DNA from: Neobacillus sp. DY30
GTDB taxonomy: Bacteria > Bacillota > Bacilli > Bacillales > Cytobacillaceae
NCBI RefSeq assembly: GCF_030123065.1
Contig: NZ_CP126093.1
Span: 5,276,001 to 5,340,000, forward strand
Length of the DNA stretch: 64,000 nt
Direction of reading: 5' to 3'
A program made the translations under genes and the position numbers. Shown here in pieces: positions 1 to 64,000 of the stretch. The notes below the pieces were generated by a model that ran no database searches, was not told where the DNA came from, and was given only the letters and a program-made list of their open reading frames with translations. How positions within the stretch are numbered: position 1 is the first letter of the stretch; each line of letters starts with the position of its first letter.

Positions 1-968
1 TTAATTGAGTATCTCTCTTTCACCTTTTCATCGACAGGAACATAGGGAGTGGTCATAAATTCGGTTGGAACGACCACAGAGCTTCGATCGACAATGCAAA
101 TATTATTAGGATGATAAAAATCATAATACTCGATATCAGTATTAGTCGTAATGATCTTCTTATTTGCTCCGAGCATTTCGATTGTTCTCATCGTAAGACC
201 TGTCTGCTTCGGATGCTGAATGTCAACAACAGCCTTAGACTGTTTTAATTTCGCGGTCAATTGTTCGCTTGGCAAACCGACAAAAGAAAAATCAGTGATT
301 TGACTGCCTTGTAATTCACTTGTTAATAGTTTTCGCTGATAATACATGATCTTACTTGGAATATATAAATAGTAAAAAACGTTTAAGTTATTTTTTTCAA
401 ATTGCTGTCTTACTTCATTTAATATCAGGTACCGATCACTATGTACGGTACCAACGAAAAATAAATCATAAATGAGTTCAGATTCTTCCTGTGCCAGTTC
501 TTCATATTCCTTGTCAAAAAACAAAGGTCTAAAGGTCAGTCCAAATTGATCGCAGTCCTTTTTATCAAAGGAAAAGACCTCATCAAATAAATCTAATTTC
601 TCAAGTGTATTCACTTTATTCGCAACAGAATCCCATAACATCAGTACCAATCTCGCATTAGGGTTCATTTTCCTAACATTTCTCAAAAAAGATTTTGGTG
701 TCGCTTCTGCCTGGCAAATAAACACGTAATCATAAGTTTTGCCATTAATTTTAGAGGTAATGTCTTCATAATGCTTATTAATCTGTACAGTAACAAAGTT
801 CCGATTGATTCGCAGCAATGCTTTTGACAGAAAAGTATTGGAAGGGCGCTCATCAAAGTAATCGACTTGAGCACCCATTGCTTCCATTGCCCGCATTATT
901 TTTTTATGATAATTAAAAAATAATGGACATAAAAACAAAATCTTTTTATTTTTTAGCTGGCCATTCAT
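1..968 (-). CDS. Glycosyltransferase-like polysaccharide biosynthesis protein, truncated by the window edge
   Basis: The frame stays open from an ATG at 968-966 to base 1, giving 322 visible codons with no stop, so the C-terminus lies outside the window. The start overlaps the stop of the epimerase gene by one base (TAATG), which implies translational coupling. The protein begins with a Rossmann-like strand (KKILFLCPLFF). Late on it carries a stretch like TMRTIEMLGANKKIITTN, which resembles the nucleotide-sugar-binding half of GT-B enzymes and of CgeB/LPS-core type proteins. I infer a cytoplasmic transferase for a surface glycan. The donor and acceptor are unknown. The family call is moderate; the coding call is strong. 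Confidence 0.7.
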   Translation of the reverse strand, partial: MNGQLKNKKILFLCPLFFNYHKKIMRAMEAMGAQVDYFDERPSNTFLSKALLRINRNFVTVQINKHYEDITSKINGKTYDYVFICQAEATPKSFLRNVRKMNPNARLVLMLWDSVANKVNTLEKLDLFDEVFSFDKKDCDQFGLTFRPLFFDKEYEELAQEESELIYDLFFVGTVHSDRYLILNEVRQQFEKNNLNVFYYLYIPSKIMYYQRKLLTSELQGSQITDFSFVGLPSEQLTAKLKQSKAVVDIQHPKQTGLTMRTIEMLGANKKIITTNTDIEYYDFYHPNNICIVDRSSVVVPTEFMTTPYVPVDEKVKERYSI

Positions 969-2107
969 TACTTGTATAATCCTTTTTTCTTCATTTCTTC
1001 AATCGATTTTTGGTAACGGTCTTCAACAACCTCTTGCTGATTTACCCAATCAACAAATTTGCTGATACCCTCTTCAAAGCTGACTTTTGGTGTAAATCCT
1101 AACTTCTCTTTGATCTTCGTCAAATCTGCAAAGTTATGCCGGATATCACCTAATCGGAAATTTCCGCTGATTTGAATTTCAGTGTCAGACTGATATTTTT
1201 CCTTTAAAACGTTTGCTACTTCAATAACCGTTGTCGGCACACCTGTCCCTACATTGAAGCTTTCAAAGTTTGCTTCTTCCTTTTCAATTCCAAGGATGGT
1301 TGCATCTACGATATCGTCAATAAATACAAAGTCTCTTGATTCTAGACCGTCCTCGAAAATGTTAATGTTATTGTTATTTTTAATAATCGTTGAGAAAATA
1401 GACAGGATTCCTGTATATGGGTTTTTTAATGATTGGCCTGGACCATAAACATTTTGATAACGGTAGCCAACAACGGGAATATTTAAAGATTTACCAACCA
1501 CCATACACATTTGCTCTTGAACTTGTTTGGTAATTCCATAAACAGAAGTTGGATGAATCTTGGTTTCTTCTGTTGTAGCCATAACTTCTACGTCTCGGTT
1601 ACAAATTGGGCATTTAACTTCGAAGTCACCTTTACTCATATCTGCTTCTGTTCTTTCAACAGGGTAAACCGTTCCATGCTCCGTACAGTGATACATTCCT
1701 TCTCCATAAATGGCTCTTGAAGCAGCTACAACAATTTTTTTCACTTGATGTTCTTCATTTGTCAAAATATCTAATAAATTTGAAGTTCCCTTCACATTTA
1801 CATCAATATATTTATTAATTTCATACATCGATTGACCAGTACCTGTTTCAGCCGCTAAATGCACGACGACATCCTGCCCCTTTAAGGCCTTTCTCCAATC
1901 ATCACTATTCACAACATCACCTTTAATAAAGGTAACTTTATCTCTTATTTTTAAGAACAATTCTGACGAGATACCGTCTTCTCCATGAATTTGTGGAGAT
2001 AAGTTATCAAGAACGGTTACCTCATATCCTTTATCCAATAATTTCAAGGCTAAGCTGCTTCCAATAAATCCTGCACCGCCAGTAATTAATACATTTTTTA
2101 ACATCAT
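968..2107 (-). CDS. NAD-dependent sugar epimerase/dehydratase with a Cys-rich insertion
   Basis: This extended SDR-family protein of 379 aa has the N-terminal NAD motif GGAGFIGS and the catalytic YGITK (Y-x3-K) near residue 190. Between the NAD domain and YxxxK sits an unusual insertion containing HCTEHG and CPICNRD, which looks like a small zinc-ribbon. Such insertions are known in a subgroup of nucleotide-sugar 4-epimerases, including dTDP-rhamnose-type epimerases. It probably makes a sugar nucleotide for the neighbouring transferases. AAGGAA at 2111-2116 sits 3 bp from the first ATG and 6 bp from the second (2104), so 2104 may be the true start. It is the first gene of the operon running to the window start. 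Confidence 0.85.
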   Translation of the reverse strand: MMLKNVLITGGAGFIGSSLALKLLDKGYEVTVLDNLSPQIHGEDGISSELFLKIRDKVTFIKGDVVNSDDWRKALKGQDVVVHLAAETGTGQSMYEINKYIDVNVKGTSNLLDILTNEEHQVKKIVVAASRAIYGEGMYHCTEHGTVYPVERTEADMSKGDFEVKCPICNRDVEVMATTEETKIHPTSVYGITKQVQEQMCMVVGKSLNIPVVGYRYQNVYGPGQSLKNPYTGILSIFSTIIKNNNNINIFEDGLESRDFVFIDDIVDATILGIEKEEANFESFNVGTGVPTTVIEVANVLKEKYQSDTEIQISGNFRLGDIRHNFADLTKIKEKLGFTPKVSFEEGISKFVDWVNQQEVVEDRYQKSIEEMKKKGLYK

Positions 2108-2168
2108 GAGTTCCTTCTTTCTTTAATAAAAAAGTTTTAACCTTCATTTTGGGAATGTATTGATTTCT

Positions 2169-2196
2169 ATTATACAAAATGTGTTCAAGAGTTCAA
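2169..2196 (-). promoter_or_regulatory. Sigma-A promoter for the epimerase operon
   Basis: On the minus strand, TTGAAC (2191-2196) is followed after 16 bp by a perfect TATAAT (2169-2174). It lies about 60 bp upstream of the epimerase start. The 390-bp gap 2108-2497 holds this promoter and a divergent one for the LCP gene, and nothing else that I recognise. Confidence 0.65.
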
Positions 2197-2400
2197 ATTT
2201 TCTCCTTATAAAAAAGGACAAGTTTCCTATGTAACAAGTTAAGAATGTTTACGTCTATATAGGTAGAAATTCAGCAGACGGTTACAGAGAATGACAAATC
2301 CCAACAAATCTCAGCCTAGATTTGGACCGTCTCCAAAAATTGATTATAGCAGTATCGTGTCAAACTTTGTACTTTTTTTGTAGATTATTAGCTTTTCCAG

Positions 2401-2429
2401 TTGAACTTCTGTATGTTCGGGTTTATAAT
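2401..2429 (+). promoter_or_regulatory. Sigma-A promoter for the LCP gene
   Basis: TTGAAC (2401-2406), a 17-bp spacer and TATAAT (2424-2429) form a near-consensus promoter 69 bp upstream of the LCP start. Confidence 0.75.
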
Positions 2430-2497
2430 TTATTCTGTGACTTTCTGACTGTTTTTCCCAAAAAAATTTAACCTTTAATAGTAGGAGAATACTATAT

Positions 2498-3487
2498 ATG
2501 ATTAATACTAGAATTAGAAAAAAGAAGAAAAAGAAGCTTAAAAAATGGATAACCTTTACTCTTTTGACCTTTTTAATCTTACTTGCCGGCGGCGGTTTAT
2601 ATTTCTTTAATGTTTACAATGATGTAGCAAGTGCTGTAGATAATATGAACAAACCGATTTCCAGAGAGGTCTCTGAAAAACGGGAAGAAAAGGTCGAATT
2701 TACGAAAAAAGACCCAATTTCGATTTTAATGGTGGGTATTGATGAACGTGACGGGGACAATGGACGTACAGACTCCATGCTGGTTTTAACAGTTAACCCT
2801 GAAATGAAATCTACTAAAATAGTAAGTATACCACGGGATACACGCACAGAATTAATCGATCCTGAGGATCCTGAAGACCCTTCTAAAGATAAGATTAATC
2901 ATGCCTATGCTTATGGCGGAATTGAGATGAGCATAGCAACCGTTGAGCACTTCTTAAATATCCCAATCGACTATTATGTAGAGATTAATATGGAAGGATT
3001 TAAGGATGTTGTTGACGCTGTTAATGGTATCGATGTTGATAACCAATATGCCTTTGAATTGGATGGGGTAACGTTAGAAGAAGGACCACAGCATTTAAAC
3101 GGTACTGAAACGCTCGCATACGCTCGAATGAGAAAACAGGATCCTCGCGGAGATATTGGACGTGGAGAACGCCAGCGTGAAGTAATCTCAAAAATAATTC
3201 AAAAAGGAAAATCATTATCTACGTTAACGAATTACGACGATATCCTTGATGCTCTTGAAAATAACATTAAAACAAACCTAACCTTAAGTGAGATTATCGG
3301 TATGCAGTCATCCTATAAGCCAGCTGCAGAAACCATCGATAAGATTGAAATAGAAGGTTCTAATGGATTCGTTGGAGAGGTTTATTATTACATGGTCGAG
3401 GATGAAACGAGACAATCCCTATCAGACCAATTACGACAACACTTAAACCTGCCTCCAGACACCGTGGCGGAAATTTACTCAAAATAA
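2498..3487 (+). CDS. LytR-CpsA-Psr (LCP) family wall-polymer ligase
   Basis: This protein of 329 aa has a short Lys/Arg-rich cytoplasmic N-terminus, one membrane segment (about 14-36) and an extracellular LCP domain. LCP signatures seen are ILMVGIDERDG, SIPRDTR, INHAYAYGG and AYARMRKQDPRGDIGRGERQ, whose Arg and Asp residues bind the polyprenyl pyrophosphate. The family (TagTUV in B. subtilis) moves wall teichoic acid or capsule from a lipid carrier to peptidoglycan. The position beside glycan genes fits this role. AGGAG at 2483-2487 serves ATG 2498. The gene is monocistronic, with its own promoter and a shared terminator. Confidence 0.9.
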   Translation: MINTRIRKKKKKKLKKWITFTLLTFLILLAGGGLYFFNVYNDVASAVDNMNKPISREVSEKREEKVEFTKKDPISILMVGIDERDGDNGRTDSMLVLTVNPEMKSTKIVSIPRDTRTELIDPEDPEDPSKDKINHAYAYGGIEMSIATVEHFLNIPIDYYVEINMEGFKDVVDAVNGIDVDNQYAFELDGVTLEEGPQHLNGTETLAYARMRKQDPRGDIGRGERQREVISKIIQKGKSLSTLTNYDDILDALENNIKTNLTLSEIIGMQSSYKPAAETIDKIEIEGSNGFVGEVYYYMVEDETRQSLSDQLRQHLNLPPDTVAEIYSK

Positions 3488-3490
3488 AAA

Positions 3491-3529
3491 AAACCCGATT
3501 TGACTGTCACTGACAATCAAATCGGGTTT
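3491..3529. terminator. Bidirectional Rho-independent terminator
   Basis: A 13-bp perfect stem (AAACCCGATTTGA, arms 3491-3503 and 3517-3529) is flanked by A and T runs. It sits between the convergent LCP and glycosyltransferase genes. Confidence 0.85.
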
Positions 3530-3530
3530 T

Positions 3531-4664
3531 TTAGTTGATTAATTTTTCATACGCTCTATAGGTCAGCTCAGCTGCACGCTGATAGGAATAGTCTTCAAAA
3601 TAACTTTCCGGCGGTTTTACCCTGTCCTTCTTAAGTGCAGTAAGGATGGCTTTTTTAACAGACTCTGCATCGTAAGGATTACAAATCTCTCCATACTGAT
3701 CAAATTTGTAGTAATGAACGGGGCAATATTCCACCGACGAAGCGACAATATTACAACCTGAAAAGAGTGCTTCTAAGCTGGACAGCCCTGGTGATTCTCT
3801 AAATGAAGGTAAGACATGAACCGCAGCCTTTCGATATAGTGCAAAGATTTCTTCATGGTCAATTTGATTAATAAAATGAACATTGCCCCTTTTATCAGCC
3901 AATTTCTTTACATATGCTGCGTATTTTTCATTATGGACCCTGCCGACAAACACAATTGGGATTTCAGGATGATTCTCCAAAGCCTTTACAACACTTGCCT
4001 GATTTTTTGTAGGTTCAATTCTGCCTACTTCAAGAACAATATTCTCTAATTTATTCAGCCAGTCAAGCGACAATTTAGTCTCAGATGAAGCCTTTAAATC
4101 TACTGCATTAGGAACAACGATGGTTTTTTTCATTAATCCTTCAAGGCCAAATTCTCTTTCTAAAATTTCTAGTTCCTCATTGGAATTAGGCAGTAAGATA
4201 TCTGCTTTTTCTAGAACTTTTCGTCTCTTTTCCACATAGTTTTTGCTGCCATATTGATCCCCTTTATTAAGGAGTAAGCCGGCAAATTTTTTCAAGTTCA
4301 TCACAAGATCTTTATAATTGTAGCTGTTTTTATTTATATTCATATAATTAAAGGTATTAATTAAGAACGTGTTGTAGATGTAGTGAGACAAATCCCAATA
4401 AATCGTGGAAAAGGTAAATTTCTTATTGTACTTTTCACATAAATCTACATACCTTAACGTTTCATCTATCGTTTGAATATTAAAGATATGAACCAAATCA
4501 GCATCTTGATGCTCTAAAAAATCAGTTTCATTTAAAGCAATCTCAATCTTTACAGGAAAGTTCTTTTCTAAAAACTCTTTCGTTTTGAGCATTTGTACCG
4601 TATCGCCGCCCCGGTGAGTCAGTGCGTCATTCCTGGTGGCAAATAAAACCTTTATTTCTCTCAT
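3531..4664 (-). CDS. Glycosyltransferase family 4 protein
   Basis: This 377-aa GT-B fold protein has N-terminal DALTHRGGDTVQML (acceptor side). The C-terminal donor-binding half carries VGRIEPTKNQ, VFVGRV, VHVLPSFRESPGLSSLEAL and the E-x7-E motif (ESPGLSSLE) of GT4 retaining enzymes. It acts at the cytoplasmic face, probably adding one sugar to a lipid-linked oligosaccharide. It follows the flippase gene by 18 bp in the same operon, so both probably serve the same surface polysaccharide. An AGGAATGG stretch just after the flippase stop is the likely ribosome site. The sugar specificity cannot be read. Confidence 0.88.
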   Translation of the reverse strand: MREIKVLFATRNDALTHRGGDTVQMLKTKEFLEKNFPVKIEIALNETDFLEHQDADLVHIFNIQTIDETLRYVDLCEKYNKKFTFSTIYWDLSHYIYNTFLINTFNYMNINKNSYNYKDLVMNLKKFAGLLLNKGDQYGSKNYVEKRRKVLEKADILLPNSNEELEILEREFGLEGLMKKTIVVPNAVDLKASSETKLSLDWLNKLENIVLEVGRIEPTKNQASVVKALENHPEIPIVFVGRVHNEKYAAYVKKLADKRGNVHFINQIDHEEIFALYRKAAVHVLPSFRESPGLSSLEALFSGCNIVASSVEYCPVHYYKFDQYGEICNPYDAESVKKAILTALKKDRVKPPESYFEDYSYQRAAELTYRAYEKLIN

Positions 4665-4682
4665 ATAATTACATCCATTCCT

Positions 4683-5936
4683 TTAATTTGCTTTTAAGAA
4701 TAAGATATGTCTCATCATATAGCCAACCATCAAAAAGTATAAGAAATACGTAAGGCTATATGCATATGTGACACCAATTAACCCAAACATTTTGATAAAA
4801 ATGATGGAGAGAACCGTAAGTGTGATGGAATAAAACAGTTCTGTAATGATTACATGTTTTGTCATTTCTTTAACAAGCATATTAAAAGAAATGAGCCAGC
4901 TGGCAATTTTGAAAAAGTCCCCAATGAGTTGAAATAAAAATAATTCTCTCATTTCTAGGAATTCCGCAGAATATAATATCAAAATGGCAATGTCCTTCAT
5001 GAAATAAACAGCTACCAAAATAACCGTCAGTATTGGGATAATAAGTTTATATCCATCAAATATTTCTTTTTTTAGTTTCAGATCATCTTTGATTTCTGAT
5101 AAACGCGGCAAGTAATACACACTTAACGACATGGTGATGAACATTAAATAGGTATCAGAGATTTTCGTAAGGCCCTGCCAATAACCAGCGTCGTCAAAAG
5201 ATAAGGTATCCGTAATATAATTTCGTATGATAATAAACGATACCGGAACGGTTAAAATATGAATCATTGACATAATTGTATAATTGGAATAACTTTTCAG
5301 AATCGAGCGGTCGACTTTCCTCAGCCTAATTTTTCTAACCCAATCTTCCTTCAATAAAAAGCCAATCGAGATTAAAAGAACCAGGGTTTGAGAAAGTACA
5401 TACGCATACATTGCACCTCTAAGTTCCCATTTAACCGTTAATAAAATCGAAAGAGCTAACCCAAAAAAGCTCTGTGTAACATTAATAAGTGTAAACTTCC
5501 TGATTTTCTTAAAACCATTTACGGCCGCAAGCAGGATACTGTTAACCGCATATAGAATAAGAAAGATTCCAATATAAATAAAAATGTCTGCATACTTTTC
5601 TGACCTAAATAACAGAACGGAAAGATACTTATGAAGCACAATGATCAGGAGCCCTGTAATTAAAGAAGCAATAAAAGAAATGGTGATCGCTGCATTTATG
5701 TATTTGATTTGGGTATCCTCTTCCTCACCATGGAAAGAAACATACTTTGTAACTCCCTGACTGATTGAAAAGTTACTCAAGTTGGAAACAATAGAAAAAA
5801 AGTTTTGCAATTGCCCGATCTGTGCAATACCCGCCGGTCCAACATACAGGGCAAGGACCTTATTGACAATAAATCCAGTTAAAATTTTGATAACTGTTGC
5901 AATGGAAGAAAGAAAACTAGTTTTTAGTAAGTTCAT
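4683..5936 (-). CDS. Wzx-like O-antigen/oligosaccharide flippase
   Basis: This protein of 417 aa is almost entirely hydrophobic, with about 12 membrane helices. The N-terminal pattern of MATE/MOP-superfamily translocases is visible (KILTGFIVNKVLALYVGPAGIAQIGQLQNFFSI, in shorter pieces). It resembles WzxE/RfbX enzymes that flip undecaprenyl-linked repeat units across the membrane. AAGGAA precedes ATG 5936. The gene is the first of a two-gene operon with the GT4 gene. No polymerase (Wzy) gene is visible in the window. Confidence 0.85.
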   Translation of the reverse strand: MNLLKTSFLSSIATVIKILTGFIVNKVLALYVGPAGIAQIGQLQNFFSIVSNLSNFSISQGVTKYVSFHGEEEDTQIKYINAAITISFIASLITGLLIIVLHKYLSVLLFRSEKYADIFIYIGIFLILYAVNSILLAAVNGFKKIRKFTLINVTQSFFGLALSILLTVKWELRGAMYAYVLSQTLVLLISIGFLLKEDWVRKIRLRKVDRSILKSYSNYTIMSMIHILTVPVSFIIIRNYITDTLSFDDAGYWQGLTKISDTYLMFITMSLSVYYLPRLSEIKDDLKLKKEIFDGYKLIIPILTVILVAVYFMKDIAILILYSAEFLEMRELFLFQLIGDFFKIASWLISFNMLVKEMTKHVIITELFYSITLTVLSIIFIKMFGLIGVTYAYSLTYFLYFLMVGYMMRHILFLKAN

Positions 5937-6004
5937 AATAATTCCTTTAGTATAGTAATATTTGTCGTAAAAAAATGGATTATGTCGCTCTATAATCAGT
6001 ATTC

Positions 6005-6033
6005 ATTCTAGCAATTATCCTATGTGAAAGCAA
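6005..6033 (-). promoter_or_regulatory. Possible promoter of the flippase-GT4 operon
   Basis: On the minus strand TTGCTT (6028-6033), a 17-bp spacer and TAGAAT (6005-6010) lie about 70 bp upstream of the flippase start. The -35 match is only moderate. Confidence 0.4.
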
Positions 6034-6072
6034 ATGAATATCCAAGCCCAAAATAGGTTTTGTATGTAAAAA

Positions 6073-6100
6073 AACTGCCTATCAACTAGGATAGGCAGTT
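6073..6100 (-). terminator. Rho-independent terminator of the PA14/glucosaminidase gene
   Basis: A 10-bp perfect stem (AACTGCCTAT at 6073-6082, ATAGGCAGTT at 6091-6100) is followed by T7 on the minus strand, a few bases after the stop at 6105. Confidence 0.85.
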
Positions 6101-6104
6101 CGAT

Positions 6105-9100
6105 TTATTTATTAATGAAATTGTAAAATTCTAGCGCATTATTGGCTATTTTTGCTGCCCATGCTTCATCTGTTGCATATTGGTGCCAGCTATTGTCAAA
6201 CCTCATATTATCAATCGTTGGTTTGCTTGTATAAGGGAAATAACCACCGGTATCCCATGAACGGTCGACATAATTCCCTTTTATGAAGTAGGCTCCTGCG
6301 ATAATTCCTCCTTCTGGAGTATCATAGTTATAAGCACCCTCATCTGGTCTTGAATCAATCGCACCTATTCCGTAAAAGTTATATTTTGCTTTTACAATTG
6401 ATGAACTTCCCCATCCAGTTTCTAAGGCGGAGTGCGCCAGTAAGTAAATGGCATTCAGTCCTGTTTCTTCCTGGGCTTTCATATAGGCATAGCCCATATT
6501 GGTCATAACAGTTGTTTTTCCGCCCGTCTTAAAGTTTATGAAACTATTAATTTGTTCTGCGGTAACATTTGCTTTCGTATTTAACGGAGTAAACATCGTA
6601 ACTTGATTTGTAAACCCTAATTTATTGAACTCGTATTTAATCACGTTATAGCCTTCGTTACCCCAAGGGTTATTTGCTCCCCAGATCCACCCTTTTTGAC
6701 CTGTTTGTGTTTGGATATAATACCATTCTGTATAAGCAGAACCCGGTACTGTTACATGATCCAACAGATACACACTTGAGCCGCTCGGAATGGTACCAAT
6801 ACTAGAACTAGTTTGAGAAGGACCGCTTCTAAAGGCCCTAGCTTCTTTAACCATCCAAGTATCTTCCATTAAATTTGTTTCAAGATAATCCTTTTGAACC
6901 CAGCCGATTAGACCATCCATCGTCTTAATTCTGGCAGCATAAAGCTTTTCTTCCAAAACATACACAGTGTCACCATAACCCAGTTCTAGCAATCTAGTAT
7001 ATGTTGGATTGTAAAATACAAGATGCTTGCCATAATCAATTAATTCCTCAAAACTGCGGTACGCAGGTAATTTTATTGAAGATACATATTTCACATTTTG
7101 AGAAGAATCCACTACTGGCTCCTGTTTAATCGGATTCTCAACTGATGGGGCCGGTGTTGATACCTGTGTTTGGACCTGCTTTTTGAAGTCAACAAAGATG
7201 TTTGCCAGACCGACACCTTCAAAGTACTCAACCTTTACTGTATGTCTTCCTTTGTTTAGGGAGACTTTTCCTGTCTTAAGATGGCCAGAAGTGCTAACCC
7301 AGGAATCAATCACCAGCTGATTGTCCACCCAAATTCGTGATCCGTCGTCAGCTCGTATTTGGAATTCATAGGTACCTTCTTCAAATTCCATACTTTTTGT
7401 AAATCGTGCTGAATATCCATCTACCGGGATGGATGGATGAGGAGAACCGGATTTCCAGTTAAAGTTGATATTTGCCAGCTTTGAAGCCGAGCCTTTTCCA
7501 CCTTCAACAACTGGATTTCCTTTTAACGTTTTGTTTGGATAATATTCCGCAACCCACGTATCCTCAATCGAGTTTTGGAAAGGTTCTAAGGAAACATCTA
7601 CTTGGCTGTTTCCTGCTCCCTCGTAGTAGTCGACTTCAATCCAATGAACATCTTTTTCTTCTGGTTTAGCACCAGTTATATCTGCGATTTGAACTATAAC
7701 AGCATTTTCTTTGATGACAGGTGCAGAACTCCAGCGGTCTAGTACCAACTTCCCATCCACATACACCCGAATACCATCATCAGCTGTGGCACGCAGGATA
7801 TATTCACCTGCTGAAATTCTCCTTGCTGAGGTAAAACGGGCTGAAAAAGAATCAGCCTTAATTCCCGCTATTGGAGAAGCCGTTCCATACTGTTGAGAAA
7901 GCTTTTTCAATTCTCCAGTTGGTGCAATAACCTTTGCAGCTGTTGGTGCACCTGACATGGTTTTATTTGAATAATGATAAGCCAGCCAGGAATCAAATGG
8001 AACTACATCGGAGAAAATACTTGCATTACCTCCGTCTTCGTAGTAATGGGTCTTAATCGTATGCAGACCTGTAGTAACACCTGTCCATAGAGCTTTGTTG
8101 GTCACCAATACAGGAGAATTACTCCAACGGTTGATTAGCAGCTGACCGTCCACTTCGACTTTAACACCATCATCACCTTGTGCTTGGATAAAGTAATCTC
8201 CTGCTGGCATTTCCTGAGTTTGGTCAAATACCGCAGTAAACTCATCTGCTGGTTTACCTGGACCTGGAGTGCCACTGCCCCAGTTATAGTGAACTTTAGT
8301 ACCTTTCTGGGTCGGTATTTCCGTGTATTTCTTATAGTCAACAAATAGATTAGCCAATCCGACACCTTCAAAGTACTCTACTTTTACTGTATGCCTTCCT
8401 TTTGCAAGATCGATTCTTCCTGTCTTCAGATGACCTGAAGTACTAACCCAAGAGTCAATAACTAACTGGTCATCGACCCATAAACGTGAGCCATCATCTG
8501 CTCGAATTTGGAATTCATATGTGCCTGCTTCAAATTCGAGATTCTTCGTAAAACGCGCGGAAAATCCATCTGTCGGGATAGAGGGATCCGGCGAACCTGA
8601 CTTCCAGTTAAAATTGATAGTATGAAGCTTTACAGCCGAACTTTTCCCGCCTTCAATAATTGGATTTCCCTTTAGTGTCTTATTTGGGTAATATTCAGCA
8701 ACCCAATTATCTTCGATGGAGCGTTGAAAAGGCTCAAAGGAAACGTCTATTTGACTATTAACGGCTCCTTCATAATATTCCACCTCTACCGAGTGAATAT
8801 CCTTTTCACCTGCTTTTGCATTAACCACATCAGCTATCATAAGTTTTACACCGTTTTCCCTAAGGACAGGTGCTGAGCTCCAGCGGTCTAGTACCAATTT
8901 CCCGTCTACATAAACGCGAACACCATCATCGGCAGTTGCTCGTAAAATATACTCCCCGGCAGGAAGTTTCTTCGCCGATGTATAACGGACGGAAAACTGA
9001 TCGCTCTTAAACCCTGCAATCGGCGAACCTTTACCATGATTCTCAGAAAGTTTTTTTAACTCTCCAATCGGCTCGATGATTTTCGAAGCAGTTGGATTAC

Positions 9101-9290
9101 CGGATAATGTCTTATTTGGATAATAGTAAGCCTGCCAAGACTCCAGAGGAACGGCGGCACTGTTTTCAACTATATTAGGTACATAGACGGGTTCATTTGC
9201 GTATACCTTAATACCTAAAGGAAGCATAAAAGTTATGAATCCTGCTCCGATATAACCTATTAAGTTTTTCCGTGACAAATTCCTTTTCAA
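6105..9290 (-). CDS. Secreted autolysin with five PA14-like modules, SH3-like region and GH73 glucosaminidase
   Basis: This 1061-aa protein begins with a signal peptide (about 1-31). Five PA14-like modules follow in the order A-B-C-A'-B' (about 50-705), each with the ADDGxRxxVD core. One or two SH3-like segments (about 755-890) come next, including RAFRSGPSQTSSSIGTIPSG. A C-terminal glucosaminidase (about 907-1061) carries HSALETGWG, whose Glu is the likely catalytic acid. The enzyme should cut the glycan strand of peptidoglycan, with the PA14 modules probably binding wall carbohydrate. The start is uncertain: AGGAG abuts the TTG at 9290, so the in-frame TTG at 9278 is an alternative. A hairpin lies in its leader. 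Confidence 0.88.
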   Translation of the reverse strand: MKRNLSRKNLIGYIGAGFITFMLPLGIKVYANEPVYVPNIVENSAAVPLESWQAYYYPNKTLSGNPTASKIIEPIGELKKLSENHGKGSPIAGFKSDQFSVRYTSAKKLPAGEYILRATADDGVRVYVDGKLVLDRWSSAPVLRENGVKLMIADVVNAKAGEKDIHSVEVEYYEGAVNSQIDVSFEPFQRSIEDNWVAEYYPNKTLKGNPIIEGGKSSAVKLHTINFNWKSGSPDPSIPTDGFSARFTKNLEFEAGTYEFQIRADDGSRLWVDDQLVIDSWVSTSGHLKTGRIDLAKGRHTVKVEYFEGVGLANLFVDYKKYTEIPTQKGTKVHYNWGSGTPGPGKPADEFTAVFDQTQEMPAGDYFIQAQGDDGVKVEVDGQLLINRWSNSPVLVTNKALWTGVTTGLHTIKTHYYEDGGNASIFSDVVPFDSWLAYHYSNKTMSGAPTAAKVIAPTGELKKLSQQYGTASPIAGIKADSFSARFTSARRISAGEYILRATADDGIRVYVDGKLVLDRWSSAPVIKENAVIVQIADITGAKPEEKDVHWIEVDYYEGAGNSQVDVSLEPFQNSIEDTWVAEYYPNKTLKGNPVVEGGKGSASKLANINFNWKSGSPHPSIPVDGYSARFTKSMEFEEGTYEFQIRADDGSRIWVDNQLVIDSWVSTSGHLKTGKVSLNKGRHTVKVEYFEGVGLANIFVDFKKQVQTQVSTPAPSVENPIKQEPVVDSSQNVKYVSSIKLPAYRSFEELIDYGKHLVFYNPTYTRLLELGYGDTVYVLEEKLYAARIKTMDGLIGWVQKDYLETNLMEDTWMVKEARAFRSGPSQTSSSIGTIPSGSSVYLLDHVTVPGSAYTEWYYIQTQTGQKGWIWGANNPWGNEGYNVIKYEFNKLGFTNQVTMFTPLNTKANVTAEQINSFINFKTGGKTTVMTNMGYAYMKAQEETGLNAIYLLAHSALETGWGSSSIVKAKYNFYGIGAIDSRPDEGAYNYDTPEGGIIAGAYFIKGNYVDRSWDTGGYFPYTSKPTIDNMRFDNSWHQYATDEAWAAKIANNALEFYNFINK
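7186..7997 (-). repeat. Internal duplication, copy 2 (modules A'-B')
   Basis: This part encodes SWLAYHYSNKT through FVDFKK and aligns with 8335-9146 at a constant offset of 1149 bp (383 codons). Repeated landmarks include YYPNKTLKGNP, RADDGSR and VIDSWVSTSGHLKTG. Confidence 0.8.
8335..9146 (-). repeat. Internal duplication, copy 1 (modules A-B)
   Basis: This copy encodes SWQAYYYPNKT through FVDYKK. The divergent single module C lies between the two copies (about 8000-8334). Confidence 0.8.
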
Positions 9291-9340
9291 CTCCTAGTAA
9301 ATTTTATATCTATTAAAACGAAATTTTAGTTTAGTAAAAT

Positions 9341-9388
9341 AAAAAAGCTGCTCTAGAAATCTATTTAAAAATAATTTCTAAAGCAGCT
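9341..9388 (-). terminator. Terminator-like hairpin in the leader of the autolysin gene
   Basis: On the minus strand a 15-bp stem with one U-G pair (arms 9374-9388 and 9346-9360) is followed at once by T6 (9341-9346), about 50 bp before the autolysin start. It can end a transcript before the coding region, as an attenuator or as the 3' end of a short RNA. The rest of the 326-bp gap 9291-9616 is very AT-rich, with no riboswitch class that I recognise. Confidence 0.6.
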
Positions 9389-9542
9389 CCGGATAAAAGA
9401 ATAACATAAATATGTCGTTTTTTTACAAATCATTACAAATACATTAAATTACCAATTAATTTACATTTAGTCGTAATATTTTAAAAAATTTGGATGGGAT
9501 ATCCATATATATTACATTTTTATAAAAATGTTTGCATATATG

Positions 9543-9570
9543 TTGTCTTTTGTCGTTTTTTGTCTACACT
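9543..9570 (+). promoter_or_regulatory. Possible promoter of the LTA-synthase-family gene
   Basis: TTGTCT (9543-9548), a 16-bp spacer and TACACT (9565-9570) lie 47 bp upstream of ATG 9617. The match is moderate. Confidence 0.35.
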
Positions 9571-9616
9571 AATTTAATATACATTAAATTCTTACTGACT
9601 TTTAAAAGGAGTAACA

Positions 9617-11719
9617 ATGTCACATATAAAATTTAAAGATACAATATCTGCATTCATCGTAAGCGCTATCCAATCGCTCTTAACGATACTTTTTATTGAA
9701 ATGCTTTATCGTGGAGGATTTAGTGAAGCTTTTCAATGGACAAGGGAGTACACCAGACCTTTTACATATAATGTTTTGTTATTATTTTTGCTTTTAGCCG
9801 GCTTACATATCTTTAAAAGGAAAATGTATATCATCGTTTCCTTTATTGTAACAATCCCTTTGCTTTTTCTCGGTCTCGCTTCCTATATAAAACAAGGAAT
9901 CCGCGGCGTTCCAGTATTGCCTACTGACCTCTCGCTGGCGGCAGAAGCCAGAAGCATGGCGGAATTTTTTTCAGGGACATTGTTATTTTGGACAATTGTT
10001 GGACTTGTTTCGATAACCCTAATTATTATTATATTGGTAATTAAAGTTCCAAATCCAAAAGGACATAATAGGATTAAATTAATCAGTTCTCTTGTTTTAT
10101 TAGGATTGTTTCTACTAATTTTTAGAATAGAAAGTACTTCTGACACTTCTTTTCTAAAAAGAAAATTAATGATTGTTTATGTGATGACAGACCAAAAACT
10201 AACGTATCAGCAAGACGGTGTAATCGGCGGGTTTGTTCAAAACCTGAAATGGCTGAAACAAGAGAAGCCGCCTGGCTATTCTACCGCAGCGATAAAAGAA
10301 ATAATCTCTAAATCTGAGGTTGCTGCTAATGCTACAGATACGGAAAAACCAAATATAATAATGATCATGAACGAGGCTTTTTGGGATCCAACTGTTATGG
10401 AAAATGTTGAATTTAATAAGGACCCAATTCCTTTTTACCATCAACTTGAAGAGGAACAAAGCTCAGGATCACTAAATGTACCTGTGTTCGGCGGTTCTAC
10501 GGTTAATACCGAATTCGAAGCGTTAACGGGTTTATCCACACAGTTCCTGCCAACTGGTTCGATTGCCTATTTAAATTTTGTTAAGAAACCACTGCCCTCT
10601 CTTCCATCTATCTTAAGAGAACAGGGTTATGATACAACCGGCATCCATTCGTGGCATCATTGGTTTTATGATCGTTCAGGAGTTTATAAGGACTTAGGTT
10701 TTGATCGATTTATAAGTGTAGAGTATATGGCAGAACCACTTCCTTTTGGACCCTTTTTCCATGATAAGAGTGTGACGGATGAAATTTTGAAAAAACTAAA
10801 AATGGATAATGAAGGTAAACCGAATTTTATTTTCGCTGTTACCACACAAAACCACGGACCATATGCGACTGACCAAAAATTTAGTTTTGCAAATATCGAA
10901 ACCCAACTGAAGGGTGATGTTGCTTTTTCAGCTGAGGCCGAAAACATGTTAGAGGTTTATTCCGATAATCTTACTGAGATTGATAAAGAACTCCAAAGAC
11001 TAGTAGAAGAAGTAAACAAAATGAATCAAAAAACAATTATCGTTTTCTTCGGCGATCACCTGCCTTTACTAGGGAATAACTATCAAGTATATCAAGAGGC
11101 AAACTATTATAACGATACGAAAACGTATGAAGAATATTTAAAGATGTATACTACACCTGTGTTAATCTGGGATAACTTTTCTAACAGGCAAGATGATTTA
11201 AATATTGGTTCGACTATGCTTACGCCAGTTATTTTAGAGCGTGCCGGTCTTAGTGGGAATTATCTGACCAATTATCTACTTACTAAATACCAAAATGGTG
11301 AATTTTCTAAAATACCAAGGGCAGATTTCCTAGCAGAGGAGAAAATCGATAATCAAACGTTAAATGACATAAAAATGCTCCAATACGACGTTTTATTTGG
11401 AAAAATGTATGGCATGGAAGATAAGAAAATTGAGGTTAGCAAGAACTACCGTTTAGGTTACAGCGACCCCAAGGTTACAGGGATCTCTACGTCTACAGTG
11501 GATGGCAAAAAGGTTCTTATAATAAAGGGGAAAAATTTCACTTACAACAGTCATGTGTATCTGAACGGAAAAGCAGCAGACAAAATCTCAAGCGATGGAA
11601 CAAAGATTATTATTCCTTATTCCAAAATAAAAGACGGTACAGAAATCGTTGTAAAAATAACCGACCAAAATGAAAAAGTAATCTCAAGTAGTAATAAATA
11701 TAGGTACAAAAAAAGCTGA
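9617..11719 (+). CDS. LTA synthase family sulfatase-type membrane enzyme with C-terminal IPT-like domain
   Basis: This 700-aa protein has about five N-terminal membrane helices (1-180) and then an extracellular alkaline-phosphatase-fold domain (about 245-560). IIMIMNEAFWD provides an acidic metal ligand, and GGSTVNTEFEALTG (about 293) contains the likely catalytic Thr. GIHSWHHWFYDRSGVY and FFGDHLPLLG complete the metal site. Family members polymerise glycerol-phosphate from phosphatidylglycerol. Unusually, about 80 extra residues at the C-terminus (GISTSTVDGKKVLIIKGKNF, VYLNGKAA) look like an IPT/TIG immunoglobulin-like domain. AAAAGGAG precedes the ATG. The phosphoglycerol role is inferred from family. 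Confidence 0.85.
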   Translation: MSHIKFKDTISAFIVSAIQSLLTILFIEMLYRGGFSEAFQWTREYTRPFTYNVLLLFLLLAGLHIFKRKMYIIVSFIVTIPLLFLGLASYIKQGIRGVPVLPTDLSLAAEARSMAEFFSGTLLFWTIVGLVSITLIIIILVIKVPNPKGHNRIKLISSLVLLGLFLLIFRIESTSDTSFLKRKLMIVYVMTDQKLTYQQDGVIGGFVQNLKWLKQEKPPGYSTAAIKEIISKSEVAANATDTEKPNIIMIMNEAFWDPTVMENVEFNKDPIPFYHQLEEEQSSGSLNVPVFGGSTVNTEFEALTGLSTQFLPTGSIAYLNFVKKPLPSLPSILREQGYDTTGIHSWHHWFYDRSGVYKDLGFDRFISVEYMAEPLPFGPFFHDKSVTDEILKKLKMDNEGKPNFIFAVTTQNHGPYATDQKFSFANIETQLKGDVAFSAEAENMLEVYSDNLTEIDKELQRLVEEVNKMNQKTIIVFFGDHLPLLGNNYQVYQEANYYNDTKTYEEYLKMYTTPVLIWDNFSNRQDDLNIGSTMLTPVILERAGLSGNYLTNYLLTKYQNGEFSKIPRADFLAEEKIDNQTLNDIKMLQYDVLFGKMYGMEDKKIEVSKNYRLGYSDPKVTGISTSTVDGKKVLIIKGKNFTYNSHVYLNGKAADKISSDGTKIIIPYSKIKDGTEIVVKITDQNEKVISSSNKYRYKKS

Positions 11720-11743
11720 CTGGCGTCCCCAGTCAGCTTTTTT
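11715..11743. terminator. Bidirectional Rho-independent terminator
   Basis: GCTGACTGG and CCAGTCAGC form a perfect 9-bp stem with A4 before and T6 after. It overlaps the stop codon of the LTA-synthase-like gene and faces the convergent wecB-type gene. Confidence 0.85.
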
Positions 11744-11759
11744 ATGATAGCACGTCGCT

Positions 11760-12908
11760 TTATACTTCCCCAAAGTCAATCGGTCTTTCATTACTTACAT
11801 TAAAGTGATAAAGGATCGCCTGAACAATTCTTTCAGAAGCAAGGCCATCACCATAAGGATTAGAAGCTTGAGCCATTAAAGCATGTGCAGCTTCATTTGA
11901 CAACAACTCATCGGCAAGCTGATAGATGGTTTCTTCATCTGTTCCAGCAAGCTTCAATGTACCGGCCTTAACCCCTTCAGGTCTTTCCGTTGTATCTCTT
12001 AAAACCAGTACTGGAACTCCTAACGAAGGTGCTTCCTCCTGAACACCGCCAGAATCAGTAAGAATTAAATAGGCTCTAGATGCAAAATTATGAAAATCAA
12101 TCACATCTAAAGGTTCAATTAAATGGATGCGGTTATTTTCTCCTAATATTCGATTAGCAATTTCACGAACCACCGGATTCATATGTACGGGATAAACAAC
12201 CTGGATGTCATCGTGCTTTTCGACTAATCTTCTAATCGCCTGGAACATATTCTCCATTGGCTTTCCGGTGTTTTCCCTGCGGTGAGCAGTCATTAAAACT
12301 AAGCGATCATTACCGAGCTGATCTAATACCGGATGAGAGTATTGAGTTTTGACGGTCGTTTTCAGCGCATCTATCGCAGTATTACCGGTAACGAAAATCG
12401 ATTTGGCCGGCTTATTTTCAACCAATAGATTTTCCTTTGATTGTGAGGTTGGAGAAAAATGCAAATCTGCCAATACGCCCGTAAGCTGCCTGTTCATTTC
12501 TTCAGGATACGGAGAATATTTATTCCACGTCCGAAGTCCCGCTTCAACATGCCCGATTGGAATACTATTATAAAAAGCAGCCAAACTTGCTACAAACGTT
12601 GTGGTGGTATCCCCATGCACTAAAACAATATCAGGTTTTACCTCTTGAAATACTTTATTCAATCCCTCTAGGCTGCGTGTAGTAACATCAATTAATGATT
12701 GACGGTCTTTCATGATATTCAAATCATAGTCTGGTTGGATTGCAAAAATTTTCAAAACCTGGTCTAGCATTTCTCTATGCTGAGCCGTTACCGTTACAAT
12801 CGATTCTATTTTATCATCATGCTTCGCTAATTCTTTTACAAGTGGAGCCATTTTAATAGCTTCAGGTCTGGTCCCAAATACAGTCATTACTTTTAACTGG
12901 TTCTTCAT
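11760..12908 (-). CDS. wecB: UDP-N-acetylglucosamine 2-epimerase (non-hydrolysing)
   Basis: This protein of 382 aa has GTRPEAIKMAPLVKEL, HVEAGLRT, TAHRREN, LTDSGGVQEEAPSLG and VLRDTTERPEG, the full signature set of WecB/MnaA epimerases. It interconverts UDP-GlcNAc and UDP-ManNAc in the cytosol. UDP-ManNAc is needed for the linkage unit of wall teichoic acid, which fits the LCP and LTA-synthase-like genes nearby. I chose ATG 12908 because GGAGG sits just upstream of it; a TTG at 12935 is in frame but lies before the ribosome site. Confidence 0.95.
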   Translation of the reverse strand: MKNQLKVMTVFGTRPEAIKMAPLVKELAKHDDKIESIVTVTAQHREMLDQVLKIFAIQPDYDLNIMKDRQSLIDVTTRSLEGLNKVFQEVKPDIVLVHGDTTTTFVASLAAFYNSIPIGHVEAGLRTWNKYSPYPEEMNRQLTGVLADLHFSPTSQSKENLLVENKPAKSIFVTGNTAIDALKTTVKTQYSHPVLDQLGNDRLVLMTAHRRENTGKPMENMFQAIRRLVEKHDDIQVVYPVHMNPVVREIANRILGENNRIHLIEPLDVIDFHNFASRAYLILTDSGGVQEEAPSLGVPVLVLRDTTERPEGVKAGTLKLAGTDEETIYQLADELLSNEAAHALMAQASNPYGDGLASERIVQAILYHFNVSNERPIDFGEV

Positions 12909-13056
12909 AAAAACCTCCAATTGGATTTCCTTCAATATGCTTAAGACACCTACATAATATCAAAAAACATCTTTAAAAGCACTAAAACAGTTGTACCCTC
13001 TTTAACTCCTTCAGATAAACAGCGCTCACATGCGGTGTTGATTTCTTCCCTCGTTT

Positions 13057-13440
13057 TTAACTTGTTTCTTTTGTAAGGATGATTTTAGAGATAACAAAAG
13101 TAAAAGGAATCGCCAAAACAGAAGCAAATAACGGAGAAATGCTTTCACTTATTTTTAAAAAAACAACGAGAATATAGATGGCCGCCGAAGAAACTGAAAT
13201 ATTCACTAAATAGGTAAGAGGAAATTGCAAAAATTTCTTAAGTGTCGGTTTAGTCTTATACGTAAAATAGGAGTTCAAATAAAATGACCCTACCATGCTA
13301 ATGATAAAGGAAACAATATGCGCTGCCATATAGTGAAAGTGGACAATATTATGTAAGAATAAGAAAAGTACATAATAATTACTCGTATTGATAACCCCTA
13401 CAATTACAAACCTCCAAAATTGAGCATTTAAGAAAAACAT
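13057..13440 (-). CDS. GtrA family membrane protein
   Basis: This 127-aa protein has four membrane helices and the GtrA pattern FWRFVIVGVINTSNYYVLF at its start. GtrA-like proteins are thought to help move or flip lipid-linked sugars (polyprenyl-phosphate glucose and similar) across the membrane. AGGAGAGG lies upstream of the ATG. The place at the end of the envelope cluster agrees with a glycan-decoration role. The actual cargo is unknown. Confidence 0.8.
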   Translation of the reverse strand: MFFLNAQFWRFVIVGVINTSNYYVLFLFLHNIVHFHYMAAHIVSFIISMVGSFYLNSYFTYKTKPTLKKFLQFPLTYLVNISVSSAAIYILVVFLKISESISPLFASVLAIPFTFVISKIILTKETS

Positions 13441-13552
13441 TTTATGTATCCTCTCCTTAAACCATGATGGATCTTGACATATACTTATTATTTACTTTAG
13501 TTCATAGGTTTAGCTCCTATTGCTGAAAAAAAAATTATAAAGATGGAAAAAG

Positions 13553-13576
13553 GGAGTCACCAGATTTGGTAACTCC
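13553..13576 (-). terminator. Rho-independent terminator of the CPBP protease gene
   Basis: GGAGTTACC-loop-GGTGACTCC on the minus strand is followed by CTTTTTC, eight bases after the CPBP stop codon. Confidence 0.75.
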
Positions 13577-13584
13577 TAACATTT

Positions 13585-14475
13585 TTATTTTGCTATATCT
13601 TCTGATACGACAATTTCAACCGACTTTTTCTTCTCTATCGTAGTTAAAATCATATATATCGGTAAAAGAAGCAACGCAAAGATTTCGACAATAAATTCAA
13701 AGTAATACCAGGAAAGTGTAGCGAGGATGTCATAAACCGAATGAACCAAAACCGTCACCCAGAGATTCCGCGTCCATAATAAGATCAATCCAAATAGTAA
13801 ACCCATGTTGGTAAAGGTGACAATAGCCCCAATTTCATATTGCCATGATTCTACCGAGCTTAGCGTATGGTCAATACCAAATAGCACAGAGGTGACAAAG
13901 AGCGCAATTAAGACGAAACTATCACGCCGCCCATTTTCCCAGCGTTTTGGGAAGAACTTCTTGAAAACTAACAGAATGAGGATGATATACGCCAATCGCC
14001 AAACTTCTTCGAGACCGGCAAGAATATCGGTAAAAATATCGTACCCCACACGATCAATTTCATCTATTACTTCCCACATCTTTTCTACAGGTTCAACAGG
14101 CTCGTTTGCTTCTAAACTGTCGTTATTATCGTCTATTACATCTGTATAAGTCTCCACATATTGCTCATAATCATCGCTAAAATCCTGAAAGGCGTAAGAG
14201 GAATAGATATTAATTACGGTACTGCCTAGAATAAACACCAAAAAGGCGCCGATAGATTGTCTAATATATTGCAGTTTTGTTTTTGGTACACCATTACTAA
14301 GTCTTTGATGAAGTTTCAATCCTATAAAAAAGGAAGAAACCATAATCGCGTCATATAGGGTACCAGCTAATTGACTGTAACCGCTTAAATAAAGAATTAG
14401 TTCAACCCCGATAGTAATCGTGAGTAGTGCAAACAAAAGCGGTTTTGATATTGGTGTAGTTAAGTTAGTTGTCAT
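13585..14475 (-). CDS. CPBP family intramembrane glutamic endopeptidase
   Basis: This integral membrane protein of about 296 aa carries the three CPBP (Abi/Rce1-like) motifs: EEVWR (glutamates plus Arg), FGIDH and HSVYD. The residues lie in separate membrane helices and would form the active site. A central acidic segment (DDYEQYVETYTDVIDDNND) is exposed between helices 3 and 4. Family members process prenylated or membrane-bound peptides; the substrate here is unknown. The ATG at 14475 has GGGA nine bases upstream, whereas the ATG at 14484 directly abuts that site. A 31-aa membrane-peptide gene lies just upstream on the same strand. Confidence 0.85.
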   Translation of the reverse strand: MTTNLTTPISKPLLFALLTITIGVELILYLSGYSQLAGTLYDAIMVSSFFIGLKLHQRLSNGVPKTKLQYIRQSIGAFLVFILGSTVINIYSSYAFQDFSDDYEQYVETYTDVIDDNNDSLEANEPVEPVEKMWEVIDEIDRVGYDIFTDILAGLEEVWRLAYIILILLVFKKFFPKRWENGRRDSFVLIALFVTSVLFGIDHTLSSVESWQYEIGAIVTFTNMGLLFGLILLWTRNLWVTVLVHSVYDILATLSWYYFEFIVEIFALLLLPIYMILTTIEKKKSVEIVVSEDIAK

Positions 14476-14511
14476 CGTTATCATTCCCTGCCATTAAAGT
14501 CACTGTACCCT

Positions 14512-14607
14512 CTACCTTTCAAAAAGCTGCACAGCCAAAATACCAAATCCATTTACTAACAACAGGAAAAGTAAGCAAGCAATCAACCATTTCCATTTTC
14601 TTGACAA
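14512..14607 (-). CDS. Small 31-aa single-pass membrane protein
   Basis: A TTG start at 14607 is preceded by AAAGGAG with good spacing, and the frame runs 31 codons to TAG. The product is MSRKWKWLIACLL followed by FLLLVNGFGILAVQLFER: a basic start, one hydrophobic helix and a short tail. It ends about 37 bp before the CPBP protease start, so the two are probably co-transcribed. It may assist or be cut by that protease; this is speculative. I do not recognise a family. Confidence 0.5.
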   Translation of the reverse strand: MSRKWKWLIACLLFLLLVNGFGILAVQLFER

Positions 14608-14690
14608 GGGTTTTCTCCTTTATAGTTAATTAGTAATAATTTATCATATTAATAGAGAATTAGCACCAGGTATAATATCGCCAATTTTAT

Positions 14691-14719
14691 TTACAAGTAT
14701 ATCCATCCGGCCTTATACT
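14691..14719 (+). promoter_or_regulatory. Sigma-A promoter of the DUF4359-like gene
   Basis: TTACAA (14691-14696), a 17-bp spacer and TATACT (14714-14719) lie 45 bp upstream of GTG 14764. Confidence 0.6.
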
Positions 14720-14763
14720 TGAATTAGGTGAAAATTAACAATAATTAGAATAGGGGTTGAAAA

Positions 14764-15066
14764 GTGAAAAAGATCATTTCTATTATCCTATTGATAGTCA
14801 TTGTATTTGTCTTATCAGAAACAAACCCTGGGCGGTCGCAATACGTGGAGTGGATTACCCATGAAGCGATGGATCAATCTTCTAATATACTTGAAAAAGG
14901 GATCTTATCGTTAGCAGGGGAAAAGGTTTTCGATATGGGAACAACGGAAAAAGATTACTTCATATTTTCAGTCTACAAAACCGATTTTTCCGAGATAGGC
15001 TTAGGGCAAGTCACCAGCATCGGTATCTTTAATAAATTTATTCCAATTTCTAAAAATGAAAAATAA
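14764..15066 (+). CDS. Small exported/membrane-anchored protein, DUF4359-like
   Basis: This 100-aa protein has one N-terminal hydrophobic helix (about 3-18) followed directly by an extracytoplasmic ETNPGRSQYVEW stretch and KDYFIFSVYKTDF. This arrangement resembles DUF4359 proteins, whose function is unknown. It starts with GTG behind a GGGG stretch. It has its own promoter and terminator, so it appears monocistronic. Confidence 0.65.
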   Translation: MKKIISIILLIVIVFVLSETNPGRSQYVEWITHEAMDQSSNILEKGILSLAGEKVFDMGTTEKDYFIFSVYKTDFSEIGLGQVTSIGIFNKFIPISKNEK

Positions 15067-15110
15067 GAAGGCCGAATAATAACCAGCAATTAATAAACAA
15101 AAAAAGAAGA

Positions 15111-15143
15111 AGACCTCAAACCCTCAAAGTTTGAGGTCTTTTT
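15111..15143 (+). terminator. Rho-independent terminator
   Basis: AGACCTCAAA and TTTGAGGTCT form a 10-bp perfect stem (15111-15120 and 15130-15139) followed by T5. A palindromic 45-bp repeat unit begins 9 bp later. Confidence 0.85.
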
Positions 15144-15152
15144 GGGCTGCAA

Positions 15153-15197
15153 CTGTCCGCCTGAGGTGGACAGTGTCCACGAGCGGTGACAGGCACC
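15153..15197 (+). repeat. REP-like palindromic element, full 45-bp unit (copy 1)
   Basis: The unit joins the imperfect palindrome GTCCGCCTGAGGTGGAC, a TGTCCACGAGC segment and the core GGTGACAGGCACC. It is identical over 45 bp to the units at 18028 and 32268. GTGGACA can pair with either GTCCGCC or the following TGTCCAC, giving two exclusive hairpins. Confidence 0.9.
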
Positions 15198-15358
15198 ATT
15201 TATCTAATTATATAAAAATAAAATCTACACATATTTTTCACAATTTATACTTGAATTCGACAATTCTCAACAATAATATTGATATTATGGGAATATTTAC
15301 CCTTTACAAAATCTTCATTTTTATTTGATTTTATTCTATGCATAGGCAGGTAGTACTA

Positions 15359-15955
15359 ATGGTATTTGATGGCATTCTTATTTCGTTTATTGTAGGAATT
15401 CTCAGGAAAGGTAACTTAAGGGCTTTCTCTCAGTTAAATCTTAAGTGGGGCTGGGTTTTTCCACTATTGTTAGTCGTCCAGCTGGCAGTATTTACGTTTC
15501 AAAACGATAGTAAATTTTTAGGCCAACTGAGTGGATTTATTTATATCATTGTCTACGTCATTGGACTGATTTTTTTATTTTTAAATCGGAAGAATCCTGG
15601 CTTTATCCTTATTTTTATTGGTGTCTTTCTAAATTTTATCGTGATGGTTCTTAATGGCGGCAGAATGCCTGTTTCGGTTGAGGCTTCAGCGGTTCTAGTT
15701 CCCGGGTATATTCAAGCTTTAAAAGAAGGATTGTACGCAAAACATGCAATGTTAACACCTGAAACAAATCTCGGATTTTTGGGTGATGTGATCCCAATAA
15801 GTGACCCTTACCCACGAACCCAAATCATAAGTATTGGCGATATCATTATGAATATCGGAATCTTCTTTTTTATTCAATATTTAATGGTTAAACATCCCCT
15901 GGCTAATAGAGGAAATGCAGCTGCCCTTTCACTGAAGGGAGGTGAAGAAAGATGA
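15359..15955 (+). CDS. DUF5317-like polytopic membrane protein
   Basis: This membrane protein of about 198 aa has roughly five helices. It starts MVFDGILISFIVGILRKG and has central NFIVMVLNGGRMPVS and late IGDIIMNIGIFFFIQ. The motif set resembles DUF5317, of unknown function. I chose ATG 15359 because an AGGTAG site lies just upstream; an in-frame ATG at 15338 adds seven residues. The stop overlaps the start of a 35-aa gene (ATGA), so the two are translationally coupled. Confidence 0.75.
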   Translation: MVFDGILISFIVGILRKGNLRAFSQLNLKWGWVFPLLLVVQLAVFTFQNDSKFLGQLSGFIYIIVYVIGLIFLFLNRKNPGFILIFIGVFLNFIVMVLNGGRMPVSVEASAVLVPGYIQALKEGLYAKHAMLTPETNLGFLGDVIPISDPYPRTQIISIGDIIMNIGIFFFIQYLMVKHPLANRGNAAALSLKGGEER

Positions 15956-16059
15956 AAAAAGACCAAAAACAAGGCCTTAAATTAACTGGTATTTTATATA
16001 ATGCAATTATTATTGGGTCGGTTATTGTTGCATTAACTTCTGGATTTAGATTAGTATAA
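15952..16059 (+). CDS. Small 35-aa membrane protein coupled to the DUF5317-like gene
   Basis: ATG 15952 overlaps the stop of the upstream gene as ATGA and follows a strong GGGAGGTG site. The product starts MKKDQKQGLKLTG, followed by one hydrophobic helix (ILYNAIIIGSVIVALTSG). The coupling and ribosome site make it convincing despite its size. The function is unknown; it may be a subunit of the DUF5317-like protein or a regulator of the following cyclic-di-GMP enzyme. Confidence 0.7.
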   Translation: MKKDQKQGLKLTGILYNAIIIGSVIVALTSGFRLV

Positions 16060-16129
16060 TCATTAGATTTGAAATAATGGGGAAAGTGATTTTCACTTTC
16101 TCCAATCTAATTATGAGAGTGATGGAATA

Positions 16130-17971
16130 ATGCAGTTTCTAAAGACAACTACTAATAAATACCTTATTCTTGTATCAGTATTAGGTTTCTTCATCTTTAT
16201 CGCATTTAATGATTTTCAAATTCATACAAAATATGAATGGATCATAACTTTTGCACTCGCAGGCGCCATTTTACTATTAAATCATTATCCTATACTCCTT
16301 CCCCCAAAGGGCAACTCTCTTTCTATGGATTCTTCTATATATCTAGCAAGTCTTTTTTTATTTGGACTGGATTTAACTTTGGCCGTATTGTTAATTAATT
16401 CAATTCTATTTGCGTTTACTCAAAGAAAAATTGTCTGGTGGAAGCATATTTTTAATTTTTCCAGCTATGTCTTAATGATTGCAATTTCTTATTATATATA
16501 TACTTCTATTGGTGGGTCCATCGGCAGTATCCACATCAATAACTCGGTTCCTTATTTGGTTTCCTTACTCACTTACTTTGCTCTAAATGTTATTTTTGTA
16601 GGATTATTCTTCATCCTGGCAGCTGCTGAAAGCTTTGAGAGTGTGTTTAAAGAACTTATTAAAGAAGCTATTTCCCCTTACTTCAGTACACTCATGCTTT
16701 CGTTAGTGTTGGCGATTTTAATGAATTCAGAGAAGCTATTTGGACTTTTCTTGTTTACCTGTATTGCCTTTTTGCTGTCTTTGGCATTTAAGCAGCACTT
16801 TCATTTATTTAAGAAGATTTCGGAGAAAGCAAACAAAGACTTTTTAACCGGTCTTAACAATCATGGATATTTTAAAGAAATTCTCGAAAAAGAAGTAGCC
16901 GCTGCAAAGGAAACCGACCAATCGCTATGTGTAGTCCTTCTTGATATCGATGATTTTAAAAAATATAACGATCTATATGGACATGTACAAGGTGATCATC
17001 TACTACAGGAATTTGGAGCGCTGCTGAAAACAGCATCAGAGGCTGAAAATTATATTGTTTCACGCTATGGAGGCGAAGAGTTCTCCATCTTAATGCCTAA
17101 TACAAATCTTCATAAAGCCAATTTATTTATGAATGAATTGCGAAAGAAAACAAATGACACCTATTATAAAGGGGTTGAAAATCTCCCCTATGGCTGCCTA
17201 TCTTTTTCAGCTGGAATTGCAGAATGTGAAAAAGAAACCTATAACATATCTGAACTTCTAAACAAGGCTGATCAAGCTATGTATGCTGCTAAGGACCAAG
17301 GAAAAAATCTTGTTCAATTATATGATCAGAATTTCGAATACTCCGCTTATCGGTCTCTCTCCATCGAAAAAGAATTGGAGGAAGCGGAACAACAGTTAAG
17401 AATATTTCTCTCAAAGGATGTATATACATACCGGCATAGTAAGCGAGTCTACCAATATGCGGTTGATTTTTCACGGTTATTATCCTTGAGTGATCATGAA
17501 CGGAAAACCTTGATTCTAGGTGCAATTATCCATGACATCGGAAAAATTGAAATCCCTCGGGATATCTTAAATAAAAAGGGAAAACTTGAGCCGCATGAAT
17601 GGGAAATGATGAAAAAGCACGTGACCTGGGGCAAAGAAATCATTTCGACTAATAAAAAATTAGAAGACTTGGTTCCATTAGTCGAACTTCATCATGAACG
17701 ATATGATGGAAACGGTTATCCATATGGGTTAAAAGGAAAATCAATTCCAAAACTGGCACGAATCCTTTGTATTATTGATTCCTTTGATGCAATGACTACC
17801 GAACGGCCATATCAAAAAACAAAAACATTCGAAGAAGCAATTATTGAACTGAGAACCTGCTCCGGCAAACAATTCGATCCCCAATTTGTAGAACCATTTA
17901 TTGACATGGTTAAACAGCTGAATAATAGCGGTGTAAGCCAAGAAACTAAGCAATTAGTTGCTAATCACTAG
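16130..17971 (+). CDS. Membrane diguanylate cyclase/phosphodiesterase (GGDEF plus HD-GYP)
   Basis: This 613-aa protein has six to seven N-terminal membrane helices (about 1-220). A GGDEF domain follows (DFLTGLNNHGYF, DIDDFKKYND, SRYGGEEF at about 314), then an HD-GYP domain (HDIGKIEIP at about 467, HHERYDGNGYPYGLKG at about 522). GGEEF is competent for cyclic-di-GMP synthesis, and the full HD plus GYP residues are competent for hydrolysis, so it may be bifunctional. No RxxD inhibitory site precedes GGEEF. It may sense a membrane signal and set cyclic-di-GMP for the riboswitch at 20.7 kb. Confidence 0.92.
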   Translation: MQFLKTTTNKYLILVSVLGFFIFIAFNDFQIHTKYEWIITFALAGAILLLNHYPILLPPKGNSLSMDSSIYLASLFLFGLDLTLAVLLINSILFAFTQRKIVWWKHIFNFSSYVLMIAISYYIYTSIGGSIGSIHINNSVPYLVSLLTYFALNVIFVGLFFILAAAESFESVFKELIKEAISPYFSTLMLSLVLAILMNSEKLFGLFLFTCIAFLLSLAFKQHFHLFKKISEKANKDFLTGLNNHGYFKEILEKEVAAAKETDQSLCVVLLDIDDFKKYNDLYGHVQGDHLLQEFGALLKTASEAENYIVSRYGGEEFSILMPNTNLHKANLFMNELRKKTNDTYYKGVENLPYGCLSFSAGIAECEKETYNISELLNKADQAMYAAKDQGKNLVQLYDQNFEYSAYRSLSIEKELEEAEQQLRIFLSKDVYTYRHSKRVYQYAVDFSRLLSLSDHERKTLILGAIIHDIGKIEIPRDILNKKGKLEPHEWEMMKKHVTWGKEIISTNKKLEDLVPLVELHHERYDGNGYPYGLKGKSIPKLARILCIIDSFDAMTTERPYQKTKTFEEAIIELRTCSGKQFDPQFVEPFIDMVKQLNNSGVSQETKQLVANH

Positions 17972-17983
17972 AACAAAAAATAT

Positions 17984-18018
17984 AGAGACCTCAACTTAAA
18001 GTTGAAGTCTCTTTTTTT
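17984..18018 (+). terminator. Rho-independent terminator
   Basis: A 12-bp stem (AGAGACCTCAAC with GTTGAAGTCTCT, one mismatch) is followed by T7. A REP-like unit begins 9 bp after it, the same spacing as at 15153. Confidence 0.85.
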
Positions 18019-18027
18019 ACCCCGCAA

Positions 18028-18072
18028 CTGTCCGCCTGAGGTGGACAGTGTCCACGAGCGGTGACAGGCACC
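18028..18072 (+). repeat. REP-like palindromic element, full 45-bp unit (copy 2)
   Basis: Identical over 45 bp to the unit at 15153. It lies directly after a terminator and before the small gene that ends at 18086. Confidence 0.9.
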
Positions 18073-18085
18073 GCCCACTGTCTCT

Positions 18086-18217
18086 CTATTTTTTGTTATT
18101 GTTTTCTGTTTCGTTGTTTTGAACGATTTGTTTTATTTCGCCTGTGTCACCTTTGGCGTTGATGATTTCGAAGATTTGGTTGAGTCCTTCGCTTGTTTGG
18201 TCTTTTTCTTTTTCCAT
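18086..18217 (-). CDS. Small 43-aa hydrophilic protein downstream of cutC
   Basis: ATG 18217 has GGAGG a few bases upstream, and the frame runs 43 codons to TAG. The product (MEKEKDQTSEGLNQIFEI, then INAKGDTGEIKQIVQNNE) is highly charged and predicted helical, with an Asn/Lys tail. It starts 39 bp after cutC on the same strand, so it is probably in the cutC transcript. I do not recognise a family. Codon use with a good ribosome site supports a real gene. Confidence 0.55.
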   Translation of the reverse strand: MEKEKDQTSEGLNQIFEIINAKGDTGEIKQIVQNNETENNNKK

Positions 18218-18256
18218 TGCTGCCTCCATGGGTAAGGTTATTTTTAATATGCCCAA

Positions 18257-18934
18257 TTATTTCAAGGTATGAACGATTTCAATAGCTTTTTCTAAGGAGA
18301 CACTTTTTAGGATGCTATTTTCATTTCTTATGGCTGTTCCGAAGTGATAGTGATTTGTTGCTGCTTGTGTATGTACCTGCCTGATATTATCTTTTGATAA
18401 ACCGCTGCCGATAAGGATATGTGTATTTGTACAGGTTTCCTTCATTTTTCTTAAGGTTTCCAAACGTGTTTCCCAGTCACCATAACCACCAGAGGTTAAA
18501 ATGGTCGTAATCTCTTTATATTGGTCTATTTTCTGCGCTGCTTTCATTATATTATTTGAGCTGTCGATGGCACGGTGAAACGTAACCTCCATAGTACCTA
18601 CTTCCGTTAATAACTCTTCAACACGGCGGAAATCAACGTCCCCTTTGTTATCCAGTACTCCGAATACTACACCATTTGCCCCTATCGACCGAATAATTCG
18701 TATATCATTTTTCATAATCGTAATGTCATCTTCTGAATAACAAAATGATTGAGCATGTGGTCTCACCATAACATTGACAGGAATGTTTACACTATTAACA
18801 ACCTTTTCGATTAATCCATAGCTTGGAGTGATTCCGCCTTCTGTTAATCCAGACACCAATTCAATCCGGTCTGCACCTGATCTTTCGATTAATTTTGCAT
18901 CCTCTACCGTAACCGCAATAAATTCGATTAACAT
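18257..18934 (-). CDS. cutC: CutC family protein
   Basis: This 225-aa TIM-barrel protein begins MLIEFIAVTVEDAKLIERSG and has SGADRIELVSGLTEGGITPS, VNVMVRPHAQSFCYS, FHRAIDS and ILTSGG, all typical of CutC. The family is linked to copper homeostasis, though its chemistry is not settled. It is divergent from the copper nitrite reductase gene across a 206-bp shared promoter region, which fits a copper connection. AAGGAGAG precedes the ATG. Confidence 0.92.
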   Translation of the reverse strand: MLIEFIAVTVEDAKLIERSGADRIELVSGLTEGGITPSYGLIEKVVNSVNIPVNVMVRPHAQSFCYSEDDITIMKNDIRIIRSIGANGVVFGVLDNKGDVDFRRVEELLTEVGTMEVTFHRAIDSSNNIMKAAQKIDQYKEITTILTSGGYGDWETRLETLRKMKETCTNTHILIGSGLSKDNIRQVHTQAATNHYHFGTAIRNENSILKSVSLEKAIEIVHTLK

Positions 18935-19060
18935 TATTTACTCTCCTTCTCGATGTCACACAGGATTTTTTACTATTAATTATTTATTTTACTTAATAAA
19001 CTTATAAATATTATTAAATGCTCAACATTTCACAAATTGTTCAAACAATTCTGAATAATA

Positions 19061-19102
19061 AGTGATACTAATCACTAGGATAATTTTTACAAAATTTACA
19101 AT
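19061..19102 (+). promoter_or_regulatory. FNR/CRP-like operator with -10 box upstream of nirK
   Basis: AGTGA-TACTAA-TCACT (19061-19076) matches the FNR pattern TGTGA-N6-TCACA with one mismatch per half-site. A TACAAT -10 box lies at 19097-19102. The operator centre falls about 40.5-41.5 bp before the predicted start of transcription, the standard place for an activator at a class II promoter. This predicts activation under low oxygen. Confidence 0.6.
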
Positions 19103-19140
19103 GAAAGTGTAGTCATCTTATATCAAAGGGGTAGGATCGA

Positions 19141-20184
19141 ATGAGAAAGTTTGTTAAGGTTGCAAGTGTTATTGTCACTTCTGTTATGGTTTTAACTGCC
19201 TGTAATTCAGCCAATTTCTCCAATGAAAAACAGACTGCAAAAGCGAACACATCCTCACAAGTAATTGAACCTCATAAAAATCTCAATCAACAGCCAATTC
19301 CACTCAAGATAGTACGTGTCGGTCAACACGAAGTTAATATTGAAATGACCGCCCAAATAACCGATATCGAAATTACCAAAGGCAATATGTACAAAGCATG
19401 GACATTTAACGGTGAAGCCCCAGGACCAGTAATTGTTGTCAATGAAGGTGACACCATTAACTTTACCTTAAAAAACATGGATCCTTCAATCCCGCACAGC
19501 ATGGACTTTCATGCCGTTCATGCCTCCCCATCACAAGATTTTGTAGATATCATGCCAAATGAAACCGGAAACTTTACTTATCCGGCTAACAATCCAGGAG
19601 TTTTCATGTATCACTGTGGAACAAAGCCGGTTTTGGCTCATATTGCAAACGGTATGCACGGTACGATCATTGTTAAGCCTAAAAACGGATACCCGACAGA
19701 AGCTGAAATCGACCGTGAATTTGTCATCGTTCAAAATGAATGGTATAAATACAACGACCTAGAGGATTTTATGAATGGAGTACCTAGTAATGTGGTATTT
19801 TCCGCCAAAGCTTTAAAAGAAGGCGATATTAATACAAACGGAACGGTTGGTGCCCTAGTCGACACTCCATTACTGGCGAAGGTCGGCGAGAAAGTCAGAA
19901 TATACATTAACAATGTTGGACCGAATGAAGTCAGCAGTTTTCACGTGGTGGGTACAGTCTTTGATCATGTTTATATTGATGGTAATCCGTTTAACCTCAT
20001 GAAAGGTTTGCAAACTGTAATGCTGCCTGCAAGCGGCGGAGCCGTTGTGGAATTTACGGTCACTAAAGAAGGCAGTTATCCCATTGTAACACATCAGTTT
20101 AACCATGCAACAAAGGGCGCTGTTGGAATTTTGAAAGTAACAAAAGACGGATCAGACGATGGCAGCGCAGCCATGTCACATTAA
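19141..20184 (+). CDS. nirK: Copper-containing nitrite reductase (NirK), lipoprotein
   Basis: This 347-aa protein has a lipoprotein signal (VMVLTAC, lipid Cys at about 21) and two cupredoxin domains. Type 1 copper ligands are seen in HSMDFH, MYHCG and AHIANGMHG (His, Cys, His, Met). The type 2 site uses the His residues of DFHAVH and YHCG with a C-terminal His in HQFNHATKGAVGIL. Asp of HSMDFH matches the catalytic Asp. It reduces nitrite to nitric oxide on the outer face of the membrane. The c551-type cytochrome at 59981 is a possible electron donor, as reported for Geobacillus-type NirK. Confidence 0.9.
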   Translation: MRKFVKVASVIVTSVMVLTACNSANFSNEKQTAKANTSSQVIEPHKNLNQQPIPLKIVRVGQHEVNIEMTAQITDIEITKGNMYKAWTFNGEAPGPVIVVNEGDTINFTLKNMDPSIPHSMDFHAVHASPSQDFVDIMPNETGNFTYPANNPGVFMYHCGTKPVLAHIANGMHGTIIVKPKNGYPTEAEIDREFVIVQNEWYKYNDLEDFMNGVPSNVVFSAKALKEGDINTNGTVGALVDTPLLAKVGEKVRIYINNVGPNEVSSFHVVGTVFDHVYIDGNPFNLMKGLQTVMLPASGGAVVEFTVTKEGSYPIVTHQFNHATKGAVGILKVTKDGSDDGSAAMSH

Positions 20185-20196
20185 AACTTCGAAGAG

Positions 20197-20221
20197 CATC
20201 GGAATTCTCCGATGTTTTTTA
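20197..20221 (+). terminator. Rho-independent terminator of nirK
   Basis: CATCGGA and TCCGATG (20197-20203, 20208-20214) form a 7-bp stem followed by T6. Confidence 0.8.
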
Positions 20222-20260
20222 TTTTCAAGTTACCAACAATGATTATAGCACCGCGCAAGA

Positions 20261-20393
20261 TTATCCACAGTTATGAGTTTTTTTATTTTCTAGTTTTCAC
20301 TTATCCACAGAACCTATAAACTTATCCACGGAATCAACATATTTATTCACAACTGTTAATTAGTTACTCACATTTCCCATTAACATATCCACA
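20261..20393 (+). other. Phased array of six DnaA-box-like 9-mers
   Basis: TTATCCACA occurs exactly at 20261-20269 and 20301-20309. TTATCCACG is at 20322, TTATTCACA at 20343, TTACTCACA at 20364 and ATATCCACA at 20385. All point the same way. The last five start exactly 21 bp apart (two helical turns), and the first is 40 bp before them. The array lies between the nirK terminator and the terminator of the convergent 57-aa gene, so it is not coding. It looks like a DnaA-titrating cluster comparable in principle to datA or the B. subtilis DnaA-box clusters. Confidence 0.75.
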
Positions 20394-20415
20394 AATAAAC
20401 CCCAAAAATAAAAAA

Positions 20416-20432
20416 GTCTGGGAATCCCAGAC
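20416..20432 (-). terminator. Rho-independent terminator of the 57-aa gene
   Basis: GTCTGGG-ATT-CCCAGAC with a long T-rich run on the minus strand follows the stop codon at 20438. A shorter T run on the plus side makes it possibly bidirectional. Confidence 0.75.
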
Positions 20433-20437
20433 CTTTT

Positions 20438-20611
20438 CTATATTCTAGCTCCTAATTCTATTGCTTTACTATTGTGATACAAAGACTTCACCTTTAATTC
20501 ATACTTAAGTTCGTCACATAAACAATCATACTGCATCATTTCAATATGACGGTACTGAAATAAATGATAATAGTATTTCCCTCTTAGTAAAATACTTTTT
20601 AACGACAACAC
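20438..20611 (-). CDS. 57-aa protein controlled by a cyclic-di-GMP riboswitch
   Basis: GTG 20611 follows GGAGG with a 7-base spacer; the frame runs 57 codons to TAG and then reaches a terminator. The product starts MLSLKSILLRGKYYYHLF and ends KSLYHNSKAIELGARI. It is Tyr/His-rich at the front, helical and charged at the back, with two Cys residues and no membrane helix. It is the only gene between a cyclic-di-GMP-I aptamer and a terminator, so it is probably the riboswitch output. I recognise no family; the length and helical C-terminus loosely recall Spo0E-type small regulators, but the SxxLD motif is absent. Confidence 0.7.
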   Translation of the reverse strand: MLSLKSILLRGKYYYHLFQYRHIEMMQYDCLCDELKYELKVKSLYHNSKAIELGARI

Positions 20612-20633
20612 AAAAAAACCTCCTTAATTTATC

Positions 20634-20751
20634 TACATAAATCGCAGAGGATCGTGTTCGGTAACTGGCTGGCATCGTTGTAAAAAACATTAGCCCCTGT
20701 AGTTTTGCGTCACCATTTTTCAATAGTTTTGCCGTTTCGTACGATTTATGT
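20634..20751 (-). promoter_or_regulatory. Cyclic-di-GMP-I (GEMM-I) riboswitch
   Basis: The minus strand reads GAAACGGCAAAAC, then GGTGACGCAAAACTACAGG, GGCTAA, a variable loop, and ATGCCAGCCAGTTACCG. These are the conserved GEMM-I elements: GGCAAA, GACGCAAA, the tetraloop-receptor region and GCC-x-GTTACCG. Core span is about 20655-20745. Two flanking pairings are possible: ATCGT with ACGAT closing P1, or the longer ACATAAATCG with CGATTTATGT (20634-20643), which may form the expression platform just before the GGAGG site of the 57-aa gene. Confidence 0.88.
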
Positions 20752-20832
20752 GTTTAATAGAACTATATGCTACCGCTAAATAATAAAAAAGAGTCTTAGG
20801 TCCTGCTTTGCTTTTATATCCTTTTTATTACT

Positions 20833-20856
20833 ATAGGCTGCTCAGCCTATTTTTTC
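20833..20856 (+). terminator. Plus-strand terminator hairpin upstream of the VanY-type gene
   Basis: ATAGGCTG-CT-CAGCCTAT (8-bp perfect stem) is followed by T6. No plus-strand gene ends here, so it may block read-through into the VanY-type gene or end a short RNA starting opposite the riboswitch. Confidence 0.6.
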
Positions 20857-20865
20857 AAAAATACG

Positions 20866-20894
20866 TTGTTGCGTAGCGAAAGATGTAACATAAT
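20866..20894 (+). promoter_or_regulatory. Probable promoter of the VanY-type gene
   Basis: TTGTTG (20866-20871), a 17-bp spacer and CATAAT (20889-20894) lie about 64 bp before GTG 20958. A second TTGACG at about 20904 has no good -10 partner. Confidence 0.5.
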
Positions 20895-20957
20895 GTATTA
20901 TATTGACGTCTAATCCTGTTAGGTTTGACTTATTTTTAAAAGTAAGGGTGTTTTATT

Positions 20958-21803
20958 GTGAAAAAGAATTCTTCTATATTTGTGAGTTTAGTCATGATGA
21001 CTTTACTAATATCAGGTTGTTCAGAGAAAATCCTCAATGCCAAAGGCTATCCCGGTCAATCTGAGGTAACTTCTGAGGTTAAGGCAGACACTCATAACAA
21101 AGACGCAAAGCATTCAAATGACCAAATGCAGAATAATGTCGAACAGGCAAAGCAATCAGTGGCAAATACATCTGATGAAAACATGAAACGACATACAACA
21201 GATAAGAATCAAGATGGCATCCAGGTTGTTTTCAATCCAGAAAGTATTCCGGTGCTCGTTAATAAACAAAATAAACTTCCAGAAAATTATAAACCTGCCG
21301 ATCTTGTTTATACTGATATTCCTTTTGTTTCTGATGTGACGAATGAAAAACGCAAAATGCGGCGTGTTGCGGCGGCGGCGGTCAATCAATTGTTTGCTGG
21401 TGCTAAAGCTGATGGGATTTCTCTATTAGCAGTTTCGGCATATCGATCTCATGAAACGCAAACGACATTGTTTAACTCTTATGTGAACCGTGATGGTTAT
21501 GAAAAAGCAAGAACCTATAGTGCATTACCTGGCACAAGTGAACATGAAACCGGCCTGGCTATTGATGTTACCAGCGGCAACGGAAAGTGTGCGGCGGAAA
21601 ATTGTTTTGGAGGTACACCGGAAGCGATTTGGCTCGAACAGCATGCAGCCGAATACGGATTTATCATTAGATATCCACAGGGAAAAGAAAGCATTACTGG
21701 ATACCAATACGAGCCTTGGCACCTTCGCTATGTCGGTAAGGAATTGGCACTTGAGATTACGAGCAAAGGTATTACGCTTGAGGAATATTATAATGAAGTT
21801 TAA
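20958..21803 (+). CDS. VanY-type D-alanyl-D-alanine carboxypeptidase, lipoprotein
   Basis: This protein of 281 aa has a lipobox (LLISGCSEK, Cys about 21), a charged linker to about 90 and a peptidase M15B domain. Metal and catalytic motifs are SAYRSHETQ, GTSEHETGLAID (SxHxxGxAxD) and EPWHLRYVG (the ExxH zinc motif). It trims the terminal D-Ala from peptidoglycan stem peptides outside the membrane. No vanR/S or vanHAX genes are present, so a wall-remodelling role is more likely than glycopeptide resistance. It starts with GTG. Confidence 0.88.
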   Translation: MKKNSSIFVSLVMMTLLISGCSEKILNAKGYPGQSEVTSEVKADTHNKDAKHSNDQMQNNVEQAKQSVANTSDENMKRHTTDKNQDGIQVVFNPESIPVLVNKQNKLPENYKPADLVYTDIPFVSDVTNEKRKMRRVAAAAVNQLFAGAKADGISLLAVSAYRSHETQTTLFNSYVNRDGYEKARTYSALPGTSEHETGLAIDVTSGNGKCAAENCFGGTPEAIWLEQHAAEYGFIIRYPQGKESITGYQYEPWHLRYVGKELALEITSKGITLEEYYNEV

Positions 21804-21809
21804 AAAAAT

Positions 21810-21843
21810 GCGTCAAGCTCCAATAGTGGAACTTGACGCTTTT
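21810..21843. terminator. Bidirectional Rho-independent terminator
   Basis: GCGTCAAG and CTTGACGC (21810-21817, 21832-21839) with an inner TCCA/TGGA pair are flanked by A7 and T4. It separates the convergent VanY-type and telA genes. Confidence 0.85.
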
Positions 21844-21844
21844 C

Positions 21845-23032
21845 TTATTTACCTTTAATTTCTAAGAGTTTGAGCCTTAAATCGTTTTCCATATTCGCTA
21901 GTTCCTGCTCAGCTAAACGCCGTTTGTGACGTCCCTCTTCCTGGATGCGCATCGTCTCTTCTAGGGTGGTGATCAAGTTTTCCTGTGTTTTCTTAAGTGT
22001 TTCAATATCGACGAGTCCACGCTCATTTTCTTTCGCTGTTTCAATGGTATTGGTTTTTAGCATTTCAGCATTTTTTAATAACAGCTCATTTGTCGTCTGT
22101 GATACTTTTTTCTGTGCTTCTACTGCATGACGCTGGCGAATGAGCGTCAGCGCAATCGCGACTTGATTTTTCCAAAGCGGAATTGCGGTCATGATAGACG
22201 ATTGTATTTTTTCGACGAGGGCTTGGTTTGTATTTTGAATCAGACGGATTTGCGGAGCGCTCTGAATCGTGATTTCCCGGCTCAATTTCAAATCGTATAA
22301 ACGTTTGTCCAATCGGTCAGCAAACTGTATCATATCGTTTACTTCTTGGACCTTCATTTGATCATTTGTGGCCTCTGCTGCCCTTTTCATTTCTGGGATT
22401 GTCTTTTGGTGCATCTCCTCCAGCTTAATTTCTCCTGCCGCAATATAAACATTTAAAGCATGGAAATATTCTTTATTTGTTTCATAAAGCTGTTCCAAAA
22501 GTTTTATATCCGATAACAGCACATTCTTGCTGCGGTCAAGTTTCACACTAATCCGGTCTATTTGTGCACCTGTCTTTTGATATTTGGATAAGACTTCTTG
22601 AAGCGAGTTTGAAATTTTTCCAAACATACGCCCAAAAAAGGATGGCTTCCCTTCCTTCAGTTCATCTGGATTAACTTCGTCCAGCCTCTTCATTAAATCA
22701 CTAATGATTTCGCCAACCTCACCAATATCCTTTTTCTGTACATGTTCGAGCATGGTGTGGGAAAAACTTAAGAGCTTCCCTTGTGCCTGGGTACCGTACG
22801 TAATCATCGCCTGATGATTTCTTGGGTCGATCTGTTCAGCGAGTTGATAAGCCTTTGCCCGGTTCTCTTCAGGAATGACATCAATCAGCTTTGTAGGCTT
22901 GGCTTCCTGAAGCTGTGGTGCCGGTTCCGCCTGTATTTGTGGTGTAAGCTCGTTATCACCGAACGGGTTTGCCAGGATATCATCCAATAAGTTTCCAGTT
23001 TTTTTAGCCTGTGGAGAGTTATTTTCGCTCAT
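21845..23032 (-). CDS. yaaN: TelA/YaaN family toxic-anion-resistance protein
   Basis: This 395-aa, mostly helical, soluble protein matches the TelA family ([56 protein letters not shown]). Members are tied to tellurite and cell-envelope stress tolerance; the biochemical role is unknown. The start overlaps the xpaC stop by 4 bp (ATGA), which indicates coupled translation. Co-transcription from a sigma-W promoter upstream of xpaC matches the B. subtilis xpaC-yaaN unit. Confidence 0.88.
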
Positions 23033-23688
23033 TTTAGCCTCCTGCTTTCGTCTATGGTTTTAGTATCATTAAGTTTTTTTATAGACTGTTTTGCAACATC
23101 AATTTCAAAATTCAAGGAATCTAAATCGTCGGAAACAACATGATAGAGGTCCTCTTCCAGGGCCTTCGTTAAATCTGTTAAGGTTTGCCGCGTCTCATAT
23201 AAAGATACATCCATCTCATGACTTTTCTTCGGCTGCTGTGCTAAAAAACGATATTTCTCGGTTAATTCAACGACAGAATCTAAGTGAGAAAAATAAAATT
23301 TCTCCGCTTTATAAAAGCGCCTCGGTTCACTTTGAGCCATGCTTTGAATTTTCCTTGTAATCCGTAGAACGTCAAGTCTTTGCTTTATTGTAGATAGATC
23401 GCGGATGGAAAATAATGATTTATTTAGTTTGTTAATTTTTCGTTTAGCTTCATCTAAATTCTTCTTTATATAACGATATTCTTTTCTCGTAAGCTGATGT
23501 TTTTTTAAAAAGCGGGATGTCATGACCGCGGATGTAATCTTGTAAACGATGACACCGCCTGCTAAAGAAATGGCGGACGAAGCCAAAAATGTTAAATCAA
23601 AGGCAAAATAGCTTAGAAACCATACCGTGACCACAGATGGAACAGTCACAACACTCTGGATTAAAAAAGATAAAAATCGGTTCATCAT
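23029..23688 (-). CDS. xpaC: XpaC family (5-bromo-4-chloroindolyl phosphate hydrolysis) membrane protein
   Basis: This 219-aa protein has two N-terminal membrane helices (about 8-30 and 35-55) and a long charged helical tail ([20 protein letters not shown]). Size, topology and pairing with a TelA gene match XpaC of B. subtilis. Despite its name its activity is not established; it probably helps the envelope-stress response with TelA. CAGGAG precedes tandem ATGs at 23688 and 23685. Confidence 0.82.
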
Positions 23689-23721
23689 AATCGACTCCTG
23701 ACTAAAAATCCTTTATATTCA

Positions 23722-23747
23722 TACGAACTACCGACAAAAATGTTTCA
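23722..23747 (-). promoter_or_regulatory. ECF sigma-W promoter of xpaC-yaaN
   Basis: On the minus strand TGAAAC (23742-23747), exactly 16 bp, then CGTA (23722-23725) match the sigma-W consensus fully, 34 bp before the xpaC start. The orthologous operon belongs to the B. subtilis sigma-W regulon, which supports the call. Confidence 0.8.
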
Positions 23748-23876
23748 GCAAATATAAAATACAAAAAAAGGAAGATACCCCTCATACTTCAACAATACAC
23801 CATAAAACTCCTGCTTTCCATAGACCACAAACGTAAACAAGACTAAGACCTAAGACGTATTTTTGGGCTGCATTGC

Positions 23877-23956
23877 GACACGTGATATGGTGACACGTGA
23901 TATGGTGACATGGTGACAGGCACCACCCGTGGACAATTTCCACCCTAGGTGGACAG
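23877..23956 (-). repeat. REP-like element (copy 3) with tandem 15-bp additions
   Basis: The core GGTGACAGGCACC (23912-23924) is followed by inverted-orientation arms (CCGTGGAC, TCCACCCTAGGTGGACAG). Before it lie two exact copies of GACACGTGATATGGT (23877-23891, 23892-23906) and a partial third. The left flank TTTTTGGGCTGCA also flanks copy 1. The 390-bp gap 23689-24079 otherwise holds the sigma-W promoter and AT-rich sequence; a CATAGGATA at 24023 matches a sigma-K-type -10 but lacks a clear -35. Confidence 0.8.
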
Positions 23957-24079
23957 TTTGCCTTCTCTTTCCTGTTGTTTAATGTTTTCTAGGCTTTAGC
24001 CCAAGAGGATTATCCAGTTATACATAGGATATGAGGGTATCACATTATATTATTTCAACTATATAGATAGAGGAGTGCG

Positions 24080-24484
24080 ATGAAACGAATGTATCAACCA
24101 TTTGGAATGCCCGTTGATTATCGATTTGGACATCAAGGAGGTCACCATGGCGGTGGTCATCATGGCGGCGGTCACCACGGCGGTGGATTTAATTTAGGTA
24201 ATGTTGGGGCTGGATTGCTCGGTCTTGGTTTAGGATATTTAGGTTCTAGTCTCGGTGGCGGCTATGGACCAGGTTACGGTTACGGCGGTTTTGGTCCAGG
24301 ATATGGAGCTGGTTATGGATATCCAGGTGGATATTCAGGATATGGTTCTGGTTATGGAGCTGGTTATGGTCCTGGTTATGTTCCTGGTTATGGACCAGGA
24401 ATGGGTGGTTATGGCGGCGGATACGGTCCTGGTTATGGACCAGGAATGGGTGGTTATGGCGGCGGATACGGTCCTGGTTATTAA
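24080..24484 (+). CDS. Gly/Tyr/His-rich low-complexity protein
   Basis: This 134-aa protein has a short unique start (MKRMYQPFGMPVDYRFGH) and three HHGGG repeats. A short hydrophobic Gly/Leu stretch (LGNVGAGLLGLGLGYLG) and about 75 residues of GYGPGYG-like repeats follow, with two nearly identical copies of GPGMGGYGGG. The composition is like spore-coat and exosporium structural proteins of Bacillus, and the His clusters could bind metal. No enzymatic domain is expected. GAGGAG precedes the ATG. The spore-coat idea is an inference from composition only. Confidence 0.75.
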   Translation: MKRMYQPFGMPVDYRFGHQGGHHGGGHHGGGHHGGGFNLGNVGAGLLGLGLGYLGSSLGGGYGPGYGYGGFGPGYGAGYGYPGGYSGYGSGYGAGYGPGYVPGYGPGMGGYGGGYGPGYGPGMGGYGGGYGPGY

Positions 24485-24506
24485 CTCTATAAAAACTCTA
24501 AAATAA

Positions 24507-24556
24507 ATAGCGTGAGGAACTTGAGAACAATCAAGGACCTAACGCTATTTTTTATT
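24507..24556 (+). terminator. Rho-independent terminator
   Basis: ATAGCGT and ACGCTAT with inner AGG/CCT and CTTGA/TCAAG pairs form a long stem, followed by T6 and a further T-rich run. Confidence 0.8.
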
Positions 24557-24597
24557 TTTTGAATTATTTTTACTGTTTTTTTGTTTCAGACGGTGTA

Positions 24598-24621
24598 AAA
24601 TGTTTCTCATAGGAAACATTT
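24598..24621. promoter_or_regulatory. MntR-like palindromic operator upstream of the ZIP transporter
   Basis: AAATGTTTC-TCATAG-GAAACATTT is a perfect 9-bp inverted repeat. The inner GTTTC-N6-GAAAC resembles the B. subtilis MntR box (TTTGCCTTAAGGAAAC). It lies just before a TATAAT at 24637-24642, covering the -35 region of the ZIP gene, where a bound repressor would block transcription. Confidence 0.55.
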
Positions 24622-24701
24622 CTGTATCCGCACATATATAATACTATTCAAAACTTTCAAACACTAAAATAAACATTTTTAAATAAAAAGGAGAAGAGAC
24701 T

Positions 24702-25511
24702 ATGACGGAGAATCTGCTATTAGCATTTGGGCTGACATTATTTGCTGGCCTTGCAACAGGCATAGGAAGTCTGCTCGCATTTTTTACATCACACACAAAC
24801 ACAAAATTTCTATCTGTTACCCTCGGATTCTCGGCGGGTGTCATGATTTATGTATCTATGGTAGAGATTTTCGTGAAAGCAAAGGTAGCACTTGTAGATG
24901 CCATGGGAGTTGTTCCCGGGAATTGGTTAACGGTTGGGGGATTTTTCGGAGGTATGATCCTCATAGCCGCAATCGACAAGTTCATTCCAAAGCAATCGAA
25001 CCCGCATGAATTAAAAACTGTTGAAGATATGAATCAACCTAGTATGGTCAATGGAAAGCCCGACCTTTTAAAAATGGGTACATTTACAGCACTTGCCATC
25101 GGGATTCATAACTTTCCAGAAGGAATTGCTACCTTTACTTCCGCTTTACAGGATCCGGCACTCGGTATTGCCATCGCTGTCGCAATAGCCATCCATAACA
25201 TTCCTGAGGGTATCGCAGTTTCCGTGCCTGTTTACTTTGCGACAGGTGATAAGAAAAAGGCTTTTAAACTATCATTCTTATCTGGCTTATCCGAACCAAT
25301 TGGTGCTCTAGCCGCTTATTTATTCTTAATGCCTTTTCTAAATGATATTATGTTTGGAATTATCTTTGCTGCAGTCGCAGGGATCATGGTGTTTATCTCT
25401 CTGGACGAATTATTACCGGCCGCAAAAAGGTATGACGAAACCCATCTATCAATCTACGGCCTAATTGCCGGTATGGCCGTCATGGCAGTTAGCCTTTTAC
25501 TTTTCATCTAA
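24702..25511 (+). CDS. zupT: ZIP family divalent metal transporter (ZupT-like)
   Basis: This 269-aa protein has about eight membrane helices. The metal path motifs HNFPEGIATF and HNIPEGIAVSVP are the paired HNxPEG signatures of ZupT-type ZIP importers. It should import Zn, Mn or Fe into the cytosol. AAAAGGAGA precedes the ATG. The upstream MntR-like palindrome suggests that manganese may be its physiological substrate or signal. It is monocistronic. Confidence 0.9.
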   Translation: MTENLLLAFGLTLFAGLATGIGSLLAFFTSHTNTKFLSVTLGFSAGVMIYVSMVEIFVKAKVALVDAMGVVPGNWLTVGGFFGGMILIAAIDKFIPKQSNPHELKTVEDMNQPSMVNGKPDLLKMGTFTALAIGIHNFPEGIATFTSALQDPALGIAIAVAIAIHNIPEGIAVSVPVYFATGDKKKAFKLSFLSGLSEPIGALAAYLFLMPFLNDIMFGIIFAAVAGIMVFISLDELLPAAKRYDETHLSIYGLIAGMAVMAVSLLLFI

Positions 25512-25537
25512 TCACAAATTATAACGAAATACTCGAG

Positions 25538-25560
25538 AGCCAGCAGAAATGCTGGCTTTT
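25538..25560 (+). terminator. Rho-independent terminator of zupT
   Basis: AGCCAGCA-GAAA-TGCTGGCT is a perfect 8-bp stem followed by TTT and a further T-rich stretch. Confidence 0.85.
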
Positions 25561-25582
25561 CTGTTTTTTGGGAATCCGGGAA

Positions 25583-25627
25583 CTGTCCGCCTCAGGTGGA
25601 AAGTGTCCACGAGTGGTGACAGGCACC
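25583..25627 (+). repeat. REP-like palindromic element, full unit (copy 4)
   Basis: This 45-bp unit differs from copy 1 at three positions and lies just after the zupT terminator. An apparent N-terminal extension of the S1C protease reading frame runs through it and is not real coding. Confidence 0.88.
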
Positions 25628-25732
25628 AAACATACCAAACTTATTTATTTTCAGGTACAAAGTTTCAATATTTATATAAGGGCATATATTAGATGGAATT
25701 TCCAAAATTCATGGAAGCGGGTGGATTTATTG

Positions 25733-27109
25733 ATGAAAAGGGCCCTATTTACGATACCGCTTTGTTTAATACTTATTGGAGTGATTGTCACTTCTTTTGT
25801 TCTAATGGGTATTAAACCGAGCTCTTCGAATATTTCTCAAGCCCAAAAGCTTGCAGAGTACACGAAGCCAGCGGTGGTTCGTATTCTTGGCTACTCTGTT
25901 GTTGGATGGCAGTTTAACAATCCAAATGACCCTGAAGTGATGGCTATACTCAATCAGTTAAACTACCAATCTGTTGTGGGTGGTTCTGGATCAGGGGCGA
26001 TTATTAGCTCAGACGGGTATATCGTTACCAATGCCCATGTTGTAGAAGCTGCCCAAATGGAAGATGAGGATATTGCTAACGCTGCATTTGATCAGCTAGT
26101 CACCCTTATCGCTGATTATTTTCAGGTAGATTATGATACAGCATATGAATATATGTTGACCTATACGCAATACACTGGGATCCAAAAAGTAATTAAGGTA
26201 ATTTTACCCGGCGGAGATATACTTGACGGGGAAGTTAAGAGCTATGGAGCTCCTGTCAATGAAGGTAAGGATGTAGCAGTTCTCAAGATTGAAGGGAAAA
26301 ACCTTCCTACGTTAAAACTTGGAAACTCCGATAATATCCAAAACCAGGATAATATTTGGGTGAGCGGCTACCCGGCAGCAGCCGATTCTGATTTGTTGTC
26401 TCCTGATTCCTCTCTTGTATCTTCTATGAATGCAGGTCAAATTTCTGCTACAGATAAGAAAACAGAGCAGGGAAGCCCAGTCATTCAAATTAATGCAGCG
26501 GCAACACACGGTAACAGCGGCGGTCCTGTAATCAATGAAAATGGCGAAATCATTGGATTGCTCACCTTTAGAGGCGATACCGTTAATGGTCAAGAGGTTC
26601 AAGGTTTTAACTTCTCGGTTCCGGTTAATACCGTAAAGGAATTCACGAACCAAGCAGGCGCAAAGAATACATCGAGTAATACTGATAAGCTTTATAAGGA
26701 AGGACTAGAGCTTTATTGGGGTGGTTATTACAATAATGCTCTTGAAAAATTTGAAGCAGTCCAAAGACTATATCCAAACCATTCTGAAATAAAGAAGTTT
26801 ATCACCAATTCCGAACAAAGAGCTGGAGACAGTAAAACATTGTGGTCAGATTATAAAACGATTTTCTACATCGTTGATGGCATTGCAGCATTACTGGTCT
26901 TACTTCTTTTGGTATTCACCTTTGCAAGAAAGCGGAACCGGCCGGCAGCAGTACCTGCAGCAGCTGCACCTCAGGTACCACCAGCGCAGCCAACCATACC
27001 AGAAAACACCATTCCCGACTTAAACGGCGATGGAAAAGTCGACGTTCAAGACATCATACTCGCACTCCAAGAACAACAAAAGAAACAACAGAAAAAAGAC
27101 GACGAATAA
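25733..27109 (+). CDS. Membrane-bound S1C trypsin-like protease with C-terminal EF-hand/dockerin-like loop
   Basis: This protein of 458 aa has an N-terminal helix (about 5-27) and an external trypsin-like domain. The triad is His in TNAHVV (about 101), Asp in KDVAVLKI (about 180) and Ser in HGNSGGPV (about 262). A TPR-like segment (YKEGLELYWGGYYNNALEKF), a second helix (about 380-402) and an Ala/Pro linker follow. The end carries DLNGDGKVDVQDIILAL, a calcium-binding loop like one half of a dockerin. There is no PDZ domain. With two helices, that loop should face the cytoplasm. ATG 25733 is chosen over upstream frame within the repeat. Confidence 0.85.
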   Translation: MKRALFTIPLCLILIGVIVTSFVLMGIKPSSSNISQAQKLAEYTKPAVVRILGYSVVGWQFNNPNDPEVMAILNQLNYQSVVGGSGSGAIISSDGYIVTNAHVVEAAQMEDEDIANAAFDQLVTLIADYFQVDYDTAYEYMLTYTQYTGIQKVIKVILPGGDILDGEVKSYGAPVNEGKDVAVLKIEGKNLPTLKLGNSDNIQNQDNIWVSGYPAAADSDLLSPDSSLVSSMNAGQISATDKKTEQGSPVIQINAAATHGNSGGPVINENGEIIGLLTFRGDTVNGQEVQGFNFSVPVNTVKEFTNQAGAKNTSSNTDKLYKEGLELYWGGYYNNALEKFEAVQRLYPNHSEIKKFITNSEQRAGDSKTLWSDYKTIFYIVDGIAALLVLLLLVFTFARKRNRPAAVPAAAAPQVPPAQPTIPENTIPDLNGDGKVDVQDIILALQEQQKKQQKKDDE

Positions 27110-27165
27110 GCGTCCACTACCGAATATGCATAAATTGCTGTATAAATAAGGAAAAATGAATAATT

Positions 27166-27178
27166 GGTGACAGGCACC
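27166..27178 (+). repeat. REP-like core only (copy 5)
   Basis: GGTGACAGGCACC alone, preceded by TATAAATAAGG and AATAATT. It sits 56 bp after the protease stop. Confidence 0.75.
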
Positions 27179-27229
27179 CCTAAATTAAAAAGTATAAAAA
27201 GTAATAGGAGATAATATCTATTTATAAAT

Positions 27230-27490
27230 GTGGTTTATGAGGGGGAATGTCTTCTGAGAGGGATTTTACGGTTGGTTGGTTTCCTCATTTTTGCTTTTGG
27301 GCTTTATCTGATTTTCGCTGAACAAGTGTTTTTTGGAGTACTCTCCATTATATTAGCCTTTTTGATTTTCCCGAATCGAAGTAATAGCCGAGGTCACCAC
27401 TCTAGCAACGACAACGATTATAACAACGACCGTTCTTACAGTTCAGACAGCGACTCTGGCGGCGGTGACTCCGGCGGCGGCGGAGATTGA
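27230..27490 (+). CDS. Small membrane protein with Ser/Asp/Gly-rich tail
   Basis: This protein of up to 86 aa has two hydrophobic helices (RLVGFLIFAFGLYLIF, VFFGVLSIILAFLIF) and a disordered tail with SDSGGGDSGGGGD. The start is unclear: GTG 27230 has no good ribosome site, while CTG 27254 sits 8 bases after GAGGGGG. It has its own terminator. The function is unknown. Confidence 0.6.
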   Translation: MVYEGECLLRGILRLVGFLIFAFGLYLIFAEQVFFGVLSIILAFLIFPNRSNSRGHHSSNDNDYNNDRSYSSDSDSGGGDSGGGGD

Positions 27491-27491
27491 T

Positions 27492-27530
27492 AAAGAAACA
27501 TCCTCTTTCACACGGGGATGTTTCTTTATT
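27492..27530. terminator. Rho-independent terminator
   Basis: AAAGAAACATCC and GGATGTTTCTTT (27492-27503, 27516-27527) form a perfect 12-bp stem. Confidence 0.8.
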
Positions 27531-27642
27531 AAGAAATTGATTTTCACAAAGTATATGTGAATAATCAAGGAATCATATTATAATGGAAATAAATTCATTT
27601 TTTCTGAGTGAGTGATAAGAACCCACAAAGGTTGTGTTACAA

Positions 27643-28209
27643 ATGCTATGGTTTTATTTTATTCTTTCTTATTTAATTGGAAGTATTATGTTTGGCTTTC
27701 TTATCACGAAGATCTTCTATCGAAAAGATATTCGTATTCAAGGCAGCGGTAATGTCGGTGCTAGAAATGCCGGCCGCCTTCATGGTAAAACTGCCTTTGT
27801 ACTCATTTTTCTCGGCGACGCACTAAAAGGTTCCCTAGTCATTTTAGCAGCACGCCACCTGCAATTCTCGGAGTCTATTCAACTGCTAGGATTAGCATTC
27901 GCTATTATCGGTCACATTAAGCCCGTCACCTTAAAATTTAAGGGTGGAAAAGGGATTTCCACCTTCATTGGCGGAATCATCATCTTTGAACCCATTCTTA
28001 TTCCTGTAATCATCCTAGGATTTGGAATGCTCTACCCTTTCTTGAAAAGCTTTACATTAGCAGGGTTAGGGGCATTTCTTTTTATCCCTGTGGCCCTCTT
28101 TTTAAAAAATAATGATTGGCTAAGTTGCATTTTAGCATTAGGTATCCTCGCAATGCTTTACGCAGCACATGCAGAAAATCTTAAAGAAAGGCTGAAACCT
28201 AATGAGTAA
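27643..28209 (+). CDS. PlsY-like glycerol-3-phosphate acyltransferase paralogue
   Basis: This 188-aa protein has about five membrane helices and PlsY motifs SGNVGARNAGR (canonical SGNxGxTN) and GHIKPVTLKFKGGKG. PlsY transfers an acyl group from acyl-phosphate to glycerol-3-phosphate. Thr of the first motif is Arg here, so substrate use may differ. It overlaps the next gene, a GNAT-aminotransferase fusion, by 8 bp. I chose ATG 27643 because AAAGG lies 11 bases upstream. The classical plsY is normally elsewhere (near parE); this is probably a second copy with a specialised role. Confidence 0.82.
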   Translation: MLWFYFILSYLIGSIMFGFLITKIFYRKDIRIQGSGNVGARNAGRLHGKTAFVLIFLGDALKGSLVILAARHLQFSESIQLLGLAFAIIGHIKPVTLKFKGGKGISTFIGGIIIFEPILIPVIILGFGMLYPFLKSFTLAGLGAFLFIPVALFLKNNDWLSCILALGILAMLYAAHAENLKERLKPNE

Positions 28210-29809
28210 GCATGAGTTTTTTTTCAAAATTGCCACCACAGCTGATGAATTTGAACAAATCCATCGCTTAAACTATCAAACATTTTCAGAGGAAATTCCA
28301 CAGCACGCGAAGAATGAGGAGCAAAAATTAGTGGACCCCTTCCATGCTGAAAATACATATATCATTTGTGTAAAAGAAAATGAAGTGATTGGGATGACAG
28401 CGATTCGTGATAAACGGCCATTTTCGCTTGATCGAAAAATTGGCCCCGTTGAACAATCACTCTCCTTTCCCGTCTTCTTTCCATGTGAAGTTAGGCTATT
28501 ATCGGTAAAAAAAGAATATCGAAATGGCCGGGTATTTTTAGGGCTAGCGCAGTTCCTCATAAAATACTGCTTAAAAAAAGGCTACGATATAGCTTTTATT
28601 TCGGGTACAGTCCGTCAATTAAAGCTTTATGGTCAGTTAGGATTCCAGCCTTTCGCCCAATTAACCGGGACGGATGAAGCACTCTTTCAACCCATGTACT
28701 TGACGAAGAAAACTTTTGATGAGTCGATTGCGGGCAGGATACTCCCTCCAACGATTCCATTCTTACCGGGTCCGGTTCAGATCACGAAAAAGGTCATGAA
28801 TGCCTTAAGCACAACACCAATTTCCCACCGTTCAGAACATTACAAAGAAAAAATTGCTAGAGCAAAGGATATGCTTGCAAAATTAGTAAACAGTAAATAT
28901 GTTCATATTTTCCTAGGGTCTGGAACACTTGCCAATGATGTCGTGGCGGGACAGCTTTCTTTAGAATCTGGCAGAGGGCTTATCTTGGCAAATGGCGAAT
29001 TTGGCAGTCGTTTAGTTGAGCAGGCTAAGCGATTCGGGCTCCAATTTGATGTACTTGAAAAAGATTGGGGACAGGCATTCACCCGTGATGAACTTATTTC
29101 TGCTATCTCGGAGACAACGAGTTGGATTTGGGCTGTTCATAGTGAAACTTCCTCTGGTATGCTCAATGATCTTGGTTTATTAAAGGAAATATCAGAAAAG
29201 TACGAACTTAAGCTATGCCTGGATTGCATTAGCTCTTTGGGGGCAATTGAAATAGATTTGGATGGGGTATTTTTAGCAACGGGTGTAAGTGGAAAAGCCA
29301 TTCGCGGACTAACAGGGCTTTCGTTCGTTTTCCACCACCATGAGGTACAGCCTTCATTAGCACTGCCTAAATTTCTGGATTTAGGAACATACATGGCTAA
29401 GGGCAGCGTTCCCTTTTCGCAGTCATCCAATCTCTTAGAGGCACTTTTGGCCGCATTAGAGGATGTTAATAGAGAAACTTTTGAAAAAGTAATCGAGACA
29501 CATACTTTCTTAAAAAATCAGCTAATAGAATTTGGATTTACCATCATCAGTGAACACAACAGCTCGCCGATGATTCTTACGATTGAAATCCCTAGTGGTG
29601 TTTCTTCCGTTGTGATTGGGGATATTCTCTATCATCATGGCTACCAGCTGCACTATGAAAGTGACTATCTGCAGCAAAGAAATTGGATTCAAATTGCCTG
29701 CATCGACCACTACGATAAAGCGGACCTAGAAAAAATGACGAATCTCTTAAATAGAGTAATAGCCTATGAGCAAAAATCCACACAACATACACTAGTCAAC
29801 GGTCAATAA
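28202..29809 (+). CDS. GNAT acyltransferase fused to class V aminotransferase
   Basis: This 535-aa protein has an N-terminal GNAT-like domain (about 1-175). Its start (HRLNYQTFSEEIPQH) and EVRLLSVKKEYRNG recall acyl-ACP-using N-acyl amino acid/AHL synthases. A PLP class V aminotransferase follows (about 190-520; PFLPGPVQITKKVM, HRSEHY, SETSSGMLNDL, Lys of TGVSGKAIRG at about 364). This type of second domain includes alanine-glyoxylate and 2-aminoethylphosphonate transaminases. The overlap with a PlsY-like gene hints at a pathway joining an amine to a lipid or acyl chain. The product is unknown. Confidence 0.82.
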   Translation: MSKHEFFFKIATTADEFEQIHRLNYQTFSEEIPQHAKNEEQKLVDPFHAENTYIICVKENEVIGMTAIRDKRPFSLDRKIGPVEQSLSFPVFFPCEVRLLSVKKEYRNGRVFLGLAQFLIKYCLKKGYDIAFISGTVRQLKLYGQLGFQPFAQLTGTDEALFQPMYLTKKTFDESIAGRILPPTIPFLPGPVQITKKVMNALSTTPISHRSEHYKEKIARAKDMLAKLVNSKYVHIFLGSGTLANDVVAGQLSLESGRGLILANGEFGSRLVEQAKRFGLQFDVLEKDWGQAFTRDELISAISETTSWIWAVHSETSSGMLNDLGLLKEISEKYELKLCLDCISSLGAIEIDLDGVFLATGVSGKAIRGLTGLSFVFHHHEVQPSLALPKFLDLGTYMAKGSVPFSQSSNLLEALLAALEDVNRETFEKVIETHTFLKNQLIEFGFTIISEHNSSPMILTIEIPSGVSSVVIGDILYHHGYQLHYESDYLQQRNWIQIACIDHYDKADLEKMTNLLNRVIAYEQKSTQHTLVNGQ

Positions 29810-29815
29810 GATAGA

Positions 29816-29854
29816 AAAAAGTCACTGCCACAAGGAGATTGGCAGTGACTTTTT
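29816..29854. terminator. Bidirectional Rho-independent terminator
   Basis: GTCACTGCC and GGCAGTGAC (29821-29829, 29841-29849) form a perfect stem flanked by A6 and T5. Confidence 0.85.
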
Positions 29855-29865
29855 GTGTGCACCAA

Positions 29866-29931
29866 CTATCCACATGAGGGGTAGAAGTGTCCACCCTGGA
29901 TGGAAAGTGTCCACGAGCGGTGCCTGTCACC
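29866..29931 (+). repeat. REP-like element, variant with inverted core (copy 6)
   Basis: Arms (CTATCCACATGAGG, GTGTCCACCCTGGATGGA, AGTGTCCACGAGC) are in forward orientation, but the core is GGTGCCTGTCACC (29919-29931), the reverse complement of the usual core. It lies 11 bp after a terminator, downstream of comM on the far side of the RAYT-comM pair. Confidence 0.8.
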
Positions 29932-30031
29932 ATTTTTTTATCCCATTTTTTGTCACCATCTTTTCACCACAATCTTTTTACCGCGACCAATTGCCGACCA
30001 TCATTTGCAGCGATCCTTTGTATCATTTTTA

Positions 30032-31516
30032 TCATCGAAGCTTTACGGCTTCCCAAATGCTTTGGTCGGTTATGGTGGTATTTCCTTCTAGGTCTGAAAT
30101 GGTTCGAGCTAAGCGGATGATTTTTATTTGGGTGCGGTTGCTCCAGTTTTTCTTCGCTGCGAGTTGGTGGATTAATTTCTGCTGGTCTGATGTTAATGGG
30201 CTTGTTTTTTGCAGCATTTCATAGCTCACTCTACTATTACATAATTCTTTTCCATACCGCTCATACTGCCGGCTTCTTGCAGCTTCTATCCTCCTTTGAA
30301 CTACTTTTGAGGTGTCCCTTACTATTGTGGTGTCTCTATCAAAGTCAACTGGCTTCATGGTAAGACGAATATCAAACCGGTCACGAAGCGGACCAGAAAT
30401 TTTATTTTGATAGTTTTGAGCCTGCCGTGGTGTGCATGTGCAATAGTGCGAATTCGAACTAGCATATCCACACGGACACGGATTCATGGCAGCCAGTAAG
30501 ATAAAGGAAGCAGGATAGGTTAGTGTGGCATGCGTTCTGCTGATGGTGATTTTTCCACTCTCAAACGGCTGGCGAAGCATATCAAGTGTTTTTTTTGGAA
30601 ATTCAGCAATTTCATCAAGGAATAAGACACCGCGATGAGCTAATGATATCTCCCCAGGCTTTGGATATGTCCCTCCGCCAATAATTGAAATCCCTGAGGC
30701 AGAATGATGAGGATTTCGGAATGGAGGGATATTGGCGTAAGGGTAAGGTGTTCCACTTAATTGGTGTAAAGCAATGATTTCAAGGCGTGCTTCTTTTGAC
30801 AATGGAGGCAGAATAGATGGAAAGCTCTCAGCAAGCATACTTTTTCCACAACCAGGCGGTCCTGTCATCAAGACATGATGTTCCCCGGCTGCCGCCACTT
30901 CCAACGCCCTTTTCGTGCCACTATGACCAATAATCTGTTGAAAATCTATATAACTATTATGATCCGAACCAACTTCTTCCTTTTTGGGAGTAAAAAGAGA
31001 CCCTCCCCTTCCCTCTAAATTCTCAATCACTTCTCTTAAACTAGAAGTATAAATAATTTCCAGTCCGTCAATATCGAGAATTGGCTGCTTGTCGTCATAC
31101 GGCATATATAACTTTTTAATCCCCAGCCTTTTAGCTGCTAATACGGCTGGCAGCATGCCTTCTACTGGCACTACCGCTCCATCCAGCGACAACGCTCCAA
31201 TAAACCCATAGTTCTCAGGAATAGAAGTGACCAGTTCATCCAAACTTAACAGCACTCCGATTGCCATAGGTAAATCAAACATGGGACCACTTTTCTTTTG
31301 CTCTGAGGGTGATAGGTTTATAATGATTTTTTGACCATTTATGGTATACCCTAATGAACGAAGTGCAGCACTAATTCGTTCCTTCGACTCCTTAACAGCA
31401 GCGTCAGGAAGACCCACAATTCGTATCGAATCATTTCCCACAAACGTTTTTACCTCTACATTGAGACGATAACCCTCCATACCTTTCAAACCAATACTCG
31501 TTACTTTCGCACACAT
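30032..31516 (-). CDS. comM: ComM/YifB family Mg-chelatase-like AAA+ ATPase
   Basis: This full-length protein of 494 aa has an N-terminal Lon-protease-like fold (VGLPDAAVKESKERI, FDLPMAIGVL, FIGALSLDGAVVPV), Walker A GPPGCGKSM, Walker B VLFLDEIAEF and the Cys-rich MNPCPCGY element. The C-terminal Mg-chelatase part begins near FDIRLTM. ComM is a hexameric helicase that widens branch migration when single-stranded DNA is integrated during transformation. Its start overlaps the end of the RAYT gene by 16 bp, so the two are translationally coupled. No other competence gene is in the window. Confidence 0.9.
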   Translation of the reverse strand: MCAKVTSIGLKGMEGYRLNVEVKTFVGNDSIRIVGLPDAAVKESKERISAALRSLGYTINGQKIIINLSPSEQKKSGPMFDLPMAIGVLLSLDELVTSIPENYGFIGALSLDGAVVPVEGMLPAVLAAKRLGIKKLYMPYDDKQPILDIDGLEIIYTSSLREVIENLEGRGGSLFTPKKEEVGSDHNSYIDFQQIIGHSGTKRALEVAAAGEHHVLMTGPPGCGKSMLAESFPSILPPLSKEARLEIIALHQLSGTPYPYANIPPFRNPHHSASGISIIGGGTYPKPGEISLAHRGVLFLDEIAEFPKKTLDMLRQPFESGKITISRTHATLTYPASFILLAAMNPCPCGYASSNSHYCTCTPRQAQNYQNKISGPLRDRFDIRLTMKPVDFDRDTTIVRDTSKVVQRRIEAARSRQYERYGKELCNSRVSYEMLQKTSPLTSDQQKLIHQLAAKKNWSNRTQIKIIRLARTISDLEGNTTITDQSIWEAVKLR

Positions 31517-32112
31517 GGATTTTCCTCTTTTCTGGGAATCATCACAACTTTTCTATTGTCGAGTAAAAATAAATCCATTAGTGGTGTTTTTATGTATTCT
31601 TCATAATGCTGAGATGCAGGATCGGGGAAATAGGATAGTAGATGTTTCGTGTCGACCAGCTTGTTTACCTCGCCATACACATAAGCGTTGTAACTGCTCC
31701 ATGGATAGTCCTCTAGTTGATCGACAAGCCCCGCTTTCAATGGATTGAGGTGGATATACTTGCTGACATCGAATTCGTAATCAAGCGAATCTAGTAATTC
31801 GGCACCATAGCGTTTTTCAAAAACGTGGCCGGTAAAATCATATTTCTTATTAAAATACTTGGCAAATTTGGTATTGAAATGACTCATGATAATGGTGGGA
31901 GAAGTGTCTGAGGTTTCAATTTGGAGATGAGTATGATTGGACATTAAGCAGAAAGCGTGGAGCGTAAAAGGGAATCGAGTCTTAGTTTCTTGCAATAAAC
32001 TTAGATATTTAATGCGATCCCCATCATCATAAAATAAGGTAGATTTTCGATTACCTCTACTAGTAATATGATACTTTGCACCTGGAAACCAAGCACGGCG
32101 TTTTCGACCCAT
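31501..32112 (-). CDS. REP-associated tyrosine transposase (RAYT, Y1/HUH family)
   Basis: This protein of 203 aa begins MGRKRRAWFPGAKYHITSRG, the common start of Y1_Tnp/RAYT proteins. The HUH motif is SNHTHLQIE (His-x-His), and the catalytic Tyr lies in SKYIHLNPLKAGLV, a strong RAYT signature. Y1 enzymes nick and join single-stranded DNA at hairpins. The gene lacks IS200-type ends; instead, REP-like units lie at 32268 upstream and 29866 beyond comM. I chose ATG 32112 because AGGAG lies upstream at 32121-32125; the GTG at 32121 overlaps that site. It overlaps comM by 16 bp. The His, His and Tyr residues are intact, so it is probably active. Confidence 0.88.
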   Translation of the reverse strand: MGRKRRAWFPGAKYHITSRGNRKSTLFYDDGDRIKYLSLLQETKTRFPFTLHAFCLMSNHTHLQIETSDTSPTIIMSHFNTKFAKYFNKKYDFTGHVFEKRYGAELLDSLDYEFDVSKYIHLNPLKAGLVDQLEDYPWSSYNAYVYGEVNKLVDTKHLLSYFPDPASQHYEEYIKTPLMDLFLLDNRKVVMIPRKEENPCVRK

Positions 32113-32267
32113 AGCAGTCACTCCTATTCAATTGGAATTTTGGGAACTAACCTTTTTAAAGAAAGGTTAAAACCGAGGAAAAAAACAAAGCAAAGATTCA
32201 AATAGTATCATTCGACACCCTTCCCCAAATTCCTTCCTCAAACTCTAATAAGGAAAAAATTAACATA

Positions 32268-32330
32268 CTGTCCGCCTGAGGTGGACAGTGTCCACGAGCG
32301 GTGACAGGCACCCTGGCAGGCACCCTGGCA
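32268..32330 (+). repeat. REP-like palindromic element, full unit (copy 7) upstream of the RAYT gene
   Basis: Positions 32268-32312 are identical to copies 1 and 2 over 45 bp. An extension repeats CTGGCAGGCACC-type sequence to 32330. It lies about 155 bp upstream of the RAYT start, in the 359-bp gap 32113-32471, which otherwise shows AT-rich promoter-like sequence for both flanking genes but no clear motif. Confidence 0.9.
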
Positions 32331-32471
32331 TGATTGCTGTTTTTATGCTATTCTTAAGGGAAATTATATGCTCCATTTATAGACAGATACTATTCTTCTT
32401 GGCCCCTTCAACTTTTCCTTCATTTAAGGTTCCTTTTTCAATTTTTCCAAAACTAAAACGGAGGTTTTAAT

Positions 32472-32918
32472 TTGAAAAAATTATTGATTGTTTTATCTAG
32501 CTGTATGTTATTGTTCCTTGGAGGTTGTTCGTTTCTCAATGACGCGCAGGACACGATTACTTATATTAATGAAGCAACAGACTATTTAGCCACTGCCACT
32601 GAGTTTGCCAGCGATGCCCCAGCACTTGCTCAGCAGGCGATCAGCGATCTCCAGGCTGCAGAAGATTTCCAAACTATGCTTGAACAAATGCAGCAAACAG
32701 CTGAGGCTTTTAATGAACTTCAAGCACCGGAGATTGCAGCTGAGCTTCACCAGCAAATCATCGAACAAAACAGTGTGATTATAACTGAAATTGAAACATT
32801 CATAAGCAATTTCCAAAACGGCCTGCTTGATCCTGCTATTCTCGAAAACACGGAGTTGTTTCAGACCGTTCAAGATATTACTAGCATAATTGACCAGGTT
32901 CAACAGTTAGGCGAATAG
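32472..32918 (+). CDS. DUF6376-like lipoprotein
   Basis: This 148-aa protein has a lipobox (LLFLGGCSFL, Cys about 19) and a long all-helical, Gln/Glu-rich body (EDFQTMLEQMQQTAEAFNEL). It resembles the Bacillus DUF6376 lipoproteins of unknown function and is anchored on the outer membrane face. The start is TTG 32472 after CGGAGG. It is followed at 30 bp by a second small lipoprotein gene, probably in one transcript. Confidence 0.75.
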   Translation: MKKLLIVLSSCMLLFLGGCSFLNDAQDTITYINEATDYLATATEFASDAPALAQQAISDLQAAEDFQTMLEQMQQTAEAFNELQAPEIAAELHQQIIEQNSVIITEIETFISNFQNGLLDPAILENTELFQTVQDITSIIDQVQQLGE

Positions 32919-32948
32919 TTCATCTCCAAGTCAAGGAGGTAGAGCGGC

Positions 32949-33224
32949 ATGAAAAAATCTCTTATCTTTTTGTTCCTTTTTATCCTGCTAACAGCCTGTA
33001 ATGCAAAAGGTGAACATGATATTAAAGGAAAGGTAATGGATGTCGAGAACAACAGTATTTTAGTGGAAGATGAAACCCTGGGATTAATCTGGCTCTCTTT
33101 ACCAGAGGAAAGTACTAGCAAAACTTTCGAAAAAGGTCAAACTGTTGCCGCTTGGACAGATGGAAAAATTAGAGAATCCTACCCATTACAAGGCACCGCT
33201 TTATCGATTGAAGTAATCAAATAG
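32949..33224 (+). CDS. Small lipoprotein, DUF3221/YobA-like
   Basis: This 91-aa protein has a lipobox (FILLTACNA, Cys about 17) and a single small beta domain (IKGKVMDVENNSILVEDE, GQTVAAWTDGKIRESYP). The pattern matches DUF3221-type OB-like lipoproteins found across Bacillus. A strong AAGGAGG precedes the ATG. The function is unknown. Confidence 0.75.
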   Translation: MKKSLIFLFLFILLTACNAKGEHDIKGKVMDVENNSILVEDETLGLIWLSLPEESTSKTFEKGQTVAAWTDGKIRESYPLQGTALSIEVIK

Positions 33225-33232
33225 AAAAAATG

Positions 33233-33260
33233 GGGCGTCTGTTGAGACACCCTTTTTTTG
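33233..33260. terminator. Rho-independent terminator
   Basis: GGGGCGTCT-GTTG-AGACACCC forms an imperfect stem followed by T7. It separates the lipoprotein genes from the convergent yko operon. Confidence 0.75.
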
Positions 33261-33263
33261 TGT

Positions 33264-34043
33264 TTACAGTTCACCATTATAAAATTGTAAGTATCCGAGT
33301 TTCCATGAGATAAAGGCGCTGAGCACTACAGCACCAATCATAAGTATGAAAAAAAGCCAATCAATATACGAAACCGGAATCACACGATAAAATATCCGCT
33401 TTTTTTCTCCAGTAAAACCTTTTGATTCCATCGCAAGTGCGGTCCGCTCTGCTTTACGAATGGCACCTGCCAGGAGTGGAATCACGTATCGTTTCAACTG
33501 CTGTATTTTTTCCGGTATGGTTCGTGCTCGTGTTACGCCCCGTACTCGATGAGCATTTTGCAAGGTTTGAAACTCCTCCTTAATTAACGGCAGAAATCGG
33601 TAGCCTGCTATAATTCCATAGGCAAGCTTTGGCGGCAGCTTGCATTGCTGCATTAAACTGAGAAGAAAATCCGTTGGCTTAGTTGTTAAGGTAAACATAA
33701 TAGATAACGCAGCAAAGCTTAACACCCTAAGACCAAGTGACACACCTCTTCGAAAACCTTCTCCTGTCAGTGTTAAAAAACCCCATTGCCAAATCACATG
33801 ATCCCCCTCTTGAAGGCGCGGAAACAGCATAGTTGACCAAACATAAATGAAAGCAATGAATAAAAACGGAGCAAATAACAGCAGCCATTTTTTAAAAGAA
33901 ACGTGCCCGAATAGGAAGGTCAACGTAACAGACCAGAGTATCGTCAGAAGCGGTGTAATCGGATCAAAAAACACAGATAAGATCAGAATCGATGTGACAA
34001 TAGCAAATGCTTTGATACTCGGATTCACCTCATGAAGTGACAT
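33264..34043 (-). CDS. ykoC: YkoC-like ECF transporter transmembrane (T) component
   Basis: This 259-aa protein has about six helices and the EcfT coupling region AHRVRGVTRAR and RTALAMESKGF (the two Ala-Arg-Gly-type coupling helices). In ECF importers this component links the ATPases to the substrate-binding S component. It is the last gene of ykoFEDC and overlaps ykoD by 14 bp. The complex probably imports a thiamine precursor (hydroxymethylpyrimidine), as argued from the TPP riboswitch. Confidence 0.88.
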   Translation of the reverse strand: MSLHEVNPSIKAFAIVTSILILSVFFDPITPLLTILWSVTLTFLFGHVSFKKWLLLFAPFLFIAFIYVWSTMLFPRLQEGDHVIWQWGFLTLTGEGFRRGVSLGLRVLSFAALSIMFTLTTKPTDFLLSLMQQCKLPPKLAYGIIAGYRFLPLIKEEFQTLQNAHRVRGVTRARTIPEKIQQLKRYVIPLLAGAIRKAERTALAMESKGFTGEKKRIFYRVIPVSYIDWLFFILMIGAVVLSAFISWKLGYLQFYNGEL

Positions 34044-35649
34044 GAATCTCTCTCCTTACCATTTCATTTTCCATCTGTTTTCTAAACGGCAGCTTCAGCC
34101 TAGCACGACTGATGACTTCACAGTTTTCCCACAATCTCTCAGGTGTTCCAGAGAAAATCAATTCTCCCTTATCTAACACATGAACGGTGTCCGCATATTG
34201 GTCCACCAGCTCCATATCATGGGTAATCATAAAAACTGCCCCGTCCTTTTCGTCCAGCACACTCATGATTTCATGTGCAGTATTGGCATCCTGACCAAAT
34301 GTCGGCTCATCGAGGATGAGCAGGTCCTGTTCGTGGACAAGCATGGTCGCTACACTTAAACGCCGCTTCTGCCCTTGGCTCAGTGCAAAAGGATGTGCTC
34401 CCGCATGTGTTTCCAGGCCCATTTTTTCAAGAATCGTTGAGACGATTGCTTTTTGCATTAACCCAAAGGAAATTTCCTCATAAACACTGTCCGTGATAAA
34501 TTGGTGTTCTGGATTTTGAAACACGTAGCCGAGAGACTGATATAGGTCATTCTCCTTCCACTTCGAAAGCGGAACACCGAGAAACTGAATCTCCCCTTGA
34601 TCAACAGGAAGTAAGCCGGCTAAGCATTTTGATAGGGTCGTCTTTCCAGAACCATTTGCACCAACTAGAGCAGTCCGCTCTCCTTTATGAATACGCAATG
34701 TTATATTGTTCAAGTGCCCGCGAGCATAAAGACCATTCACTTCGAGAATAGGTTCTTTTGGGTCCGTCGTTTTGCTTTCTTTTTTAAAAAAAGCACTAGG
34801 GTCCTCCAGCCCTGTCAGTAATTCACTAGTGCGAAGCGGGATTCGTTCTCCTTTATAAACACCTGCATCCTTTGCCGTTATTCCAGCTTCCACTACTTTT
34901 GGCAGCCAAATGCCTTCCTTTCGCAAATAAGGAGTGAATTCTCCATAACATTGTTCAGGAGTACCATCAAAAAGAAGTGTTCCGTTAGAATCTAGAACCA
35001 GACAGCGGTCAATCAGCTCAAACCAATCATCAAGTTTATGCTCGTTGACAATTAGCGTAAACGGACGATACTGTTTTAAGTTCGTGATGGTTTCTACTAA
35101 TTCTGAGCTGGATTGCGGGTCAAGGTTAGCTGTGGGCTCATCCAGGATGATTACATCTGGTTCGAGTGCCAATACACAAGCTAGCGCGAGCTTCTGCTTT
35201 TGCCCTCCAGATAAGGTATGGATGACAGTCTTTTTTTCAGCCTGCAACCCTGCCCATTCTAATGCTCTATCGATCTTTGATTCCATCTCTGCCCGTGGGA
35301 CATGGAAATTCTCGAGACCAAACGCTACTTCCTCCTCCACGGTCAGCATGCAGAATTGACTCTCTGGATCTTGAAAAACAATTCCTATTTTTTGGTTGAG
35401 TTCACCTGGTTTAAACTCATCTAGATTTTTGCCATCAAACATGATTGACCCAGTTATATTTCCATCGACTGCTTCTGGATATAATCTGTTCAAGCAGTAT
35501 GCAAAGGTACTTTTTCCCGAACCGCTAGGACCTAAAAGGAAAAGCGATTGATTTTTTATGATCGAAAAAGAAAGGTCTTTGAAAATATCCGTATCTTCAT
35601 AGCTGAATCCGAGACCCGCTGCCTTAATCTGAGGTTCAAACCGGGACAT
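34030..35649 (-). CDS. ykoD: YkoD-like ECF transporter duplicated ATPase
   Basis: This 539-aa protein has two ABC ATPase domains in tandem. The first has Walker A GPSGSGKST, signature LSGGQKQK and Walker B VIILDEP. The second has Walker A GANGSGKTT, signature LSQGQKRR and LLILDEP. Q-loops FQDPESQFC and FQNPEHQFI are intact, so both sites should be active. It energises uptake with YkoC and YkoE. It overlaps ykoE and ykoC by 14 bp each, which indicates tight coupling. Confidence 0.92.
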   Translation of the reverse strand: MSRFEPQIKAAGLGFSYEDTDIFKDLSFSIIKNQSLFLLGPSGSGKSTFAYCLNRLYPEAVDGNITGSIMFDGKNLDEFKPGELNQKIGIVFQDPESQFCMLTVEEEVAFGLENFHVPRAEMESKIDRALEWAGLQAEKKTVIHTLSGGQKQKLALACVLALEPDVIILDEPTANLDPQSSSELVETITNLKQYRPFTLIVNEHKLDDWFELIDRCLVLDSNGTLLFDGTPEQCYGEFTPYLRKEGIWLPKVVEAGITAKDAGVYKGERIPLRTSELLTGLEDPSAFFKKESKTTDPKEPILEVNGLYARGHLNNITLRIHKGERTALVGANGSGKTTLSKCLAGLLPVDQGEIQFLGVPLSKWKENDLYQSLGYVFQNPEHQFITDSVYEEISFGLMQKAIVSTILEKMGLETHAGAHPFALSQGQKRRLSVATMLVHEQDLLILDEPTFGQDANTAHEIMSVLDEKDGAVFMITHDMELVDQYADTVHVLDKGELIFSGTPERLWENCEVISRARLKLPFRKQMENEMVRREIHVTS

Positions 35650-36217
35650 TTCGCTTGTGTTCCTTTCCCAATGGGAAACTGTTCAATGCTCCTGTTTTCG
35701 CAAGACCTTCACTTAAATATTTGCCTAGTAATCCTGCCAATAAGGCTCCGCTCACAAGGCGGACAAAGAACATTGCCGTTACATAACCAGACGAAAGGGC
35801 AGCAAATCCCGAGACATAAAATCCCCAGGCAAAGCTAAACACCGATGAACCCATCCCTGCTGCCATCAATACCCACGTCGAATAGTTCTTCCATTTCGTA
35901 GCAGCAAAAACAGCCTCCGCACCTAAACCTTGAATCATTCCGGAGAGGATTAATTGCGGTCCAACCGCGTTCCCGAGCAAAACTTCAACCGTGGCAGCTA
36001 CCGTTTCCGAGAGAAAAGCAGCCCCTGGTTTGCGGATAATATACGCTGCAATAATTGAGACGATAAACCAAATTCCAAAAATAATATCATAGCCAATTAA
36101 GCCAAATAGACCAAAAAGAACATTCCCGAGCTGGAGAAACAATAAATAGACTACAGCAAAAACAACAGCAAGCACCGATAACACAATAACTTCACGCAGT
36201 TTCCATTTTGCCAGCAT
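35636..36217 (-). CDS. ykoE: YkoE-like ECF substrate-binding membrane (S) component
   Basis: This protein of 193 aa has five or six helices, including KLREVIVLSVLAVVF and FGLIGYDIIFGIWF near the start. It matches YkoE, the substrate-specificity unit of the thiamine-precursor importer. Its ATG directly follows the ykoF stop (TAAATG). Confidence 0.88.
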   Translation of the reverse strand: MLAKWKLREVIVLSVLAVVFAVVYLLFLQLGNVLFGLFGLIGYDIIFGIWFIVSIIAAYIIRKPGAAFLSETVAATVEVLLGNAVGPQLILSGMIQGLGAEAVFAATKWKNYSTWVLMAAGMGSSVFSFAWGFYVSGFAALSSGYVTAMFFVRLVSGALLAGLLGKYLSEGLAKTGALNSFPLGKEHKRNVPV

Positions 36218-36817
36218 TTATTTCACCCTCTTTTTCGATGGACTGTTCGCAGACATCGCAACTGTCATGACAATATGCGTTGAATCGCTTTCATGTGCTC
36301 CGTGGAAGGCGTCCTCGAGCGTTTTAAAAACCTTGTTTACATCACCATCAAGTCTAGAAGCGTAGTGGACACCTTTCGTGAAGGTTCCCTGATCTTGAGC
36401 AAGTTTGCACTGATCCATAATCACATCCATATACGTTGGAATGCCCATTGGATATAGGGCAAATTGGACTGCTACATCCTGTTTGATTTGCAGTGATTTT
36501 TCCTCGTTTAGTCGATCTTGGTTTTCGGAAAGGTACACATCCCCGGCTGAATCTCCTGGACATCCATTGGAAAACGTAGCCTGCAGCACAACATGATCAC
36601 CGTTTTTTGCTGACTCTAAGAATATAGCTTTCACGACATCAAATACATGTTCAGACCGCCCTCTGACAGATGTGCTGACATCATCTGTTTCCATCCAAAC
36701 CTTTGAAGTATCCACTTCTTCTAAAGCTGATAGAATAATATCTACAAACCTATCAGACATCGGATAAATTGAAAACCGCGCTCCAGTAATCTCACTCGTC
36801 CCACAAATATTAGACAT
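36218..36817 (-). CDS. ykoF: YkoF-like thiamine/HMP-binding protein
   Basis: This 199-aa protein consists of two similar ferredoxin-like halves (GARFSIYPMSDRFVDIIL and AVQFALYPMGIPTYMDVIM), each with the SIYPM/ALYPM pattern. YkoF of B. subtilis binds thiamine and hydroxymethylpyrimidine in the cytosol. I chose ATG 36817 because GGGGG lies about 9 bases upstream; in-frame sequence further upstream runs into the riboswitch terminator. It is the first gene after the TPP riboswitch. Confidence 0.9.
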   Translation of the reverse strand: MSNICGTSEITGARFSIYPMSDRFVDIILSALEEVDTSKVWMETDDVSTSVRGRSEHVFDVVKAIFLESAKNGDHVVLQATFSNGCPGDSAGDVYLSENQDRLNEEKSLQIKQDVAVQFALYPMGIPTYMDVIMDQCKLAQDQGTFTKGVHYASRLDGDVNKVFKTLEDAFHGAHESDSTHIVMTVAMSANSPSKKRVK

Positions 36818-36845
36818 TTCACATACCCCCATTGATATTTTGACA

Positions 36846-36877
36846 ACAAAAAAACTGCACCCCACAGGAATGCAGTC
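36846..36877 (-). terminator. Riboswitch-controlled terminator
   Basis: On the minus strand ACTGCA-loop-TGCAGT is followed by T7, between the TPP aptamer and ykoF. This is the expression platform: bound TPP should favour termination. Confidence 0.85.
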
Positions 36878-36906
36878 GAATCATATCAACATTGATCTCA
36901 CGATAA

Positions 36907-37000
36907 TCTTTTCCTGCACTTCCCCACGCTAGTATTATCTAGATCGGGTCATAAGGGTCAGACAAACGTCCTCTCAGCCAAAAAGCTCCCCTAGTGCAAA
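36907..37000 (-). promoter_or_regulatory. TPP (THI-box) riboswitch
   Basis: The minus strand holds AGGGGAGC, GGCTGAGAGGA, GACCCTTATGACCCGATCTAG split over its two halves, and AATACTAGCGTGGGGAA. These are the conserved THI elements (CTGAGA, ACCCTT, GATCTGGATAATACCAGC, GGGGAA). P1 is closed by TGCACT with AGTGCA. It lies directly upstream of ykoFEDC and is expected to switch the operon off when thiamine pyrophosphate is abundant. Confidence 0.96.
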
Positions 37001-37079
37001 AACCGTATGCAATTTTTCGTTGCCCTAATAATATGATAATATTTCCAATATGTAAAGGGTGTTTTCTTCAGAAATACAG

Positions 37080-37150
37080 TGCCTTCGTTATGGTGCCTTC
37101 GTTACGGTGCCTGTCACCGCTCGTGGACACTGTCCACCTCAGGCGGACAC
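37080..37150 (-). repeat. REP-like element, complete reverse unit (copy 8) with tandem core fragments
   Basis: GGTGCCTGTCACC (37106-37118) and the inverted arms to 37149 are the exact reverse complement of copy 1 except for the outermost base. Two copies of GGTGCCTTCGTTA-type sequence precede it. The gap 36818-37340 holds this element, the TPP riboswitch and copy 9. Confidence 0.88.
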
Positions 37151-37286
37151 TTACATTTAATAAAGTGTAGATTTCTTAGAATTCCTCTTATCATTACATA
37201 TCAAGATTAGTCCTTTTTACTTTATAAATATTTTTATGTATTACTCATCCTTAAAAGCTGTCATATCATGAAAAACAATATACAAT

Positions 37287-37321
37287 GATGTATAAACGGT
37301 GACAGGCACCAAAAGAGGCAC
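37287..37321 (+). repeat. REP-like core with TATAAAC extension (copy 9)
   Basis: The 24 bp at 37287-37310 (GATGTATAAACGG then TGACAGGCACC) recur exactly at 39372-39395, so the pair directly flanks the molybdopterin oxidoreductase gene. An extra AGAGGCACC follows. Confidence 0.85.
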
Positions 37322-37340
37322 CAAGAGAAGGAGGGTTAAT

Positions 37341-39380
37341 ATGGAGGTACAAGGTGTTTTCAAATCGGTCTGCCCGCTGGATTGTCCAGACCAATGTGGT
37401 TTGCTTTTGCATAAGGTTGATGGAAAAGTGGTGAAGGTGGAAGGGGATTCGGAGCATCCGGTTACGAAGGGGAATATTTGTAATAAGGTTCGGAATATGG
37501 CAGAACGGCTTTATGATGAAAATCGATTAACGTATCCTATGAAAAGGGTGGGAGCTAAAGGTGAAGGCAAATTTGAACGGATTAGCTGGGATGAAGCCAT
37601 TGAGACGATAACCTCCCGGTGGAAAACGCTTGTCCAGACTGAAGGACCTGAAAGTATCCTGCCATATAGTTTTTACGGAAACATGGGGCGGTTGAATGCC
37701 GAGGGAATGGATCGCCGTTTCTTTAACCGCCTTGGAGCGTCGCAGTTAGATCGGAGTATTTGTAATTCTGCCGGTTCGGTTGGTTACAGATATACAATGG
37801 GCGGCAGCTTCGGGATTGACCCAGAAGACACCATTCATTCCAAGCTGATTATTCTTTGGGGGATCAACGCAGCTAGTACCAATATGCACCAAGTAGCACT
37901 TGCTCAGAAAGCACGCAAACATATCGGAGCTAAAATTGTCTTGATTGATGTGCATAAAAACCAAACTGGCAGATTAGCAGATTGGTTTATCCCAATTTTA
38001 CCAGGGACTGATACTGCTCTTGCACTTGGAATCATGCATATTTTATTTGCTGAAAACATGGTCGACTCCTCCTTCCTGGATCAATATACAGTTGGCCATG
38101 AGGAACTACGCGAACACGTTGTGCAATACGATCCAATTAAAGTATCGGAAATTACAGGAGTTTCTGTCGAGGATATTTATAAGCTTGCTAGAATGTATGG
38201 CACTACCTCACCTTCCTTTATTCGGATTGGCAATGGACCGCAGCACCACGACAATGGAGGAATGTTTGTCCGCACGATTTCTTGTCTGCCTGCCTTAACA
38301 GGTCAATGGCTAATCAAGGGAGGCGGGGCGATCAAAGGAAATTCAGGCTATCTTTCGGTGAACACAACAAAATTACAGCTTCCAAGATTACTGAAAAATA
38401 AACAAACAAGGGTAATAAACATGAATATGCTTGGAGAAGCTTTGTTAACGGCAGATCCACCTATAAAATCAATGTACGTTTACGGCAGTAACCCTGCCGT
38501 AGTTGCTCCAGAGGGCAATAAAGTAAGAAAGGGCCTTGAGCGCGAGGATTTATTCGTCGTCGTTCACGATTTATTTTTAACCGAGACCGCAAGATATGCT
38601 GATATCGTATTGCCTGCAACATCGTCCTTTGAGAATACAGATATATACACGTCCTACTGGCATCTTTACATTCAGATTCAGGAGCCAGTCGTAGAAGCAT
38701 ATGGTGAGTCTCGTTCAAATGCAGACGTATTCCGTCTGTTGGCCAAAGGAATGGGATTTGAAGAATCTGCATTTCAGGACTCAGATGCAGAAATGATTGT
38801 CCAAGCGTTAGACCAACCTGCCAATCCGTATTTGGAAGGTATTAATTATGAAACTTTAGTAGATAAGCAGATTATGAAAGCGAAGGTAACACCGCTGTTT
38901 CCTGGTAAGCTGCGAACTCCTAGCAGGAAAATTGAGTTGTACTCAAAGCGGATGAAAGCCAATGGATATCCGCCGCTGCCAACCTATATTCCTTTAATTA
39001 TTGACGGAGATCATCCTTATCACTTTATTCCGGCACCCAATCACAATTTCTTAAACTCTACCTTTTCAAATAATCAAAAGCATATCAGCCTTGAAAAAGA
39101 ACCTCGCTTGCATATGAATCGTAGTGATGCGGAGGCTTCGGGTATTGAGGATGGTGACCAAGTCCGTGTCTGGAACCAGCGCGGGGAATGTGTATTAAAA
39201 GCGAACGTAGGAGAAAATGTCCTACCAGGAGTGGTTGTCACCCAAGGACTTTGGGCAGATCTAGATGGCACTAAACAAATGGTCAACACCCTAACACCAG
39301 ACCGAATCGCCGACATGGGCGGCGGCGCAACCTTCTTCTCTGGGCGGGTCAGTGTTGAAAAAATATACAGGGATGTATAA
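37341..39380 (+). CDS. Molybdopterin-dependent oxidoreductase (YoaE-like)
   Basis: This 679-aa, cytoplasmic enzyme of the DMSO reductase/formate dehydrogenase family has a 4Fe-4S Cys set C-P-L-D-C-P-D-Q-C plus Cys in GNICNK. Molybdopterin domains carry WDEAIETI, WGINAAS, YGSNPAVV and ADIVLPATSSFEN. The C-terminal dinucleotide-binding domain (DGDQVRVWNQRGECVLKA) is present. Size and order match YoaE of B. subtilis, whose substrate is unknown. No signal peptide is seen. GAAGGAGGG serves ATG 37341; a GTG at 37299 lies inside a repeat core and is not the start. Its stop codon lies inside repeat copy 10. Confidence 0.88.
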   Translation: MEVQGVFKSVCPLDCPDQCGLLLHKVDGKVVKVEGDSEHPVTKGNICNKVRNMAERLYDENRLTYPMKRVGAKGEGKFERISWDEAIETITSRWKTLVQTEGPESILPYSFYGNMGRLNAEGMDRRFFNRLGASQLDRSICNSAGSVGYRYTMGGSFGIDPEDTIHSKLIILWGINAASTNMHQVALAQKARKHIGAKIVLIDVHKNQTGRLADWFIPILPGTDTALALGIMHILFAENMVDSSFLDQYTVGHEELREHVVQYDPIKVSEITGVSVEDIYKLARMYGTTSPSFIRIGNGPQHHDNGGMFVRTISCLPALTGQWLIKGGGAIKGNSGYLSVNTTKLQLPRLLKNKQTRVINMNMLGEALLTADPPIKSMYVYGSNPAVVAPEGNKVRKGLEREDLFVVVHDLFLTETARYADIVLPATSSFENTDIYTSYWHLYIQIQEPVVEAYGESRSNADVFRLLAKGMGFEESAFQDSDAEMIVQALDQPANPYLEGINYETLVDKQIMKAKVTPLFPGKLRTPSRKIELYSKRMKANGYPPLPTYIPLIIDGDHPYHFIPAPNHNFLNSTFSNNQKHISLEKEPRLHMNRSDAEASGIEDGDQVRVWNQRGECVLKANVGENVLPGVVVTQGLWADLDGTKQMVNTLTPDRIADMGGGATFFSGRVSVEKIYRDV

Positions 39381-39412
39381 ACGGTGACAGGCACCGCCAT
39401 TCCGGCGGTGCC
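39372..39412 (+). repeat. REP-like core with TATAAAC extension and 9-bp hairpin (copy 10)
   Basis: The 24 bp at 39372-39395 repeat those at 37287. GGCACCGCC-ATTCC-GGCGGTGCC (39390-39412) is a perfect 9-bp stem that may act as a terminator for the convergent genes. The repeat includes the TAA stop of the oxidoreductase. Confidence 0.85.
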
Positions 39413-39429
39413 TCAGCCTCTTGAATGGA

Positions 39430-40404
39430 TCACTTATCGTCTATATCTAATGGTCTCAACTTCGCTTCAATATCTGCACGGTGCGGCTCTAAAAATGGCG
39501 GCAGTGCCAGACTTTCTCCTAATGTCTCGATTGGTTCGTCCACGTCGAAACCAGGCGTATCCGTTGATAATTCAAAAAGAATATGATTCGGTTCCCGGAA
39601 ATAGAGCGCTTTGAAGTAGTACCGTTCGACTTTACCAGAATTCATTAATCCTGACGCCGCAATTCTCTGTGCCCAATACTCATATTCTTCCTCATTCGGA
39701 ATACGAAAGGCAACATGATGAACACTTCCCCGTCCAGGCCTCACCCGAGGTAGATCAGGTCTCGTTTCAACGTGCACCTCAGCCCCTGAGCCGCCTTCCC
39801 CTGTTGAGTAAACCTGAATATCAGGGAAATCTCCTTCGAGCGAAGGATAAGTGCCAGTCTGTGTAAAGCCCATAACCTCCGTTAAGACGTTTACCGTTTT
39901 ATCGGGAGCACCAACGGTTAAGGTTACAGGACCTAAACCAACGATGGCATGCTCTACGGGTACTTCACTTTTGTCCCAAGGAACACCCGCACGAACTCCT
40001 TCTTCGTCGTTATCTGCGACCAAAACTAAACGAGTTCCCTCGAAATCCTGAAAAGCAAGAGAGTCACGATTGTTTCGCTTCTCAATTTGCCCATGGTGAA
40101 TACCATACTGCTCAAAACGAGATTTCCAGTAGTGGAGTGCCTCCGTGTCCTTCACTCGAAGTGACGTAGATGAAATACTGCCAATGCCAGGATACGTATG
40201 ACCCAATCCTGGGATATCGAAAAAGGTTATCTCCGTCCCCGGACTTCCCTTTGCATCACCATAAAATAGATGATAAGACTCGGTGTTATCTTGGTTCACA
40301 GTTTTCTTGACCAGCCTCAAACCTAAAATCTTTGTATAAAATTGAAAGTTCCGCTCCGCCTTACCCGTTAAGATTGAAACATGATGTAAACCTAACAGTT
40401 TCAT
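39430..40404 (-). CDS. mhqO: Ring-cleaving dioxygenase MhqO-like (VOC superfamily)
   Basis: This 324-aa protein has two tandem VOC modules. The first begins LLGLHHVSILTG and has FYTKILGLRLVKKTVNQD. The second has HHVAFRIPNEEEY and NHILFELSTDTPGF. His of LHHVSI, His of VHHVAF and Glu of LFELST are the expected iron ligands. MhqO-type enzymes act on catechol or hydroquinone adducts and are induced by quinones through MhqR in B. subtilis. A candidate MhqR-like site lies upstream. GGAGG precedes the ATG. Confidence 0.88.
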   Translation of the reverse strand: MKLLGLHHVSILTGKAERNFQFYTKILGLRLVKKTVNQDNTESYHLFYGDAKGSPGTEITFFDIPGLGHTYPGIGSISSTSLRVKDTEALHYWKSRFEQYGIHHGQIEKRNNRDSLAFQDFEGTRLVLVADNDEEGVRAGVPWDKSEVPVEHAIVGLGPVTLTVGAPDKTVNVLTEVMGFTQTGTYPSLEGDFPDIQVYSTGEGGSGAEVHVETRPDLPRVRPGRGSVHHVAFRIPNEEEYEYWAQRIAASGLMNSGKVERYYFKALYFREPNHILFELSTDTPGFDVDEPIETLGESLALPPFLEPHRADIEAKLRPLDIDDK

Positions 40405-40437
40405 TTATTGGCCTCCTAATACGAACTTCATGAATAA

Positions 40438-40455
40438 TATCTCGAAATCAAGGTA
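40438..40455 (-). promoter_or_regulatory. Possible MhqR-like operator
   Basis: TATCTCGAAATCAAGGTA is an imperfect inverted repeat 34 bp upstream of the mhqO start. It resembles the recalled B. subtilis MhqR box (TATCT-CGAATTCGA-GATA type). The match is partial. Confidence 0.45.
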
Positions 40456-40593
40456 ATTGTACTCAAAAATCTGTTGCCAGTCAAATTACCGACCACAAAA
40501 CACATTGTTCGCTGCAAGGGAAATTGTTTCAGTTCATGTAATTAGTAAATTAACCCCTTATTAATTAACTACTTAAATAATTAACGAGAGAAA

Positions 40594-40624
40594 AGGCGTG
40601 CCTGAAAATTGGCACGCCTACTTT
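40594..40624 (-). terminator. Rho-independent terminator of the nuclease/nucleotidase gene
   Basis: AGGCGTGCC and GGCACGCCT form a perfect 9-bp stem (40594-40602, 40611-40619), followed by TTTTCT on the minus strand. Confidence 0.8.
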
Positions 40625-40686
40625 TTTAGTAACAACTAATAATTGGATGTTAATTGTTAAAGTTGTTTGTTGCTGTGTTCAATAGT

Positions 40687-43600
40687 TTAATTACCTTTTG
40701 TTGGAATCTTTTTAGAATCTGGAGTGACTTCGAATACACCGAATGTACTGAAGTGATCTGTATAAACTGAAATTTCGCCATTATTGTATTCTCCGCCGAT
40801 TAGTTCCCAGTTCTTTTTCGCTTCATTCCATTTATAAACTTTTACATTATTAAGATTTTTAACCTGATTAGGATCAACCTTAAATGTAAGTTTAACTTGT
40901 TCATTAAACTTATGATACTCTTTGCCATCGACTTCGATTTTAAAGTCATAAGCAGCTAATGCAGCTTTTTCTTGCTTTTTCTTCACAAGAATATCAAGAT
41001 TTTCTGCAAATGGCAGCATAGAAGCAGGAATTTGTACATCTACATTTCCATTGCTAACCACAACCTGTGCACTTGCATTTTTTAATGCTTGAATTTGCGC
41101 TTTAGTAAGTGTTAAAGTAGCATTTGTTTTATTTTCAACTTCAACAACAACTACTGTTTTATTCTCAAGGTTTTCAAGTGCATTTTCATTAATTGTATAC
41201 TTGTTACCTTGTTTAATTACTGGAACCTTAATTTCTACTGGTTCTACATCTTTCACATCAATTATTCGACCTTCAATTTCAGTTGGAATTCCTTCGCTTC
41301 CAATACTTACTAAGTGATCACGGAAGTTTTCCCAATCTGAAAGACCTAGGTCAGTTACACGTCCCTCAGCATATGCTTTTGCAAAGACATCATAGCCGTC
41401 TCCACCTTTTGCTGTAAAGGCGTTTGTAGCAATAGTGTATTTCACATCATCTTGAACCTCTACATATTTACCAGCTTCATTTAAATAAGATACAGAAACA
41501 ATACGCTGTTTTGCTGGTTTCGTCATATCATATACCACTTTACCGCCAGCAACATGTAGGAATCCGCCATTTTCTGCTGGGTATTGAGATAGAGAAATTT
41601 CAAATGCTGCTTTTAACTCAGCACCTGTTACTTCCATTGTTGCTAGAGTGTTATTAAACGGAAGTACAGTAATTACCTCACCTACAGTGATTGGACCTTG
41701 TCCGATCGAGGCACGGATACCTCCACCATTTTGTAATGCCATGATAACATTTTTACCAGTGAATGATTTTGCCTTCTTTAGCATTCCATCTGTAATTAAG
41801 TTACCTAAAATAGTTTCATTTTTACGTACACTTGGTTTCGTATTATCACCATTGGTACGAGGAGATTCCAATGCTATTGGAGTAGTTACACCAATTTCTG
41901 TAGTAGATACCTTAGTTACGTGTGTTTGATATGGCTCCAAAACTTTTACTGCTTCAGGGTCAGCAGCAATTTTAGAATCAATTGCAATTAATTTGCCATT
42001 ATGAGCAATTACAACACCATTATCATCAAACTCAACATTTAAGACACCTAGGTTGCTGTTTGAGTTTCCAGTTTGGACAATTACAGTAGGAGTTGCATCT
42101 TTCGCAATAACCGTTGGTTTTGCTAATGTTGTATGGCTATGTCCGCCCACAATCACGTCAATGCCTTCTACTTGTTCTGCAAGGATTAAGTCATTATCGA
42201 TAGTTGCATTGTCGTCATAACCAATATGAGTTAACGCAACGATACGATCAACACCTTGTAGTTCTAGTGCTTCCACTGCTTTTTTCGCTTCTGCAATATA
42301 GTTTTCAAATGCAATAGTACCTGGACTTGAGATATCTGCTGTCTCTTCAGTTGTTAAACCAAAAATACCAACTTTTTCACCATTTACTTCTTTGATGATT
42401 CCATTGTAAATTTGACCATTTTCAAAATCTGTCACAATTGAATCATTGAATAACCCATCAAATTTAGCATCTTTTGAAAAATCAACGTTTGCACTTACAA
42501 ATGGAAAATTAGCTCCCTTAATAAAGTCAACTAATTTTTGATGTCCTTGAGCTGAAGAACCTAAGTCAAATTCATGGTTACCAAAAGTCATTGCATCAAA
42601 TTTCATCAAGTTCATCATATCTAGGTCTGCTTTTCCTTGGAATTCATTAAAGAACAATGTTCCGGTAAATGCATCCCCAGCATGAAGAAGAAGTGCTCCT
42701 GGATTTGTTCCTCTTACATCCTTCACAGCTGTTACTGTTCTAGGCATGTTTTCTAAAGCTGCGTGTGTATCATTTGCATGAATAATGGATAAGTCAGGGA
42801 AATCTAGTTGAACCAATACAGGATCATGGTCAGATGCTTGTCCCTGTGCTTCCGTGAAATTAGCATTGATATGAATCATATCAACTGCAGTGTTTGGTAC
42901 GAGATTATTTGTAACTAGAATATGGTCTAATACTTGGTTGTTGCCTTGGAAGAAGTAAGAGAAACGATCTTCAGCAGGAACTTTATCAACCATATTTGTT
43001 AAAACATTGCCTTTTAGTGTGTCAAGAACTGGTGTGAATTCAAAATCATTCATATCCCCAGTAACAACTACATTAAGAGCTGGATTTTGTGCAAGGCCTG
43101 CTTTAATAAAGCTGTTAATTTCCTGGGCCAATTTTAGACGTTGAACTTCTGAGTTTAATTTTGGAGGCTGGCTGGATCCCCATAGAGATTCATCTCCACC
43201 CTTAGAATTCAAGTGATTACCGATTACTACGACACGTTGACCTTGGAACTCAAATTCTGCAGCGATTGGTTTACGTGTTCCAGAGAATACTTCTGGATTA
43301 ATGACACCTGGGTTAAGTTTTAGGTTACCATTTTCAGTCCATCCGTTTGCTTGAGTTGCTTCACCCTTTGTTCCTTGAACCAATGTAACACGTTCTGGAT
43401 TATAAAGGTATCCGACGCGAATATTACCGCCAGGGGCACCACCGCTTGTATTGTTTACAGGTGCAACATCTGTCCATTGATATGTTGGGCCGCCTGCCAC
43501 TTTGATCGCTTCAATTAAACGTTTGTAACTTTCTGTTGCATCTGAATTTCCTGAATCAGTTTCACCGTCATTATCTTGAACTTCTATAAGAGTAATGATG

Positions 43601-45927
43601 TCAGGAGACTTCATATTTTCCACAAATGTCTTTGCGATTTTTGCTACTTTATGATCTGGTGTGTTTGCTGTATTATTTGAGAAGTTTTCAACATTGTAAG
43701 ATGCAACCGTTAATTTTTCTTCTGCAGGTACAATATGCGTAACTTCTTGTTTTAAATCTGCTTTGATTAGAGCAGGCAATTTGGTCTTATCAGTCGCTAC
43801 TTGATAACCGTTAGATGAATAAGTTACGATACCCTCTACAGTACCATCAAACTTATCACCAGAACGGAAATCAGAACCAACATTATCAAGGAATATCTTC
43901 TCTGGATTGTAATCGTCTTTTGCGATATTCAATCCGCCCAAAACATTCAATTGATTGTTTGTCGTACTTTCCACAACGATTGGTACATCGTTAGAATATG
44001 GAGGTCCGACTACAAGGGCATTCGGGAATGATACGCGCATGTACTCAACAGATTCCCAGAAGTCAATACCATCTTCTGCTGGGTCAAATGACTGCATTTG
44101 ATCATTATCAATGACCTTGTTTGGAGGCACGATATCTTTGCCAACTTCAAGTGGTGCTGGCAATGCAGCTGTACCTGTTATTGTAACTGTAGTTGCAGTA
44201 ATTCTTGTTGTAGACAGGTTCGCACCGCCGCCAGTTTCTGTAACTTTTCCGTCAACCGTTACTGTATCACCGACATTCACTCCGTGAGCTGTTTTAGATA
44301 CTTCAATTGCTTCAGATGTTGCATTGTCATTGTCTGCGGTAGTAACATCCTGCATTACAAAGCTGTTGTTATTAAATTTGTGAGTTACAACTCCTGTAAT
44401 TCCCTGAACGGAAGCTCCGTTATATTCGGAAACATGTCCTTTTCCTTGAATATCATGGATGGCAATCCCTTGAGTATTTAAAATTTTATACGTAAAACTA
44501 AATACCTCACTTACAGTACCGTTCACAACTGCAATCGCTTTAATAGTTGTTTCACCAGTTTCCAATGTAATTGGTTCAACATATTTTGCGCTTGCTGCAG
44601 TTGGAGTTGTTCCATCTGTTGTGTAAAAAATCTCAGCACCTTCAAGGCCAGAGTTCAATACAATTTTTGTTCCAGCCGGGACAACACCTTGACCAATAGT
44701 AGTATAAACTGCTGGTTTATTAACTAAGTCATAACTATCAAGACCAGTAGTCTTTAAGTTAAATCCTTTATCATCTATAGAACCAAGTCCAACAATATGA
44801 ACTAAATCGCCTTCCTTATAATGTTTAATTAATTCATCATAAGTAGAACCTGTCCGATTATCATGAATTACTCTTACTTTGTCGCCATTATCAAACACAG
44901 CTTGGAAAGTAGCAGTACCGTAGCTATCCTTTGTCATTTCAGAGATTGTTACTCTTTCTAGCTTCAGTAATTCACCTTGAGTCGTTTCATCTACTTGCCT
45001 AACAGACTGTGCTGCAGGAAGTGGATTTCCATTGGATACGATTACAAGATTCGTAGGTTTGATCTCTAATTCACCTTTGTATAATACTAAATCGCCAGTA
45101 ATTTTTACTTGATCGCCTGGTTTTACATTTTGTGGGCTATTATAGACATACATGCCGCCAGTTGCATCTTGTATATAGAATGTTTCGCTGCCCCAAAGAC
45201 CTGTATTTGTTGTCGCGATACCTTCAATTGTTACAGAATGATTTGCACCAAGTTGACGTGCATCTGAAACGGAAATCACTGTTGGTTCTGGAGCTGGTTC
45301 ACTAGGAGCCGTACCGCCCATTTCATGCTTTCCAAGCTCAGTTAAGACATCTTTTCCTTTGCTAGTCCATTCGTTATTTCTATCAAACGCATCTGTTATG
45401 TTTGTATCTCCTGATGTAATATTGCTGTTTCTTACAAGAGTAAGGTCCGCTAAAACATTTTCAACTGAACCTACTTGTCCGATTGAATCAACAACCTGTC
45501 CATTTTTCTTAAGTACGATTTGGTCGTTACCATTGAAATTAATAACAGTTTTTTTATCGTCATACTTGTTAGTTACCTTTAGAATGTCAGCATGTGCATC
45601 TGAACGACTAATAACATAAGTATCACCAGCTGCAACCTTTCCATCTAATGGTAAAACTAGATTCGTAGTTGTGACACCTGTAGTTGCAGTACTACTATTA
45701 TTATATAATTCTAGTGTATATCCAGTTAGGTCAACTTCTGCACCTGTTCCATTAAATAGTTCAATAGCTTTATTAAAACTAGATCCCTCTATATATTCTG
45801 AAATAATCAAATCCGTAGCTTTAACAGTTTCAGCCCTTGCATTAGTGCCGGCTACTGGTGAAAGCAAACTCATTAGTAAGACAGGCACTGTGACAATACT
45901 CAAACTCTTCTTATGGCTTCTTTTCAT
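40687..45927 (-). CDS. Giant secreted nuclease / 5'-nucleotidase (YhcR-like)
   Basis: This 1746-aa exported protein has a signal peptide (1-34) and a lamin-tail-like domain (about 38-150, DLIISEYIEGS). Two OB-like modules lie near 224 and 486, with a chitobiase-type module near 407-480 (IFYTTDGTTPTAAS). An endonuclease/exonuclease/phosphatase domain (about 731-1040) has VASYNVENF, VIGNHLNSKGG, VVTGDMNDFE and SDHDPVLV. A 5'-nucleotidase follows (about 1046-1560; IHANDTHAALEN, GNHEFDLG, GGHSHTT, QNGGGIRAS). The C-terminus has no LPXTG motif. It probably degrades external nucleic acids to nucleosides and phosphate. ATG 45927 follows AGGGGGAG. Confidence 0.9.
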   Translation of the reverse strand: MKRSHKKSLSIVTVPVLLMSLLSPVAGTNARAETVKATDLIISEYIEGSSFNKAIELFNGTGAEVDLTGYTLELYNNSSTATTGVTTTNLVLPLDGKVAAGDTYVISRSDAHADILKVTNKYDDKKTVINFNGNDQIVLKKNGQVVDSIGQVGSVENVLADLTLVRNSNITSGDTNITDAFDRNNEWTSKGKDVLTELGKHEMGGTAPSEPAPEPTVISVSDARQLGANHSVTIEGIATTNTGLWGSETFYIQDATGGMYVYNSPQNVKPGDQVKITGDLVLYKGELEIKPTNLVIVSNGNPLPAAQSVRQVDETTQGELLKLERVTISEMTKDSYGTATFQAVFDNGDKVRVIHDNRTGSTYDELIKHYKEGDLVHIVGLGSIDDKGFNLKTTGLDSYDLVNKPAVYTTIGQGVVPAGTKIVLNSGLEGAEIFYTTDGTTPTAASAKYVEPITLETGETTIKAIAVVNGTVSEVFSFTYKILNTQGIAIHDIQGKGHVSEYNGASVQGITGVVTHKFNNNSFVMQDVTTADNDNATSEAIEVSKTAHGVNVGDTVTVDGKVTETGGGANLSTTRITATTVTITGTAALPAPLEVGKDIVPPNKVIDNDQMQSFDPAEDGIDFWESVEYMRVSFPNALVVGPPYSNDVPIVVESTTNNQLNVLGGLNIAKDDYNPEKIFLDNVGSDFRSGDKFDGTVEGIVTYSSNGYQVATDKTKLPALIKADLKQEVTHIVPAEEKLTVASYNVENFSNNTANTPDHKVAKIAKTFVENMKSPDIITLIEVQDNDGETDSGNSDATESYKRLIEAIKVAGGPTYQWTDVAPVNNTSGGAPGGNIRVGYLYNPERVTLVQGTKGEATQANGWTENGNLKLNPGVINPEVFSGTRKPIAAEFEFQGQRVVVIGNHLNSKGGDESLWGSSQPPKLNSEVQRLKLAQEINSFIKAGLAQNPALNVVVTGDMNDFEFTPVLDTLKGNVLTNMVDKVPAEDRFSYFFQGNNQVLDHILVTNNLVPNTAVDMIHINANFTEAQGQASDHDPVLVQLDFPDLSIIHANDTHAALENMPRTVTAVKDVRGTNPGALLLHAGDAFTGTLFFNEFQGKADLDMMNLMKFDAMTFGNHEFDLGSSAQGHQKLVDFIKGANFPFVSANVDFSKDAKFDGLFNDSIVTDFENGQIYNGIIKEVNGEKVGIFGLTTEETADISSPGTIAFENYIAEAKKAVEALELQGVDRIVALTHIGYDDNATIDNDLILAEQVEGIDVIVGGHSHTTLAKPTVIAKDATPTVIVQTGNSNSNLGVLNVEFDDNGVVIAHNGKLIAIDSKIAADPEAVKVLEPYQTHVTKVSTTEIGVTTPIALESPRTNGDNTKPSVRKNETILGNLITDGMLKKAKSFTGKNVIMALQNGGGIRASIGQGPITVGEVITVLPFNNTLATMEVTGAELKAAFEISLSQYPAENGGFLHVAGGKVVYDMTKPAKQRIVSVSYLNEAGKYVEVQDDVKYTIATNAFTAKGGDGYDVFAKAYAEGRVTDLGLSDWENFRDHLVSIGSEGIPTEIEGRIIDVKDVEPVEIKVPVIKQGNKYTINENALENLENKTVVVVEVENKTNATLTLTKAQIQALKNASAQVVVSNGNVDVQIPASMLPFAENLDILVKKKQEKAALAAYDFKIEVDGKEYHKFNEQVKLTFKVDPNQVKNLNNVKVYKWNEAKKNWELIGGEYNNGEISVYTDHFSTFGVFEVTPDSKKIPTKGN

Positions 45928-46048
45928 TTTTCTCCCCCTATGCCTTATAAAAGACATTTACATTGTATTAATTGTTTGAATAACCCTCTAAATCTCCAAG
46001 TCTAGATATCAACCAAGTTTATCTATTACTTCGGATAAAGATATAATC

Positions 46049-46062
46049 ATAAAGCGCTTTCA
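46049..46062. promoter_or_regulatory. Possible CcpA cre site
   Basis: TGAAAGCGCTTTAT on the minus strand matches the cre consensus TGWNANCGNTNWCA except at the last two bases, with AAAGCGCTTT a perfect palindrome. It lies about 120 bp upstream of the nuclease gene and suggests carbon-source control. Confidence 0.45.
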
Positions 46063-46327
46063 AAAGTAGCGAATTTCTTACTACTTCTATTATTCAAAAA
46101 CCTCCCGTAAAAATTATATAATTATATAATTTTTCTAACAAGCTAAATTATAATTTTGTGAAATTTTGACGATTTTTCTTTATTATGATTAGTATTAATT
46201 TTAGAAATTATAGGATTCTATCCTGTGGGAAATAATTATTACGCGGTGAAAAGTTATTATTGTTTAGTTCGTTTTTAATAAACATTTTTCGACAGCTTCC
46301 AGAAATGGTGCCGTGAGACAGACAAAA

Positions 46328-46359
46328 CTAACGGAACCAGTTTTGCCTGATTCCGTTAG
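46328..46359 (-). terminator. Terminator-like hairpin
   Basis: CTAACGGAA and TTCCGTTAG form a perfect stem with inner CAG/CTG pairing, followed by TTTTGTC on the minus strand. It is a second hairpin after the terminator at 46473. Confidence 0.5.
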
Positions 46360-46472
46360 AAATATCTTTCTGCTTCATTAATACCTAAAAATTTTAGAAC
46401 TTAAAAACCTGCATCATTTACGTACTTTTATTTTCATAACCTAATATAGATTACTATACTTATAAAACATAT

Positions 46473-46520
46473 AAATAAAAAGCTGGCATGAGTACGATTC
46501 AATATCGACTTCACACCAGC
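46473..46520 (-). terminator. Probable terminator of the gene at 46773
   Basis: GCTGGTGTGA pairs with TCATGCCAGC (wobbles included) over a 19-base loop and is followed by TTTTTATTT on the minus strand. Confidence 0.5.
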
Positions 46521-46772
46521 AAGTTACTGTTAATATTTTGGGACACCAGTCTACCGTCCTACTTCGTCGCACTTTACCTTGAATTGGTTCACTTGCTAGA
46601 GTTCCCCATTCTTAAAGATTCTTTGACCCAAGTTATCAAGAAATGCACACACCTTGTCTATTGACTTTGGCTCATGAATTGATTTCTGAAAAGACGATGT
46701 CCAGTCTCGTCCTGATATGAATGAAGTTCGTCCCTCTAAAGAATCCACCTCAGGGGGAATTGTACGGCCCGG

Positions 46773-47243
46773 CTACTGGTTGTAATCCCAAAGAATTGTC
46801 CACTTATCTTTTTCTTGAACGGCAAATACCTCTTGTTCAAGGTCGAAATTGCCATATTTTCCTTTGTAGGTTTGGGTAACCAAGATTTTGTAGACGTTTT
46901 TTAAGGCTGGCCCTGACTTGGACATTTTCCATTGGTCAATCTTTTCAGGTTCACTCATTGTAAAATTAAAGGTTTCAACGCCAAAGTGGTTCATAAATAC
47001 ATGAGCACGGTCTTGGATATAATGCCCTTTACCGAATCTTTCCTTCATCGTTGAATGAAAAAGGCCCCAGGACGAAGCAAATTCCCCCTCCTGTTCATAC
47101 AAATAAAACTCCTCGACCACAGCAGCAGCCTCTTCATCAGGCGAAAACCAAGCACCTTTTATTAACAAAACAACAGTAACTATACACCCCAGTAAGACTA
47201 TTCCCACTATAAACCCTTTAATCGAAGTTGACTTTCTAGACAT
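46773..47243 (-). CDS. Hypothetical membrane-anchored protein with NTF2-like fold
   Basis: This protein of 156 aa has one N-terminal helix (about 10-30) and an external domain beginning AAAVVEEFYLYEQEGEFASSW and ending with KWTILWDYNQ. The pattern (helical start, long curved sheet, final Trp strand) looks like an NTF2/DUF4878-type domain. AAAGGAGAGG serves ATG 47243; an upstream in-frame start (47261) overlaps this site. The function is unknown. Confidence 0.7.
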   Translation of the reverse strand: MSRKSTSIKGFIVGIVLLGCIVTVVLLIKGAWFSPDEEAAAVVEEFYLYEQEGEFASSWGLFHSTMKERFGKGHYIQDRAHVFMNHFGVETFNFTMSEPEKIDQWKMSKSGPALKNVYKILVTQTYKGKYGNFDLEQEVFAVQEKDKWTILWDYNQ

Positions 47244-47325
47244 GGACCTCTCCTTTAGCACAGACTTCCCATACTAAAGACTATGTCCAGCCCCTTCTAA
47301 ATATTAATGAAGTTCTCCTCACCAT

Positions 47326-47370
47326 CTGTCCACCTGAGGTGGACAGTGTCCACGAGCGGTGACAGGCACC
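47326..47370 (+). repeat. REP-like palindromic element, full unit (copy 11)
   Basis: It differs from copy 1 by one base (GTCCACC for GTCCGCC), which makes the first palindrome more perfect. It lies 17 bp beyond the stop of the gene at 47388. Confidence 0.9.
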
Positions 47371-47387
47371 ACTGGAGCACCACTCGA

Positions 47388-47909
47388 TCAGCGGAATTCT
47401 TTTTCTATATAATCTAGTTCTTCCTGCGGGGTAAGTAGACGGGTGGCTTTGCCGATGTTTCCTTTTTGGTAGGACCAAATGCGGTTGTGGGCGCTTACGG
47501 CGTTGGTGAAGTCTTTCCCAATCCAGGGTTCTAGGATGTCTATAAGCATTTGTTTCGTGCTGCTATTTTTGAAGTTCTTATTTTTTATTACATCATATAG
47601 TATCTGTACTTTATCAGCGGTGATTTCGGAGGATCCCCATTTTTTGTCTGCCTCCACCTTCTGATGAGTCATGTTGTGAACTTCTTGTATAAGTTCCCCT
47701 TCATTCATAGCTTCATATTGTTCCATTACTTTCGTTGATACCGGGGTCTCAAAGCTTTTATCGATTTTTGTTTGTGCCTCTTTTGCGGCAACGGGGTCAT
47801 TTTTCTTACCAGTGATTTTCAAGTTGCTATCTTCACTTAGAAAAAAATAAACTCCCACGATACAAGCTAGAATCCCAACGATAGGACCCCACACTTTCAC
47901 CTTCTTCAT
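47388..47909 (-). CDS. DUF6241-like membrane-anchored protein
   Basis: This 173-aa protein has a helix at about 8-25, then a charged region and a helical domain with MNEGELIQEVHNMTHQKV and KKWGSSEITADKVQILYD. The MTHQKV...KWG pattern resembles DUF6241 proteins of Bacillus, of unknown function. GGGGGAG precedes the ATG. A TATAAT-like box at 47968-47973 on the minus strand may drive it. Confidence 0.72.
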   Translation of the reverse strand: MKKVKVWGPIVGILACIVGVYFFLSEDSNLKITGKKNDPVAAKEAQTKIDKSFETPVSTKVMEQYEAMNEGELIQEVHNMTHQKVEADKKWGSSEITADKVQILYDVIKNKNFKNSSTKQMLIDILEPWIGKDFTNAVSAHNRIWSYQKGNIGKATRLLTPQEELDYIEKEFR

Positions 47910-48241
47910 TGCGCTCTCCCCCTAAACTCTAAATCTATCTTTTTTGGCAAAAGCCCAATTTCTATTAATTATACAAAATTATCCCAGATACTTGTACTGA
48001 TTATTTAAGACAGGGTTAACACCTATGAGTATTTACCACTATTTTTTAAAAAATTATCTGATAATTACGCAAAAATGCAAATTTCCCTAACTAAATTCCA
48101 TTTATCACACAAAACATGATTGTTCTGACAATTTCGTTGAAGTTATGTATTTCAATGCCGTTCGATACTCTCTACGTTTCTCGATATGGTAAAGGTACCC
48201 GGGAATAACATGAAAAGCGCGCTTTCTGAAAGGGACTATCC
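47910..48241. other. 332-bp intergenic region
   Basis: It holds the probable minus-strand promoter of the DUF6241-like gene (TATAAT reverse at 47968-47973). A perfect 12-bp palindrome AAAGCGCGCTTT at 48214-48225 lies 17 bp before the sigma-factor start and could be an operator. No gene was seen. Confidence 0.5.
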
Positions 48242-48733
48242 TTGGAGAGCTTTGAACAGTTAGCTATTCAATATGAACCAATGATTCAACGAATTATTTC
48301 CTCACTTCACATATATAAAAACAAAGACGAATTCCGCCAGCAAGGTCTTATCGCACTGTGGGAGGCAAGCAAGCGGTTTGACCCCGGAAAAGGGAATTTT
48401 TCCACCTACGCTTATCATTATATAAAAGGATATATACTCATGGAATTAACGAAGGAAACGGTGGAGTCGGAAAGAAATTTTTACCCGAAGGAAGAATTCT
48501 GGGAATATGCAGAAGCTCCGTGTACTGGAGAGGCACCTCTAGAAAAAGATATTTTCATGCGATATGGTCGTAATCTAACACCCAATCAAAGAAAATGGCT
48601 TTTTCATACGGCTGTTGAAGGCTTAAGTGTTAGCGAAATTGCCGAAAAGGAAAAGGTTTCACTTTCTGCAGTAAAAAGTTGGCGAAAAGGAGCGCGCGAA
48701 AAATTAAAAATAGCCATGGGATCTAAAGCATAA
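48242..48733 (+). CDS. Small sigma-70 family RNA polymerase sigma factor
   Basis: This protein of 163 aa has region 2 (IQRIISSLHIYKNKDEFRQQGLIALWEA, FDPGKGNFSTYAYHYIKGYI, in pieces) and a region 4 helix-turn-helix (LSVSEIAEKEKVSLSAVKSW). There is no region 1 or 3, so it is an ECF-sized or alternative factor like the Bacillus YvrI/ComX-type group. No anti-sigma gene is adjacent. The start is TTG 48242 after AAAGGGA. The regulon is unknown. Confidence 0.85.
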   Translation: MESFEQLAIQYEPMIQRIISSLHIYKNKDEFRQQGLIALWEASKRFDPGKGNFSTYAYHYIKGYILMELTKETVESERNFYPKEEFWEYAEAPCTGEAPLEKDIFMRYGRNLTPNQRKWLFHTAVEGLSVSEIAEKEKVSLSAVKSWRKGAREKLKIAMGSKA

Positions 48734-48740
48734 TGAAAAA

Positions 48741-48769
48741 GGTGCCTTCCATAAAAATGGTTTGGCACC
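48741..48769. terminator. Bidirectional Rho-independent terminator
   Basis: GGTGCC and GGCACC with an inner CCAT/ATGG pair form a stem between the convergent sigma-factor and DUF5658-like genes. The GGTGCC resembles the REP core but the rest does not. Confidence 0.75.
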
Positions 48770-48770
48770 T

Positions 48771-49067
48771 TTACATCAGAACAACGACCCAGTAGCAATG
48801 GAGGAAAAATATCAGTGTATAGAAACATGAGGCAAAGACCGTGAGTCCCTTTGTAAGGGAAGATTTTGGTACTCTCTTAAAAAGAATAAACATATAAAGG
48901 CACAGCGAAAATACGATCTTAATAATCAAAAACATGGACGGCTCTGCTTCATATATTTTAAGCATGAGCGGGTTCATTTCCTGTATTAGTGATTTTTCCA
49001 AACCAAAATAAGTTATGAAACCGTCAAATATATTTAAGAGAGATAAATAATGAAAGAGCAAGACCAT
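48771..49067 (-). CDS. DUF5658-like small membrane protein
   Basis: This 98-aa protein has three helices and the FDGFITYFGLEK and EMNPLMLKIYE motifs of DUF5658. I chose ATG 49067 because a strong AGGAGGTG site lies at about 49076-49084; an in-frame ATG at 49133 has no ribosome site. The function is unknown. Confidence 0.75.
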   Translation of the reverse strand: MVLLFHYLSLLNIFDGFITYFGLEKSLIQEMNPLMLKIYEAEPSMFLIIKIVFSLCLYMFILFKRVPKSSLTKGLTVFASCFYTLIFFLHCYWVVVLM

Positions 49068-49321
49068 TGGGTCCCTCACCTCCTGGTTGTTCCTAATAAC
49101 GAATTTCCTTATTAATAGCAGGATATCCTTCATAGGAGAAAATTAATCGTTAGACAATTTTCTCTATAATCTTTTCGATATTACCGTAACAAGGGTAAAT
49201 AACAATTTATAAACATTTAAAATTGACGTTACAGGTCGAGTTTTAAAAAGAAAACTCGAAGGAAAGTGCTTAACTTGAAATCGTGCTAAGATAAACATAC
49301 ACAAGGGTGGAGGGGAAAAAG

Positions 49322-49750
49322 ATGGTTAGTATAGAAAAAAGGATAACCGCTGAAAAGTGGTTTAACGAATATTTTACTAAAGGGAATCTAAATGTTTTAG
49401 ATGAAGTCACAACAGCTGATTTTTTATATCATTCAAGAAATGGTGACAATACTAGAGAAAAAATGAAAGAATTCATGTCGTGGTATCGTTCTGTTTTTCA
49501 AGACGATGAATGGGTAATTGATGACTTTATTGAGCAGGGAGAAAAGTTAGTAGTTCGTTATACAGGCTGGATGACGTATAAGGGCGGATGGTTCAATATC
49601 CCTTCAGAAAACCAGCGGGTAAAGGAAACGGGTATTATGATTTTTCTTTTTCATGAAGGTAAAGTCAAAGAGCTTTGGTGCGAAAATAGTGACGCAGCTA
49701 TTCTTTTTGAGTTAGGAGCTTTAACCAAAAACACTCATAAGGCTTTTTGA
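49322..49750 (+). CDS. SnoaL/ester-cyclase-like NTF2-fold protein
   Basis: This 142-aa soluble protein has AEKWFNEYFTKGNLNVLDEV, FLYHSRNGDNTREKM and VVRYTGWMTYKGGWFNIPS, typical of SnoaL-like polyketide cyclase relatives. In Bacillus these are of unknown function. GGAGGGG serves ATG 49322; a GTG at 49307 contains the ribosome site itself. Confidence 0.8.
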   Translation: MVSIEKRITAEKWFNEYFTKGNLNVLDEVTTADFLYHSRNGDNTREKMKEFMSWYRSVFQDDEWVIDDFIEQGEKLVVRYTGWMTYKGGWFNIPSENQRVKETGIMIFLFHEGKVKELWCENSDAAILFELGALTKNTHKAF

Positions 49751-49759
49751 CCCAAATTC

Positions 49760-49796
49760 AAAGGCTCAGAGTCTAAACTAACTCTGAGCCTTTGTT
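49760..49796. terminator. Rho-independent terminator
   Basis: AAAGGCTCAGAGT and ACTCTGAGCCTTT form a perfect stem (about 49760-49772, 49780-49792). Confidence 0.8.
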
Positions 49797-49870
49797 ATTA
49801 GGTAACGATGTATGGCCATTGGAATCTGAAGTCGAACGTTGCATGTTTCTTTCCACTTAGGACTGCCATT

Positions 49871-50164
49871 TTACAGTTTCCATTCTGGAAAATCTTTCGT
49901 TTTTTGTTTTTCATATTCTGTCATTCGTGAGTACGAGTGTGACAGTTTTGAAAGGATGTACCCTTGAGGGCTAGCGGTTTTTTCGTCGCCGTTAACCTCT
50001 TGTAGTTTAATAGTGGTAAACATAATGGCTATTTGAGCTAAACTCTCGATTGTGTCCATCAATTCAGGGTTGTCATTGTAATTTTTCTTGGCAATGGCAT
50101 AAACCGTATCCAGTCTGCTCCTTATATGCTTTAATGTTTCTGCGTCAAATTGGTCTTTTTTCAT
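49871..50164 (-). CDS. Hypothetical soluble helical protein
   Basis: This 97-aa protein is charged and helical (DAETLKHIRSRLDTVYAIAK, LAQIAIMFTTIKLQEVNGDE) with no membrane segment or known motif. AGGGGTG precedes the ATG. I do not recognise the family. Confidence 0.65.
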   Translation of the reverse strand: MKKDQFDAETLKHIRSRLDTVYAIAKKNYNDNPELMDTIESLAQIAIMFTTIKLQEVNGDEKTASPQGYILSKLSHSYSRMTEYEKQKTKDFPEWKL

Positions 50165-50264
50165 TACATTTCACCCCTTATTACTAAAGCATATGGAATT
50201 TCAAAGGATATGGAACGTACGAAAATAAATAAATATTTTTAAGAATAAAGCCGTTTTAATAGAA

Positions 50265-50303
50265 AAAAGGCATTTTCTCTGTTGAAATGAGAAAATGCCT
50301 TTT
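50265..50303 (-). terminator. Rho-independent terminator of the GNAT gene
   Basis: A 14-bp perfect stem (AAAGGCATTTTCTC with GAGAAAATGCCTTT) is followed by T on both sides, just after the stop at 50308. Confidence 0.8.
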
Positions 50304-50307
50304 ACAC

Positions 50308-51210
50308 CTATCGATTATTTATCAAATACTGATAACATGCAACGGCGTCAACCTGTTTAAAGCCTTCCTGAACGTATAACGCCTGTGCCCGCTCATTTTC
50401 TCCGTTAACACTAAGTATCGTTCGTTTATAGCCTTTTTCCTTAGCAAACCTTAATGAAGCCCTTAGCAGGCTTCTTCCTAATCCGCGGCCTTGGTACTCA
50501 GGTAAAATAGCGACAGGGCCAATGTTCATAATCGGTGCTTCTTCATATTCATCATCGGCTCCTCTAATCACCCCTACTGGCTTACCCTGGTGAAATAGGA
50601 TCATCATCCCGCCTTCCAGGTAATCATCATCGATTAGCAATGTTTTTACACCCTCCGTGGTAAGAGGTGTTTCACTGCCTTTCAGTTTTGAAAAAGCAGC
50701 ATTTCGTACGGTTAACCAATTTTCTTCATCCTGGTCAGGACGAAATGCTTTAAGTTCGTACCCGTTTGGCAGTTCGACTTCCGGTACGTCTAGATCTTCT
50801 CTTACAAGCAGGAAAGCATATCTTTCTACAGAAAACTTCAAGCCTTCAATCATCTCTATCAAATTTTTATTTCCTACTGGGATAAACAGAAAAACCTTTT
50901 CTAGGCTAGTAGTATGTTTTAAGAGTTTCTCTAGCAGCTGCTGATAGCATTGTATATCTTGGGTTTCGCTATGAAAAATCCGAAACCGAGCCCTTCTTCC
51001 ACGCTTATGATAATCATCCATAACCAGCGAGGCGGCTCCGACAATTTGATCCTGTTGATTTAGTGCAAGATATGTTGGATTTTCATCCCCTGCCTGAAAC
51101 TTCAATAAATCAAAATCATACAAATAGGAATCATCTAGCTCACTTCTATGCTTCTTACAATAAGCAACAAAATCGAGAACTCTCTCTTTTTCTAAGCCTT
51201 CCACTCTCAC
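50308..51210 (-). CDS. Tandem GNAT N-acetyltransferase
   Basis: This 300-aa protein has a degenerate N-terminal GNAT half (about 1-145) and an intact C-terminal one. Motif A is IGPVAILPEYQGRGLGRSLL, which binds acetyl-CoA through GRGLG. LSVNGENERAQALYVQEGF is the last conserved helix-strand. The acceptor cannot be predicted. It starts with GTG after GGAGGGG. Confidence 0.85.
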   Translation of the reverse strand: MRVEGLEKERVLDFVAYCKKHRSELDDSYLYDFDLLKFQAGDENPTYLALNQQDQIVGAASLVMDDYHKRGRRARFRIFHSETQDIQCYQQLLEKLLKHTTSLEKVFLFIPVGNKNLIEMIEGLKFSVERYAFLLVREDLDVPEVELPNGYELKAFRPDQDEENWLTVRNAAFSKLKGSETPLTTEGVKTLLIDDDYLEGGMMILFHQGKPVGVIRGADDEYEEAPIMNIGPVAILPEYQGRGLGRSLLRASLRFAKEKGYKRTILSVNGENERAQALYVQEGFKQVDAVACYQYLINNR

Positions 51211-51241
51211 CCTGGGTCCCCTCCGATTTACTCATTCAATT

Positions 51242-51634
51242 CTATTTTTTTAGCTCAGGCTGAAACAACTCCAGCGTCTCCCCATCTGGCCCCTTAAAGA
51301 AAATATACTTGCTTCCATTTGCCAAAATAGAAGTTTCATCCTGTGTAAAATGCACCTTCAACTTTTTAAGACGGTCAATCTCTACCTCAATATCGTCGAC
51401 CGTAAAGGCAATATGATGAACCTTCCCTTCATCAGGAAACTTATTGTCCTTCCCACAAATAAGTTCAACAATAACCTGTCCACTAGCACGATCTCCCAAA
51501 AACGCCAACTCAGTCGTTTCATTCGCAGCAAACCGATCCAGCAAATCTAACCCCAACACATTCCCATAAAAATCAACAGAAACCTCCATATCACTCACCA
51601 TCACACCAACATGCTCCAACTTCTTCACAGCCAT
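51242..51634 (-). CDS. VOC/glyoxalase family protein
   Basis: This 130-aa protein is a single VOC domain with metal ligands probably His of LEHVGVM, His of VHHIAF and Glu of ETLELFQP. It may be a lyase, dioxygenase or resistance protein; the substrate is unknown. AAAGGAGG precedes the ATG. Confidence 0.82.
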   Translation of the reverse strand: MAVKKLEHVGVMVSDMEVSVDFYGNVLGLDLLDRFAANETTELAFLGDRASGQVIVELICGKDNKFPDEGKVHHIAFTVDDIEVEIDRLKKLKVHFTQDETSILANGSKYIFFKGPDGETLELFQPELKK

Positions 51635-51654
51635 AAAAAAACCTCCTTTATTAT

Positions 51655-51667
51655 GGTGCCTGTCACC
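51655..51667 (-). repeat. REP-like core (copy 12)
   Basis: GGTGCCTGTCACC followed by ATTTATGC; on the minus strand this reads GCATAAATGGTGACAGGCACC-like, the same extension type as copies 9 and 10. Confidence 0.75.
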
Positions 51668-51756
51668 ATTTATGCAAATTGTACCATTTATACACTGATT
51701 TATGTATGAAACCTCTTGTAAGCGTTCAAACTGTGGTTGAAAAAGGGGTTGGAATT

Positions 51757-52179
51757 ATGCGAAGCTTGTTTATTTTTGTTTGGTGTACGGTCATTTTGAT
51801 TTTTACTTGTACCTCCAGTTTTCATGATTTAATCCAACAGGGTGTACTGCGTTTTCGATGGGATGGAGATCCAACCTTTTCTGATTTCCTGTCACCACTG
51901 CCGTATGTTCTTAGTAAGGGATTCCTTTTGCAAAAACTTGGCCATATAGTAGTTTTTCAGGTTCTTACGATCCTGCTTTTAATGAAATTTCGATCTCATA
52001 TGATAATCCTAGCGATGACTGCTTCCTTTGCTTCTCTAACCGAAATTCTACAACTATATTTCAGCCGTGGTGGAAGGGCTTTTGATATTGGATTTGATTT
52101 GATAGGTATTTTACTTACTTTAGCGATTGCAAACATTTTGAGGATAAAACATTCTAGTCGTATTGATTTAAATAATTAA
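51757..52179 (+). CDS. VanZ-like membrane protein
   Basis: This protein of about 140 aa has four helices and LQKLGHIVVFQVLTILL, FASLTEILQLYFSRGGRAFDIGFDLIG split over conserved VanZ positions (the E-x-x-Q and R-x-x-D-x-x-x-N/D pattern). VanZ relatives are linked to envelope or teicoplanin tolerance, with unknown chemistry. AAAGGGG serves ATG 51757; the upstream in-frame sequence to 51679 is probably not translated. Confidence 0.78.
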   Translation: MRSLFIFVWCTVILIFTCTSSFHDLIQQGVLRFRWDGDPTFSDFLSPLPYVLSKGFLLQKLGHIVVFQVLTILLLMKFRSHMIILAMTASFASLTEILQLYFSRGGRAFDIGFDLIGILLTLAIANILRIKHSSRIDLNN

Positions 52180-52254
52180 AGGAATTTTACAGATTGAGAC
52201 AGAATCTCATCTATAGGAATAGTCAGATGAATTATACAATTGAGGTGTACTTTA

Positions 52255-52785
52255 GTGGAGTGGAAAATTAACAACGTTCAAAAAGACCAAGTAGATCGAT
52301 TCGAGATTGTTCAAGAGGATGTAACTCTGCCAAATCAAACAGATATGCATTTCTCTTATGTAAATTTCTCAAAGGGAGTTTGTATTTTGCCAATAACCGA
52401 GGACGGCAAGGTTATTTGTATTCGGCAATATAGGCATGCAGTAAAGGAATGGCAGTGGGAGCTGCCTGCAGGAGCGATTGACCGTGAAGACAAAGAACCT
52501 CTTTCCGCAGCCAAAAGAGAACTCCAAGAAGAAACAGGCTTTCAGGCAAAAAATTGGGTGGATTTAGGGAGTGTTTACCCCTCCCCAGGGTCAACGAGTG
52601 AGCAAATTTTTCTTTTCGCTGCAACCGACCTGATAAAAAAAGAGCAGCAGCTCGAAGCCACTGAACAAATAGAATTACATACAATCACAATGAACGAGTT
52701 AAATCAGCTTATACTAAGCGGTGAATTCAAACACGGAGCCGGACTCGCAGCGATCCTTCGATATCTCATAAAAAATGAACAGTAG
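52255..52785 (+). CDS. Nudix hydrolase, ADP-ribose pyrophosphatase-like
   Basis: This 176-aa protein has PAGAIDREDKEP and AAKRELQEETGF, a Nudix box with one extra residue, and the downstream VYPSPGSTSEQIFLF typical of ADP-ribose pyrophosphatases. It should hydrolyse a nucleoside diphosphate linked to a sugar. I chose GTG 52255 because GAGGTG sits 6 bases upstream. Confidence 0.85.
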   Translation: MEWKINNVQKDQVDRFEIVQEDVTLPNQTDMHFSYVNFSKGVCILPITEDGKVICIRQYRHAVKEWQWELPAGAIDREDKEPLSAAKRELQEETGFQAKNWVDLGSVYPSPGSTSEQIFLFAATDLIKKEQQLEATEQIELHTITMNELNQLILSGEFKHGAGLAAILRYLIKNEQ

Positions 52786-52826
52786 AAAAAGGGATTTAGC
52801 ACAGCACACATGCTAAATCCCTTTCT
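52786..52826. terminator. Rho-independent terminator
   Basis: AAAGGGATTTAGC and GCTAAATCCCTTT form a 13-bp perfect stem followed by CTTGTTT. Confidence 0.85.
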
Positions 52827-52846
52827 TGTTTAAACAAAACACCGTG

Positions 52847-52859
52847 GGTGACAGGCACC
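52847..52859 (+). repeat. REP-like core (copy 13)
   Basis: GGTGACAGGCACC alone, 20 bp after a terminator and 45 bp before copy 14. Confidence 0.75.
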
Positions 52860-52903
52860 GACACTTAACTATTCTACCTTGCATAACAAATAAACGCCCT
52901 GCA

Positions 52904-52948
52904 CTGTCCGCCTCAGGTGGACAGTGTCCACGAGTGGTGACAGGCACC
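52904..52948 (+). repeat. REP-like palindromic element, full unit (copy 14)
   Basis: It differs from copy 1 at two positions (CTCAGG, GAGT). It is followed by a CCACC-rich stretch before the alaR gene. Confidence 0.9.
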
Positions 52949-53071
52949 AACCACCCACCACCAACCCACAACCGCCAACCTCCTCCCAACCACCAGAAAT
53001 TATTTTATTTATTCTAACAATGATGTATTATAGTAATATTAAATTTTGAACGTATTGAGGGGGATGTAACG

Positions 53072-53575
53072 ATGAGGTTGTCAGATGAGGAGTTGGAGGT
53101 TCTTTCGATTTTGGAGGAGAATCATAGGATTCCTGTGAAGGATATTGCGTTGATGGTGAATTCAAGTGTGGAGGATGTTACGGCGATTATTAAGAAGCTT
53201 GAGGATGAGAAGGTTATTGTGAGCTATCCTGCTTTGATTGATTGGAGCAAGGTGGTCGGCAAGGAAAATATCGTCGCGATGATTGATGTCAAGGTGACCC
53301 CGAAACGCGGAGTTGGCTTTGATGATGTCGCAGAAAGAATTTATCGTTTTCCTGAGGTTACTTCTTTATATCTCATGTCTGGTGCTTATGATTTATCGAT
53401 TACGATTGAAGGAAAAACAATGAGTGAGATCGCTAGGTTTGTTTCGGAAAAGCTGTCAACGATCGATAATGTTATTTCCACCACCACTCATTTCATGTTA
53501 AAAAAATACAAGCATGATGGCGTCATCTTTGGCGAAAACAATGATCGCGATCGTCGAATGGTGGTTTCACCATGA
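53072..53575 (+). CDS. alaR: Lrp/AsnC family regulator (AlaR-like)
   Basis: This protein of 167 aa has an N-terminal winged helix-turn-helix (DEELEVLSILEENHRIPVKD, ALMVNSSVEDVTAIIKKLE) and a C-terminal RAM ligand-binding domain (VTSLYLMSGAYDLSITIEG). It overlaps the aminotransferase gene by 4 bp. The pairing matches alaR-alaT (yugG-yugH) in B. subtilis, where the regulator controls the alanine transaminase. GAGGGGG precedes the ATG. Confidence 0.88.
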   Translation: MRLSDEELEVLSILEENHRIPVKDIALMVNSSVEDVTAIIKKLEDEKVIVSYPALIDWSKVVGKENIVAMIDVKVTPKRGVGFDDVAERIYRFPEVTSLYLMSGAYDLSITIEGKTMSEIARFVSEKLSTIDNVISTTTHFMLKKYKHDGVIFGENNDRDRRMVVSP

Positions 53576-54777
53576 TGAAAGACCACCAACATTATTTAGC
53601 TGAAATGGTAAAGGAACTAAAGCCATCAGGAATCCGGAAGTTTTTTGACCTTGCTGCCTCTATCAAGGGAGTCATTTCTCTAGGTGTTGGGGAGCCAGAC
53701 TTTATCACGCCATGGAGCATTCGGGAAGCAGCTATACTTTCTTTAGAAGAAGGCTACACTTCCTACACTGCGAACCCAGGCTTACTTGAATTAAGACAGG
53801 AAATTTCTTCTTATCTAGAGAAGCGATTTGACGTCCAGTATAATCCTGTCGACCAAGTAATTGTAACTGCAGGCGCCAGTCAAGCCATTGACTTGACCTT
53901 CCGCGCTATCCTAAATCCCGGGGATGAAGTACTTATCATTGAACCGGCTTTCGTTTCATATGCACCGTTAGTTACCTTGGCAGGTGGTAAGCCAATACCC
54001 GTTTCAACCCACCCTGATAATGGGTTCAAGCTGACACCGGAACAAATCGAAAGTGCTATCACTAGCAAAACGAAAGCAATCTTACTTTGTTCACCTAATA
54101 ACCCAACGGGCACCTATTTAAACAAAGAAGAACTTACAAAAATTGCCCAGGTGGTAGAAAAACACGACATACTTGTCGTCTCCGATGAGATCTATGCAGA
54201 ATTAACCTATGATGATGAATATACAAGCTTCGCTTCCATAGAGGGCATGTACGACCGAACCATTTTAATTAACGGCTTCTCCAAAGGATTTGCGATGACA
54301 GGCTGGCGTCTAGGTTTCTTAGCAGCTCCTCAGCTATTCGCGGAGCAAATGGTTAAAATTTTACAATATACAACGATGTGTGCACCACATATGCTACAGC
54401 ACGGTGCCATCGAGGCTTTACGAAATACGTATCACGAAGTGGAAAGCATGAGAAGAAGTTATCGCAGGAGAAGAAATTACATCGTTCAATCGTTAAACAA
54501 TATCGGGTTGGACTGTCACACTCCAGGCGGCGCATTCTATGTCTTCCCTTCGATTAAAAGTACAGGCATGACTTCTGAACAATTCGCAGAAGAGCTTTTA
54601 CTAGCAGAAAAAGTAGCGGTTGTTCCCGGCAGTGCCTTTGGCGAGAGCGGCGAAGGCTACATCAGATGTTCTTATGCCACTTCGATGGAACAGCTCCAAG
54701 AAGCGATGCAGCGTATCAGCCGATTCATGGACTCGTTGAAAGTAAAACAAACACAAGAACAATATACAAATAACTAA
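53572..54777 (+). CDS. alaT: PLP aminotransferase class I (AlaT/PatA-like)
   Basis: This 401-aa protein has SLGVGEPDFITPW, TAGASQAIDLTFRAI, CSPNNPTGTY, VVSDEIYAEL and the PLP Lys in NGFSKGFAMTGWRLG. The C-terminal Arg lies in EGYIRCSYA. It is a cytosolic aminotransferase, probably forming alanine from pyruvate and glutamate by operon analogy. Aromatic aminotransferase activity is an alternative. Confidence 0.88.
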   Translation: MMKDHQHYLAEMVKELKPSGIRKFFDLAASIKGVISLGVGEPDFITPWSIREAAILSLEEGYTSYTANPGLLELRQEISSYLEKRFDVQYNPVDQVIVTAGASQAIDLTFRAILNPGDEVLIIEPAFVSYAPLVTLAGGKPIPVSTHPDNGFKLTPEQIESAITSKTKAILLCSPNNPTGTYLNKEELTKIAQVVEKHDILVVSDEIYAELTYDDEYTSFASIEGMYDRTILINGFSKGFAMTGWRLGFLAAPQLFAEQMVKILQYTTMCAPHMLQHGAIEALRNTYHEVESMRRSYRRRRNYIVQSLNNIGLDCHTPGGAFYVFPSIKSTGMTSEQFAEELLLAEKVAVVPGSAFGESGEGYIRCSYATSMEQLQEAMQRISRFMDSLKVKQTQEQYTNN

Positions 54778-54785
54778 ACATCTGC

Positions 54786-54826
54786 AAAAACGCCAACCCT
54801 TATATGATTCAGGGCTTGGCGTTTTT
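54786..54826. terminator. Rho-independent terminator
   Basis: AAAAACGCCAACCCT and AGGGCTTGGCGTTTTT form a stem with one mismatch (about 54786-54800, 54811-54826). Confidence 0.85.
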
Positions 54827-54910
54827 GTCTTTATCTGGTGAGTTTTGTTAGTATCTGGGAAGCGCTATTTATGGTAAGATTCATTTATATGTCATGAAAA
54901 GGGGATAGAA

Positions 54911-55819
54911 ATGAATCATCAAGAAAACTCCAGATCAATCGTTTTGCCGTTGATTATTTCAATTATTGCGATTTCATTTTCAGCAATCTTCGTAAAATGG
55001 TCTGATGCACCCGCATCGGTTTTAAGTATGTATCGCATGTTGCTCGCAAGTCTGCTAATGCTTCCTATTGTCTGGAAAAACCGCGAGGAATTCAAAAAAA
55101 TAACTAGAAATGATTGGGTCTTTTTATTTTTTTCCGGCCTATTTTTAGCCTTACATTTTGTCCTTTGGTTCGGTTCGTTAAAATTAACCACTGTAGCTAG
55201 CTCGACCATAATACTTGCCCTGCAGCCGATTGTCTCTTTGATTGGCGGATACTTCTTTTTTAAGGAACGAACAACAAGTTCGGCATTGATGACAATGGGA
55301 ATTGCCATCATCGGTGCGATGATGATTGGCTGGGGTGACTTTGCTTTAAGTCAGGAAGCCATCCTCGGAGACATTCTCTCCTTTTTAAGCGTAATTGCCG
55401 TCGTTGTTTATTTAATGATTGGTCAAAGCATTGTGAAAAAAGTGTCGCATTGGATTTATAGTTTTACTGTGTTTTTTATTGCCGCCATTGTTCTATCAAT
55501 CTATAACCTTAGCACCTCAGTGGCTTTCAGCGGCTATCCGGCCAAGGAATGGGGGATTTTCCTCTTGCTTGCAACGGTTCCGACGATCAGTCACATCATC
55601 AATAACTGGCTCTTAAACTATGTCAATGCTACAACCATATCAATGAGTATACTAGGTGAACCTGTTGGTGCCACGATTTTGGCAGTTATTTTATTAAATG
55701 AACATCTTGCCAGCTGGCAAATTGCAGGTGGAATGCTCGTGCTTCTTGGTGTGTTTTTCTTTTTAACACAACAGCAAAAAAAGATTTATCTAAAAGCAGC
55801 CGTTAAGAGCGGGACTTGA
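54911..55819 (+). CDS. EamA/DMT family transporter
   Basis: This 302-aa protein has ten helices in two EamA repeats (AIFVKWSDAPASVLSMYRML, VASSTIILALQPIVSLIGGY and the second-half ISMSILGEPVGATILAV). Drug/metabolite transporters of this type export amino acids or metabolites; the substrate is unknown. AAAAGGGG precedes the ATG. Confidence 0.88.
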   Translation: MNHQENSRSIVLPLIISIIAISFSAIFVKWSDAPASVLSMYRMLLASLLMLPIVWKNREEFKKITRNDWVFLFFSGLFLALHFVLWFGSLKLTTVASSTIILALQPIVSLIGGYFFFKERTTSSALMTMGIAIIGAMMIGWGDFALSQEAILGDILSFLSVIAVVVYLMIGQSIVKKVSHWIYSFTVFFIAAIVLSIYNLSTSVAFSGYPAKEWGIFLLLATVPTISHIINNWLLNYVNATTISMSILGEPVGATILAVILLNEHLASWQIAGGMLVLLGVFFFLTQQQKKIYLKAAVKSGT

Positions 55820-55822
55820 TAT

Positions 55823-55846
55823 AAACCTCCATCCGGGGGTTTTTCT
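55823..55846 (+). terminator. Probable terminator
   Basis: AAACCTCC-ATCC-GGGGGTTTTT forms a short stem followed by T5. Confidence 0.6.
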
Positions 55847-55925
55847 ACTTTTACAGGCTGTTGTCCGTCGACAGCCCTTTCTTCTTCTCATAAAATAAAA
55901 AAAACATCATGATGGAGGAGATGAA

Positions 55926-56690
55926 ATGTACAAAGTATTCGCCGGGTCTTTCAGGTCTAGGGAAAATGCACAGGAACGAGTAGCTTTCCTGCGTTCTAAA
56001 GGAATCCAATCCTTTATCGTATCTACCGTCATTTCTGGTGAAACTTGGTTCCGGGTACAAACAGGTGCCTTTTCAACGAGAGAGAATGCAGAAAATCGAG
56101 TAAATGAAATCAGGGTAAAGACAGGAATAAATGCTTTCATCGTAACAGAAAACGACACTGCCAGCCCGACTTCTAGCACAATTGCAAGTCCCCGCAGTAT
56201 CGATCTCAATCCTTCCTCAATTTTAGGCCCTACCCAGCTCTCGGCTGAGCAAATGAACGCGTTTGCCAGATTGCTAAACCCTAGTGCACCCTTGTTAGGG
56301 GAATATTATAAATCCTTCGGGGAGTATTATGGCATTAGAGGTGATGTTGCCTTTGCACAAGCTATGCAGGAAACAGGCTATTTTCGGTTTACAGGAGATG
56401 TAAGGAGCAGTCAAAACAACTTTGCAGGCATTGGGGCGACAGGCGGTGCGGTCAGAGGAGCCAGTTTCAGTACACCCGAAGAAGGTGTACTTGCACATCT
56501 CCAGCACTTGTATGCTTATGCAACAACAGCAGCATTACCAAACCGATACCCACTGGTTGACCCCCGCTTTCACCTTGTAAATAGAGGATCTGCCCCAACA
56601 TGGACCGCCTTGAACGGAAAATGGGCTGTACCAGGCACCACCTACGGTCAGTCAATCTTAAACATTTACCGAAGAATGGCCCAAGCATAA
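55926..56690 (+). CDS. SPOR-domain glucosaminidase-type wall hydrolase
   Basis: This protein of 254 aa has an N-terminal SPOR region of two similar halves (YKVFAGSFRSRENAQERV, FRVQTGAFSTRENAENRV), a Ser/Thr linker and a GH73-like catalytic domain. QAMQETGYFRF contains the likely catalytic Glu, and NNFAGIGATGG matches the family. There is no signal peptide, so it may act on the wall after mother-cell lysis, as SPOR-bearing CwlC does. A CATAAAATA at 55889-55897 fits a sigma-K -10 but no -35 is clear. GGAGGAG precedes the ATG. Confidence 0.82.
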   Translation: MYKVFAGSFRSRENAQERVAFLRSKGIQSFIVSTVISGETWFRVQTGAFSTRENAENRVNEIRVKTGINAFIVTENDTASPTSSTIASPRSIDLNPSSILGPTQLSAEQMNAFARLLNPSAPLLGEYYKSFGEYYGIRGDVAFAQAMQETGYFRFTGDVRSSQNNFAGIGATGGAVRGASFSTPEEGVLAHLQHLYAYATTAALPNRYPLVDPRFHLVNRGSAPTWTALNGKWAVPGTTYGQSILNIYRRMAQA

Positions 56691-56701
56691 ATAGATTTCA
56701 A

Positions 56702-56729
56702 AAGCCAGCCAACAGCCGGCTTTTTTTTG
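56702..56729 (+). terminator. Rho-independent terminator
   Basis: AAGCCAGC-CAACA-GCCGGCTT with one mismatch is followed by T8. Confidence 0.75.
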
Positions 56730-56834
56730 TCAAAAAATCACCATGATAAATGAGCCTTTTATCCTAAATTTTCTATTAATCTTGCAGCCATTCGTGATAT
56801 GATAATAGCAAATTCTATAATTTGAGGAAAACGT

Positions 56835-58064
56835 ATGAATAGATTAGGGCAAATCACTCTAGTGTTAATATCGGTTCTTTTTTCCAGTTTCCAAACGATT
56901 ATGAACCATGACCGTTTTTTTGCGGTAGACTTTGTTATTTTTACAGCCATTGCATGGCTGGCAGGCTGGCAATATGACCGTGCGCGTTTCTTAGAAAAAA
57001 AAGCACGGGATAGTGAAGATAGCTATAGAAAATTAATTGATTCATTGCCAAGAGCTGTTATTATTCACCAAGATAATAAGGTGGTTTATGTCAATAAGGA
57101 AGCCATTACGATGGTTGGTGCAAATCGGAAAGAAGACGTTATTGGAACCTCTATTTACAATTATCTTTTTCCAGACTATAAGGAAAGACTTGATGAACGT
57201 CTGAAACAAGTTAAAAAGGAAGTACACCCCTTAAACAATATTGAATACAAATTTAAAAAATTAGATGGCTCTTCGTTTATATTTGAAGGCTCCTCCTTGT
57301 CCATTACATTTGGTGAAAAAGACGCGATCTTGTCTATTGGTAGAGATATAACAGAAAGAAAAGAACAGACGGAACAACTTCTGCAAAAATCTGAGAAGTT
57401 AGCCCTTCTCGGTCAAATGGCTGCAGGCATAGCCCATGAAATTCGCAATCCTCTTACCTCGATAAAAGGCTTCATACAATTATTCAAAACCGCTACACAT
57501 AAGGAAGAATACTATGATATTGTTTTATCCGAGCTTGATCGAATCAATGACATCGTTGGAGAATTTCTCTTACTCGCTAAACCAACTGCCGCTGTTTTTA
57601 CAGAAAAAGATGTGAAGTTATTAATTAAAGATGTCGTCACCTTAATTAATACGCAATCTATCTTAAACAATGTTCAAATTTTCGTAGAATTTGAATGCGA
57701 CCTGCCTATGATAAGCTGTGAAGAAAACCAATTAAAACAGGTTTTCTTGAACCTGCTAAAAAACGCCATAGAAGCCATGCCTAGCGGCGGCAACATTGAT
57801 GTTAGAGTAAAGGTAAAAGAAGAAGGGAAAATTTCCATCAAAATTATCGATCAGGGTATTGGGATTCCAAAGGACCGAATTCCAACTCTCGGTGAACCCT
57901 TTTATACGACAAAAGAAAAGGGAACCGGTCTCGGTCTTATGACGTGTTATAAAATTATAGAAAGTCATAATGGTCAACTTATCATTGATAGCACAGTAAA
58001 TGAAGGAACAACAATCGAAGTTATCTTACCGACCATTACCCAGCGTGTTTTCAGTCTTACTTAA
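56835..58064 (+). CDS. Membrane PAS-domain sensor histidine kinase
   Basis: This protein of 409 aa has two N-terminal helices (about 5-22, 32-47), a PAS domain (LIDSLPRAVIIHQDNKVVYVN to GRDITERKEQ) and a HisKA domain with AAGIAHEIRNPLTSIKGF (His at about 200). The ATPase domain has NLLKNAIEAMPSGG, IDQGIGIP and GTGLGLMTCYKI. The layout is like the B. subtilis sporulation kinases (KinA-KinE) that feed the Spo0 phosphorelay. No response regulator gene is adjacent. It may therefore act on Spo0F, which is inference. Confidence 0.88.
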   Translation: MNRLGQITLVLISVLFSSFQTIMNHDRFFAVDFVIFTAIAWLAGWQYDRARFLEKKARDSEDSYRKLIDSLPRAVIIHQDNKVVYVNKEAITMVGANRKEDVIGTSIYNYLFPDYKERLDERLKQVKKEVHPLNNIEYKFKKLDGSSFIFEGSSLSITFGEKDAILSIGRDITERKEQTEQLLQKSEKLALLGQMAAGIAHEIRNPLTSIKGFIQLFKTATHKEEYYDIVLSELDRINDIVGEFLLLAKPTAAVFTEKDVKLLIKDVVTLINTQSILNNVQIFVEFECDLPMISCEENQLKQVFLNLLKNAIEAMPSGGNIDVRVKVKEEGKISIKIIDQGIGIPKDRIPTLGEPFYTTKEKGTGLGLMTCYKIIESHNGQLIIDSTVNEGTTIEVILPTITQRVFSLT

Positions 58065-58093
58065 GAAACTCTCAAGATTATGAGGGTTTCTTT
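58063..58093 (+). terminator. Rho-independent terminator
   Basis: AAGAAACTCTC and GAGGGTTTCTT form a stem with one mismatch followed by T4. Confidence 0.75.
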
Positions 58094-58131
58094 TATATAT
58101 AGTAAAATAAATAAAAAGGAGGCGAAGATCT

Positions 58132-58794
58132 TTGCTGGACAGAGAAATTATATATTTAAGCAAGGGAGTGCCTAAAACTAAGATTTATAAAAATGAGGCT
58201 TACGAGTCCGGTATCTGGAAGGAACAATGTGAAGAACTCTTTGTGGGCTTTGATCAAATAAATGGCGATCAGGTCGCGAATCCAGAGTACCATGGCGGCT
58301 CAGAGCGAGTAGTCTGCGTATATCCCTTTGAACATTATGCACATTGGGAAAGTGTCTTCGGTAGTAAATTGGAACCCTCTGCATTCGGTGAAAATGTAAC
58401 ACCTATTGGCATGAAGGAAGCTGAGGTTTATATTGGAGATGTTTTTCAAATTGGAGAGGCTGTCCTGCAGGTATCTCAAGGCCGGTATCCCTGCTCCACT
58501 ATCAATAAACGGAATTACAATAACCTTTTATTGAAAAGAATTGTTGAAACGGGATATACCGGTTATTTTTTCAGAGTGCTGGAAGAAGGAAAAATAACGG
58601 CAGATTCTCAGATAAAAAAGCTGATTTCACATCCTGCACAAATCACCGTTTCCTCCATCCATCAACTTTACTTTCATGATCCCTCTCCATCTATTGAATT
58701 GATAGATAAAATATTGGGTGTCGAGGAGCTTGCGGGGCAGTGGCGGGAATACCTCATGGAAAAAAAGGAGAAAATGGAGAAACTCCCAGGCTGA
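58132..58794 (+). CDS. MOSC domain protein (YiiM/YflK-like)
   Basis: This 220-aa protein has NPEYHGGSERVVCVYPFEHY, FGENVTPIG and QGRYPCSTINKRN, the MOSC signature with the conserved Cys. YiiM-like proteins use molybdenum cofactor to reduce N-hydroxylated compounds such as hydroxylaminopurine. A 3-alpha C-terminal part is present. TTG 58132 follows AAGGAGGCG. Confidence 0.88.
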   Translation: MLDREIIYLSKGVPKTKIYKNEAYESGIWKEQCEELFVGFDQINGDQVANPEYHGGSERVVCVYPFEHYAHWESVFGSKLEPSAFGENVTPIGMKEAEVYIGDVFQIGEAVLQVSQGRYPCSTINKRNYNNLLLKRIVETGYTGYFFRVLEEGKITADSQIKKLISHPAQITVSSIHQLYFHDPSPSIELIDKILGVEELAGQWREYLMEKKEKMEKLPG

Positions 58795-58811
58795 GCCTTG
58801 GGAGTTCTTTA
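58781..58811. terminator. Bidirectional terminator overlapping the MOSC gene end
   Basis: AACTCCCAGG and CCTTGGGAGTT form a stem with one bulge, followed by CTTT, between the convergent MOSC and msrAB genes. Confidence 0.7.
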
Positions 58812-59756
58812 GGTAAACAGCTTTAAAAATTGGCCATAACCTTCTTCTTCCAGTTTATCCTTCGGGACAAATCGGAGTGCTGCTGAGTTAATGCAGTACC
58901 TGGCACGGTCAGGACCAGGTCCATCGTCAAACACGTGTCCGAGATGGGAATCGGACGTTTTGCTTCGAACCTCAATCCGCCTCATTCCATGCGAAGTATC
59001 AAATCTTTCCTCGAGTTCATATCGCCTTAGCGGCTTTGTAAAGCTTGGCCATCCGCAGCCAGCATCATATTGGTCTAGTGAACTAAAAAGCGGCTCACCT
59101 GAAATAATATCTACATAAATTCCTTCAGCTTTGTTATTCCAATATTCATTTTTAAAAGGTGGCTCTGTGGCATTTTTCCTTGTGACTTCATATTGAAGTG
59201 GGGTTAATTCTTTTTTCAGCTCTTCATCACTTTTACGCTTTTTCCAGTTTTCACGTATGAATTTTGCCCGGCCTGAACCCTCACGATAGTGGTTATAGTG
59301 AAAAGGCATTTTTTTATAATAGTCCTGATGTTTTTCTTCTGCCCGATAAAAGGGACCAGCGGGCAGGATTGGCGTGACAATCGGCTTTTGGAAACGTCCG
59401 CTCGCAGTGAGCTCTGCCTTTGATTCTTCTGCCAACATCTTTTGTTCGTCTGTGTGATAAAAAATGGCGGTACGATACGATAAACCGCGATCATTAAATT
59501 GCCCGCCTGCATCCGTCGGGTCAATTTGCTGCCAGAAAATCTCCAGCAATTTTTTATAGGGGAATATCTCAGGATCAAAGGCAATTTGAACCGCTTCATA
59601 ATGCCCCGTCGTATCTGAGCAAACCTCCTCATAAGTCGGGTTTTCTTTATGGCCGCCTGTATACCCCGAGATCACTTCCTTAATTCCAGGCTGCTCATCA
59701 AATGGTGATACCATGCACCAAAAACAACCACCTGCAAACGTTGCTAATTCAGTCAT
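58809..59756 (-). CDS. msrAB: Fused methionine sulfoxide reductase MsrA-MsrB
   Basis: This 315-aa bifunctional enzyme has an MsrA domain ([15 protein letters not shown] with catalytic Cys, [15 protein letters not shown]) and an MsrB domain ([31 protein letters not shown] with catalytic Cys). Together they repair S- and R-methionine sulfoxide after oxidative stress. It is cytosolic, with no signal peptide. Confidence 0.93.
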
Positions 59757-59980
59757 TTTGCCAGCTCCTTTATTCTATTTTCAATTGACAGAGTAGATTT
59801 TGCGGTTAGGGGGTGCTGCTGTCTTGTTATCCGCAACTAACTCCTGCTATCCGCCAGTCTTTCACCCACTACCCAGGATTGATATCCATTTAAGAAAATT
59901 TTAATCTTTCGTTTAGAAAATATTTAGTTTTGTAATGTAATCTTTTCTTAATGATTACGCTGCCATTAGGAGGTAACTTG

Positions 59981-60277
59981 ATGAAACGAATTTGGATTGT
60001 TCTTGCCCTCTCATTACTATTATTAGCAGGATGTGCATCTAATACAGCTGACGCAAAAAGACCTGCGGACGGTGAAGGTTTGTATAAATTCGGGTGTTTA
60101 TCCTGCCATGGTGAAAACTTAGAAGGATTAGCAGGCCCGCCAGTAACAAATATGAAAGCAAAGTATTCAGAAGAGGAACTGCTTAAATTACTAAACGACG
60201 GGGTCGGCATGATGCCCGGCGGACTCCTAACAGAAGAAGAAGCTAAAACCGTTACAAAATGGCTTTTAGAAAAATAA
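59981..60277 (+). CDS. cccB: Cytochrome c551-type lipoprotein
   Basis: This 98-aa protein has a lipobox (LLLLAGCASN), a single haem-binding CLSCH motif and Met in GMMPGGLL as the sixth ligand. It matches the small CccB/c551 lipoproteins that shuttle electrons on the outer membrane face. It is a candidate electron donor for the NirK at 19141. AGGAGGT serves ATG 59981; upstream in-frame sequence is not needed. Confidence 0.9.
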   Translation: MKRIWIVLALSLLLLAGCASNTADAKRPADGEGLYKFGCLSCHGENLEGLAGPPVTNMKAKYSEEELLKLLNDGVGMMPGGLLTEEEAKTVTKWLLEK

Positions 60278-60280
60278 CGG

Positions 60281-60309
60281 AAAAGGTTAGGAGACTCCTA
60301 ACCTTTTTT
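60281..60309. terminator. Bidirectional Rho-independent terminator
   Basis: AAAAGGTTAGGAG and CTCCTAACCTTTT form a perfect stem with T6. Confidence 0.85.
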
Positions 60310-60312
60310 CGA

Positions 60313-61278
60313 TTACCGATTCACTAAATGTCTAGGTGTTTCTCCCAGAAGACCTTGTACTAAATTTTCTGCAGCCAGTGCTGCCATTTTTAGTCTAGTT
60401 TTCTGACTAGCACTGCCAATGTGCGGCAGGGCAACAACATTTTGAAGGCTTAGCAGAGGGTGGTCTGTCCTCACGGGCTCTTCTTCAAAAACATCGATGC
60501 CGGCGGCCCAAATGTCTCCATTTTTTAAAGCATGATAAAGAGCTTCTTCGTCGACGATTCCGCCGCGGGCGGTATTAATCAAGATAGCCGACTTTTTCAT
60601 AAGTGATAACTCTTCTGCACCAATATAATTCTTTGTCTCCGGCGTGAAAGGCATTAACACGCAGACAAAGTCGGATTCACGAAGCAATTGATCTTTTTCT
60701 GCGAACTCAATCCCAAGCTGTGCCTCTGCTTCAGGCTTTCGTGTGCGGTTATGATAATAAACTTTCATATCAAATCCTCTTGCTCTTTTTGCGAGCGCTT
60801 CACCAATCCTCCCTAACCCGAAGATTCCTAGGGAAGCCCCATGAATATCTTTTCCGGTCAATTGCATCGGCGACCATGTTTTCCAATCACCAGCACGTAA
60901 GTAATCGGAGGCTTCTACCACTCTCCTGGCTGTTGCCATTAACAATGCAAAGGTTAAATCTGCAGTAGTCTCTGTTAATACTCCTGGTGTATTGGTTACC
61001 ATAATCCCTTTTTCTGTCGCCGCAGCCACGTCGATATTGTTATAGCCAACCGCCATATTACTGACAACTTTCAATTTCGTTCCCAAATCTAACAGAGGTT
61101 TGTCGATATTCTCCGTTAATAAACAGTAAAGACCGTCGATATCCACAATCTCTTTTTCAAGGATTTCTCTAGGAACGGGTTCCTCTTCCTTTTCCCACAT
61201 TTTCACTTCACAAACCTCTGCTAATCTTGTAACAATCTGATCCGGCAGCTTTCGCGTTATGTAGATTTTTGGTCTCAA
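60313..61278 (-). CDS. D-2-hydroxyacid dehydrogenase (glyoxylate/hydroxypyruvate reductase type)
   Basis: This 321-aa protein has the NAD motif FGLGRIGEALA and catalytic Arg of TARGGIVDE, Glu of DVFEEEP and His of LPHIGSAS. It reduces 2-oxoacids such as glyoxylate, hydroxypyruvate or 2-ketogluconate (GyaR/YvcT group). The start is TTG 61278 after AGAGGGGG. Monocistronic. Confidence 0.9.
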   Translation of the reverse strand: MRPKIYITRKLPDQIVTRLAEVCEVKMWEKEEEPVPREILEKEIVDIDGLYCLLTENIDKPLLDLGTKLKVVSNMAVGYNNIDVAAATEKGIMVTNTPGVLTETTADLTFALLMATARRVVEASDYLRAGDWKTWSPMQLTGKDIHGASLGIFGLGRIGEALAKRARGFDMKVYYHNRTRKPEAEAQLGIEFAEKDQLLRESDFVCVLMPFTPETKNYIGAEELSLMKKSAILINTARGGIVDEEALYHALKNGDIWAAGIDVFEEEPVRTDHPLLSLQNVVALPHIGSASQKTRLKMAALAAENLVQGLLGETPRHLVNR

Positions 61279-61448
61279 TTCTGTATTCCCCCTCTATCAT
61301 TTCGAATAATTGGAAAAATAAATCACAATTAGCAGTATTTCCCACAATACAGACATTTTTCGACAACCTCCCACATTTCTAGATGGTAAAATAGTCTTAC
61401 GTTTTCAAGTAAATGGGAATAATCTGATTTCTCGCGGGAGTGTCATAG

Positions 61449-63791
61449 ATGGATTGGCTGGTTAGAAAAAAACTTTACATTTACTATACACTTTTTCATA
61501 CACTAGGTTATTATCTCTGGCTTTATTTCTGGAGAAATACCGGCGCCGTTACAACAACTGGGGAGAATCTATTTTCTCTTACTGCTCCCCTCTCTTCATC
61601 TATTATTTTATTTTTCATTTATCGGAAAGTAAAAACGAAAGAAAATTACATATGGTTATTTTTTTCGCTAGGGTATTTTTTAAATTTTCTGGCTTTACTA
61701 GAAAATAGTAAAAAAGAAATTCTGTCCCTTGAATGGAATCATTTCCTTTTTATACTTCAGATAGTATGTTTTCTTACCGTCTTTATTTATAAAATTTTGC
61801 TAAAAAATGAGAACGTTCACCTTATAAAATTCATCTTTGATACCAGTATTATGATGATTACAGCTGTTACGTTAAGCTGGTATTTTATCATACGGAATCA
61901 CCAAACGTATAATATTTTTATAGGATTGCCACTAGGGGATTTAATCCTATTTTTTGGTGCCATGATATTCTACTTAGGGTCTGAAAAATTATCCCCATTT
62001 CGAGTTGTAATACTATCAAGCTTGCTGCTTCAAGTGATTGCTGATTCTTCTTATTTAATTTTCACAATAAACAATATTCCTTTTATAGAAAGTCTATTTC
62101 ATCCATTATGGACTCTTTCCCCTTTATTAATGGGGATTGCAGGGACACTCGCGGCGCAAAACGACGGTGTAACCTTCGAAAAGAAAAATAAGAGCCATTC
62201 TCTAAAAAATTCTATCACTCTAAGATTACTATTGCCTTATCTAAGTATAATCCTCTTGTTTATGACCATGATCTTTCAACATGATGATTCAAATAGTTTA
62301 ATCATTGGCTCTGCGGCAGCCATTTTATTGCTACTATCACGGCACATTTTTGCCTCTCTAGAAAACCAAACATTGTTAATTAAGTACCATGAACTTACAG
62401 AGGAATTAGAGCAAAAAATTGGGGAAAGGACAGAGGAACTAAGCGCAAAAAACCAGCAGCTTCTTTCTGCAGCAAGGAAAATGAAATATATGGCCTACCA
62501 TGATGTACTTAGCGGGCTTCCAAATAGAAGGATGTTTCTGGAACGGCTGAAAACAGCCATGGATGAGGCGAAACGAAATCATTTTAAGCTAGCCGTTATC
62601 TTTATTGATTTAGATCGTTTTAAAAATATTAATGATACACTGGGTCATGAATTTGGTGATTTATTGTTAAAGCATGTTACCAAAGAAATGGCTAAAAGCG
62701 TCCGCAAAATTGATACAATTTCCCGTCAAGGCGGTGATGAATTTACCGTTTTACTAAACCGGATTCGGGCGGTGGAAGATGTGATTCCTTTAGTGGAACG
62801 AATCCGAGCGGTAGTCGCAAAACCGATCATCATTCAAGGTCAGGAATTACACGTTTCAATGAGTATCGGGATTGCTTTTTACCCAAGTGATGGAAAAACC
62901 ACTGAAGAGCTAATGAAGAATGCAGACATGGCCATGTATCGCGCCAAAGAAGAAGGCCGAGATAATTACAAATTTTATTCTATCGATATGAACAAAACGG
63001 TTTCTAGAATAATGGCACTTGAAAATGGGCTGCGTAAAGCGCTAAAAAATAATGAATTTGTATTAAATTATCAACCACAGGTGAGTTTACAGACAGGGGA
63101 AATTGTTGGAGTTGAAGCATTACTGCGGTGGAATACTGTCGAAGCTGGTATGGTATCTCCCATTCAATTTATACCGGTCGCTGAAGAGTCCGGGCTGATT
63201 ATTCCTATAGGTGAATGGGTCTTGAATCATGCCTGTATGCAGGGAAAAGCATGGCATGATAGTGGACAAAGCCATTTAAAAGTCGCTGTAAACCTGTCTC
63301 CTGTCCAATTCCTTCACGAAAATTTGGTAGAGATGGTCATCAATGCTTTAAGAACAACTGGCTTTAATCCAAATTATTTAGAGTTAGAAATTACAGAAGG
63401 CGTGGCTTTTACCGATGCAGAAGCAGCGATTAAAAAAATGCAGGCACTGCGGGATTTGGGTGTAAGAATATCCATTGACGACTTTGGTACAGGATATTCT
63501 TCTTTAATGTATCTTAAAAGATTTCCTATTAACACCTTAAAAATTCCAAAGCCATTTAACCAAGATATTATGGCCGGTCAAAAAGACAAAGCACTAGTAG
63601 AGACAATGATCTACTTAGGTCATAGCCTCGGGCTTTCCGTTATTGCTGAAGGAATTGAGAGTAAAGAACAGCTGCTCTTCCTAAAAGAACACCATTGTGA
63701 TATCGTCCAGGGTGACATATATAGTAAACCATTAACAGTCTTACAAATAAATGCCCTAATCGAAAACACAACACCCTCAAAAATCTCATAA
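61449..63791 (+). CDS. Membrane GGDEF-EAL cyclic-di-GMP protein
   Basis: This 780-aa protein has about eight N-terminal helices (1-305), a coiled coil (ELTEELEQKIGERTEELSAK), a GGDEF domain (RQGGDEF at about 428, with an RxxD inhibitory site RKID five residues earlier) and an EAL domain (GVEALLRW at about 554, VNLSPVQF, ELEITEG, IDDFGTGYSS, AEGIES). Key metal and base residues look intact, though KIDxSF is KIPKPF here. It may make or degrade cyclic-di-GMP. Confidence 0.92.
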   Translation: MDWLVRKKLYIYYTLFHTLGYYLWLYFWRNTGAVTTTGENLFSLTAPLSSSIILFFIYRKVKTKENYIWLFFSLGYFLNFLALLENSKKEILSLEWNHFLFILQIVCFLTVFIYKILLKNENVHLIKFIFDTSIMMITAVTLSWYFIIRNHQTYNIFIGLPLGDLILFFGAMIFYLGSEKLSPFRVVILSSLLLQVIADSSYLIFTINNIPFIESLFHPLWTLSPLLMGIAGTLAAQNDGVTFEKKNKSHSLKNSITLRLLLPYLSIILLFMTMIFQHDDSNSLIIGSAAAILLLLSRHIFASLENQTLLIKYHELTEELEQKIGERTEELSAKNQQLLSAARKMKYMAYHDVLSGLPNRRMFLERLKTAMDEAKRNHFKLAVIFIDLDRFKNINDTLGHEFGDLLLKHVTKEMAKSVRKIDTISRQGGDEFTVLLNRIRAVEDVIPLVERIRAVVAKPIIIQGQELHVSMSIGIAFYPSDGKTTEELMKNADMAMYRAKEEGRDNYKFYSIDMNKTVSRIMALENGLRKALKNNEFVLNYQPQVSLQTGEIVGVEALLRWNTVEAGMVSPIQFIPVAEESGLIIPIGEWVLNHACMQGKAWHDSGQSHLKVAVNLSPVQFLHENLVEMVINALRTTGFNPNYLELEITEGVAFTDAEAAIKKMQALRDLGVRISIDDFGTGYSSLMYLKRFPINTLKIPKPFNQDIMAGQKDKALVETMIYLGHSLGLSVIAEGIESKEQLLFLKEHHCDIVQGDIYSKPLTVLQINALIENTTPSKIS

Positions 63792-63798
63792 ATCACTA

Positions 63799-63832
63799 GA
63801 AAGGAACCTTCATAACTAGAGGGTTCCTTTTT
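63799..63832 (+). terminator. Rho-independent terminator
   Basis: AAAGGAACC and GGTTCCTTT (63800-63808, 63822-63830) with an inner TC/GA pair are followed by T5. Confidence 0.85.
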
Positions 63833-63846
63833 GATGACTTATAATT

Positions 63847-63924
63847 GGTGACAGTTATGGATGACAATAAATTGGTGACAGGCACCGCTCGTGGACAGTG
63901 TCCACCCCATGTGGACACTGTCAC
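63847..63924 (-). repeat. REP-like element (copy 15), variant
   Basis: The core GGTGACAGGCACC (63874-63886) is followed by inverted arms, then an 11-bp perfect inverted repeat (ACAGTGTCCAC, CCCAT, GTGGACACTGT). A partial GGTGACAG precedes it at 63847. It lies 15 bp after a terminator. Confidence 0.82.
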
Positions 63925-63988
63925 TGGAGTATAAACTTTTGTTTTTAGCAAACACTATTTTTATCGTATGTTAAAAGGAGACTGGATT

Positions 63989-64000
63989 GTGGAGCATTAT
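63989..64000 (+). CDS. Start of a further gene, truncated by the window edge
   Basis: AAAAGGAG precedes GTG 63989 at good spacing; only four codons are visible. TTG 63987 in another frame is also possible, so the frame is uncertain. Confidence 0.35.

Follow-up and report, generated by a model that had tools for sequence, protein, structure and literature searches.

The best described relatives of the system considered here are the RAYTs, i.e. REP-associated tyrosine transposases, and the TIRYTs. TIRYT genes are flanked by inverted repeats, some of which share the motif GGGGWSAS (Di Nocera et al., PMC3733652, in the part of that paper available to us). In the accessible sections of PMC6006769, 20 of 26 TIRYTs fall in TnpA-Y1 subclass 2.1, which is matched to RAYT group 1 and has a C-terminal HTH-like domain, with no REP-like sequences being reported there; the words Firmicutes and Bacillus are absent from the main text. 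Coevolution of RAYTs and REPs has been reported, with, according to the portion of the paper available, no homologs outside the gammaproteobacteria at the time (PMC2817692), and vertical inheritance of RAYTs is stated in the accessible part of PMC8049555. Two TnpA-REP groups read their repeats differently, and GTAG contacts have been placed partly in β1 (PMC8266576, available part). The preliminary description of the present locus regarded RAYT/REP systems as known mainly from proteobacteria, which fits this literature as far as the accessible texts go; the closest description is, however, that of TIRYT/TIR (PMC3733652), not that of the GTAG REPs. A literature search gave no paper tied to the present repeat among the matches listed, the only listed paper containing the letters of its 13-mer being concerned, in its available part, with TDP-43.

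In the 64,000-base window, i.e. the whole stretch analysed (G000:C1:5276001-5340000, from Neobacillus sp. DY30), a gene on the minus strand at 31501..32121, read from a GTG at 32121 and with an ATG at 32112, encodes a Y1 HUH transposase of 206 residues (P0001). The HUH and tyrosine motifs, proposed to be intact, are present as NHTH (residues 62-65) and SKYIHLNP. Family, motifs and fold support the assignment of P0001 as a RAYT-type protein; it has the catalytic motifs and fold of the Y1 HUH enzymes, and its gene is flanked by a repeat that is abundant in its own genome. The NCBIfam equivalog label is not claimed, because P0001 scores 70.9 bits against REP_Tyr_transpos, below the curated cut-off of 80; with Pfam only Y1_Tnp scored at a threshold of E 1e-3. 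The gene is low-copy, with four matches to P0001 in G000, itself included; of the other two Y1_Tnp hits in that genome, one is of a longer class and one is a broken copy. Its closest named relatives are from a Bacillus MAG and Neobacillus niacini strains.

The associated repeat has a 13-base core, folding into a hairpin with a 4-bp stem and a 5-nt loop, of which there are two alleles differing at base 5, GGTGACAGGCACC (A allele) and GGTGTCAGGCACC (T allele), together written GGTGWCAGGCACC (W = A or T). The window has 15 exact copies of GGTGACAGGCACC and none with one or two mismatches, compared with an average of 0.51 and a maximum of 2 in shuffles; the whole genome (6.14 Mb) has 86 exact copies and 20 more with one mismatch. 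About 15 intergenic elements had been claimed, and all 15 indeed lie outside ATG-started frames of at least 150 residues, with those at 25615 and 37298 touching longer frames once TTG or GTG starts are allowed. Genome-wide, 69 of the 86 copies lie outside such frames, and the approximately 17 within long open frames may be coding coincidence. In-frame cores in G000 include those at 974075, 2595373, 3437760 and 5056417, several of which could read VTGT; by contrast, 17 of the 21 genomes with a T-linked RAYT hold just 0-8 A copies in all.

Composite units are common among the copies, since a GTCCRCC...GGYGGAC hairpin module occurs in the window only 26-30 bases from a 13-mer. By a crude rule, the GTCCAC module adjoins 42 of the 86 genome copies and AT-rich sequence 13 of them, both orientations being found, and tandem mini-repeats, comprising half a core plus local flank, are present at several. 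No GTAG or GGAG tetranucleotide is conserved at the hairpin foot (positions -1 to -4 of the 86 copies), nor do the strand counts point to a replication-strand bias (15 plus/16 minus in one half of the genome and 31/24 in the other, with the origin assumed at base 1). The copy upstream of the RAYT gene is a composite unit at 32267..32312 (+; 13-mer 32300-32312), which is identical over 46 bases (ACTGTCC...GGCACC) to units at 15152..15197 (+; 13-mer at 15185) and 18027..18072 (+; 13-mer at 18060), and begins 155 bases ahead of the RAYT start codon at 32112 (ATG), in agreement with the preliminary description apart from the length of 45 bp given there. The variant unit described beyond comM was likewise found, its 13-mer at 29919..29931 (-) being the inverted partner of that at 32300.

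The other window copies are at 23912..23924 (+; GTCCAC module downstream and GGTGACA mini-repeats upstream; orthologous in G118, G119, G122 and G135), 25615..25627 (+; with module, ahead of a serine-protease-like gene; four relatives have an orthologous copy), 27166..27178 (+; 3' of the protease-like gene), 37106..37118 (-; with module), 37298..37310 (+; in the leader of a molybdopterin-oxidoreductase-like gene, named by eye; inverted in place in G118), 39383..39395 (+; AT-rich context, no GTCCAC module), 47358..47370 (+; with module), 51655..51667 (-; in a gene leader, AT-rich context), 52847..52859 (+; one base changed in the G118 copy at this place), 52936..52948 (+; with module) and 63874..63886 (+; module downstream). 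With Rfam, a TPP riboswitch (36904-37002, -), whose end is ~100 bases away from the 37106 copy, and a c-di-GMP-I riboswitch (20657-20743, -) were also identified in the window.

The association of RAYT and repeat, and the agreement between their alleles, are strong. Counts of GGTGACAGGCACC range from 0 to 162 over the 193 genomes of the family in which the core was counted. All 17 RAYTs of the window clade (at least 71% identity, the window's own included) have a core at most 700 bases from the open frame, each of their genomes having 43-111 copies of GGTGACAGGCACC. Genomes with sister RAYTs (~60% identity) mostly have few exact copies of GGTGACAGGCACC, but 88-359 matches each within one mismatch; the 800-base flanks of these RAYTs carry GGTGTCAGGCACC, a search for which gave 89-333 copies in each of the 21 T-linked genomes. 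Among 61 genomes of Neobacillus (genus g1), a group of soil relatives of Bacillus, the RAYT is linked to the A allele in 23 (A, 35-111 copies; T, 0-56) and to the T allele in 21 (T, 89-333; A, 0-53), with none linked in 17. In 44 of the 44 with a linked RAYT, the allele beside the RAYT is also the one in the majority in that genome, cases which are not independent, because the species are related; two clear lineages of allele change, clades A and B, are counted. Clade B (four genomes) lies inside the T clade of the RAYT tree (a quick tree, with support of 97 for clade B itself and 99 for the two surrounding forks), yet is A-linked, and also holds 23-56 T copies as relics. G141 and G142 are T-linked yet have 43 and 53 A copies, respectively; in G103 there are 60 A copies but no RAYT linked to the core, and G130 has 88, its clade RAYT not being within 800 bases of an exact core.

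The preliminary description was made to depend on the RAYT gene being linked to the repeats elsewhere; such linkage recurs in Neobacillus and, among 33 genomes of other genera picked for copy number, in the 20 where a RAYT is beside an A core, none linked being found in the other 13. Overall, linked and majority alleles agree in 63 of 64 genomes, the exception being G007 (27 A and 41 T copies). G028, one of the 13, holds 58 exact copies and has no more of a RAYT than a fragment. Several more distant RAYTs adjoin GGGGTCAG motifs, and core variants occur beside others, i.e. GGTGCCAGGCACC (L070, L072), GGTGACAGACACC (L052, L067), and GGGGTCAGACCCC or GGGGTCAGTCCCC (L058, L135). At L140, L142, L160 and L172, all in other genera, two inverted cores with matched inner arms form a long palindrome just 3' of the RAYT gene. 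In a different genus (G058:C4:199357-249511), a Neobacillus-like RAYT (60% identity) is beside a divergent comM, with 11 of the 21 T copies of that genome within 34 kb of it, a locus which looks like transfer of gene plus allele.

Probably a domesticated RAYT, passed on vertically and with its gene beside comM, acts on a short hairpin repeat of which GGTGWCAGGCACC is the recognition core. In the proposed mechanism, the RAYT would nick and rejoin single-stranded hairpins of its own base-5 allele; over long times its action would seed new intergenic copies, and old copies would be renewed or replaced in place. The observations that form the basis for this proposal are the protein type and fold, the linkage, the allele agreement, an A/T difference at one site, exact retention, in-place inversions and an excess of one-base variants where the RAYT is missing; DNA cleavage, copying and any role of ComM are inferred.

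The behavior of copies at shared sites was compared in four relatives, in the part syntenic with the window, where 10 of the 15 window sites could be mapped, giving 24 site-genome pairs. An exact core is present in 22 of the 24 pairs (inverted in one), with one decayed and one absent; the absent pair is G119 at 32300, where a core is found farther along a 718-base gap. With looser limits, two further pairs lack the core in longer gaps (47358 in G135 and 63874 in G118). Flank identity averaged 83% over all 46 mapped pairs; sites in G135 beyond the syntenic part were fetched for holding a core and are excluded from the retention rate. Clean in-place inversions were observed at 591432 and 637839 (G135) and at 5313298 (G118). 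Just 3' of the protease-like gene (27166), T-clade genomes with a core there, of which there are many, have the T allele, and all four clade B genomes have the A allele in the same orientation; this in-place difference between lineages is at one site. In-place change and new insertion at a shared site are distinguished by flanks only. Upstream of the same gene, at site 25615, 23 T-clade, clade B or RAYT-less genomes were searched over 200 bases; three of them (G109, G123 and G160) have a core, with the T allele, and 20 gave none, the start codon being misplaced in several.

Most of the copies open to comparison occupy positions common to the genomes compared, in which no movement was seen; the proposal of a Firmicute RAYT counterpart that disperses these units is supported with respect to RAYT type and linkage, and with respect to dispersal is a conjecture. 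The positions of copies around the RAYT gene are suggestive of local spread: 15 of 86 copies in G000, and 17 of the 27 A copies in G007 (contigs placed end to end), are at most 50 kb from it, clustering matched by random places in 1.2% and 0.7% of cases, respectively, and in G107 the number is 7 of 68 (random places, 4%). Other copy clusters occur without a known RAYT, and co-transfer of a segment is a possible cause of the clustering around the gene.

The gene adjoining that for the RAYT, comM (30032..31516, -; Pfam ChlI, Mg_chelatase and Mg_chelatase_C), which is a DNA branch-migration gene, overlaps the RAYT 3' end by 16 bases on the same strand. comM, or a piece of it, adjoins all 47 clade RAYTs from Neobacillus in the tree, on the same strand and overlapping or at most 20 bases off. 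In whole or part it is beside 70 of the 122 RAYTs in the tree, downstream in 61 cases and upstream in 9; outside the Neobacillus set the number is 23 of 75 tree rows, and well-supported forks force at least six changes in comM neighborhood. Inverted same-allele copies bracket the RAYT-comM pair at 19 of 41 loci, or in 16 of 27 Neobacillus genomes counted once, the comM-side copy starting at most 60 bases from the comM match in 14 of the 16. The comM adjacency, in both gene orders, and the inverted bracket are new here, and are both the most unexpected features and the most promising lead. A doubtful but more specific reading is that RAYT and ComM form a two-gene Bacillaceae module rewriting dispersed intergenic hairpins in place, in which the RAYT would open single-stranded hairpins and ComM would then branch-migrate the exchange, so that existing sites would be converted to, or flipped around, the core read by the resident RAYT; were this so, a change of RAYT would eventually change every site in the genome. 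Repeats can persist without an intact neighboring comM, as comM is cut to 25-47 residues, in the stretch read, beside a whole RAYT frame at L006, L008, L022 and L179. Split or truncated comM next to an intact RAYT was seen in several Neobacillus genomes, L009 also being such a case.

It is unlikely that the 13-mer is instead a host site, e.g. for protein binding or as an RNA-hairpin signal, which ordinary selection keeps exact while the RAYT is a bystander. Exact retention at orthologous places is as expected for such a site, as are the location of some copies, by eye, between promoter-like sequence and a ribosome-binding site, and the persistence of copies without the RAYT. With respect to the latter, no gene of this RAYT clade was found in 14 Neobacillus genomes, four without a P0001 match and ten with a best match of at most 53% identity or a weak E-value (the two of these ten that were included in the tree, G103 and G151, fall outside the clade). 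In G147, which has no P0001 match, the stretch fetched around the protease-like gene shows neither RAYT nor comM. Eight of the 14 keep at least 60 copies, and six hold at most 27, of either allele; by contrast, all 47 Neobacillus genomes with the clade RAYT hold at least 35 (Fisher p 5e-5, with a cut set after looking and relatedness ignored). The question raised at the outset, of whether repeats are equally abundant without the RAYT, thus has a divided answer; abundance as a strict tracker of the gene is rejected by the eight exceptions, and repeat identity, with alleles in agreement in 44 of 44 Neobacillus genomes, tracks the RAYT better. That agreement is not predicted for a host site, and neither is linkage to distant RAYTs in other genera, nor the extra one-base variants in RAYT-less genomes. 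The latter number 0.33-0.56 per exact copy in seven T-rich genomes without the gene versus 0.18-0.48 in 23 with it (Mann-Whitney p 3e-4, ignoring relatedness; the eighth genome, the A-rich G103, was left out).

Pure ancestry, i.e. an old burst co-inherited with a now inert RAYT, so that alleles mirror the species tree, would account for the conserved places of the RAYT and of many copies, and for the few changes of both characters. We nevertheless consider it quite improbable, given that none of 39 aligned RAYTs departs from H63, H65 and Y122, that clade B has a majority of A beside its T copies, and that the G058 RAYT has T copies gathered around it, for which segment co-transfer is possible. 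Mobilization of the repeats, as MITE-like elements, by another transposase is very improbable, for although two module types adjoin the 13-mer, the core is found beside RAYTs, the transposases compared for linkage, of several lineages, in some cases as inverted pairs just 3' of the gene.

A one-residue code for base 5 was also considered. At residue 24, directly after strand 1 of the RAYT model, 40 of the 44 A-linked RAYTs have Asn and the other 4 have Ile or Val, as do all 23 T-linked RAYTs in which this residue is readable. The code is rejected as a general rule, because Asn occurs together with GGGGTCAG repeats outside the clade and because of the four A-linked exceptions; for clades A and B residue 24 is a lead.

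The general question addressed is why domesticated transposases keep palindrome populations for so long. By motif the present system looks like the subtype for which the available sections of PMC6006769 found no repeat, and it extends RAYT-repeat systems to the Bacillaceae, pointing to comM as a recurrent RAYT neighbor. It provides a natural experiment among close species, in which one core base matches the lineage of the transposase present, a lineage departs from the clade around it, others are without the gene, and repeats are traceable site by site. Because the genome-filling allele matches the RAYT-side allele, transposase-repeat matching is open to direct test.

With respect to known systems, the IS200/IS605 TnpA elements, such as IS608 and ISDra2, share the catalytic fold and have hairpin-bearing ends, in which they resemble the repeats here; they differ in that the present gene stays beside comM across Neobacillus and is not multiplying. 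The RAYT/TnpA-REP systems of E. coli, Pseudomonas and Stenotrophomonas (PMC2817692, PMC8266576, available parts) have the same fold and a vertically placed, repeat-flanked gene; by contrast with their GTAG REPs, there is no conserved GTAG head 5' of the hairpin here, and a fixed 13-mer is common to many genera. REPINs, the subject of PMC3116915, resemble the two inverted cores with a short spacer beside other-genus RAYTs, but the window copies are mostly single cores, many joined to a GTCCAC module. The likeness to TIRYT/TIR, so far as the available text of PMC3733652 describes it, extends to a Y1 HUH protein with NHxH and YIHLNP motifs and to flanking inverted repeats, which are found here. 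The repeat motif is similar without being the same, GGTGWCAG fitting GGGGWSAS at 7 of 8 bases and differing at base 3, with both varying between A and T at base 5. By comparison with subclass 2.1, for which the accessible part of PMC6006769 gives an HTH-like domain and no REP-like sequences, P0001 has only Y1_Tnp in Pfam, and there are up to 333 copies per genome. We place the system with the RAYT/TIRYT kind and not among the GTAG REP systems, TIRYT/TIR being the nearest known kind.
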